DNA of 29,862 nt from a virus: positions 1 through 29,862 of IMG/VR virus record IMGVR_UViG_3300025112_000117. The stretch is one strand, 5' to 3'. A model generated the notes under the pieces. The model did not search any database. It was not told the origin of the DNA and worked only from the letters and a program-made list of their open reading frames with translations. Positions within the stretch are counted from its first letter, which is position 1; the number at the start of each line of letters is the position of its first letter. This document shows, one piece after another, positions 1 to 29,862 of this stretch. The position numbers were made by a program, and so were the translations under genes.

Positions 1-506
1 TGGAGCAGTCTGGTGCTCGGGGTGATCGTCTTCTTTTTCTCCCTGCGGTGCTGCTCCCAGTCTTCCCAAGCCTCTCTGAATTCGTCGGTGTCGAACGCAG
101 TATCTATGTTATTCTTCCTTAGATACTCTTCAGTTATAATAGTAGGGTGCAGATTCTGCAGGGGTACCCCGGCAGTTTCTGCAGGGGTGGGGTGCAGTTT
201 CTGCAGGGGTGCAGTTTCTGCAGGGGTGCAGTTTCTGCAGGGGGTGTATACAGACGTTTTCCCGGTACGCTTTCGACGGGTAACCAACTTGCGCTTGACG
301 AGCACCTTCAGACAGGCCCTTGCCGTCCTCTCGGAACATCCGACGTCCTCGGCCAGCCGTGCTGCAGAAGGCCATGCATTGCCGCTATCATTCCTGGCGT
401 AAAGGTCAAGCCTGGCATGTAGCAGTTTGGCCGTCTGTGGCAGTGTGGCGTCTGATGCTATGTCAAGGTACATGATCATGTATGGTCTCACCGGAGGTTC
501 CGGCAT
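1..506 (-). CDS. Phage replication initiator, winged-helix type (C-terminus beyond window)
   Basis: Reading leftwards from ATG 506, the frame stays open to the window edge, giving 168 residues with no stop. Residues about 22-87 look like a winged helix-turn-helix of replication initiators: NAWPSAARLAEDVGCSERTA, then a basic wing ending KRTGKTSVYTP. Residues about 88-121 are low-complexity sequence encoded by the iteron array. After residue 124 comes a stretch typical of phage replication proteins (FDTDEFREAWEDWEQHRREK, then KKTITPST). The likely role is binding iterons in its own gene and loading a helicase, as lambda O does. A GAGG box 8 nt upstream supports the start, and the gene follows the HNH gene by 3 nt. 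The fold and role are inferred from sequence pattern. The missing C-terminus and any following helicase loader lie outside the window. Confidence 0.75.
   Translation of the reverse strand, partial: MPEPPVRPYMIMYLDIASDATLPQTAKLLHARLDLYARNDSGNAWPSAARLAEDVGCSERTARACLKVLVKRKLVTRRKRTGKTSVYTPCRNCTPAETAPLQKLHPTPAETAGVPLQNLHPTIITEEYLRKNNIDTAFDTDEFREAWEDWEQHRREKKKTITPSTRLL
101..145. other. AT-rich patch beside the iterons, candidate DNA unwinding element
   Basis: By my count only 12 of these 45 bases are G or C, in an otherwise GC-rich window. The patch lies immediately downstream of the iterons relative to the direction of the replication gene, the same order as iterons and AT-rich region in lambda ori. 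Function is inferred from composition and position. Confidence 0.5.
148..243. repeat. Five 17-bp iterons inside the replication gene (putative origin)
   Basis: Five copies of TGCAGTTTCTGCAGGGG start at 148, 171, 193, 210 and 227. Copy 1 has ATT for TTT and copy 2 begins GG instead of TG; the other three are exact. The first 13 bases of each form an inverted repeat (TGCAG-TTT-CTGCA), so each is a good dimeric protein site. Spacing is 23, 22, 17 and 17 bp. Because 17 is not a multiple of three, the repeats are read in different frames in the protein, which suggests selection on the DNA rather than on the peptide. Confidence 0.8.
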
Positions 507-509
507 TGC

Positions 510-908
510 TTAGTCCTCGGTGTGGGTGTCTTCTTCTTCGGTGATGTGCGGCCAATTGTTGTGGCTGGTGCGCGTCAGTTGATCCCACCTCTTGAACTCG
601 ATTAAATGATATTCAGAGATGAGCTTGGCCTTGCGCCATTGCTCGATTTTTTGCTTGATCTCGCAGCAAGCCGCACTGAGCCATTCCTTGGTAGCCGTAT
701 GGCAACAGTCACATAGCGTAATCAAGTCTAACTCAGCCGCAGACGCTGGATGATTCGTCAGATATTGGATGTGATGAACCTGCGTTCCTGGGTCCGCGCA
801 AATTTGACACGTTGTGTCGTCCCGCGCTCGGATCTTGACTGACCGACGCTTCCACTCCGGCGTGTCGTACAGGTCCCAGTACCACTGCATTTCTTTCTTG
901 TCCGTCAT
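510..908 (-). CDS. HNH endonuclease-like protein
   Basis: A 132-residue protein with a zinc-bound HNH (beta-beta-alpha metal) fold pattern. Residues 34-37 give CQIC, 45-46 give HH (VHHIQYL), and 66-70 give CDCCH, so there are two Cys pairs around the catalytic HH and a final CH. The N-terminal WYWDLYDTPEWKRRSVKIRA is typical of stand-alone phage or bacterial HNH proteins. It should nick or cut DNA using a divalent metal. Start 908 is preferred over the in-frame ATG at 929 because GGAG lies 5 nt upstream and the start follows the stop of the Cro-like gene by 2 nt. It is read in one unit with the Cro-like and replication genes. A homing-type or DNA-processing role cannot be told apart. It is unlikely to be the packaging HNH, which normally sits beside terminase. 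Confidence 0.8.
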   Translation of the reverse strand: MTDKKEMQWYWDLYDTPEWKRRSVKIRARDDTTCQICADPGTQVHHIQYLTNHPASAAELDLITLCDCCHTATKEWLSAACCEIKQKIEQWRKAKLISEYHLIEFKRWDQLTRTSHNNWPHITEEEDTHTED

Positions 909-910
909 GT

Positions 911-1114
911 CTACTCCATCCCCGGCCACAGGTACTTGACCGTCACCCCGAGCGCGTCTGCGATGGCCTGCGCGGTCTCGGGCTTGGGGTCTACTCTCAT
1001 GCAGATTGCGCGGGACACAGTAAGCCGGTTGACGCCAGCCAACTCGGCGAGAGCTGTCCCGGTCATTCCGCGTCGGGCCATCGTCGCAACGAGTTTTGGA
1101 TTGCGTCTTCTCAT
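911..1114 (-). CDS. Cro/XRE-family HTH repressor, small
   Basis: A 67-residue protein made almost entirely of one helix-turn-helix domain: TGTALAELAGVNRLTVSRAI is the HTH core and KPETAQAIADALGVTVKYLW the following helices. This is the size and shape of lambda Cro-type regulators. The ATG at 1114 is chosen over upstream starts because GAGG lies about 4 nt before it and because a promoter ends just upstream (1142-1170). The palindrome over that promoter suggests autoregulation. It may control the HNH and replication genes that follow it. Whether the phage is temperate cannot be settled from this gene alone. Confidence 0.8.
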   Translation of the reverse strand: MRRRNPKLVATMARRGMTGTALAELAGVNRLTVSRAICMRVDPKPETAQAIADALGVTVKYLWPGME

Positions 1115-1137
1115 GTGTCCTCTGTGAGTTTCATATG

Positions 1138-1170
1138 GTACACTGTACACGGGTCCTGCGGCGGTGTCAA
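1138..1170 (-). promoter_or_regulatory. Promoter with overlapping palindromic operator for the Cro-like gene
   Basis: On the minus strand TTGACA (1170-1165), exact to the -35 consensus, is followed after 17 nt by TACAGT (1147-1142), 4 of 6 to the -10 consensus. The 11-nt palindrome GTACACTGTAC (1138-1148), mismatched only at its centre, covers the -10 box, a classic place for a repressor site. The predicted transcript starts near 1135 and leads straight into the Cro-like gene at 1114. Confidence 0.6.
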
Positions 1171-1286
1171 GAGTAGCGACGCAATTCGTCCACTTCCTTT
1201 TGCAGCCGGTCAACCCGGTTGCTCAACATGCCGATGCAGAAGGCCATGGAAACGAGCATTCCCAGAATGATCCACTGCATGGTCAT
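1167..1286 (-). CDS. Small membrane protein with C-terminal coiled coil (39 aa)
   Basis: The frame begins MTMQWIILGMLVSMAFCIG, a single hydrophobic membrane segment (about residues 4-21), followed by SNRVDRLQKEVDELRRYS, a charged heptad-like helix. GGAGG sits about 6 nt before ATG 1286, which fixes this start over the longer open frame reaching 1412. The stop of the preceding 57-residue gene lies one base upstream (TGAGATG), so the two are probably translationally coupled. The shape (one membrane span plus a short coiled coil) resembles tiny phage inner-membrane proteins, including some spanin- or holin-associated ones, but no family is recognised. Confidence 0.6.
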   Translation of the reverse strand: MTMQWIILGMLVSMAFCIGMLSNRVDRLQKEVDELRRYS

Positions 1287-1287
1287 C

Positions 1288-1461
1288 TCACCCCTCCTTC
1301 TTGGCCAGCCCCTGTAGCAGTTCACCGTTACGCAAACTGGAACTAAGGTTAAGGCACAACATGCCGATGATGAATGACTCCCCGCATGGCTTGCTGTTTG
1401 CCCACAGGGCAATGCTTATCAGACACGCGACGTTGCCGGCACACAGCCACCATGTTTTCAT
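1288..1461 (-). CDS. Small membrane protein, two hydrophobic segments (57 aa)
   Basis: This 57-residue reading frame starts MKTWWLCAGNVACLISIALW and continues with a second hydrophobic stretch, FIIGMLCLNLSSSL. It ends in a short polar tail, LLQGLAKKEG. A strong GGAGG lies about 6 nt before ATG 1461, and the stop is one base from the start of the next small membrane gene. The two hydrophobic segments suggest a membrane hairpin, a shape seen among class II holins, but nothing here proves a lysis role and no endolysin is adjacent. It lies 38 nt downstream of the cytosine methyltransferase gene. Confidence 0.55.
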   Translation of the reverse strand: MKTWWLCAGNVACLISIALWANSKPCGESFIIGMLCLNLSSSLRNGELLQGLAKKEG

Positions 1462-1499
1462 CTCACTCCTCCAATCTCAGAAAGCAGAACGTCGAAAGC

Positions 1500-2306
1500 T
1501 CAGTCCGTCAACAATCGCCATGCGAGCGCAGCCACTGCCGGAACTTGGCCGTTGCCAATGGCTTTAATGCGGTCCACTCTAGTGGAATGCCGTTCAGAAT
1601 CTCCATAAAGGGCACGGTCAGCACAGGGAGTCGGCCAAGCCTTTTGTGCCGTTCGTGACCACTCAGGGTCGCCAGGTGTGGGTGGGTATGCACGACTGCC
1701 CAAAGACCCGCAATGTCGTTCAGGTTGAAAATGCCTCCGGCACTTGTCTTCTTCTCTCCCCGGTGGCGTTGGCGCACCCGTTTCCAGCAAATCGGCTGGT
1801 AGTCGTTGGCCCTCGGCGTCGGCCACAATCCAGATCCGGTCTCTCTTATGAGGTGCTCCGGCATCGACTGCGCCCACAACTCCCCATCGCGCATCATACC
1901 CCAACGCGGAAAGGTCTCCGAGAACTCTTCCAAGCCCCCGGCTAGTAAGCATTGGCGAGTTCTCCACGAACACGTGTCGTGGTTGTACCTCGCCAACGAT
2001 CCGCGCCATCTCGGACCACAGTCCGGACTGGGCTCCGTCGATTCCTGCTCCCTTTCCTGCTGCCGAAATGTCGGTGCAGGGAAATCCCCCACTGACGACA
2101 TCGACGCTTCCTTTCCATGGCTTGCCGTCGAAGGTCCGCACGTCATCCCAGATCGGGAAGGGCTCAAGGATTCCGTCCCGTTGTCGGGCAAGGAGGATGC
2201 TTCGGCAGTAGGGATCAATCTCGACAGCACAGACGGTGCGCCATCCAAGCAACAGCCCTCCCAGGATGCCTCCGCCCCCTCCAGCAAATAGTGCCAACTC
2301 ATTCAC
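1500..2306 (-). CDS. DNA cytosine-C5 methyltransferase
   Basis: A 268-residue C5-cytosine methyltransferase carrying the family motifs in order. Motif I is LFAGGGGGILGG (6-17). Motif IV is GGFPCTDIS, with catalytic Cys77. Motif VI is FVENSP (Glu115), motif VIII is KRDRIWIVA (154-162), and motif X is GNGQVP (251-256). It transfers a methyl group from S-adenosylmethionine to carbon 5 of cytosine; a phage may use this to escape host restriction. The start is GTG 2306, which overlaps the stop of the preceding gene (GTGA). The ATG at 2302 lies in another frame and opens a shadow. The target-recognition region (about 163-245) is short for the family, so specificity cannot be guessed. No partner restriction enzyme is seen, which points to an orphan enzyme. 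Confidence 0.93.
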   Translation of the reverse strand: MNELALFAGGGGGILGGLLLGWRTVCAVEIDPYCRSILLARQRDGILEPFPIWDDVRTFDGKPWKGSVDVVSGGFPCTDISAAGKGAGIDGAQSGLWSEMARIVGEVQPRHVFVENSPMLTSRGLGRVLGDLSALGYDARWGVVGAVDAGAPHKRDRIWIVADAEGQRLPADLLETGAPTPPGREEDKCRRHFQPERHCGSLGSRAYPPTPGDPEWSRTAQKAWPTPCADRALYGDSERHSTRVDRIKAIGNGQVPAVAALAWRLLTD

Positions 2307-2668
2307 TCCCCCCACCGCACCCGAGAGGCAGACTCGATGGCCTTGCGCTTGGTGTTGCACGTCTCCCACTCGATGCCGCAGCAGTTCCAGGCAACCCAGT
2401 AGCCGGACCCGGACCCGTGCCCGCTCACCATACCACACTCCCCATCCCCGCACTTCGGACACTTGGGGAGCTTCTGCACGGGCGCGGCTGGGGTCTTGAG
2501 TTCCTCGGGGGTTAGGGGGCGCCAATACTTCCAACAATCGGGGTTGTCCCTAACCCATACCGCAGTGCGTGGCCAATGACCAACCCCGTGGTCGGGGTCT
2601 TCAACGATTACCACCCCATCCCCCTCGGGAGGCTGGTCCTTGCACGAGTACCATGTATGCTCACTCAC
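2303..2668 (-). CDS. DUF551-like plus Lar-like zinc ribbon protein
   Basis: A protein of about 121 residues from GTG 2668. The N-terminal half, WYSCKDQPPEGDGVVIVED ending in YWRPL, has the look of DUF551 (WI.V.DRLPEDG...V...HW.PL). The second half has CPKCGDGEC, then WNCCGIEWETC and TKRKAIES, resembling the zinc-ribbon of Lar-type restriction-alleviation proteins. Lar family members protect unmodified DNA from type I restriction in some phages and prophages; that role is only a suggestion here. The GTG start overlaps the stop of the upstream gene by 8 nt, and its own stop overlaps the methyltransferase start. This couples it to a DNA-modification gene and fits an anti-restriction context. Family assignment is by pattern only. 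Confidence 0.6.
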   Translation of the reverse strand: MSEHTWYSCKDQPPEGDGVVIVEDPDHGVGHWPRTAVWVRDNPDCWKYWRPLTPEELKTPAAPVQKLPKCPKCGDGECGMVSGHGSGSGYWVAWNCCGIEWETCNTKRKAIESASRVRWGE

Positions 2669-2852
2669 GCTCTCTCTCCCTCTTGTGCCTCTCGGCTCTC
2701 TCCACGTATTGCACCGCATTGCGCCAGTTCTTGACCCCGCTAGCCTGAAACGCCTCGTCCAGGGGCATGCACTCGGCCTGGATGCACACGCGCTCTAGTA
2801 GATCGTAGTCCCAGATCCGCTCGGCTATCTCGGGGATGGGCTCGGGGTCCAT
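2661..2852 (-). CDS. Small hypothetical protein, charged, C-terminal basic helix (63 aa)
   Basis: No family is recognised. From ATG 2852 the protein reads MDPEPIPEIAERIWDYDLLE, then a probable helix-turn-helix-like segment (LDEAFQASGVKNWRNAVQYV) and a very charged tail rich in Arg, Glu and Lys. Third codon positions are GC-rich, as in neighbouring real genes, whereas the competing frame here is not. The start is uncertain: ATGs at 2906 and 2933 are also in frame, and the best ribosome site for 2852 is only a GAGG 10 nt away. It overlaps the end of the upstream zinc-finger frame by 113 nt and the next gene by 8 nt. Confidence 0.55.
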   Translation of the reverse strand: MDPEPIPEIAERIWDYDLLERVCIQAECMPLDEAFQASGVKNWRNAVQYVERAERHKRERERE

Positions 2853-3036
2853 CAGAGGATGTCCTCGTGCTCTCGGACCATGTCCCGTTTCCAATTCTGG
2901 TATCATTACTCTGCTTGTATACCTTGCGGTCATCGGAGTGCCTATGCTCAGTCATACACCGCACAATGTCCTCTCTGCTCGTGGAGAGCCTTCCGCACCG
3001 GTTGCAGTACCATGCGAGTCGTTGCGTCGGTTCCAT
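2740..3036 (-). CDS. Small zinc-finger protein, C-terminus overlaps next gene
   Basis: The N-terminus reads MEPTQRLAWYCNRCGRLSTS, followed by EDIVRCMTEHRHSDD. Cys11, Cys14 and Cys27 with His31 or His33 form a plausible single zinc site like a C2H2 or C3H knuckle. The start is well supported: GGGAGGGG lies about 6 nt before ATG 3036, and the upstream gene stops 3 nt away. The last 40 or so residues (rich in Arg, Gly and Pro) look like an out-of-frame reading of the next gene, which shares 113 nt. Either this overlap is real, or a frameshift (natural or sequencing) has moved the true stop. DNA or RNA binding is likely but unproven. Confidence 0.55.
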   Translation of the reverse strand: MEPTQRLAWYCNRCGRLSTSREDIVRCMTEHRHSDDRKVYKQSNDTRIGNGTWSESTRTSSDGPRAHPRDSRADLGLRSTRARVHPGRVHAPGRGVSG

Positions 3037-3039
3037 CCC

Positions 3040-3177
3040 TCACCCCTCCCAAGTACTACGAATCCCACCAGCGGCAATGGCACACAGCACCAACATGCCC
3101 AGGCAGGCACACGCGGGGCTCCGGTACCTGAATGCCAGGCCAGTCAGCCCAAGCCACACCATGCCGCCTGCGATCAT
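3040..3177 (-). CDS. Tiny membrane protein, two hydrophobic helices (45 aa)
   Basis: A 45-residue frame with MIAGGMVWLGLTGLAF as the first hydrophobic stretch, a short RYRSPAC turn and CLGMLVLCAIAAGG as the second. ATG 3177 overlaps the stop of the upstream zinc-finger gene as ATGA, and the stop lies 3 nt before the next start, so it fills the gap between two supported genes exactly. The hairpin of two short membrane spans with a positive loop suggests an inner-membrane protein. No family is recognised and function is unknown. Confidence 0.6.
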   Translation of the reverse strand: MIAGGMVWLGLTGLAFRYRSPACACLGMLVLCAIAAGGIRSTWEG

Positions 3178-3437
3178 CTTGAGGCACATTTGTCAGCCTC
3201 CGCATGTGCCCGCCGTTCCGCCGCCGTCGATGCTTCTGCCTCGCGTTCCATACTCTCAGCCCATGCAGTCATGCAGGCTATCGAGCAGAAGTGCAACTGG
3301 CGAGAGCCCCAATACTCGAACGGGTGGCCGGTCTCAACCTTGTACCAACGCGGCAGGGGGCCAGGCTGGGCCAGGTCTAGTTTCACGGCTATGGTCTGAC
3401 ACGCATCACACTGCGTCTGTGCTGGTATTTTCATCAC
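3174..3437 (-). CDS. Small zinc-finger protein (87 aa)
   Basis: The protein has CDACQTIAV at residues 10-18 and HFCSIACMTAWAES at about 50-63, giving a CxxC pair and a CxxxC pair that would bind one zinc ion. The second part resembles the FCS...C...W zinc fingers found in many small phage proteins. The C-terminal third is a charged, Ala-rich helix. The start at 3437 overlaps the upstream stop as ATGA, and its own stop overlaps the next start the same way, so it sits in a tightly coupled row of small genes behind the recombination pair. Specific function unknown. Confidence 0.65.
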   Translation of the reverse strand: MMKIPAQTQCDACQTIAVKLDLAQPGPLPRWYKVETGHPFEYWGSRQLHFCSIACMTAWAESMEREAEASTAAERRAHAEADKCASR

Positions 3438-3649
3438 TCCTCCTCTAACATGCGGTCCAGTGACGCGTCTCTGTCTTTGCGGTACTGTTTGCGTTCTGCT
3501 TTCGAGAAAGCCCGTCCGCGTCTAAACATCTCGTCCCGCTCCTCCTTCTCGGTCACACGGGGAGGCGCGCTGACCCACACGGCAATGAAGAACATCGCCA
3601 GGAAGCCAGCACCGAACCACAGGAGATTGCCCAAGGTTGGCCAGGTCAT
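3434..3649 (-). CDS. Small membrane-anchored protein (71 aa)
   Basis: Residues about 8-28 (NLLWFGAGFLAMFFIAVWVS) form one membrane span near the N-terminus. The rest is cytoplasmic and highly charged (RVTEKEERDEMFRRGR, ending RMLEEE). GGGAGG lies 6 nt before ATG 3649, and the start overlaps the stop of the annealing-protein gene as ATGA. No known family is recognised. Coupling to the recombination genes may only reflect operon packing. Confidence 0.65.
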   Translation of the reverse strand: MTWPTLGNLLWFGAGFLAMFFIAVWVSAPPRVTEKEERDEMFRRGRAFSKAERKQYRKDRDASLDRMLEEE

Positions 3650-4605
3650 TGCTGGCCTCCCAGATCCGCCAACGCGGACACCTCGGCGCGGAATGCATCG
3701 TCCACCAGCAACTCCGCAGCGATGTCAGCCGGGATCTGTTTCACGCTCGTGTATGCCTTGCCCCGGTCACGCAGTGCGCGGACTACCAACTCAGGAGGAC
3801 CGAGCGAGGACACGTCAGCATGCCAAGGCGGGTCGCATCTCGCCCAGGATTCTGAGCATGTGGGCTTGGGGTCCGTCGTTGTCGATGCCGGAGGACCACC
3901 CGGCACACGGGCCTCGGACACTGGCGGGGGCTGGGGGGCGTCGGTGACGGTGACGCTGGCTGCGTCGATGGTGATGGAGTCTCCAATCTCGCCATCTCGC
4001 ACCTCGGTACTGGTGACGTCCTCAAAAAGCCACTTGCGTGCCTTCCTGATGGCTTTTCCCACGGCTTGGTCAACACTGCCCTCGTGGATGTTCTGCACCG
4101 GGATGTCGATGGCCTGCTCGTTCTCCTTGCCGTGCCACGTCCAGTAGATCATCACGGGCACGATGCCCTTCTTGCCGGCTGAGTCCATGCGAGTCACGCC
4201 GGGGACGATGGAGTAGGTCAGGTCGGGGATGTCGTGGAGCTTCTTGAAAAGACCCTCCTTGGTCACGTACATCTGACCCTTGATGATGTTGAACTGATTG
4301 CCGACCATGCCGAGGCCAGAGATCAGCGCGTGGGTCGCGCATTGCCTGACCACCGGCCAGTCGTACATGGGCTGGTTGTCCTTCTTGTCGGTCTTGAATC
4401 CGAGAGGCGTGCCAGCCAGTTTCGAGATGCTGTCCTTGATCTCTTCGGTGTTAAGCCACTTCTCGATCTCCCCGACGAGCTGTGCGGCCTGGATTGCCAC
4501 AGCGAAATCCGCCTTGGTGCCAAAGACATCGAGTGCCTCGGCTTCCTTGCTCAGTCTTTCGATCGCGGTGATTGCCTCTTCGCGCTTTGCTACTTCGTTT
4601 GGCAT
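3646..4605 (-). CDS. Probable single-strand annealing / recombination protein
   Basis: A 319-residue protein made directly after the exonuclease gene. The central part, VGNQFNIIKGQMYVTKEGLF (101-120), followed by a beta-rich region and KAIRKARKWLFEDVTS (184-199), resembles phage annealing proteins of the RecT/Erf type, in which a conserved NQF.II.G..Y.TK segment is followed by a basic helix. The C-terminal 100 residues are Pro/Ser/Thr-rich and then charged, as in annealing proteins with a tail for partner binding. GGAGG lies 7 nt before ATG 4605, so this start is preferred over in-frame ATGs at 4623 and 4665. It would pair single-stranded DNA made by the exonuclease. Family assignment is moderate; the gene pairing is the stronger argument. 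Confidence 0.6.
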   Translation of the reverse strand: MPNEVAKREEAITAIERLSKEAEALDVFGTKADFAVAIQAAQLVGEIEKWLNTEEIKDSISKLAGTPLGFKTDKKDNQPMYDWPVVRQCATHALISGLGMVGNQFNIIKGQMYVTKEGLFKKLHDIPDLTYSIVPGVTRMDSAGKKGIVPVMIYWTWHGKENEQAIDIPVQNIHEGSVDQAVGKAIRKARKWLFEDVTSTEVRDGEIGDSITIDAASVTVTDAPQPPPVSEARVPGGPPASTTTDPKPTCSESWARCDPPWHADVSSLGPPELVVRALRDRGKAYTSVKQIPADIAAELLVDDAFRAEVSALADLGGQQ

Positions 4606-4607
4606 GT

Positions 4608-5399
4608 CTACACCTCCATACATCTGGTTATCGTTTGCACCCGGCAGAGTTCGCAAACCCCGCACCGGGTTGGACGTGGGTCGTCGTCTTGCATCATCTC
4701 GTGCATCTGCTGCACGGTCGCATATGCGTCCTTGAGAGCCTCAGATAGTTTGTCCTCGTGCGTGAATCGGTAGATCGCCACGCCCGGGGGATCTTGCTTG
4801 GTACAGGCCACAATGGCGGGCTCTGCGGCATCAAAGCCTTCGTAGTTTTGGCGCAGGATGTCGCGGTACATGGCCATTTGCCAATGGTACTCATAGGCTT
4901 CGATCCAGTGCATCTTGCGCCAGCCATCACGAGTAGCCACCCAGTCCTCTTTGTCCAGTTCCGCGCAGGACTTCAAATCCGAGAACCACTTGCGGGTGTG
5001 ATCGACGGCGTCAACCTTGCACCGGACGGGGATGCCGTTGAACTCGCCCGTCAACACCACCTCGTGCTCCCCCTCCAGCCGTTCCATTGCCAGGGGCTGG
5101 CGCTCGATGGCCCTGACCATGGCGTGGCAGTGGCGGAACGCGGCCTTGGGATCGCCCTTCTCGTGCCCGTACTTCTTGGATGCATTCAAGTACGTGTACT
5201 GAGGGTGCTTTGCGAGCCAGTCAGCGGCCTTCTCTGGCTCTAGCTTCAGGAGATGGAAGTAGGTGCCCTGATCCATGGGCTCGGTGGGCGGCCGCTTCCA
5301 CAGGCCGCGCTTGCCCAGCAACCATGCCAGTTGGCACTCGCGGAACAGTTTTCGCCCCGAGTTGCAGAACGCCGGTAGATCGTGGTAGGGGTCGCGCAT
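4608..5399 (-). CDS. PD-(D/E)XK exonuclease, RecE/RecB-nuclease type
   Basis: A 263-residue nuclease. Key elements (numbered from the upstream ATG at 5402, one codon longer) are GTYFH (46-50), VRCKVDAVD with Asp131, FSDLKSC (Asp142-x-Lys144) and WQMAMY (Gln175 to Tyr179), the H, D, DxK and QxxxY set of RecB-type PD-(D/E)XK nucleases. Cysteines at 247, 250, 253 and 261 near the C-terminus (CGVCELC) may bind a cluster or zinc, as in Cas4/AddB-like relatives. It should resect double-stranded DNA and feed the annealing protein encoded next. Start 5399 is chosen because the AGAGGAG box lies too close to the ATG at 5402 but 4 nt from the second ATG. Confidence 0.82.
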   Translation of the reverse strand: MRDPYHDLPAFCNSGRKLFRECQLAWLLGKRGLWKRPPTEPMDQGTYFHLLKLEPEKAADWLAKHPQYTYLNASKKYGHEKGDPKAAFRHCHAMVRAIERQPLAMERLEGEHEVVLTGEFNGIPVRCKVDAVDHTRKWFSDLKSCAELDKEDWVATRDGWRKMHWIEAYEYHWQMAMYRDILRQNYEGFDAAEPAIVACTKQDPPGVAIYRFTHEDKLSEALKDAYATVQQMHEMMQDDDPRPTRCGVCELCRVQTITRCMEV

Positions 5400-5462
5400 C
5401 ATACTCCTCTGGTGAATTAACCGCCATCTCGGCAGACCTGCCCGCCCGGCGGCATGGCTTGG

Positions 5463-5648
5463 CTACTCGTCTGGCGACTGCGGTGTCAGGTCCGGTCGCC
5501 ACAGTTTGGGTTGCGCGCCCACGCGATGCACGCGGACCTCCAGGTCGATGACGCCGCTTTTGATGTGGCGGCGCAGAGTCGCGGGTGTGCAGCCGAGGAT
5601 TCGCGCGGCCTCGATTACGCCGACCCAGTTGGAGTGTAGCTTGTCCAT
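5463..5648 (-). CDS. Excisionase/MerR-like small HTH protein (61 aa)
   Basis: From ATG 5648 the protein has a winged HTH core: GVIEAARILGCTPATLRRHI (about 9-28), then a basic wing (VRVHRVGAQPKLWRPDL). This is the shape of phage excisionases and helix-turn-helix 17-type proteins. It is the first gene of the leftward early unit and faces the divergent control region, so it may act as a regulator there. The longer frame from TTG 5684 is less likely. No integrase is in the window, so a true excisionase role cannot be checked here. Confidence 0.65.
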   Translation of the reverse strand: MDKLHSNWVGVIEAARILGCTPATLRRHIKSGVIDLEVRVHRVGAQPKLWRPDLTPQSPDE

Positions 5649-5948
5649 GCCATCCACAATACCTGGTCGGGTTCCGCCGGTCAAGTCAGACGGGGCAACC
5701 TTTCTTCACTTTTTTTCACTTTTTGTTATGTTGGCCCTTGCAATGTATACCCGCTAGGTGTATCTTTAAGACATAACAAAGAGAACGGGGGCCCGCAGAG
5801 GCGGGGACAAAGAGGAAGGGGAGCCCGCGCATACCGACAAGAACAGCGGCTAGCCCTGAGACTCACCAAGGCGAAACACCCGCAAGGATGTCCGTCCGGT
5901 CTGGCAACCGGGCGCTGATGAAGCCTGCCACTACGAGGAGATGAGACG
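5649..5948. promoter_or_regulatory. Divergent control region between the early operons
   Basis: This 300-nt gap separates the leftward early genes from the rightward helicase operon. It holds an AT-rich patch with a direct repeat (TTCACTTTTT at about 5705 and 5716) and a perfect 10-bp inverted repeat, TTTGTTATGT (5722-5731) and ACATAACAAA (5771-5780). The two arms bracket the promoter candidates. The right half (about 5781-5948) is purine-rich untranslated leader ending in the ribosome site of the first rightward gene. A regulator binding both arms could switch the two directions. Confidence 0.5.
5723..5766 (+). promoter_or_regulatory. Two overlapping rightward promoter candidates
   Basis: Candidate one is TTGTTA (5723-5728), 17 nt, TATACC (5746-5751). 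Candidate two is TTGCAA (5738-5743), 17 nt, TATCTT (5761-5766). Each box matches the sigma-70 consensus at 4 of 6 positions, and both spacings are ideal. Both lie between or over the arms of the 10-bp inverted repeat, so they would be sensitive to a repressor bound there. On the minus strand TATACA (5749-5744) could serve a leftward promoter, but its -35 region is poor. Confidence 0.4.
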
Positions 5949-6188
5949 ATGACATACCACACCACATGCTGCGGTTGCGAACGGAAGCTCGACGAGAACG
6001 GCAAGTACACGGCTCACACTGAGGACGGCGAGATGTTCTGTCGCAAGTGCACCGCTGATATGTCGCAAGTGTGCTGCAAGTGCGGCACGAAGCATCCGGT
6101 CTGGGACATGTACTACGTCGGTCCTGGTATCGGCCCACTCACAGACGAAGACGGCGTCGAGTGCGAGCGATGCCACGAAGCCGCGTGA
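5949..6188 (+). CDS. Small zinc-ribbon protein with several CxxC motifs (79 aa)
   Basis: The protein has four Cys pairs: CCGC (7-10), CRKC, CCKC and CERC, the last followed by H. The spacing suggests two zinc-ribbon or LIM-like modules of about 30 residues. A GAGGAG box about 9 nt before the ATG gives a firm start. It is the first gene of the rightward unit, with a long leader. Such tiny multi-zinc proteins in phages often bind nucleic acid or host polymerase, but this one is not recognised. Confidence 0.7.
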   Translation: MTYHTTCCGCERKLDENGKYTAHTEDGEMFCRKCTADMSQVCCKCGTKHPVWDMYYVGPGIGPLTDEDGVECERCHEAA

Positions 6189-6199
6189 CCGAATACGAG

Positions 6200-6250
6200 G
6201 GCGCCAACCGGCGCCTCTTGTACTGACCCGCGGCAATCAAGCCGGGGGTC
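6200..6250 (+). other. Two intergenic hairpins before the 60-aa gene
   Basis: The first is GGCGCC-AACC-GGCGCC (6200-6215). The second pairs GACCCGCGGC (6225-6234) with GCCGGGGGTC (6241-6250) around a 6-nt loop, with one mismatch in ten pairs. No run of T follows, so neither is a typical intrinsic terminator. The second hairpin ends a few bases before the ribosome site of the next gene and could protect, process or gate that message. Confidence 0.5.
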
Positions 6251-6267
6251 AGCACAGGAGAGAGACG

Positions 6268-6450
6268 ATGAACACCGAGAAACATGCAGAATTGGACGTC
6301 GCCAGGTTGCGAGTGCGCTCCGCCCAAGGTCTCTGGTGGAAAGCCCAAGCGGAGTTCGACCTGGCCCAAGCCCGCATGACAGCCGCCCGGTCGGAGCTTG
6401 CCCAAGCCCGTGCCGCGCTGGTCACCATAGGCGCCGACATTGACCACTAA
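6268..6450 (+). CDS. Small Ala-rich coiled-coil protein (60 aa)
   Basis: The sequence is nearly all predicted helix, rich in Ala, Gln, Arg and Glu, with a repeated LAQAR element (DLAQARMTAARSE then LAQARAAL). This gives a heptad-like pattern over about 45 residues. An AGGAGAG box about 7 nt before ATG 6268 supports translation. It lies between two hairpin-rich spacers in the rightward unit. No family is recognised; an oligomerising or partner-binding role is plausible only from the coiled coil. Confidence 0.6.
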   Translation: MNTEKHAELDVARLRVRSAQGLWWKAQAEFDLAQARMTAARSELAQARAALVTIGADIDH

Positions 6451-6496
6451 CTCACTAAGGGGGCACGCCCCCCTGGTGAGCCCTCGCGGAGGGTTC
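6451..6496 (+). other. Two strong hairpins before the 84-aa gene
   Basis: The first stem pairs CTCACTAAGGGGGC (6451-6464) with the segment ending CCTGGTGAG (6467-6480), about 12 of 14 pairs, starting right at the upstream stop codon. The second pairs GAGCCCTC (6478-6485) with GAGGGTTC (6489-6496) around GCG, one mismatch. No T tract follows. Position and strength suggest RNA processing, attenuation or translation control between two small genes. Confidence 0.5.
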
Positions 6497-6528
6497 ACGA
6501 GACGGGCGAGCACAAGAGGAGATGGGAC

Positions 6529-6783
6529 ATGACAGCCACAACACAAGAACGAGCCGAGCAACTCGCGCACATGAGCCCTTACGCCATCCTCCCCGACGAC
6601 TGGGAGCCGCCCCGGGCGCCGAAATGGACCAACATCAGCGATGAGTGGGGATACCGTGGCCCGGTCACTGTCGAAGACTACGAGGACATCGCCGCAGAGT
6701 TTGGCGAATCACTGACCATCGAAGAGCGCGAAGACGGCATCTACATTGACGGCGAACGGGTCGCCGAACACCTGGAGGACTGA
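6529..6783 (+). CDS. Acidic hypothetical protein (84 aa)
   Basis: A small, strongly acidic protein. It has no membrane segment and no known motif. The N-terminal part holds MSPYAILPDDWEPPRAPKW, and the C-terminal part looks like a small alpha/beta fold (VEDYEDIAAEFGESLTIEER, then DGIYIDGERVAEHLED). GAGGAG lies 8 nt before the ATG. The last codons contain the GGAGG ribosome site used by the next gene, which starts 2 nt after this stop. High acidity and small size are common among phage inhibitors of host DNA-binding proteins, but that is only a possibility here. Confidence 0.65.
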   Translation: MTATTQERAEQLAHMSPYAILPDDWEPPRAPKWTNISDEWGYRGPVTVEDYEDIAAEFGESLTIEEREDGIYIDGERVAEHLED

Positions 6784-6785
6784 TC

Positions 6786-7121
6786 ATGGGACAACGAGGC
6801 CGAAAAAGGTACGAGTCCAACATCGATGCGGAACTCTTCCGCCTGGCGCTCGGACTACTCCGGACAACCTACGCCGAAATGGCGAAGGCGTCCGGCTACA
6901 AGCTGGAGTCAGTTAAGCAAATGGCGAACGGAACCAACCCGGTAAGCCTGCGAATGGAGACCGCGCTCGCGAACATGGTCATCGGGCTGTGGAATGAGTC
7001 GGACCGGGTCCATCCGTTCCACAACCACCTGATCACCATTCGCGTAGATGGTCTCGACGTCACGGTAGTTGGCGGGAAGATCATGGGGTGCCGGACGGCG
7101 GTGTTGGGAGGTGGGGAATGA
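6786..7121 (+). CDS. HTH DNA-binding protein upstream of helicase-methylase
   Basis: A 111-residue protein. Residues about 17-60 (FRLALGLLRTTYAEMAKASG, then KLESVKQMANGTNPVSLRME) fit an XRE-like helix-turn-helix in which the recognition helix is KLESVKQMANG. The C-terminal half is beta-rich and unassigned. GGAGG lies 7 nt before the ATG. The stop overlaps the start of the helicase-methylase gene (ATGA), so the two are translationally coupled. It may regulate the unit or act as a sequence reader for the enzyme. It is not a full CI-type repressor, since no cleavage or dimerisation domain is seen. Confidence 0.65.
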   Translation: MGQRGRKRYESNIDAELFRLALGLLRTTYAEMAKASGYKLESVKQMANGTNPVSLRMETALANMVIGLWNESDRVHPFHNHLITIRVDGLDVTVVGGKIMGCRTAVLGGGE

Positions 7122-9376
7122 CTTACGAGGAGTTCATCGCAGGCAAGGCGCGGACGGTCGCCCCGTGCGGGTTGACCGACGTGCCGAAACTCAACCCAAT
7201 GCTTTTCGACTGGCAACGGGACATCGTGGCGTGGGCGCTCAAGCGCGGGCGCGCGGCCATCTTCGCGGATTGCGGGCTGGGCAAGACGCCCATGCAGTTG
7301 GAATGGGCTCGCCATGTGCCGGGCGATGTGCTCATACTCGCCCCTCTGGCCGTCGCCGACCAGACCTGCCTGGAGGCCGAGAAGTTTGGCGTGCCCGATG
7401 TCAACTATCGCCGGTCGATGGCGGATGTCACGCCGGGCATCACGATCACCAACTATGAGATGCTAGAGCACTTTGACGCCTCGGCCTTCGCGGGCGTTGT
7501 GCTGGATGAGTCGTCTATCCTCAAGGCATACGATGGCAAGACGCGAACGCGCATACTGGAGGCATTCGCGGATACTCCGTTCCGTCTGGCATGCACGGCC
7601 ACGCCAGCCCCCAACGACTACATGGAGCTCGGCAACCATGCCGAGTTCATGAGCGCGATGTCACGGGCCGAAATGCTGTCTTGTTTTTTCGTCCACGACG
7701 GAGGCGAGACGCAGAAGTGGCGGCTCAAAGGCCACGCCGGGGACGAGTTCTGGAAATGGGTATGCTCGTGGGCGGTGATGATACGGATGCCTTCGGACCT
7801 CGGGTATGCAGACGATGGCTTCGTGCTGCCGGCGCTCACAGTAGAGGACCATGTGGTCGATGTCGATCACGATCCGGCCACCACCGGAACGCTATTCGCG
7901 ATGGAAGCCAAGACGCTGACGGATCGACTCGGTGCCAGGCGTAGCACCATCGCAGAGCGGGTAGCATCGGTCGCCGCAATGGTCAACGCTACGCCGGGTC
8001 CGTGGGTCGTATGGTGCGCGCTCAATGACGAGAGCTCGTCTGTGGCGTCTGCCATCGACGGTGCCGTCGAGGTTCGCGGCTCACAATCGCTCGAAGTCAA
8101 AGAGGCAAACCTGCGAGCATTCTCGGATGGCTCGCTTCGCGTACTGGTCACCAAACCAAGCATAGCCGGGTTCGGCCTTAACTGGCAGCACTGCCACAAC
8201 GTGGCGTTCCTCGGTCTCGGTGACAGCTACGAGCAGTATTACCAGGCTATCCGCAGGTGCTGGCGATTCGGACAGACGCAGCCGGTGACATGCCATATAG
8301 TGACAGCGAAAACGGAGGCGAGGATCGTGGCGAACATCAAACGCAAGGAAGCGGACGCTACGCGCATGGCCGAGGACATGGCCAAGCACATGTCCGTGCA
8401 CAGCGCCGACATCGTCCGCGGGATGGCAAAGCCGGATAGCGCGAGCGTTTCCAGTAGCACCAAGGGCGACGGATGGGAAGCGATCCACGGGGACTGCGTG
8501 CGCGCGGTCTCGGCGATGGACTCCGACAGCATTGGGTACACGATCTTCTCGCCCCCGTTCGCCTCGCTCTACACCTACACCAATCTCCCCGAGGACATGG
8601 GGAACTGCAACAATTATACCGACTTCTCGGAGCACTTCGCCTACCTGATTCCAGAGTTGTTCCGCGTGACCATGCCGGGTCGGTTACTGTCGTTTCACTG
8701 CATGAACACTCCGACGCTCAAAAGCCGCGATGGCTTCGTGGGCCAGCGCGATTTCCGAGGCGAACTCATTCGCATGTTCGAGGCCTCCGGCTGGATCTTC
8801 CACAGCGAAGTATGCATCTGGAAAGATCCGGTCACGGCCATGCAACGAACGAAGGCGCTCGGGTTGCTGCACAAGCAGGTTGTCAAGGACAGCGCCATGT
8901 CGCGGCAAGGGATCGCCGACTATCTGGTCACCATGCGCAAGCCGGGAGACAACCCGGTCCCCGTGTCGGGCGAACTGTCCACGTTCGTCGGTGACCCGGC
9001 TACGTTCAAGCCGACCGGGCGCCTGAGTATTGACATCTGGCAACGGTACGCCAGCCCAGTGTGGATGGACATACGCCCATCCAGGACACTGCAATACCGT
9101 TCCGCGCGGGACCACAAGGACGACCGGCACATCTGCCCGCTCCAGTTGGACGTAATAGAGCGAGCCATGCAACTATGGTCCATGCCCGGGGATCTGGTGC
9201 TGTCGCCTTTCATGGGAATTGCATCCGAGGGCCATGTCGCGGTGACGACCGGGCGCCGGTTCGTGGGAACCGAACTGAAAGACTCATACTACCGGCAGGC
9301 GGTGAAGAACCTACGCATAGCCGAACGCGAGGCGGGCGAGGGCATGTTGTTCACAGCCGAGGAGATGGCACAATGA
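7118..9376 (+). CDS. SNF2-like helicase fused to DNA methyltransferase
   Basis: A 752-residue fusion. The N-terminal half is an SF2/SNF2-type ATPase: FADCGLGKT (Walker A, 49-57), VVLDESS (DExx, 127-133), CTATPAPND (motif III, 159-167), VTKPSIAGFGLNW (motif V region, about 344-356) and QAIRRCWRFGQTQP (motif VI, 376-389). The C-terminal half is an amino-methyltransferase of the beta arrangement: SPPF (478-481, catalytic) precedes the SAM-binding SPFMGIASEG (696-705). SPPY/F motifs are usual for N4-cytosine or N6-adenine enzymes. One chain could thus move on DNA and methylate it, protecting phage DNA. ATG 7118 overlaps the stop of the HTH gene and has GGGAGG upstream; an earlier GTG is unnecessary. 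No nuclease domain is seen. Confidence 0.9.
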   Translation: MTYEEFIAGKARTVAPCGLTDVPKLNPMLFDWQRDIVAWALKRGRAAIFADCGLGKTPMQLEWARHVPGDVLILAPLAVADQTCLEAEKFGVPDVNYRRSMADVTPGITITNYEMLEHFDASAFAGVVLDESSILKAYDGKTRTRILEAFADTPFRLACTATPAPNDYMELGNHAEFMSAMSRAEMLSCFFVHDGGETQKWRLKGHAGDEFWKWVCSWAVMIRMPSDLGYADDGFVLPALTVEDHVVDVDHDPATTGTLFAMEAKTLTDRLGARRSTIAERVASVAAMVNATPGPWVVWCALNDESSSVASAIDGAVEVRGSQSLEVKEANLRAFSDGSLRVLVTKPSIAGFGLNWQHCHNVAFLGLGDSYEQYYQAIRRCWRFGQTQPVTCHIVTAKTEARIVANIKRKEADATRMAEDMAKHMSVHSADIVRGMAKPDSASVSSSTKGDGWEAIHGDCVRAVSAMDSDSIGYTIFSPPFASLYTYTNLPEDMGNCNNYTDFSEHFAYLIPELFRVTMPGRLLSFHCMNTPTLKSRDGFVGQRDFRGELIRMFEASGWIFHSEVCIWKDPVTAMQRTKALGLLHKQVVKDSAMSRQGIADYLVTMRKPGDNPVPVSGELSTFVGDPATFKPTGRLSIDIWQRYASPVWMDIRPSRTLQYRSARDHKDDRHICPLQLDVIERAMQLWSMPGDLVLSPFMGIASEGHVAVTTGRRFVGTELKDSYYRQAVKNLRIAEREAGEGMLFTAEEMAQ

Positions 9377-9648
9377 GCATCGCGAAGGCATACGCGGACG
9401 AACTGCAATGGCACACCGACCGGCAACCGCTGACGGGCGAGTCGTGGCTCCTGACCGGGAAGAAACTCGGGGAGGTGGACGAGGTGTCCTTGGATGGATT
9501 CTCTGCCGACGACGTGGAGCAGCTGTGCTGCCTGGCGATCCTCCGGTCGCTGCCCATCGAGCGCGTACCCAAGGTGCTGGGCGAGTACATCCGGCTCCGC
9601 GCGGACGGACACCACTGGCTCGCGAGACTCGAGGAGGGAACCAGATGA
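9373..9648 (+). CDS. Small helical protein coupled to the helicase-methylase (91 aa)
   Basis: The start overlaps the helicase-methylase stop as ATGA, so the two should be made together. The protein has SADDVEQLCCLAILRSLPIE followed by RVPKVLGEYIRLRADGHHWL, which looks like a compact bundle of helices. No catalytic motif or known domain is seen. A role as partner, specificity or regulatory subunit of the upstream enzyme is suggested only by coupling. Confidence 0.65.
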   Translation: MSIAKAYADELQWHTDRQPLTGESWLLTGKKLGEVDEVSLDGFSADDVEQLCCLAILRSLPIERVPKVLGEYIRLRADGHHWLARLEEGTR

Positions 9649-9676
9649 AGGTTTTCGCCCGAGCTGCACAGGCGAC

Positions 9677-10657
9677 TCAATGGGTCTCGACCATTTGCCT
9701 GAGCTCATCGTCGCTCAGCCAGCGGTCATTAGTGTCGCTGTTGAAACTGAATCCGTCCGGTAGACCGTCCGCGTCCTTCCAGTTGACGTCACCCCAGCGA
9801 TGATACTCGGGCAAGATCACGAACATGTCGTCGAGAGCCTTTGTGTGCCGGGCTTCATCGACGGACACCAGGCACTCGTGGAGCTTCTCGCCAGGGCGTA
9901 TTCCAGTGCACTCGATGTCACATCCAGGTGCGATGGTCTTGGCCAGCTCCATGATCCCGAGACTCGGAATCCGGGGCACGAAGACCTCGCCACCCACCAT
10001 GCGCTCGAGCGATAGGGAGACGAACTCAATGGCCTGATCCAACGTCAGCCAGAAACGAGTCATCCGTGGGTCGGTGACCGTCACCTTCCCCTGCTCGCGT
10101 TGCTGGCGGAAAAGCGGGATGATGCTGCCACGGCTGCCGAGGACATTGCCGTACCGGACGCAGCAGAATCGAGTGGCCCGGCCACCGGCGTATGAATTGC
10201 CCTGAATGAACAACTTCTCGGCGCAGAGCTTTGTCGCGCCGTATAGGTTGGTCGGAGACACGGCTTTGTCGGTGCTGAGGCCGATTACCTTCGGAACATT
10301 GCAGTCAATGGCGGCATTGATGACGTTGTGGGCTCCGAGGATGTTTGTCTTCACCGCTTCGAACGGGTTGTATTCGCACGCGGGCACCTGCTTGAGGGCG
10401 GCGGCGTGGATCACAACGTCCAGGCCCGCCTGGAAAGCACGGTGCAGGCGGCGCTCATCTCTGACGTTGCCGATGAAGAATTCCAGGCGCCTCTCACCTC
10501 GGAATTCACTGCGGATGTCATGCTGCTTGAATTCGTCCCGGCTGAAAACGATGATGCGTTCCGGCTGGCCATCGTCGAGCACACGCCTGACCAGACGACG
10601 CCCGAAGGAGCCGGTTCCCCCCGTGACGAGAATCCGCTTGTCTTTGAATGCTCTCAT
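9677..10657 (-). CDS. pseB: UDP-GlcNAc 4,6-dehydratase (inverting), PseB-like
   Basis: A short-chain dehydrogenase closely matching the PseB/FlaA1 pattern. It has TGGTGSFG (NAD-binding loop), AALKQVPACEYNP, STDKA with Asp and Lys, YGATK with the Tyr and Lys pair, VRYGNVLGSRGS, RMTRFW and GIRPGEKLHE. PseB converts UDP-GlcNAc to UDP-2-acetamido-2,6-dideoxy-L-arabino-hexos-4-ulose, the first step to pseudaminic acid and a feeder of other deoxy sugars. The end (DRWLSDDELRQMVETH) matches the usual family end, so the gene is complete. ATG 10657 overlaps the stop of the membrane-anchored protein gene (ATGA), so it is preferred over the ATG at 10684. It is the last gene of the late unit. The gene symbol refers to the enzyme family; a full pseudaminate pathway is not encoded here. 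Confidence 0.92.
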   Translation of the reverse strand: MRAFKDKRILVTGGTGSFGRRLVRRVLDDGQPERIIVFSRDEFKQHDIRSEFRGERRLEFFIGNVRDERRLHRAFQAGLDVVIHAAALKQVPACEYNPFEAVKTNILGAHNVINAAIDCNVPKVIGLSTDKAVSPTNLYGATKLCAEKLFIQGNSYAGGRATRFCCVRYGNVLGSRGSIIPLFRQQREQGKVTVTDPRMTRFWLTLDQAIEFVSLSLERMVGGEVFVPRIPSLGIMELAKTIAPGCDIECTGIRPGEKLHECLVSVDEARHTKALDDMFVILPEYHRWGDVNWKDADGLPDGFSFNSDTNDRWLSDDELRQMVETH

Positions 10658-10962
10658 CCGATGGCGTGGTAGAGAAAGAGGCATGCGGTTGCCAGCGCGA
10701 TCAGAACACCAACGATGGCAATGGTAGTTTTGGTCGTCTGGCGACTGTCGGCTAGGCGAGTCTCGATAGAGCCAACTCGGCCAATGATGCCAGGTTGGCC
10801 GTTGCCGTTCAGCGCCTTGTGGTTGTCATCAGTCAGCCGCTCAACGATGCCGACCGTAGTGAGGATCTTCGCGGTGGTATCACCGAGCTTGTCAATCTTC
10901 TCGCCATTCGCGCGAGCGGTCGCGACAAATGTCTCTATGTCTGCTCTGTCTTCTACAGTCAT
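10654..10962 (-). CDS. Coiled-coil protein with C-terminal membrane anchor, XhlA/holin-like
   Basis: From ATG 10962 the protein has 102 residues. A polar, helix-prone body (VEDRADIETFVATARANGEK to SIETRLADSRQ) is followed by one C-terminal membrane span (TTIAIVGVLIALATACLFLY). This layout resembles XhlA-type lysis-associated proteins and some holin accessory proteins. AGGTGG lies about 9 nt upstream. It sits at the end of the tail genes, where lysis genes are common, but the next gene is the sugar dehydratase and no endolysin is seen nearby. The lysis role is therefore a guess. Confidence 0.6.
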   Translation of the reverse strand: MTVEDRADIETFVATARANGEKIDKLGDTTAKILTTVGIVERLTDDNHKALNGNGQPGIIGRVGSIETRLADSRQTTKTTIAIVGVLIALATACLFLYHAIG

Positions 10963-10976
10963 GCCACCCCCACCTG

Positions 10977-11297
10977 CTACGATCCCAGAACATTCGCGAC
11001 CAGATCCTCGGGCGTCTTCCTGCCCTCGCTCCATTCTTCCAGCGTCCTGCGCGCACTTGCCACACGGGTCTGGTTCTCGCCGGTGTCCATGTTCCGGTCT
11101 TCGAGAACCTTCCTGGCGATGGCTGCGGCTTCCATGATATGCTCGGTCACCATGATAGCGGTCTCGTATGCTTCGTTGTCGGACGGCTCGCGGCCGAACG
11201 TCTCAACGATCTCGTGAAGCACGATGGCAACGACGGTGTCAATGCGAATCGCGCGGAGCAGGATGCGGAGCAGCATCTTGACCATGAGTGTCCTCAT
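10977..11297 (-). CDS. Hypothetical protein after the LamG tail gene (106 aa)
   Basis: Starting at ATG 11297, which overlaps the LamG gene stop as ATGA (another in-frame ATG is at 11285). The N-terminus MVKMLLRILLRAIRIDTVVA is basic and amphipathic or weakly membrane-active. The rest is a charged helical protein (AIMVTEHIMEAAAIARKVLE, then RRTLEEWSEGRKTPEDLVAN). No known family is recognised. Given its place between a receptor-binding-type protein and a membrane-anchored protein, a small tail or lysis accessory is possible. Confidence 0.6.
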   Translation of the reverse strand: MRTLMVKMLLRILLRAIRIDTVVAIVLHEIVETFGREPSDNEAYETAIMVTEHIMEAAAIARKVLEDRNMDTGENQTRVASARRTLEEWSEGRKTPEDLVANVLGS

Positions 11298-12907
11298 TTC
11301 TCGCGTATCGTGGTGTTGTAGCGGGCGCGAATGAATGACGTGGCCTTGGCCTCGTCCCATGCCTCGATGTGGGACATGCGAGCTGTGATACCGCCGAACC
11401 CGGTCGCCGTCAACGTGACGGGGAGCACATTGGTGCTGGTGACGCCGTTCTCGTGGACGTTCGCGCCATTGGTGCCCCAGTGGGTGGCTGCGGTGCCGTC
11501 CTGAGCATCGTACCAATATAGGTAGGTCGTCGGACCAAAGCTAGTGACCGTGATACCGCCATTGGCAAAATCCACATCGCCGACGTTGCGGGTGGCACCT
11601 GCCCATGTAATCGCGCGACGATAGCGGGATGTGTCGCCGTGGATGGGATCAGCTCGCAACAGGAGACTGGCATCTGGTACATGCTCGACCCAGTCTGTGA
11701 CGATCTGGGCGTCGGTCCAGGCTCGCGACCACACAGACACGTCGGCCAGAACGAGGTTCCCGAATTGGGTGTTGTTGCTGCCGAGGTATGAACTGCCGGC
11801 GGCTGTGTCTATTGCAACGGTGGTCTCTGACCCAATGCTCGTCCCATTGACCCATATCTCGGCAGTAGTGCCCGTCTGGGTGATAACGATCCGGTGCCAT
11901 TCACCAACTGTTAGAGTAGCGTCAAGGTCGATCAGCGCCTCGCCCACATCAGCCCACCACTCGACCTCGGTGGACCGCAACCTGACGGCCGTCTTGCCCC
12001 ATGTGATCACACGTTCGGCCGTTCCTGCGAGTAGTTTGACGCTAAACGCCACGGTGATCGGGGTTGGGGCTGCCTGGCTGCCAAGGTCGATCTCGTCGTC
12101 CGTGCCGTCGAACTGCGCCGATCCGTCGTACTCGAACAGCGTGCCGCCAGCGGGTGTGCCGTCAACCGCATTTGAACTGGCGTCGTCTGCGGTGAGTCGG
12201 GTGTCGGGATCTGCCGATAGCCACGCGCCTTCGAGTGCGGTGTCCGTCGTGTCGGATTGGACAGAGTAGGGCTCAAGCGCTGCCGGGGCTAGCGGCCGGT
12301 TCAAGTGGAACAGTTCGCTCGCCTGCGCGGCGGTGAGTTCGACGTCGTAGATGCGGACGTCGGCTAGGAAGCCGTCCATATACTGAGAGCCCGAGCCCGA
12401 TGCTAGCCGGGCGCCTATGCGGGTAGTAGTGGTCGCATCCCACACGCCAGTGAGCGAAGCATCAGTTCCTACGGCAGCCCCGTCCGCATAGTAGACGAGG
12501 GTCGAGCCATCGTATACCAGCGCGACATGATGCCACGCGGAAAAAGACAAGTCTGCGGTGCTGGATGCCTGAGCGATAGCTGCTATGCGGGCCAGTGGGC
12601 GCCACCCGGTTGCGCCTGCCTCGGTCTGAAACGTTAACGCGCCAATGGTGTTCTCTCTGGTCCCGATCATTATGTCGGCGGTGCCGCCAGCGTTGACGTA
12701 TGCCCAACATGCCAGGGATTGAGGAGCGCCCTCTGGCAATGCCAATGCGCCGACAGCCACGAACTCATCCCCGGTATGGTCGAGGGCTATCCGTGCGTTT
12801 TTATCCGTGGTGTAGGCTGCGGTGCCAGACCATGCAGGCGTGGTGTTGTCAGTAAGGTCCCGAGCCTGCACGCCGGGGATGTAGACCAATGGGGTTGGCA
12901 GTGCCAT
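11294..12907 (-). CDS. Tail protein with two LamG/concanavalin-like domains
   Basis: A 537-residue protein, the largest after the tape measure among the tail genes. Two LamG (jelly-roll) domains are visible. The first, about 37-210, has WHHVALVYDGSTLVYYADG and FLADVRIYDVELTAAQ, both hallmarks. The second, about 250-410, has WHRIVITQTGTTAEIWVNG and LADVSVWSRAWTDAQ. The last 125 residues form an unassigned beta-rich part. LamG domains bind sugars in many phage and cell-surface proteins, so this is the best receptor-binding or side-fibre candidate. AGGGG lies 7 nt before the ATG. It is preceded by a row of small beta proteins and followed by coupled small genes. Confidence 0.8.
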   Translation of the reverse strand: MALPTPLVYIPGVQARDLTDNTTPAWSGTAAYTTDKNARIALDHTGDEFVAVGALALPEGAPQSLACWAYVNAGGTADIMIGTRENTIGALTFQTEAGATGWRPLARIAAIAQASSTADLSFSAWHHVALVYDGSTLVYYADGAAVGTDASLTGVWDATTTTRIGARLASGSGSQYMDGFLADVRIYDVELTAAQASELFHLNRPLAPAALEPYSVQSDTTDTALEGAWLSADPDTRLTADDASSNAVDGTPAGGTLFEYDGSAQFDGTDDEIDLGSQAAPTPITVAFSVKLLAGTAERVITWGKTAVRLRSTEVEWWADVGEALIDLDATLTVGEWHRIVITQTGTTAEIWVNGTSIGSETTVAIDTAAGSSYLGSNNTQFGNLVLADVSVWSRAWTDAQIVTDWVEHVPDASLLLRADPIHGDTSRYRRAITWAGATRNVGDVDFANGGITVTSFGPTTYLYWYDAQDGTAATHWGTNGANVHENGVTSTNVLPVTLTATGFGGITARMSHIEAWDEAKATSFIRARYNTTIREK

Positions 12908-12908
12908 C

Positions 12909-13379
12909 TCAGTCCCCTAATCGGACGATGGACAACGTGATATCGCTGGGGATGATGTTTTTGGACGCGGCACTGGTGCATCTACCCCACAGTTCGACGG
13001 TGTCGGCCGCACTCAGCGCCATTGGGTAGCACGGTTTCGCGGTGTCGCCAATATCGCCGCCCGTGCCGAGCTTGCGGGAGATCCGCGTGGCGGAGAGACT
13101 GGTCGCCCCGTTGTTGGTCTTGGCTTCGAGCTCGAACGTGGCAGAAGCAGAACCCGAGAACGAGGCACTGAAGCCCACGTTGTACGTGCCGGCCGTATTG
13201 ACGATGATGTGGTTCTCGGTGTTGTCCGGCGTCGGTCCACTGGAGGCACCGTTGGTGTCAAACGATGCGACCTGATACCATGTATTCTGTGTCGCCATGT
13301 CCAGCTGCGCGGTGACGGTGATACCGGAGATCCCGGCGTATACCGGGGTGCCTGCGCCGGCTACTCGTTCGGTACCCAT
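12909..13379 (-). CDS. Beta-rich virion/tail protein (156 aa)
   Basis: The sequence has the alternating, Ser/Thr/Gly-rich pattern of a beta sandwich, with NTWYQVASFDTN, IIVNTAGTYNVGFSASFSGS and SDITLSIVRLGD, similar in style to C1q/TNF-like or phage fibre heads. GGAGG lies 7 nt before ATG 13379, and the upstream gene ends just before it, so the longer frame to 13454 is rejected. It lies directly upstream of the LamG protein gene in transcription, among tail genes. No family can be named with certainty. Confidence 0.65.
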   Translation of the reverse strand: MGTERVAGAGTPVYAGISGITVTAQLDMATQNTWYQVASFDTNGASSGPTPDNTENHIIVNTAGTYNVGFSASFSGSASATFELEAKTNNGATSLSATRISRKLGTGGDIGDTAKPCYPMALSAADTVELWGRCTSAASKNIIPSDITLSIVRLGD

Positions 13380-13381
13380 GG

Positions 13382-13780
13382 TTACGCCTCCCAGGCCGCT
13401 TTGAACGCGGCGAACGTGCTGACGTCGTACTTGAGCTGCAACCCGGCCCACCATGCGGCTTGGTCAATCTCGGCGAGGATCAGGTTGCGGACAGCGTTGC
13501 CCACACCGGGGACCGTAACACTGGCCAATCCTGCCTTGTATGCCGTGATGTTCGCGTAGGGCGTTGGGTCCAGTGCCAGGAGAGCGGCCTGCACCTTGGG
13601 AAGAGCAGACCATACGCGGCCAAACCCGCGCACCCGGTCGGAGCCATTGAGAACACCACCGATGGCGGCAGCATAAGACAGCCCGTCGTTGTATGCGGTG
13701 ATGGCCCGCGCCACTGCGGCAGAGACCGGATCGGTGTCGGCGGCGGATGCGGCTGGAGCTTGGGGGTAGAAACTGCCCAT
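13382..13780 (-). CDS. Ala-rich helical tail-region protein (132 aa)
   Basis: Unlike its beta-rich neighbours, this protein is Ala-rich and helical: PVSAAVARAITAYNDGLSYA, GFGRVWSALPKVQAALLAL and AVRNLILAEIDQAAWW. GAGG lies about 6 nt before the ATG. It sits in a row of small late genes that probably encode tail-tip or fibre components. No family is recognised. Possible roles include a chaperone or a spacer protein for the adjacent beta proteins. Confidence 0.65.
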   Translation of the reverse strand: MGSFYPQAPAASAADTDPVSAAVARAITAYNDGLSYAAAIGGVLNGSDRVRGFGRVWSALPKVQAALLALDPTPYANITAYKAGLASVTVPGVGNAVRNLILAEIDQAAWWAGLQLKYDVSTFAAFKAAWEA

Positions 13781-13788
13781 ATCTCACC

Positions 13789-14190
13789 TCACTTGCTCGA
13801 ACGGAACTGAAACGAGACCGTCGCCGCGGTGCCACCAGACTCAGCCTCGAACCTGCCGCGCACCGAATGATACGGGCGGCTCGGTGCGGTCATCGAGTAC
13901 GTGCCGATGGCGACCTGGGCCGCCGAGTCCACCTCGAAGAAGTTTGTCCCATCGAGACTGGCCTCGTAGGCAATGGTCACAGAAGTGAACGTCGCGGCGA
14001 TGGTGTAGGCCACCGAGTGGAGCGTCTTGCCGCCCACCGGCACGGCCACGGTGAAGCCGGTCGCAGTGAGCTGTGTGGACGCCGGGAACACAGGCACGTC
14101 AGCCGCGAGGCTCTGCGGGGTCGTCTTGATGGACCCGGTGGACGAGTCATACGCTTGTGAGTTGGAACTGCCGCCAATCGCGATAGTCAT
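13789..14190 (-). CDS. Beta-rich virion/tail protein (133 aa)
   Basis: The protein shows short beta strands typical of phage structural proteins: TAYTIAATFTSV-like patterning, VTIAYEASLDGTNFFEVD and AATVSFQFRSSK at the end. A SLDGTNFF segment recalls virion decoration-type folds that report small residual signals between strands. GAGGTG lies 7 nt before ATG 14190. It is part of a closely spaced set (gaps of about 10 nt) of beta proteins. No cytosolic enzyme motif is present. The name beyond structural protein is not justified. Confidence 0.65.
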   Translation of the reverse strand: MTIAIGGSSNSQAYDSSTGSIKTTPQSLAADVPVFPASTQLTATGFTVAVPVGGKTLHSVAYTIAATFTSVTIAYEASLDGTNFFEVDSAAQVAIGTYSMTAPSRPYHSVRGRFEAESGGTAATVSFQFRSSK

Positions 14191-14200
14191 CTAGTCACCT

Positions 14201-14479
14201 CTACGGCAATGTTTGGTAGTACACGGTCGCAGTGCCACCGGCCGTGGCCACCATTGAGATCGCCAGCGTACACTGGTCACCGGCCTCGACAGTCATCCAG
14301 CCCGGTGAATCGCCACTGGCGGGCGGGATAAACGTGGTTGACTCGGCCACAGCGGTCTCGCCGAAAGCCACGTAAACCTTCACGCTTCCGGTGTTCTGGA
14401 AATGGACGCCTTGGCGGCTCACGTTCTGTGTGAGCTTATCCGCTGCGGTGCCAGTTACTGCTACGCTTCCGCTGGCCAT
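14201..14479 (-). CDS. Small beta-rich virion protein (92 aa)
   Basis: A compact beta protein: GVHFQNTGSVKVYVAFGETA, then a loop, then DQCTLAISMVATAGGTATVY. Such sequences are common among small phage head or tail surface proteins. AGGGG lies about 8 nt before the ATG at 14479. It has no signal peptide or membrane span. It lies 4 nt after the upstream gene and 10 nt before the next, in the small tail gene row. Confidence 0.65.
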   Translation of the reverse strand: MASGSVAVTGTAADKLTQNVSRQGVHFQNTGSVKVYVAFGETAVAESTTFIPPASGDSPGWMTVEAGDQCTLAISMVATAGGTATVYYQTLP

Positions 14480-14483
14480 GTGA

Positions 14484-14885
14484 TCACCCCTGTGGTACGT
14501 ATTCGAGTTTCGCGGGGCTGGCCACGTGGACCGTTCCCACTCCTGTCGTGGTCAATGTGGCGGACAGCACCATGCGGATGTCCAGCCCGCGTTCTTTCGC
14601 CTCTGGGAAGGCGTACCAGAGCTCCAGCACGTTCGCCCCGGTGACGGAGATGGACCCGGCGAGATTGTTGTTGGCATCCAGCGTGATCGAGTGCCCCGCC
14701 TGTGTGGTGCTCGCGAAGATGGTCGTCCCGTGCCAGAGCCTGAAAATGTACGCGCCTGCCGGGTAGTGATTGGTCACTGTGACCGCTGCCGAGATCGTCA
14801 AGTCGCGCAGGTCGCCATACCGCCAAAGGTCGTTGGCTTCCAGGCGGCCGGGGGTCTGATGCTGGGTTATCGCGATGGTACTCAT
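14484..14885 (-). CDS. Beta-rich virion/tail protein (133 aa)
   Basis: The protein contains LRDLTISAAVTVTNHYPAGA, YIFRLWHGTTIFASTT, SITLDANNNL and VHVASPAKLEYVPQG, a beta-sandwich type of pattern. The start lies one base after the upstream stop; the only ribosome site is a weak AGGG. A 31-nt motif shared with the region before the connector and portal genes lies directly upstream (14886-14916). No known family. Probable structural component of the tail tip or fibre by position. Confidence 0.65.
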   Translation of the reverse strand: MSTIAITQHQTPGRLEANDLWRYGDLRDLTISAAVTVTNHYPAGAYIFRLWHGTTIFASTTQAGHSITLDANNNLAGSISVTGANVLELWYAFPEAKERGLDIRMVLSATLTTTGVGTVHVASPAKLEYVPQG

Positions 14886-14916
14886 TTTACCCTATGCCCA
14901 AAACGTCAACCGAGGG
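14886..14916 (-). repeat. 31-nt motif, copy A
   Basis: On the minus strand this begins CCCTCGGTTGACGTTTTGGG and ends GTAAA. It matches copy B (24950-24980) at 25 of 31 positions, including 12 in a row (GGTTGACGTTTT). Copy A sits at the end of the 114-residue gene, against the start codon of the next gene. It could be a regulator site; as a promoter it would be misplaced for the gene that starts at 14885. Confidence 0.4.
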
Positions 14917-15231
14917 TCCATTCTCAAGCATGGCGATCTTGCCCCGCTCTATGATGGCGAGTCTCTGCCGCTTGGCCATGGCGCCACACAGGGCGCCTGC
15001 TGCGACCGCTGTGTTGATGGCATCGGCAAGCATGATACCGAACTCGTCGCCCGCGTCTCCCATGGCCTCGTATGCGGCGGCGAACGCCTCGACCAGTGCC
15101 GAGTCCTCTGCATCTGAACAACCGCACGGGCGGTGCTCGGGCATGCCGGTCATGGGGCCGCCGGGTTGCGGAGGCGCGCCCTTGGGGCCGCCGTGACCAA
15201 ATCCACCCACTCCCATAAACTCTGGCATCAT
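14887..15231 (-). CDS. Hypothetical protein, Gly/Pro-rich N-terminus (114 aa)
   Basis: The start ATG 15231 overlaps the stop of the upstream gene (ATGATG/TGA); the longer frame to 15390 is rejected. The first 40 residues are Gly/Pro/His-rich (GVGGFGHGGPKGAPPQPGG) and flexible. The rest is helical: SALVEAFAAAYEAMGDAGDE and IMLADAINTAVAAGALCGAM. A RPCGCSD element precedes the helices. No family recognised. It lies among the tail-tip genes and might be an adaptor or assembly protein. Confidence 0.6.
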   Translation of the reverse strand: MMPEFMGVGGFGHGGPKGAPPQPGGPMTGMPEHRPCGCSDAEDSALVEAFAAAYEAMGDAGDEFGIMLADAINTAVAAGALCGAMAKRQRLAIIERGKIAMLENGPSVDVLGIG

Positions 15232-15866
15232 GGTCCGACGTCCGTTCCTGAGATCCCTATCCGGTCTGGGAAAAACGCCTTGGTCTTGAACTTGTCGGCC
15301 TCGGCCTTGGAATTGTGTGGTCCAGACGTGAACGCGAAGCTCGTGATCTGTACCGGCTTGGACCCGTAGCCCGTGGCCGTGATGCTGCACACGCTCGTGT
15401 TGCTCACCAGTAAACGATCAGAACTCAGGTCTCCGTCTACGAAGAGCCAGCCGTTGGCTGTCGCTGGAAAACCTGTGTTGTCCACCAACGTGCTGGTGAT
15501 AAAAATGAACTGAACCGTCTGGAGTTCGCTTTCCACGAGGCAATACCGTCGAGGCAGTTTCGATGTCAACTCGCCCGGTTCCCCGTCGCAATTGGGATAC
15601 ATGGCTCCCCAACGCCGGATGGTCAACCATTGCTCGTCAACGAAGTAAAAAAATGGCCACTCATACGGGCGCACCCAGTCGATGCGCTCGAAGATGGGGC
15701 ACGGGTTGATCGATAGGTTGATGCCTGCCCGGTTGTGCGCCGATGCGTTGCCGTCGTTCCAGCCGAGACCGGCCGCGAGCGTAAACAGCCGCTCCATTCT
15801 GCTACTGTGAACCGTGAACAGCGGTCCCTTCTGCTTGTAGAGCTTCAGGTGCGCGCCTGGGTTCAT
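15228..15866 (-). CDS. Tail-region protein, aromatic-rich (212 aa)
   Basis: ATG 15866 overlaps the upstream stop as ATGA, so the frame to 15974 is not used. The protein is rich in Trp, Tyr and Phe: DWVRPYEWPFFYFVDEQWLT, RRYCLVESELQTVQFIFITS, then GWLFVDGDLSSDRLLV. This reads as mostly beta structure, fitting a tail-tip or baseplate-like component. It has SAHNRAGINLSI near residue 45, which is echoed in the small gene upstream (VAYNDNGINLSL). No distal-tail or central-fibre family can be named. Confidence 0.65.
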   Translation of the reverse strand: MNPGAHLKLYKQKGPLFTVHSSRMERLFTLAAGLGWNDGNASAHNRAGINLSINPCPIFERIDWVRPYEWPFFYFVDEQWLTIRRWGAMYPNCDGEPGELTSKLPRRYCLVESELQTVQFIFITSTLVDNTGFPATANGWLFVDGDLSSDRLLVSNTSVCSITATGYGSKPVQITSFAFTSGPHNSKAEADKFKTKAFFPDRIGISGTDVGP

Positions 15867-16072
15867 GTGGCCACCGCAGACACTACAGCGTCCAGATCGA
15901 GCGATAGGTTGATGCCATTGTCGTTGTATGCCACGGAGCCAAGCCCATCGGAAAACTGGATGTTCCCGATCCACCGCATGAGTTGGTTGAGCACGTCACC
16001 GCGGACCCAGATGCGGCCCTCCTCGTCCTCCCGGTAGTAGTTCTTGAACTTGGTGGAGTTGGATGTGCTCAT
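15863..16072 (-). CDS. Small tail-region protein (69 aa)
   Basis: The frame starts MSTSNSTKFKNYYREDEEGR and ends VAYNDNGINLSLDLDAVVSA. Both ends are set by 4-nt ATGA overlaps with its neighbours, strong support for a real gene. The C-terminal NGINLSL resembles part of the next protein, suggesting a short shared assembly or binding element. No family recognised. Confidence 0.65.
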   Translation of the reverse strand: MSTSNSTKFKNYYREDEEGRIWVRGDVLNQLMRWIGNIQFSDGLGSVAYNDNGINLSLDLDAVVSAVAT

Positions 16073-16440
16073 ACCACCGTGCTCGTTATAGCGATCCAGT
16101 CAGCCGAAATAATGGTCCAGGTGCCTTCCTGCCGAGTCGTGCCATTGTTGTTGTCACTGAACGTATTGCTGTCGTTGCGCGCGGAGGCGCCCGAGTTCGC
16201 GTCGAGCGATGTGGTTCCACCGAACCGGATATCGGGAATGACGGTGGCGGTTATACTCAAGTTGGTACTGTCACAGGAACTTGACGCAAGGTCACGGAAC
16301 GCCGTCAGCGTGTTGGTGATGCGAAAAAACTCCAGCGCCCCGGTCCCAAGGTTGGTGAAGTCCCAGCGGTACTCCCTGGATTCCTGCCAAGAAGTCCGAT
16401 ACCAGATGCCGTTGGCAATGTCTGGAAACCCGATACTCAT
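16069..16440 (-). CDS. Tail protein following the tape measure (123 aa)
   Basis: A 123-residue protein starting 1 nt after the tape-measure stop, with GGGGAG 4 nt upstream of the ATG. It reads as beta structure: WYRTSWQESREYRWDFTNLG, FFRITNTLTAF, STNLSITATVIPDIRFGG and GTWTIISADWIAITST. It occupies the place of lambda gpM (tail tip, after the tape measure), and the size is similar, but the sequence pattern does not let me assign that family. Probable first protein of the tail tip. Confidence 0.65.
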   Translation of the reverse strand: MSIGFPDIANGIWYRTSWQESREYRWDFTNLGTGALEFFRITNTLTAFRDLASSSCDSTNLSITATVIPDIRFGGTTSLDANSGASARNDSNTFSDNNNGTTRQEGTWTIISADWIAITSTVV

Positions 16441-16441
16441 A

Positions 16442-17956
16442 TCACTCCCCAGATCCGTCAGGAACCTTCTTGTTCAGTTCCTTGATATTGCGCTTGATGC
16501 TCTCAAGCTCTCCCCACAGATCCGTCGCGGTCTTCGTCTTGCCCGCCTGCTCGCCTATTGCTCCCAGACGGTTTATCTCGCCACCTAGTTGGTTGCTCCT
16601 CCCGCGCAGAAAGTCGAGGCGCCTGAGTCGGCTCCGTCCTGACTTGCTGAAGTCTGAGAGCTTGGCCTTGCCCTGGAGCAGGTCTGAGAAATCTTCCTGG
16701 AAACGGGTATCCTGGCGCCGACGTCGGCGCAGACGCTTGCGCATGTCCTTTGAGGATGCCAGTTCCACGAACGAGCCAGTGAACTCGACATCGCCGGTGA
16801 GGGCGGCGACCTCCTGGGCTGCGGAATCCTTGAGCTTCTGGAGGTAGTCTTTCCGGTTCTCCAGCTTCTCCATGTTGATCTGGAACTCTGTGTCCTTTTC
16901 CTTCTGCTTCGCCTTCGTGAGATCAGCGATGATCTGGTTTTCCGCGACCATTCTTTTGGCGAACGCCACCCCGAGTTGTGCCTGGGCGGCCTCGTCTGCC
17001 GCGATGGCCTTATTGATCTCGTCTTGAAGCGCCTGCCCGCGCTTCGCTATCGCCTCGCGTTCCCGGCTGCCATCCTTGAACTGGCGAAGTGCCTTGTACC
17101 GCTGGCGTTCCGCTTCCAGGTCGTCCGTGCGGCGTTTCTCCTGGGTCTTGCCGACAGTGGCACCATGCACCACCTTCACAGCCGCCCCGAACGGTCCCAG
17201 TGCGGCCAGCTTGGCGACCTCCTTGAGCCCTTGGATGAGCGGACCCAGATCCCCCTGGGCGACAGCGGTCCAGAATCCCAGGATGTTGCCGGTGCCCACT
17301 ACGAGTTGTGCGCCGACTTGCGCGATGACGTCCTTGGCTTTGGCCAGATCCTTAACGGTCTCGTCGCCAAGGATCAAGCCGAGACGCTTGGCTTCGGCTG
17401 CAAACCAATCCAGCCCCTCAGCGCCCGCTGACAGCATGGGCAGCAACTCGCGGCCAGCCCGACCGAACAGCCGCTGTGCAACGCCAGCCTTCTCGGTGCT
17501 ATTGGTCATGGTGGACATCGTCGCAGCGATCTCGCGCCATAACTGGATCAACGGCTTCAGTTCGCCGTTCTGGTCTTTGACTTGGATGCCAAGGATCTGG
17601 AACGCCTCGGCCATCTCTCCGGTGCCATCGGATGCGGTAAGAGCATTGCGGGAGAGGTTCGCAAACCCGCGCTCTACGGCGTCGAAGCTCGCCTTGCTCT
17701 GCTCTGCCTGGAACCGTAAGCCCTGCAACGCTTCGGCGCTAACGCCGGTCTTCAGGGTAGCCTCGTCAATCTCGTCAGCATAGTCGATAGCCTGCTTGGC
17801 GAGTGCAGTAAACCCGCCACCGACGCCGGTGAGACCGATAGCGGAGATGTTCTTGACAAGCGCGGCAGTGGTCTTCTTGACATCCCGCGCGGCACGGCGG
17901 AAGTCGGTCGAGTCTCCCGTAAACCGCGCTCTGAGTTCGTTACGCAGGATTGCCAT
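16442..17956 (-). CDS. Tail tape measure protein
   Basis: A 504-residue protein, N-terminus MAILRNELRARFTGDSTDFR, then KKTTAALVKNISAIGLTGVG and LAKQAIDYADEIDEATLKTG, the typical opening of tape-measure proteins. Middle hydrophobic segments (LGPFGAAVKVVHGATVG) and a long charged helical C-terminal half (EREAIAKRGQALQDEINKAI, then LGGEINRLGAIGEQ) fit the family. The gene follows the frameshifted chaperone pair, as in lambda G-T-H. It sets tail length; by the usual rise of about 0.15 nm per residue it would give a tail near 75 nm. Start 17956 has AAGG 6 nt upstream and is preferred over 17989. It is short compared with lambda gpH (about 850 residues). Confidence 0.88.
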   Translation of the reverse strand: MAILRNELRARFTGDSTDFRRAARDVKKTTAALVKNISAIGLTGVGGGFTALAKQAIDYADEIDEATLKTGVSAEALQGLRFQAEQSKASFDAVERGFANLSRNALTASDGTGEMAEAFQILGIQVKDQNGELKPLIQLWREIAATMSTMTNSTEKAGVAQRLFGRAGRELLPMLSAGAEGLDWFAAEAKRLGLILGDETVKDLAKAKDVIAQVGAQLVVGTGNILGFWTAVAQGDLGPLIQGLKEVAKLAALGPFGAAVKVVHGATVGKTQEKRRTDDLEAERQRYKALRQFKDGSREREAIAKRGQALQDEINKAIAADEAAQAQLGVAFAKRMVAENQIIADLTKAKQKEKDTEFQINMEKLENRKDYLQKLKDSAAQEVAALTGDVEFTGSFVELASSKDMRKRLRRRRRQDTRFQEDFSDLLQGKAKLSDFSKSGRSRLRRLDFLRGRSNQLGGEINRLGAIGEQAGKTKTATDLWGELESIKRNIKELNKKVPDGSGE

Positions 17957-18757
17957 CGTGGGCCTTAAGCTCGGTAAACGCCGTCTCAAAATCCAGCGGG
18001 CGTTCGACGTTCTTCACGCCGCTGTTCGCGGCAGCACGGGCGGCTATTTGACCGACCATGGCCAAAGGGAGCTCCCACACGATTTCAAGCGGCTTGTAAG
18101 GCGTGACAGACGAGACGGTCGCGACCACCTTGCCCAGCCATTCTCCGTCGAAGGTTCTTCCGCTGGTTTTTTTTTGAGCCCGCCGGTCTTGGGGATCATG
18201 GCGAATCCATACAGGCTCTTGTCCAGAACCTCGCGAATCTCGTGGGCCACGGCCTCGGCATCGTATGGCGGCAGTTGCCGGCCGAACGTGGTGATGGCCG
18301 TTCGCAGTCGCGCCATGCCCTTGCCCGCCTTCTGCCGAGCTTCGAGCCACACGGCCAGGTGATCGGGGTCGTTGAGGCTTACCGCAATCACCTCGTCCAG
18401 TGACTCGCGGGCGAGGATCGCGTCATAGGCGGTGGTAAGATCGTCAGGACCGCAGTGTAGAATGTACAGCGCCACCTCGACGTCTGCGCGTCTCACGTCC
18501 TCGGTTTCGAGCAAGTCTGGACAAAACAACTCAAACAACACCAAGTCCGAGCATGTCAACGTGGGGATCGTGACCTTGCCAACTTCGCGAATGGACCCCA
18601 GCGCGAGGAGAGTCTCCCGGTCCATCTCGTTGTCTGTCTGGACGGTGGACACATCCATCATCGTGGGAACGGGTCCAGACGCAGAAGGCTCGCCTTCGGG
18701 CGCAATGTCCGAGACGAGCTTGGCGTCGTTCTGGAGTTCGGCAATGTCCTCTGGCAT
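17940..18757 (-). CDS. gpGT-like tail assembly chaperone, -1 frameshift product
   Basis: If ribosomes slip by -1 on nine A (18175-18167), the gpG frame joins a second frame that runs to the stop at 17940, giving about 272 residues. The extra part includes GRTFDGEWLGKVVATVSSVT and WELPLAMVGQIAARAAANSG, the style of lambda gpT domains. The frame upstream of the slip has no start or ribosome site of its own that would better explain it. In lambda and relatives G and GT at a fixed ratio coat the tape measure and recruit tube protein. The gene pair precedes the tape measure as expected. Confidence 0.8.
18044..18757 (-). CDS. gpG-like tail assembly chaperone
   Basis: A 237-residue zero-frame product starting at ATG 18757, which has GAGGGG 6 nt upstream; the longer frame reaching 18841 is rejected because it runs through the end of the tube gene. 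The N-terminal half is acidic. A middle helical domain (VEVALYILHCGPDDLTTAYD, then DEVIAVSLNDPDHLAVWLEA) is followed by LYGFAMIPKTGGLKKKP, where the slip site lies (Lys195-197). The zero-frame end after the slip is a basic, Ser/Arg-rich tail of 40 residues that looks like incidental reading. The position between tube and tape measure matches lambda G. Confidence 0.82.
   Translation of the reverse strand: MPEDIAELQNDAKLVSDIAPEGEPSASGPVPTMMDVSTVQTDNEMDRETLLALGSIREVGKVTIPTLTCSDLVLFELFCPDLLETEDVRRADVEVALYILHCGPDDLTTAYDAILARESLDEVIAVSLNDPDHLAVWLEARQKAGKGMARLRTAITTFGRQLPPYDAEAVAHEIREVLDKSLYGFAMIPKTGGLKKKPAEEPSTENGWARWSRPSRLSRLTSRLKSCGSSLWPWSVK
18167..18175 (-). promoter_or_regulatory. Programmed -1 frameshift site (run of nine A)
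   Basis: The mRNA carries nine A in a row read as three AAA codons; the last seven (18173-18167) form the slip heptamer A AAA AAA. The zero frame continues CCA, and the -1 frame continues ACC into a 75-residue extension. Position, direction and gene context match the conserved tail chaperone frameshift of long-tailed phages. Confidence 0.8.
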
Positions 18758-18770
18758 GTCGTCCCCTCGA

Positions 18771-19118
18771 TTATGGCACTGTGTTGGTGATCCAGGTTTG
18801 TACGCTGATCGTCGCGCGCTTGTACTCGGTGTTGGATTCATTGCGGGCCACGCTCAACACCAGAGAGTTGACCGCCGTGGCGGATATGCTGATGGCGAGC
18901 TCGGTGCCTGCAACTGGAAGCGCGGTCTCGGTGTCTAGGACCACCTCCTGGCTTGCCTCGACGGAGAGATTGTACGCTGCGACTGCCGCCACATCGCCAT
19001 TTGCGTCACGTGCCTCTGCGACCTCGACTGACTCGTTTTCGGTGAGCGATTGGGTGAGCCCGTAGGTGGTGGCCGCGGCGCCGATGTAGCTTGACACACC
19101 ATGTTGATACGTTGCCAT
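18771..19118 (-). CDS. Probable tail tube protein, paralogue 2
   Basis: A 115-residue protein whose N-terminus, MATYQHGVSSYIGAAATTYG, is nearly the same as that of the neighbouring gene at 19128-19475. By my count 51 of the first 62 residues are identical, and RNESNTEYKR with ITNT is shared near the end. AGGAGG lies 5 nt before the ATG. The gene lies between the terminator-like protein and the chaperone pair, the usual place of the major tail tube gene. Short beta-rich proteins of this size can form tube rings. That it is the tube is inferred from gene order. Confidence 0.65.
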   Translation of the reverse strand: MATYQHGVSSYIGAAATTYGLTQSLTENESVEVAEARDANGDVAAVAAYNLSVEASQEVVLDTETALPVAGTELAISISATAVNSLVLSVARNESNTEYKRATISVQTWITNTVP

Positions 19119-19127
19119 TGCGACCTC

Positions 19128-19475
19128 CTATGCCGGGATCGTGTTGGTGATCCATGCCTGACTCGATATGGTCAGACGTTTGTACTCGGTATTGCTCTCG
19201 TTCCTGGAGACACTGGTGACCAGCGTACTGCCGGTGTTGGACGCGGAGACCGAGAGCGTTGCCCCCGCTGCCGGCGGCGTTGCGGTGATGTCGAGGACCA
19301 CCTCCTGGGAGAACTCGGCATTCAGATTGTAACTGGTCACCGCGGCCACGTCCCCGTCTGCATCCCGTGCCTCGGCAACTTCGACAGACTCGTTCTCGGT
19401 AAACGACTGCATCAGGCCATAGGTGGTGGCCGCAGCGCCAATGAAGCTTGTGATTCCGTGCTGATATGTGGCCAT
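19128..19475 (-). CDS. Probable tail tube protein, paralogue 1
   Basis: This is the first of the tandem pair, 115 residues, starting MATYQHGITSFIGAAATTYG and with TENESVEVAEARD, YNLNAEFSQEVVLD and RNESNTEYKRLTIS. AGGAGG lies 8 nt before the ATG. The pair clearly arose by duplication. Differences are concentrated in the middle (residues about 63-88), where one copy has a one-residue gap. This could form an exposed loop or domain, while the shared ends would form the ring. Which copy is the main tube cannot be told. Confidence 0.65.
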   Translation of the reverse strand: MATYQHGITSFIGAAATTYGLMQSFTENESVEVAEARDADGDVAAVTSYNLNAEFSQEVVLDITATPPAAGATLSVSASNTGSTLVTSVSRNESNTEYKRLTISSQAWITNTIPA

Positions 19476-19487
19476 GGTTGGCGCCTC

Positions 19488-19934
19488 CTAATTGCGGTAG
19501 CAGAAACAGGTCAGGTCCACCGCGGTCTCTACTTCGTTGTCCTGCGAGTCGTCGTCGGTAATGACGCCGATGTGGATGTCCGACACGGTGTAGCGGCTCC
19601 CCACCTCGGCGTCAATCTTGGCCAGTGCCGCGGCTGTGCGCAGGTTGGCAATGACAGCCTCGCCCATCTCCTGAGAGTGCATGCCGACTGGGTCTCGGTC
19701 GATGCTGGTCAGGCAGGACACGCGCATGGTGATGTTCTGGAGCGCCGCCGAACCGTCGTCACCAGAGTCGGGTGCGATGTCCGCCGGCTGCACCACCACC
19801 GCGTGTGGGGCCTGGTTGCCGGGCGCGTCATGAAACGACAGGACGGATGCGTGGGAGAGCTGACTGTCTAGCGCCAGGCGCCGAACGAATGCGTCCGTGA
19901 GCAGAGACTGTAGAGATTTGTTCAGCTTCGCCAT
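19488..19934 (-). CDS. Tail terminator/completion-like protein (148 aa)
   Basis: The protein has LNKSLQSLLTDAFVRRLALD, NITMRVSCLTSIDRDPVGMH and DIHIGVITDDDSQDNEVETA, followed by VDLTCFCYRN. The mix of N-terminal helices and beta strands fits gpU/DUF3168-like tail terminators, which cap the tube and join it to the head. It lies between a gp10-like gene and the tube genes, the standard place. It overlaps the upstream gene by 13 nt and shows no clear ribosome site, so coupling is likely. Assigned mainly by order. Confidence 0.6.
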   Translation of the reverse strand: MAKLNKSLQSLLTDAFVRRLALDSQLSHASVLSFHDAPGNQAPHAVVVQPADIAPDSGDDGSAALQNITMRVSCLTSIDRDPVGMHSQEMGEAVIANLRTAAALAKIDAEVGSRYTVSDIHIGVITDDDSQDNEVETAVDLTCFCYRN

Positions 19935-20692
19935 GTGCGGTTGCGCTTGTCTCGCATATTCTCGATGCTCTTGACCATGCGGAGGTTGACGGCCCTGAGT
20001 GCGCCGGGCATGATCTCGGCTTCATACTTGTTGGCGAACGGGATCTGGTTGGCGATCTCTCGCCATGGCTTCCACTCTGATCCGCCCTTGTCGGAGTCCG
20101 AATACTTGAGCTCGCCTTTGGTGGTGCCGCCGCTCACCGTTCGCTTTGGGGGCTTGCCGAGTCTGCGAAGAACGCCGACCCATCCCGAGCGAAGAAACCC
20201 ACGGCCCGGGGTTTGGATCTTCGTGTTTTTCCATACCGGGGAAACAAACTCCTTGCCAGACTTGATCAGCCCCCGGTCGTGTGCGTTCTGCATGGACAAC
20301 GGGACCGGCTTGTCGGTGATGGAACCATCGCGGCGCGTGACGTGTGCCCACACGGGTTTGACGAGCTTGGACCGTTTCCGCCAGTTGTTCCACGCGCGCG
20401 GCTTCAGGCTCCGTCGTTCATTCTGGTTCAGCTTGCGCTCGACGGTTTTCGGAGCGACCCGCGTCCGTCCCTTCGGGCGCCCTTTGCCACGCGGTGAGAC
20501 GCCCTTGCCTTTCATGGCCTCGAAGGCGAAGTCACGGGCCGCGTTCTTGATCACGAGCTCTTGATCTCGGTTGGTTTCCTTTGCCATCAGGACCACAAGA
20601 TCCTGAAAAGCCTTGACGTCACGGGGGTCGATCTCCACGCCAAACGACTTGGCAGATCCCCCCGTAACGCCGGTGTTTCTGGCAACAGCCAT
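19922..20692 (-). CDS. Head-tail joining / minor tail protein, HK97 gp10-like
   Basis: A 256-residue, very basic protein. DVKAFQDLVVLMAKETNRDQ and VIKNAARDFAFEAMKGKG at the N-terminus and FANKYEAEIMPGALRAVNLR at the end fit the HK97 gp10 / lambda gpZ-type tail completion family, in which N- and C-terminal helices surround a basic middle. The middle, with SPRGKGRPKGRTRV and many Lys and Arg, is longer than in most family members. It starts directly after the upstream stop (TAGATG). Assigned by pattern and gene order. Confidence 0.65.
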   Translation of the reverse strand: MAVARNTGVTGGSAKSFGVEIDPRDVKAFQDLVVLMAKETNRDQELVIKNAARDFAFEAMKGKGVSPRGKGRPKGRTRVAPKTVERKLNQNERRSLKPRAWNNWRKRSKLVKPVWAHVTRRDGSITDKPVPLSMQNAHDRGLIKSGKEFVSPVWKNTKIQTPGRGFLRSGWVGVLRRLGKPPKRTVSGGTTKGELKYSDSDKGGSEWKPWREIANQIPFANKYEAEIMPGALRAVNLRMVKSIENMRDKRNRTWRS

Positions 20693-21082
20693 CTAGTACT
20701 GCTTCACCCCGATCATGGACACGGACGAGGATATCCCACCGTCCGCGGTGAAAATCGTGGTCGCCGTGATGGTCAGCGTGGCAGTGACGTACCGATTCAT
20801 CTTCCGCGTGTCGAGCCTGATGAGCTCGTCAGCCGCGGCGTTGCCAACGCTGGTGAACCCGCCCCCGGTCACGTCTGCGAACGTGGTGCCGGCCGCGGAG
20901 TCCTGAATGGCAAAGGCGAGTGCTTCCTTGCCGTCGGTCCCCGTAGCGCCCTGGCTGACCAGGTGAAAAGCTACCTCACCTGTGTACCCTTTCAGGTCCA
21001 CGCGCGAGCCGGTGGCAGTGAGGCTGTAGCCAGTTGCGGGGAGGCAGGTTTCGGATACTGCATTGAGTCCCGGTGCGATCAT
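20693..21082 (-). CDS. Virion protein after the capsid gene (129 aa)
   Basis: The sequence has SRVDLKGYTGEVAFHLVSQG, EALAFAIQDSAAGTTFADVT and MNRYVTATLTITATTI, a pattern I recognise from small structural proteins often placed just after the major capsid gene (a GY...V.F.V.... plus DG..F.DV.... and RYVR.T.T). It is probably a head or head-tail beta protein. GGGAG lies 9 nt before the ATG. It is not the decoration protein gpD of lambda by size or pattern. The function remains open. Confidence 0.6.
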   Translation of the reverse strand: MIAPGLNAVSETCLPATGYSLTATGSRVDLKGYTGEVAFHLVSQGATGTDGKEALAFAIQDSAAGTTFADVTGGGFTSVGNAAADELIRLDTRKMNRYVTATLTITATTIFTADGGISSSVSMIGVKQY

Positions 21083-21118
21083 GTTATGGGTCTCCCATGT
21101 TGGGTCTGTTGTGAGTGC

Positions 21119-22951
21119 TCAGGTGCCGGTGACGTTGGTGGCGTAGCAGAACGCCTGCCCGTAGCGCCAGAGGTAGTCGATGTCCTGGAAGATGGTCAGG
21201 CGGATGCGGCCGGTGGCAGACGAGCTATAGGGGTCTACGAGCACGTCGATGCCGCCCCAGCTCGCCTGAATGCCCTGGGACCAATCCCCGAATATGATGG
21301 TGTTCGCGGCAGACTGGTTAGTGGACACGGCACGGAATCCGGCGATCTGACCATCGGCCCACACGAACTGAGCGGTGGACGTGGATTTGTCCTTGGCCAT
21401 CAGCGTCGCGCGAACGGCCGGGGTCGTCACGTACACGGACGAGTCCGTGAGCGTATTGTCCTCGGCGTTCTCCTTCATAAAGCTCAGCATGTTCGCCCAT
21501 GTCGGAGTCGCGGAGATCGTGGTTGTGTTGATGCTCGAAGCCGAGAGGATGCCCAAAGGCTGACCGGCGGTTCCGGCGCCCTGAAGTCCAGCCACGTCGA
21601 TAGCGACGGCTGCGACCTTGGCCATGTCCTCACGCATCAGGCTTTCGATGTCGGGGCTCGCCTGCACGGTCATTCGACGGGATACCTCGGTGAGCACGCC
21701 ATTGGTATGAGGCGTGAGCTTCCGAGAGCCGAACGTGGGCTGGCTCTCTGTGATCGAGTCGTCTTCGCCGAGCCAGTAGGAGGTACTGCCGGTGAGTTGG
21801 ACGGGGATGTCCACATCGCCGACGAGGCCGGTCATGGACCGGAGTCCGAGTTGCGGCAGGATGAGTTGGTTTCGGAGCAACTCGATGAACGATCCGGCCA
21901 TGTAGTCGGTCGCGATCAGGTTGCCGCCTGACGTACTGGCAAGGACGTCACGCTGTGCAAAGCGCGGGTCTGGGGCGGCGAGGACATCGTATGGAATCCG
22001 CATTCCCTGCTGCGCCCCGCTCGGGCTCTTGCGCGTGGCCTCGGTGCTGATTTCGCGATACCAGTCGTTCTGGTAACTGTCTTGGGGGTCCTGGGTGCGG
22101 ATGAGCTCGATGAAGGAGAATCGCTTAACCTCCTCTTCACTCATCCCGATACGTGGGTCCTCGGTCTGCGGAGCCGGTTGCTCCTTGGCGCGCTTCTTGA
22201 GGATGTCCAAGACGCTGGCCTGGAAGTCGCGCAATCCCGTCCCCTCAGACGCTGCGGTGATGGCCTCGTCGGAGAGATTGTGCGCCTTGCCGATGGCGAG
22301 GATTTCACGGACACGGTTGCGGTCTTCTGCCTGGATGGACGCCTCGTCAATGGCGGGCGCCTCCGACGGAGTTTGAACGGTCAGTTCCTCGGGCATTTCG
22401 GGTGCCTCCTTGATTGTTTCCGGCTGGTCCAGACTGCGACCGACTCCCACGCTCATATCGGCGGGTATGCTGACGAACGAGATCTCGTGCGGGGTCCACC
22501 GCGCACGAAATGTGTCAGGCTCATCTCCCTCGCCTTCCTCGACGCGCTCAAGTTGGTCGATCTGATAGCCGACTGATATGTGTCTGCGGATACGGTCTTC
22601 CACGTCCTGGCGTGTGTCCTGCCCGAGCGCCGACTTGGAAAAGCGTACCACCGCTCTTCCTCTCCTGTCGGAGTCGATGCTCGCAGAGTCCACTACTCCA
22701 GCGTGGTCGGCCGTGTCGTGGTTGATCAAAACAGCCGCGCCGTCGTCCATGCGGCCCATGTCTACAGACTCGGCATCGTGGTCGAGCACCTCGAAGCCGA
22801 ACCACCGCAAGACGGGCGCCTCTGACGAGAAGGCGACCTTGACAGTACCGCCTTCGGCGTCGATGTCTTCGGCGCGGATGGTGTCCTGCATCTCGCGATG
22901 CTGTAGGCCGTCACTCGCCAGGCGGGATAGGATTTCCTGTATTTCCGGCAT
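21119..22951 (-). CDS. Prohead protease fused to HK97-fold major capsid protein
   Basis: A 610-residue polyprotein. Residues 20-172 are an S78 (HK97-type) prohead protease with the likely triad His78 (VLINHDT), Ser126 (ISVGY) and Glu156 (HEISFVSIPAD). Residues about 180-270 are charged and helical (EASIQAEDRNRVREILAIGK), probably the scaffold or delta domain. From about 270 the HK97-fold coat follows, with MSEEEVKRFSFIELIRTQ, NLIATDYMAGSFIELLRNQL, GLQGAGTAGQPLGILSA and IFQDIDYLWRYGQAFCYA. The protease would cut itself and the scaffold out during head maturation. AGGGG lies before ATG 22951, which overlaps the portal gene by 41 nt. Internal ATG 22891 is a less supported start. Confidence 0.9.
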   Translation of the reverse strand: MPEIQEILSRLASDGLQHREMQDTIRAEDIDAEGGTVKVAFSSEAPVLRWFGFEVLDHDAESVDMGRMDDGAAVLINHDTADHAGVVDSASIDSDRRGRAVVRFSKSALGQDTRQDVEDRIRRHISVGYQIDQLERVEEGEGDEPDTFRARWTPHEISFVSIPADMSVGVGRSLDQPETIKEAPEMPEELTVQTPSEAPAIDEASIQAEDRNRVREILAIGKAHNLSDEAITAASEGTGLRDFQASVLDILKKRAKEQPAPQTEDPRIGMSEEEVKRFSFIELIRTQDPQDSYQNDWYREISTEATRKSPSGAQQGMRIPYDVLAAPDPRFAQRDVLASTSGGNLIATDYMAGSFIELLRNQLILPQLGLRSMTGLVGDVDIPVQLTGSTSYWLGEDDSITESQPTFGSRKLTPHTNGVLTEVSRRMTVQASPDIESLMREDMAKVAAVAIDVAGLQGAGTAGQPLGILSASSINTTTISATPTWANMLSFMKENAEDNTLTDSSVYVTTPAVRATLMAKDKSTSTAQFVWADGQIAGFRAVSTNQSAANTIIFGDWSQGIQASWGGIDVLVDPYSSSATGRIRLTIFQDIDYLWRYGQAFCYATNVTGT

Positions 22952-24383
22952 TGTTTACCCCTTTATCAGTAACCACTTTTGTCAACCCGAACTCGGCTGC
23001 GAGCGTCTCGTCGGACTGGATGCGCTCGTAGATTTCGCGTAGTTCCATGCCCGACTGCTCGGCTACTATGGTGGTGTCATCCATCCACAGATTGCCGCGG
23101 GCGATCTCGTTCGCCTGAAGATCCTTGAGCGGGTCCACCCATGCCCAGCGGCGGGGCTGCCAGGTGTCCGCGTGAAACTTCTCCATCTTCGACAGCGGCA
23201 GGTTGCTCATGCCCGATGTCAGGAACATCTCCAGCCACACCGCGAAGATGCGCCGGTTCCAGTGCCGGATCATCCATTCCTGGTTCGCGATCCACTCGTC
23301 ACGCTCGGCTAACTTGCCCTCTCGTAGGCTGGAGAAGTTGACTCCTTCCAGGTCGTTGGCCAGTCCGTTGTAGGTGACGCCCAGCCCCGAACTGATCCCC
23401 CGCAGAGCGCCTTTCACGAAGTCGGCAAACGCGGTGGTCGGATGAGTCGGGTCCCACTGAGTAATGTCCCAGCCGGTGGGCAGTTTCTCGAACGTGCCGG
23501 GGGAAACGTCTGTGACCGGCATATTAACGTCCGAATTATCCGCCTGGAGCTCTTCGCCGGGCATGTATTTGTAAAAACCCATCTTGCTGGCACCGAGGCG
23601 AGCGGCCACGGTCTCGGCTTCGATGTAGCCTTCGAGCATATTGAGCCGGGGCATGGATGCCGCAGCCCAGGAGATGCCGCGCACGGCGCCGGGTCGCTCG
23701 GTTTTCTTCAGGAGGATCATGTCCTCCCGGCCCACCCGCTGGCGTTTGTTTGCGCGGCGCTTGCTCGTCCAGTTCCCTGGATGACTGCCGTCCAGCCAGT
23801 ACGCCTGCGGCACACCGAGGCTGTCCATCTCGACAGCCATGTACACTGAGCGCCCGCCTTTAAGCTCCTCGCAATACTGGTCATCTAGGTAGTCACCTTC
23901 GAGCAGACGCATCGTGAATCCATACGGGTTCTCGGCACCTTTCATCAGTAGGGAGATGCATTCGCCATCGCGGGCTGTGGAACGTAGCGCGAGCTTGCTG
24001 GCCTCGGTGAACGTCATTCCGCCGACTGTGGCGTAGTGACAAGACCAGTCGTGCCACGCCTCTTCGATGATGCGGTTAGCCCCGGTGTCGGGCGTGCCGT
24101 TGGGGTCTTTGATACGCATCTGAAGCTTGATGCCGCGCCCGATGACGTTGTTTTCGAGCATGCCGAGATATTTGCGAAAATAGTCGTTGTTCTGCTCCAG
24201 CGTCCGCGCGCGTTCGCGGATAGGCCGCAGCCCGCCCTTGAGTTCGGCGTTGGCATCGCTCGCACTAAACGCCCAGTCCTCGGTGAGGCGGGTTTTCTTG
24301 GCAGCATTCCAGGCGCGGGCATATGATTGCCGCCTTGCAGCCCTGCGCCCTGCCAGCCGTTTCAGCCGATCAAGAAACGTCAT
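22911..24383 (-). CDS. Portal protein, lambda gpB family
   Basis: A 490-residue portal. Family traits are the N-terminal ARRQSYARAWNAAKKTRLTE, then SASDANAELKGGLRPIRERA and NNDYFRKYLGMLENNVIGRG, GYIEAETVAARLGASKMGFY, FVKGALRGISSGLGVTYNGL and NFSSLREGKLAERDEWIANQ. It forms the twelve-subunit ring through which DNA enters the head and to which the tail is joined. The gene overlaps the end of the gpW-like gene by 14 nt and has GAGG 10 nt before the ATG. The C-terminus ends in a soft Asn/Gly/Pro tail. Full length for the family. Confidence 0.93.
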   Translation of the reverse strand: MTFLDRLKRLAGRRAARRQSYARAWNAAKKTRLTEDWAFSASDANAELKGGLRPIRERARTLEQNNDYFRKYLGMLENNVIGRGIKLQMRIKDPNGTPDTGANRIIEEAWHDWSCHYATVGGMTFTEASKLALRSTARDGECISLLMKGAENPYGFTMRLLEGDYLDDQYCEELKGGRSVYMAVEMDSLGVPQAYWLDGSHPGNWTSKRRANKRQRVGREDMILLKKTERPGAVRGISWAAASMPRLNMLEGYIEAETVAARLGASKMGFYKYMPGEELQADNSDVNMPVTDVSPGTFEKLPTGWDITQWDPTHPTTAFADFVKGALRGISSGLGVTYNGLANDLEGVNFSSLREGKLAERDEWIANQEWMIRHWNRRIFAVWLEMFLTSGMSNLPLSKMEKFHADTWQPRRWAWVDPLKDLQANEIARGNLWMDDTTIVAEQSGMELREIYERIQSDETLAAEFGLTKVVTDKGVNNAGNTGNPIPPGE

Positions 24384-24924
24384 CTGAGGTAAACCTCACA
24401 TATATCTTGTTGGTCGGTTGCTCGCCACGGCGCACCCGGCGTTTGTCCTCGTTGCGCAGAACGTCGAACTTGAGACGCTTCATCAGCTCGTATCGGGTCT
24501 GGAGTAGATCGGGGTCACGGGCCAGCGCGGCGTCAGACTTCATAATCTGGACGATGTTGTTGTACATCGCCTCGACGTCTGCCTCGACGTTGACCGAATG
24601 GTAGTTGGTGTCGGTGCTCGCCGGATCGCGGACGACACTGAGCGAATCTTTCCCCACGATGGCGCGGAAACTCTCGCCCGTTACAGACGCAGTCCACTCG
24701 TAATCGCCGGGGAGAAGGTTCGCGGTGTCGGTCGCTGCAATGTTGACCTCGAACGCCGATCCGGTGACAGTCGCCTGCACCGTCATCGACGAGGGTCCGC
24801 GCAGCGTGTAGGTGAGCGTCCAGTCGGACGTCGGGTAGGAGTCGTAGGTTTTTTGCCAGCGCACCGAATCGCCCTGGAAGAACTCCATAGGCTCGTTGGT
24901 TGCCGCGTCAAACGTCACAGCCAT
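24370..24924 (-). CDS. gpW-like connector with N-terminal beta domain
   Basis: From ATG 24924, set by AGGAGG 7 nt upstream, the protein has 184 residues. The N-terminal 110 residues are a beta domain: FFQGDSVRWQKTYDSYPTSD, WTLTYTLRGPSSMTVQATVT and LPGDYEWTASVTGESFRAIV. The C-terminal 70 residues are helical and end RGEQPTNKIYVRFTSDD, which resembles the end of gpW-type head-tail connectors. In lambda, W lies between A and B, as this gene lies before the portal. A role at the portal-tail joint is likely; the beta domain may be an added decoration or adhesion part. Confidence 0.65.
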   Translation of the reverse strand: MAVTFDAATNEPMEFFQGDSVRWQKTYDSYPTSDWTLTYTLRGPSSMTVQATVTGSAFEVNIAATDTANLLPGDYEWTASVTGESFRAIVGKDSLSVVRDPASTDTNYHSVNVEADVEAMYNNIVQIMKSDAALARDPDLLQTRYELMKRLKFDVLRNEDKRRVRRGEQPTNKIYVRFTSDDVS

Positions 24925-24937
24925 GGGCTGGCCTCCT

Positions 24938-24973
24938 GTAGATCGTGTGTCTACCAAAGGCCGAAAACGTCAA
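24938..24973 (-). promoter_or_regulatory. Possible promoter/operator restarting the head operon
   Basis: Downstream of the terminator the minus strand has TTGACG (24973-24968) and, after 14 nt, TAGACA (24953-24948), a spacing shorter than ideal. A 5-bp inverted repeat, GTAGA and TCTAC (24938-24954), covers the putative -10. This would supply the connector and portal genes after termination at 24982-25011. It is weak as a sigma-70 site and may need an activator. Confidence 0.35.
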
Positions 24974-24980
24974 CCTAGGG
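24950..24980 (-). repeat. 31-nt motif, copy B
   Basis: Minus strand CCCTAGGTTGACGTTTTCGG onward to GGTAGA. It shares 25 of 31 positions with copy A at 14886-14916. It lies between the terminator and the connector gene and contains the candidate -35 box TTGACG. A shared regulator or late-promoter element is possible. Confidence 0.4.
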
Positions 24981-24981
24981 C

Positions 24982-25011
24982 AAAAAAAGAGCCCCGGTGA
25001 CAAGCCGGGGC
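24982..25011 (-). terminator. Intrinsic terminator after the terminase/ATP-grasp genes
   Basis: On the minus strand GCCCCGG (25011-25005), a 7-nt loop and CCGGGGC (24997-24991) form a perfect 7-bp GC stem followed by TCTTTTTTT. This is a textbook rho-independent terminator for leftward transcription. It lies about 75 nt after the stop of the Cys-rich miniprotein gene and splits the late genes into two parts. Confidence 0.88.
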
Positions 25012-25087
25012 CAAGGGAGGAGGCGGACAGGATGCGCGAACCGTCCGCGCCATTACCATAGCAGAACGGGCTGTGGATTGCAATAGG

Positions 25088-25315
25088 TCACAGATACCAC
25101 ACCGGCAGAGCGCAGTCCTCGGCCCGGGGCTCGAACCACCCGCGGTCACTGCCGCACATGTTCTCATCGTTGACCATCACCACGGCTGTGGGCCAGATGT
25201 GGGGAGGCAGTAGTAACCGCGGCTCGGCACCCGGTGCCATACAGCGCAGCCACGTCTCTGGGTCAATGCGGAATACATGGTCGCAGTTATCACACCCGTG
25301 GTCGTGGTGTTGCAT
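25088..25315 (-). CDS. Cys/His-rich miniprotein after ATP-grasp gene (75 aa)
   Basis: MQHHDHGCDNCDHVFRIDPE carries a CxxC with flanking His, enough for a zinc site, followed by ETWLRCMAPGAEPRLLLPPH and a Trp-rich end (RGWFEPRAEDCALPVWYL). The start lies 3 nt after the ATP-grasp stop and the gene is followed by the terminator, so it is the last gene of this unit. No family is recognised. A metal-binding partner or substrate peptide of the ATP-grasp enzyme is a testable idea, since some ATP-grasp ligases act on small peptides encoded next to them. Confidence 0.55.
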   Translation of the reverse strand: MQHHDHGCDNCDHVFRIDPETWLRCMAPGAEPRLLLPPHIWPTAVVMVNDENMCGSDRGWFEPRAEDCALPVWYL

Positions 25316-25318
25316 CTC

Positions 25319-26518
25319 TTATCCCATCACCAACTCAATGTTCTCGATAGCCGCCTCGGCCGCTTCCTGTGCCGCGTTGCGCGTGGCCCCCGTTGCCATC
25401 ACGCACCCCAGCCGGTCGGAGTGTGACCGCACCTCGGTGACCCGTTGACCAGCCCGCGCGCGGATGTCCACCAGTAGCAACCCGCGCCACGAGTCCAGGT
25501 CGGCCACTCCGCGGATGGCGAGGATCTCGCCCAGCTTCCCGGGGAACAGATACCGTTGGCACACGTGGGTGTTGCAACTCGGCGCCAGGTCGGCCCGTGT
25601 CAGGCGGTCACCAACGCACTGCCGGATAGCCAAGGAGACCAGATTGACACCAGTCGCGGCAGGGATCTGGAACGCGGCGAAATGCCCACCCGACAGTCGC
25701 GCGTGCATCTCGACGATGATGACGTCATCAGCGGTAGCGATCATGTCGGCCTTAACCGGGCCAGTGGTCAGGCCCATGGCGCGGGCGTGGTCCTCGAATC
25801 GCATGGCGATCAGTCGCCGTGCCGGGTCGGTCAGGTCTGCCGGCATGTCGCCACCGTCCTCGATGATGTAGGGAGCGAACTGGCCCCACCGCGAGTAGTT
25901 GCGGTCGCTGATGCCCACGATACGCGCCGTGTGATCGTCACCTACTACCATCCCCTCCACCGATATCTGTTGTCCATGCACGATCTGCTCGGCGATGGCA
26001 ACGCCCGAGGTAGAGCTCTCTATGGCTCGGTGCCATGCAGTGGTCAGTCCTGCGGGCTCGGTGACCACAGACACACCACGCGAGCCACGCCCGTCAGGTG
26101 GTTTGACAATGATCGGGTAGTCGGGGTCGGTCAGGTCCACCGCGGGGGCCATGTGGGCACGCCCCATGCCGCGACCGGCCTCACGCTGGAGGATCTTGTT
26201 TGCTGCGATCCGTGCCGCCTCGTTGGAGATCGACACCAGGCCGCGCGCGTTGGCCACTGCCGCCACGGTCATTGGCACATCACAGCCAAGGCTGAACACG
26301 CCACACAGCGGACCATTGAACCGCTCCCACTTCTCGGCCTCACGTAGGGTGCCTTCGATGTCATAGGTGGACACGCACGCCTCGTGTGCCGCCTGCTCCA
26401 GTCCCGGTGCTGACGCATCACTGTCGGTGCAGAATACGTCCAGCCCGAGTGCGGTCGCCTCTGAGATCCCGGGCAGTGACTCGATGCCGCCGCCAATCAT
26501 CATTATTGTTCCCTGCAT
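25319..26518 (-). CDS. ATP-grasp ligase, carbamoyl-phosphate-synthase/PylC-like fold
   Basis: A 399-residue enzyme. The N-terminal pre-ATP-grasp fold has MMIGGGIESLPGISEATALG and VFCTDSDA. The ATP-grasp core has PIIVKPPDGRGSRGVSVV (Lys139 and the Gly-rich loop), VAIAEQIVHGQQISVEGMVV, GPVKADMI, and VIIVEMHARLSGGHF with Glu270 and His272 where Asn is more usual. The C-terminus resembles biotin-carboxylase-type end domains (TEVRSHSDRLGCVMATGATR). ATP-grasp enzymes activate a carboxylate as acyl phosphate and join it to an amine, thiol or other nucleophile. The substrate is unknown. GAGG 5 nt upstream sets the start. It sits between terminase and portal, an unusual place for a metabolic enzyme. 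Confidence 0.85.
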   Translation of the reverse strand: MQGTIMMIGGGIESLPGISEATALGLDVFCTDSDASAPGLEQAAHEACVSTYDIEGTLREAEKWERFNGPLCGVFSLGCDVPMTVAAVANARGLVSISNEAARIAANKILQREAGRGMGRAHMAPAVDLTDPDYPIIVKPPDGRGSRGVSVVTEPAGLTTAWHRAIESSTSGVAIAEQIVHGQQISVEGMVVGDDHTARIVGISDRNYSRWGQFAPYIIEDGGDMPADLTDPARRLIAMRFEDHARAMGLTTGPVKADMIATADDVIIVEMHARLSGGHFAAFQIPAATGVNLVSLAIRQCVGDRLTRADLAPSCNTHVCQRYLFPGKLGEILAIRGVADLDSWRGLLLVDIRARAGQRVTEVRSHSDRLGCVMATGATRNAAQEAAEAAIENIELVMG

Positions 26519-26530
26519 GGTGTCCTCATG

Positions 26531-28408
26531 TTACCAGTTCCTTGCCCAGCCTCCCTTGCGCTTGGGTTTGCGTCCTTCTCTGATCTTCGCGGCCTGCTCC
26601 CGGGCTGTGAGCTCCGCTGGGGGCTCAGGATCATCACCCCGGTCTGCTGCCACCCGGTCGGCCAGTGCGTCCAGGTCGTATCGCATGAGCTCCTTGGCCG
26701 CCATCGCATACACGCGGCAGTCGAGTGCCTCGTTGCGGGATCGTTTCTTGCGCCACACGGCCTTGGAGATGCCTTTCTCGAATTTGGTGACTCGCTTCTC
26801 GGCTGTGAGCTGGAGGAAGTATTCGGCCTCCCGCCCGTTGGGAAAATGGCAGTAGCCCGGTCCAGGCTCTTCGATGTGGAGCCGCGCGTAGATCATCTCT
26901 TTCGCGGTGTCGGTGCCCACGCGGACCAGTCTCGCCTTGCGTGATCCGCTGCGGATGGGGCTACTCGCCACCGGGTAGCCCTGGACGGACATGCCTTTGC
27001 TCGCATAAATCCCCCGCTTCATTTTGGCCATGCCCTGACAGTACGAGTACACCGCCTGGGTCTGGTCACCCGAGTCGATCAGTGTCCCCCGGGGGATCAG
27101 GACACGGCCGTCCGCGGTCTCATACGACATCGCGATCCATACGTCCACCTCCTCCCATAGCTCCGGTCGTGACGGGTCGCCAAGGAACACGCGGTAGTCG
27201 AGCGACCATGTTTCGTTGGCGCGTCCCCAGCCCACGAGCTCGGCCTCGATGCGGTCACCTTGGACGTCCGCGCCAATGGTCATGGCGACCACTTCCTCGG
27301 GGACGGGGTCGGTCGAGAACGGCTCGCACCGTGCCATCAGCGGGCCCTCGTCCACCTCCTCTCCCGCGTCTGTGGAGACCTCGCCCAGGACCGTGTTGAC
27401 GTAGGTCCGCAATCTGACCGGGTCTTTGTGGACCTCCCGAAACTCGGTGGCGAGCTGACCCCATGTGGCATTGGGGCTGTACGAGTAGGCCGCCCATATC
27501 GCGAACCCGGCTCTTCCGAGAAACGGTGCGGTTGCCCGCCACTCGCCTTCGGATACCATCTGGCGTTGATCGGAGTAGGGGATCATCCTAGTGCAATCCG
27601 TACACTCGAACTCGGCTTTACCCGGTTGCGCGTGTGGCCACTTCAGTTGGGAGAAGCGCAGTATTTGGTATGTGCCGCACTTGAGGCACGGCACGAAGTA
27701 TCGCCGCTGGTCGCTGTCGTTGTACGCTTTCTCGATGCGTGACAGACCTTGCACCGTAGGTGTTGAACCCAGCACGATCTTGCGATTCCAGTAGGTGTCG
27801 GAGCGCCTTTTGCCCAGACTGATCTGGTCACCCTCCTGACCAGCGCCCTCGGCCGGGTAACCGTCCACCTCGTCGAAGATCACCACCCGGGCCGTCACCC
27901 GGCGGAACCCGCGCGCGGAGTTGGCGCCCACGATCATAATCTGGCCACCGACGAACAGCTTTTTTAGGATCGTGTTCGACGAGTCCCGGCTTTTCTCGGG
28001 GCTCACCAGATCAGATAGTCCGGCCGTGTCTCGAATCATCGGGCCGAGCTCGTCCTTGCTCCATCCCGCCGCGTCCTCGACGGTCGGCTGTACCATCAGG
28101 ATAGGACACGGGTCGTTGCTCATGTGATAGGCTATCAGATGCCCGAGTATTTTGGTGAACCCGAGGCGGGCTGACTTGATCAGTACCACCTCCTCCACAG
28201 CCGGGTCCGTCATGGCTTCCATAATCCCGACTTGATACGGGTAGGAATGCCACTTGCCACTGATGGCGGACGCCTCCGGTGACAGGTAGGCATGGCGCTC
28301 GGCCCACTCGGGCAACGTCAGCCTAGGTGGTGGGACCAGGCTCTTCGACGCCAGATCCATCGCCGACTCTGCCAGCGCAATCGTCGAGTGTTCGACGACA
28401 GGTGCCAT
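26531..28408 (-). CDS. Terminase large subunit, lambda gpA type
   Basis: A protein of up to 625 residues with the gpA pattern. The N-terminal region has LTLPEWAERHAYLSPEASAI, LIKSARLGFTK is the Walker A-like loop (77-87), VVIFDEVDGYP is Walker B (175-185), and LGSTPTV is motif III. CLKC and CTDC form a zinc knuckle. VAMTIGADVQGDRIEAELVG starts the nuclease domain, with Asp in GADVQ. The C-terminal part includes RNEALDCRVYAMAA, usual near the end of these enzymes. It cuts concatemers and pumps DNA into the prohead. The start overlaps TerS by 86 nt; an ATG 16 codons later is also possible. Confidence 0.95.
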   Translation of the reverse strand: MAPVVEHSTIALAESAMDLASKSLVPPPRLTLPEWAERHAYLSPEASAISGKWHSYPYQVGIMEAMTDPAVEEVVLIKSARLGFTKILGHLIAYHMSNDPCPILMVQPTVEDAAGWSKDELGPMIRDTAGLSDLVSPEKSRDSSNTILKKLFVGGQIMIVGANSARGFRRVTARVVIFDEVDGYPAEGAGQEGDQISLGKRRSDTYWNRKIVLGSTPTVQGLSRIEKAYNDSDQRRYFVPCLKCGTYQILRFSQLKWPHAQPGKAEFECTDCTRMIPYSDQRQMVSEGEWRATAPFLGRAGFAIWAAYSYSPNATWGQLATEFREVHKDPVRLRTYVNTVLGEVSTDAGEEVDEGPLMARCEPFSTDPVPEEVVAMTIGADVQGDRIEAELVGWGRANETWSLDYRVFLGDPSRPELWEEVDVWIAMSYETADGRVLIPRGTLIDSGDQTQAVYSYCQGMAKMKRGIYASKGMSVQGYPVASSPIRSGSRKARLVRVGTDTAKEMIYARLHIEEPGPGYCHFPNGREAEYFLQLTAEKRVTKFEKGISKAVWRKKRSRNEALDCRVYAMAAKELMRYDLDALADRVAADRGDDPEPPAELTAREQAAKIREGRKPKRKGGWARNW

Positions 28409-28802
28409 CTACCATCTCCCATGTTTGGGCTGTCATGTCGGGGACCAGCGCACGGATGCGGGTCGGCAATGCCAGCACCTCGGTCTTGATTGCGGCAAAC
28501 GCGCGTGACCATGTGGCAACCACTACGTCATGGGGGATCGCCCCCTCTGCCAGCTTGCGCGCCTGCAACTCGGTCTTCTCGGCTTGGGCCTCGGTGAGGC
28601 GTAGCTTCGCTTCCTCATACGTGCCGCCTGCTTCGCTCTTTGCCGCGCGCCGAGAGGCGAACCACTCAATGCACTCGGGCAGGTTGTAGCGATTGGCTCT
28701 CCCTTTTTGGGTCTGGACCGGGAAGCCGCTCTTTTGCCAGTTGGTTATGGTCTGGAGTGTGACGCCGAACGCCGACGCCACGTCATTACGGGAAACGATC
28801 AT
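28323..28802 (-). CDS. Terminase small subunit, Nu1-like
   Basis: A 159-residue protein starting VSRNDVASAFGVTLQTITNW (after Met-Ile), then QKSGFPVQTQKGRANRYNLP and CIEWFASR, the winged-HTH of lambda gpNu1. After it comes the helix TYEEAKLRLTEAQAEKTELQ, matching the family's linker helix and oligomerisation part. It binds the packaging start site on phage DNA and regulates the large subunit, encoded directly downstream. GAGGAG lies about 9 nt before the ATG. The site it binds is probably close to this gene or beyond the right edge. Confidence 0.9.
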   Translation of the reverse strand: MIVSRNDVASAFGVTLQTITNWQKSGFPVQTQKGRANRYNLPECIEWFASRRAAKSEAGGTYEEAKLRLTEAQAEKTELQARKLAEGAIPHDVVVATWSRAFAAIKTEVLALPTRIRALVPDMTAQTWEMVDGTCRRTLDDCAGRVGDGSGVEEPGPTT

Positions 28803-28807
28803 GCGGA

Positions 28808-29770
28808 CTACTCCTCGTCGGCCACCATCGGAACCTCCACATAGCCCTCCGGTGGTCCTTCACGATCACCCACAGAACCCAGCGGAGCACCAGCAATCCG
28901 CATGCGCCGTTTGGTGTCCTCCCAATCTGCTTCCTCTTCGGCTGCGAGTTGCTCGCCCACCGCGTGCGACTTGTCACTGAGCTCGCGTCCCACGGTCTCG
29001 CCCCACTCGGCGTAAGGCATACGGCAACCCGGCGCCGTGGTCATCAGACAGGACTGCTCGTGCATGCGCAAGTTGACCCGCTTGGCTGCCGCGTAGCCCA
29101 TCCAGAACTCATTCGCCGGCCGCTCGTACAGCGCCTCGGTTCTGACCTGCTGGCGGAGCCGGTGCTCGGTCGCCGCGTAGTCCTCTGCGCTGGTCTGAGT
29201 CTTGAGCCGTTCCAGAAACCACAGAGGCGGCATGGGCAAATAGTCCACGCCGTAGATGCCGATGGTCTTGTACTCCAGGTAGATTCCCAGAGCCATCATG
29301 TAGCAGATGGTGTTGGAGAAATAGTTAGGGTAGTCCAGTTTCGCCAGTTCCTCGGACGGGTACAGCACCGGGTGTTGGACGCCCTGGAGCGGGTGGAACA
29401 ACACCACCGGGATCTCGCGTTTCTCGACTTCCCGATCTGCGGTCGTCACCTCGTCGTGGAGCTCGAACACCGCGGTGAGTTGCGGTTGCTCCATGTCGTT
29501 GACGCCCCACACGTCCATGGTCCAGTCGTTGGCCACGGTCATCCCGTACACGTTGGTGAGTCCCTTGCCGAGGATGATGAGGTTCTGACATCGCTTCAAC
29601 GACTCCACCGGCTCGCAGGTTTCGCGGAACTTCTCGCGGCGCGCGGCCCGGGCTTCGGCTTCCTTTTGGCGTGCCTCCATTTCGGCCATCATGGCCTGTT
29701 CTTTGTTGCGCTCTTCTTCCACGTTGATTGCCGTTTGCAGGGTCTCTGGAGTCTCTGGCGTGTCTGTCAT
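28808..29770 (-). CDS. Rossmann-like phage protein upstream of terminase
   Basis: A 320-residue protein. Residues about 15-50 are a charged coiled coil (EEERNKEQAMMAEMEARQKE). A Rossmann-like domain follows: NLIILGKGLTNVYGMTVAND, WTMDVWGVND, LTAVFELHD and YFSNTICYMMALGIYLEYKT ending IGIYGVDY. This last pattern recurs in phage proteins near terminase genes that resemble DUF115/MptE-like or glycosyltransferase-like folds. The reaction is unknown; nucleotide or sugar binding is plausible. The ATG has no clear Shine-Dalgarno sequence, but an upstream frame ends at it as ATGA, so coupling is likely. Confidence 0.7.
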   Translation of the reverse strand: MTDTPETPETLQTAINVEEERNKEQAMMAEMEARQKEAEARAARREKFRETCEPVESLKRCQNLIILGKGLTNVYGMTVANDWTMDVWGVNDMEQPQLTAVFELHDEVTTADREVEKREIPVVLFHPLQGVQHPVLYPSEELAKLDYPNYFSNTICYMMALGIYLEYKTIGIYGVDYLPMPPLWFLERLKTQTSAEDYAATEHRLRQQVRTEALYERPANEFWMGYAAAKRVNLRMHEQSCLMTTAPGCRMPYAEWGETVGRELSDKSHAVGEQLAAEEEADWEDTKRRMRIAGAPLGSVGDREGPPEGYVEVPMVADEE

Positions 29771-29793
29771 GGAGGTTCCCGTTGTGCGCGCAT
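29767..29793 (-). CDS. Possible 8-codon leader ORF or end of an upstream gene
   Basis: ATG 29793 with AGGAG about 8 nt upstream opens MRAQREPP and stops with TGA overlapping the next ATG. The same frame stays open to the window edge (31 codons in all), so it may instead be the end of a gene beyond the right edge. Codon use in the upstream part is less GC-rich than real genes here, which favours a leader. Confidence 0.35.
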   Translation of the reverse strand: MRAQREPP

Positions 29794-29862
29794 CGGGGTT
29801 GCTCCTCTGGTAAACCGAAACGAAAACCTTGGTAACTGGAGACAGAATGGGCTCGGGTTACC
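29771..29862. other. Right-end noncoding segment with inverted repeat
   Basis: Ninety-two bases at the edge contain GGTAAC (29831-29836) and GTTACC (29857-29862) as an inverted pair, and an AAACGAAAACC stretch. Its place upstream of terminase would suit a cos or pac site or a late promoter, but no convincing -10/-35 pair or known cos motif is seen. Confidence 0.3.

What the first reader, a model, noticed from the sequence alone, without database searches (positions are those of the whole stretch)
101..243. Lambda-type replication origin embedded in the replication initiator gene
Five 17-bp iterons, each an internal inverted repeat, lie inside the coding sequence of a winged-helix initiator and are followed, in gene direction, by a 45-bp patch that is about 73% AT. 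The order of initiator DNA-binding domain, iterons, AT-rich region and C-terminal domain is the lambda O layout, yet neither the iteron sequence nor the protein looks like lambda O. The repeats cross reading frames, so the DNA is what is conserved.
Basis: partly seen in the sequence, partly recalled or inferred. Interest (0 to 1): 0.75.

Follow-up and report, generated by a model that had tools for sequence, protein, structure and literature searches.

The report
Phage replication origin inside initiator gene
A phage gene for a replication-starter protein carries, inside its own coding sequence, the DNA repeats that this protein very probably binds to begin copying the genome; the same kind of repeat occurs in many other phages, and one amino acid of the protein predicts one letter of the repeat.

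Summary
Confirmed and extended. The window gene (506 to 3, minus strand, cut by the contig edge) encodes a winged-helix initiator with five 17-bp iterons at 148-243. The contig's most AT-rich 45 bp follow (99-143, 73%). The pattern CCCCYGCA-N5-TGCACCCCYGCA occurs in at least 120 IMG/VR stretches (reversed control 0); in 107 of the 120 fetched, and in 51 of 64 genome hits, it lies inside a winged-helix ORF. Relatives share the layout: winged helix, 2-9 iterons in all three frames, then an AT-rich tract made at first and third codon positions (AT3 0.63 versus 0.27, higher in 62 of 62 genes). In 14 of 20 chosen relatives the next gene is a helicase, loader or primase. New here: one recognition-helix residue (R63) predicts iteron base 5 (88 loci: Q/C 74, R/T 8, one Q/T). 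A prediction written down first held in 14 of 15 new loci. Best reading: a lambda-layout origin of an HTH_36 initiator class with its own iteron family. The layout is long known (lambda O, RepA_N plasmids); the iteron class and residue-base rule were not met in ten paper searches. Binding and origin activity are untested.

The parts
3..506 (-). replication initiator gene, 5' 168 codons (ATG at 506); 3' end lost at the contig edge
   Evidence: open ORF; HTH_36 E 2.5e-9; PHROG replication initiation families E 5.8e-12 and 3.7e-11
234..482 (-). codons of the winged-helix DNA-binding domain (about residues 9-91)
   Evidence: AlphaFold2 model: helices 9-19, 24-36, 48-55, 59-71, strands 75-79 and 85-89; block pLDDT 88-98 for residues 21-90, 67-75 before; VIA-align Z up to 11.6 to winged-helix chains
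294..332 (-). codons of the recognition helix (residues 59-71, ERTARACLKVLVK); residue R63 = 318-320
   Evidence: R63 is the column that covaries with iteron base 5
227..243 (-). iteron 1 in gene direction, CCCCTGCAGAAACTGCA
210..226 (-). iteron 2, CCCCTGCAGAAACTGCA
193..209 (-). iteron 3, CCCCTGCAGAAACTGCA
171..187 (-). iteron 4, CCCCTGCAGAAACTGCC (one mismatch)
148..164 (-). iteron 5, CCCCTGCAGAATCTGCA
99..143 (-). AT-rich tract, 73.3% AT, the AT maximum of the contig; proposed unwinding element
   Evidence: in relatives the same place is AT-rich, at first and third codon positions
30..86 (-). codons of the helix that opens the C-terminal domain (residues 141-159), nearly all of it that is on the contig

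Best explanation
This is the replication origin of a tailed phage, carried inside its own initiator gene. Dimers of the initiator's winged-helix domain bind the hyphenated palindromes of the 17-bp iterons, with the recognition helix reading the outer bases (inferred from covariation). Several dimers build a nucleoprotein complex that melts the AT-rich tract just downstream. The C-terminal domain then recruits a helicase or its loader, encoded next door in relatives. Shown by sequence: array, its recurrence and position, AT-rich tract, predicted winged-helix fold, covariation, neighbouring genes in relatives. Inferred: binding, dimerisation, melting, helicase loading, origin activity.
For: Array real and unique in the contig, followed by the contig's AT maximum. 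Same iteron class in at least 120 IMG/VR stretches versus 0 for the reversed pattern; inside a winged-helix ORF in 107 of the 120 and in 51 of 64 genome-contig hits, one more on the opposite strand, 12 without. 65 non-redundant loci: consensus ACCCCYGCAN5TGC; spacings 17 (132), 22 (80), 23 (31), 21 (29); iteron starts in all three frames 184/123/66. In the 45 bp after the last iteron AT is 0.55 versus 0.38 in the C-terminal part, higher in 58 of 59; AT3 0.63 versus 0.27, 62 of 62 genes, AT1 0.52 versus 0.39 (53 of 62), AT2 unchanged. Scan of 468 residue-by-base pairs in 55 loci: best pair is residue 63 with base 5, z 19.2, next 8.4. Prediction noted, tested: of 15 new T-type loci with a winged-helix ORF, 12 R, 1 F, 1 Y, 1 Q. 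Seven of 7 independent pairs on the best tree switch together. At synonymous positions base 5 is C in 182 of 186 iterons of Q loci and T in 18 of 18 of R loci. Next gene in 20 relatives that I picked from 58: DnaB-like 3, DnaC-like 3, primase/helicase 2, P-like loader 6, weak loader match 2, unknown 4.
Against: No GC-skew extremum at the initiator in the window or in two circular relatives. No binding, melting or replication data exist here. The window's own C-terminal domain and next gene are off the contig. Of 18 homologues that I picked by protein similarity alone (from 60 listed rows of 356 records), 11 showed a 17-mer family above all 40 codon shuffles and 7 did not; Salmonella phage SI8 showed none. 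Exceptions to the residue-base rule: L154, L095, L083, L219 (Q with T) and D14O (R with G). Tree support for independent switches is thin: only 2 pairs rest on well-supported branches, too few for a significant sign test; the 7 pairs use unsupported branches too. The loci were found with a pattern that admits only C or T at base 5.
Confidence: 0.9

Rival explanations
1. The array is an operator: the winged-helix protein is a transcription regulator that binds inside its own gene to repress it or to act as a roadblock, without starting replication.
For: Winged-helix domains are mostly transcription factors (recalled), and many of the nearest solved folds are regulators. The covariation fits any sequence-specific binding.
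Against: Sites sit well downstream of the start codon, after the DNA-binding domain and directly before an AT-rich tract. Helicase, loader or primase genes adjoin in 14 of 20 chosen relatives. PHROGs call the best-matching families replication initiation.
Confidence: 0.06
2. The repeats are a coding minisatellite: a flexible, repetitive protein linker whose DNA repeat is a by-product.
For: The linker is modelled with low confidence (block pLDDT 59-74 at residues 91-140), and some homologues have in-frame repeats (L204, L207, L209).
Against: Period 17 is not a multiple of 3, so different peptides are read in three frames. Base 5 is constrained at synonymous positions. The AT excess lies in first and third codon positions, not in second.
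Confidence: 0.02
3. The array is a site for recombination, packaging or partition rather than an origin.
For: Iteron-like arrays also serve partition systems (recalled).
Against: Fixed place inside an initiator gene, covariation with that gene's own recognition helix, and the AT-rich tract.
Confidence: 0.02

Closest known systems
phage lambda ori (oriLambda) within gene O
   Same: Iterons that are hyphenated palindromes lie inside the initiator gene, with an AT-rich tract on the downstream side (passages of PMC5043065 and PMC7466680). Both proteins match PHROG 678.
   Different: Lambda iterons are ATCCCTCAAAACGAGGGA-like at 20-24 bp spacing; here ACCCCTGCAGAAACTGC at 17 and 22-23. Lambda O is Pfam Phage_rep_O, this protein is HTH_36.
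RepA_N plasmid initiators (pSK41) and the pPR9 hybrid rep
   Same: Winged-helix N-terminal domain binds boxes placed centrally in its own rep gene; the central segment is a linker encoded by the origin. The pPR9 Rep N-terminal domain has a putative HTH of pfam13730 (= HTH_36) and resembles a putative phage replication protein (passages of PMC5703833). Chain 5kbj 'Structure of Rep-DNA complex' is among the Foldseek rows (rank 45, E 8.4e-3), among many other winged helices.
   Different: Plasmids of Gram-positive hosts with copy control; pSK41 Rep C-terminal domain contacts DnaG (PMC5703833 passages); no RepA_N match here.
HTH_36 proteins of phage replication modules (SfV; Eru5/6/8/11/13 of Stx phages)
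   Same: Same N-terminal Pfam domain; SfV gene 39 carries its own 17-bp family in the same part of the gene (TAGTGCAGGAGATTCAC). PMC8951638 (passages) reports HTH_36 proteins in five such replication units.
   Different: The word iteron does not occur in that paper's main text; the SfV recognition helix and iteron differ from the class here.
PLE satellite RepA and its iterons, and phage ICP1 Odn
   Same: Initiator DNA-binding domain and origin covary across variants, shown by origin swaps (passages of PMC8263062).
   Different: Covariation of whole modules rather than of one residue and one base; the PLE origin is described as a noncoding region; RepA_N initiator.

Membership tests
origin-inside-initiator-gene (lambda layout) | iterons inside the initiator coding sequence, after the DNA-binding domain | tested here: met
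origin-inside-initiator-gene (lambda layout) | AT-rich tract next to the array on the C-terminal side | tested here: met
   contig AT maximum at 99-143; relatives
origin-inside-initiator-gene (lambda layout) | helicase or loader gene next to the initiator | tested here: inconclusive
   off the contig in the window; present in 14 of 20 chosen relatives, 16 with weak matches
origin-inside-initiator-gene (lambda layout) | initiator binds the iterons and replication starts there | not testable with these tools
   only indirect: residue-base covariation
lambda O protein family (Pfam Phage_rep_O, PF04492) | match to PF04492 | tested here: not met
   lambda O matches at 5.7e-36; the window protein shows no such match up to E 1
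lambda O protein family (Pfam Phage_rep_O, PF04492) | remote homology to lambda O | tested here: inconclusive
   both match PHROG 678 (3.7e-11 and 1.7e-35); direct hhalign E 0.066
HTH_36 phage replication initiators | HTH_36 above the gathering score at the N-terminus | tested here: met
   37.2 bits against cut-off 25
HTH_36 phage replication initiators | winged-helix fold | tested here: met
   predicted model and its matches
ACCCCYGCAN5TGC iteron class (defined here) | at least two units of the consensus in the linker | tested here: met
   five units
ACCCCYGCAN5TGC iteron class (defined here) | residue 63 Q with base C, or R/F/Y with base T | tested here: met
   window: R63 (alignment) with T in 5 of 5 iterons
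RepA_N plasmid initiators | Pfam RepA_N domain | tested here: not met
   no RepA_N match among the 12 Pfam rows up to E 1

The most novel reading that the evidence does not exclude
A large, apparently unnamed class of phage origins shares one iteron grammar (ACCCC-Y-GCA-N5-TGC) from Proteobacteria to Actinomycetota, and its initiators follow a readable code: the residue at SERxV[x] of the recognition helix sets base 5 (Gln for C; Arg, Phe or Tyr for T), with residue 64 perhaps setting base 13. Origin compatibility between phages could then be read, and exchanged, from a single residue. Some capsid-encoding satellites may carry non-coding copies of the phage iterons to borrow the helper's initiator.
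Probability: 0.6. Interest if true: 0.68.

Novelty: new variant of a known kind. Interest (0 to 1): 0.56.

Why it matters
It turns one odd repeat into a recognisable origin class in uncultured phages, so origins can be located from sequence alone. The residue-base rule gives a direct, cheap test of how an initiator chooses its origin and of which phages, plasmids or satellites can share or compete for an origin. It also shows a coding sequence whose linker peptide (TPAxxAPPQxxHP) and codon choice look largely dictated by what the DNA must do.

Tried and rejected
Close relatives of the window protein: none in IMG/VR by protein or by the exact doubled iteron; only 5 weak phage records. Continuation of the gene at the right contig end (a circular genome cut in the gene): rejected, the reading frame there is unrelated by eye. 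GC skew: no extremum at the initiator in VSN-002, PotUPM1 or the window. Solved structures by sequence: nothing below E 0.05 for P0001, none for lambda O up to E 0.1, general winged-helix regulators and artificial repeat proteins for the profile A1. Foldseek gave no match at E 0.001 or better (best 1.2e-3), and the rows shown are largely winged-helix proteins. A hairpin origin (single-strand folding of the array, z -8) was considered; a tandem palindrome folds well by construction, so I give it no weight. My first regex for residue 63 mis-assigned the window, L034 and L084 and failed for L032, L092, L114; the alignment-based replace it. Residue 64 versus base 13 is weaker (z 4.8 and 4.0) and kept only as a lead. 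Literature: ten searches; two searches listed 20 of 34 and 20 of 159 papers. I saw listings and starts of abstracts, plus passages of PMC5043065, PMC5703833, PMC8951638, PMC8263062 and PMC7466680. In what I saw none describes this iteron class or the residue-base rule, but most subscription papers are not held.

Full report
WHAT IS THERE. The minus-strand gene that starts at 506 is open at the left contig edge; 168 codons are present. Its protein has HTH_36 (37.2 bits, cut-off 25) and its best PHROG matches are families named replication initiation. The AlphaFold2 model shows a winged helix at about residues 9-91 (block pLDDT 88-98 for 21-90), a low-confidence linker, and the first helix of a C-terminal domain. 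Structure comparison agrees on a winged helix over residues 20-93 and points to no specific family.

Five 17-bp iterons lie at 148-243 and nowhere else in the record. In gene direction they read CCCCTGCAGAAACTGCA three times in tandem, then two more after 22 and 23 bp. They start in three codon phases, so the encoded peptides differ (CRNC, PAETA, PLQKLHP) while the DNA repeats. The most AT-rich 45 bp of the contig follow at 99-143 (73.3%).

HOW COMMON IT IS. tblastn of the window protein matched five phage records. I read three, Sphingopyxis phage VSN-002 and Pseudomonas phages PotUPM1 and Riah; all three carry the same iteron type in the same place. The pattern CCCCYGCAN5TGCACCCCYGCA was then scanned. 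In 107 of the 120 the array is inside an ORF with the winged-helix domain (111 of 124 with the window and L006-L008). Of the 13 others, seven lie within 45 bp of a locus end; L016, L020, L062 and L083 have the array on the opposite strand of a winged-helix ORF; L075 and L105 look like satellites. In genome contigs 51 of 64 hits lie inside such an ORF, one on the opposite strand, and 12 show none; I take most of the 12 as chance in GC-rich genomes, untested. By record titles the hosts are mainly Alpha-, Beta- and Gammaproteobacteria, with an Alistipes MAG (L130) and, from Actinomycetota, Sphaerisporangium (L141) and a Solirubrobacteraceae MAG (L168).

ANATOMY OF THE CLASS. 65 non-redundant loci carry 2-9 units of ACCCCYGCAN5TGC, start-to-start 17 (132 cases), 22 (80), 23 (31) or 21 (29), starting in all three codon phases (184/123/66 of 373). 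Outside base 5 and N5 most positions are nearly fixed. In an alignment of the window protein with 59 relatives, one invariant and three nearly invariant residues (P100; P95, A96, A99) lie in the iteron-coded linker, so the DNA seems to dictate this part of the protein. The loci were chosen by the motif, so conservation of the motif and of these residues is partly built in.

AT-RICH TRACT. In the 45 bp after the last iteron AT averages 0.55, against 0.38 in the C-terminal part; it is higher in 58 of 59 loci. At third codon positions AT is 0.63 against 0.27 in the rest of the gene, in 62 of 62 genes. First positions also rise (0.52 against 0.39, 53 of 62) and second positions do not (0.50 against 0.51; higher in 26 of 62). 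That points to selection on the DNA. Within its own locus the tract is in the top 5% of 45-bp windows in 34 of 63 loci and in the top 1% in 12, so it is not always the extreme.

WHO READS THE ITERONS. All 468 testable pairs of winged-helix column and iteron position were scored in 55 loci under 70% identity. The strongest pair by far is residue 63 (SERxV[x] in the recognition helix) with base 5: Q/C 44, R/T 8, and one each of Q/T, H/C and Y/T; z 19.2, next 8.4. At under 55% identity (31 loci) it still leads: Q/C 22, R/T 7, Q/T 1, H/C 1; z 14.4. Among 88 loci under 85% identity the counts are Q/C 74, R/T 8, H/C 3, F/T 1, Y/T 1, Q/T 1. On a tree built without that column the residue changes at least 6 times and the base 8 times. 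Only 2 independent pairs rest on well-supported branches; there the base goes the same way in most pairings and never the other way, but two pairs cannot reach significance. Ignoring support and counting F with R and Y, 7 independent pairs exist and 7 of 7 go the same way in each of 300 draws. Base 5 is C in 182 of 186 iterons where it is a third codon position in Q loci, and T in 18 of 18 in R loci; 73 of 75 Q loci fall in the GC range of the R loci, so neither the encoded peptide nor GC content explains it.

PROSPECTIVE TEST. I wrote the prediction down, then scanned for T-type arrays (38 stretches, 18 new). Fifteen of the 18 have a winged-helix ORF over the array (or within 30 bp): 12 R, 1 F, 1 Y, 1 Q (L219, array on the opposite strand). 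All 12 same-sense loci are R, F or Y. L214, L215 and L229 had no such ORF. Among the 20 T-type stretches already held, 12 are R, 2 F, 2 Q (L083, L095) and 4 have no ORF over the array. Several of the new loci are close kin of one another (SEQTVR type), so they are not 12 independent events. Known misfits: L154 (Q/T), L095 (Q, mixed array), L083 and L219 (Q/T, inverted array), and D14O, whose R goes with G.

A SAMPLE NOT CHOSEN BY THE ARRAY. tblastn with one winged-helix domain matched 356 phage records; of 60 rows listed at even steps I picked 18 diverse ones. Eleven of the 18 carry a 17-mer family stronger than all 40 synonymous shuffles, mostly with phage-specific sequence in the linker (for example SfV, Vibrio 1.226.O, D14O, Pseudomonas 5400). 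Of the 7 others, L204, L207 and L209 have in-frame repeats that this null cannot judge; L198 and L201 have three copies each; L203 is unconvincing and L200 (Salmonella SI8) has none. So the layout is common in the wider family but not shown for every member.

NEIGHBOURS. Of 58 relatives with a called downstream ORF I gave 20 to PHROGs, choosing them after seeing their first residues, so the share is not a fair estimate: DnaB-like helicase 3, DnaC-like loader 3, primase/helicase 2, P-like loader 6, weak loader match 2, unknown 4. The window's own next gene is off the contig; upstream lie an HNH endonuclease, a repressor-like gene and a DNA methyltransferase. Among 20 window ORFs scanned are terminase, portal, major head and tape-measure proteins, so this is a tailed phage.

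COMPARISON. The layout equals that of lambda (record annotation and repeats; passages of PMC5043065 and PMC7466680) and of RepA_N plasmids such as pSK41; the pPR9 plasmid initiator even has the same Pfam HTH (passages of PMC5703833). It is not a member of Pfam's lambda O family, though PHROG 678 links the two. I therefore call it a new variant of a known kind: same mechanism by layout, different initiator class and iteron family, plus a residue-base rule.

VERDICT. Origin: about 0.9. The arrangement itself would not surprise a specialist. The breadth of the class and the predictive residue-base rule are what raise the interest. Binding and replication remain to be shown.

Noticed in passing
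L105:4139-4172; L075:6697-6730; L215:9893-9917: Three contigs carry a non-coding pair of T-type phage iterons between the early region and a capsid gene (Pfam Phage_capsid in L105 and L075; by eye the same gene in L215). L105 and L075 also have a tyrosine integrase, L105 a portal. They look like capsid-encoding satellites that might borrow a helper phage's initiator; L105 has two other repeat families there.
   Followed up: partly
L016, L020, L062, L083, L217, L219, L222: The iteron array lies on the opposite strand of the winged-helix gene, so the array can be inverted within the gene; L083 and L219 also break the residue-base rule.
   Followed up: partly
L229:2037-2061: Array sits just upstream of the likely start of a 182-aa ORF that looks winged-helix-like by eye, with a 503-aa helicase-like ORF (by eye) after it: a possible origin outside the initiator gene.
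   Followed up: no
L212 (VSN-002), 14717-15835: The record annotates a telomere resolvase, so this iteron-class phage may be kept as a linear plasmid prophage.
   Followed up: no
window 7088-9376 (+): A 762-aa ORF on the strand opposite to the initiator matches a PHROG DNA helicase family over nearly its whole length and DNA methyltransferase families in its C-terminal part.
   Followed up: no
downstream genes of L101, L019, L088, L096: PHROGs 6028 and 10105, without known function, stand directly after iteron-class initiators; position suggests helicase loaders.
   Followed up: no
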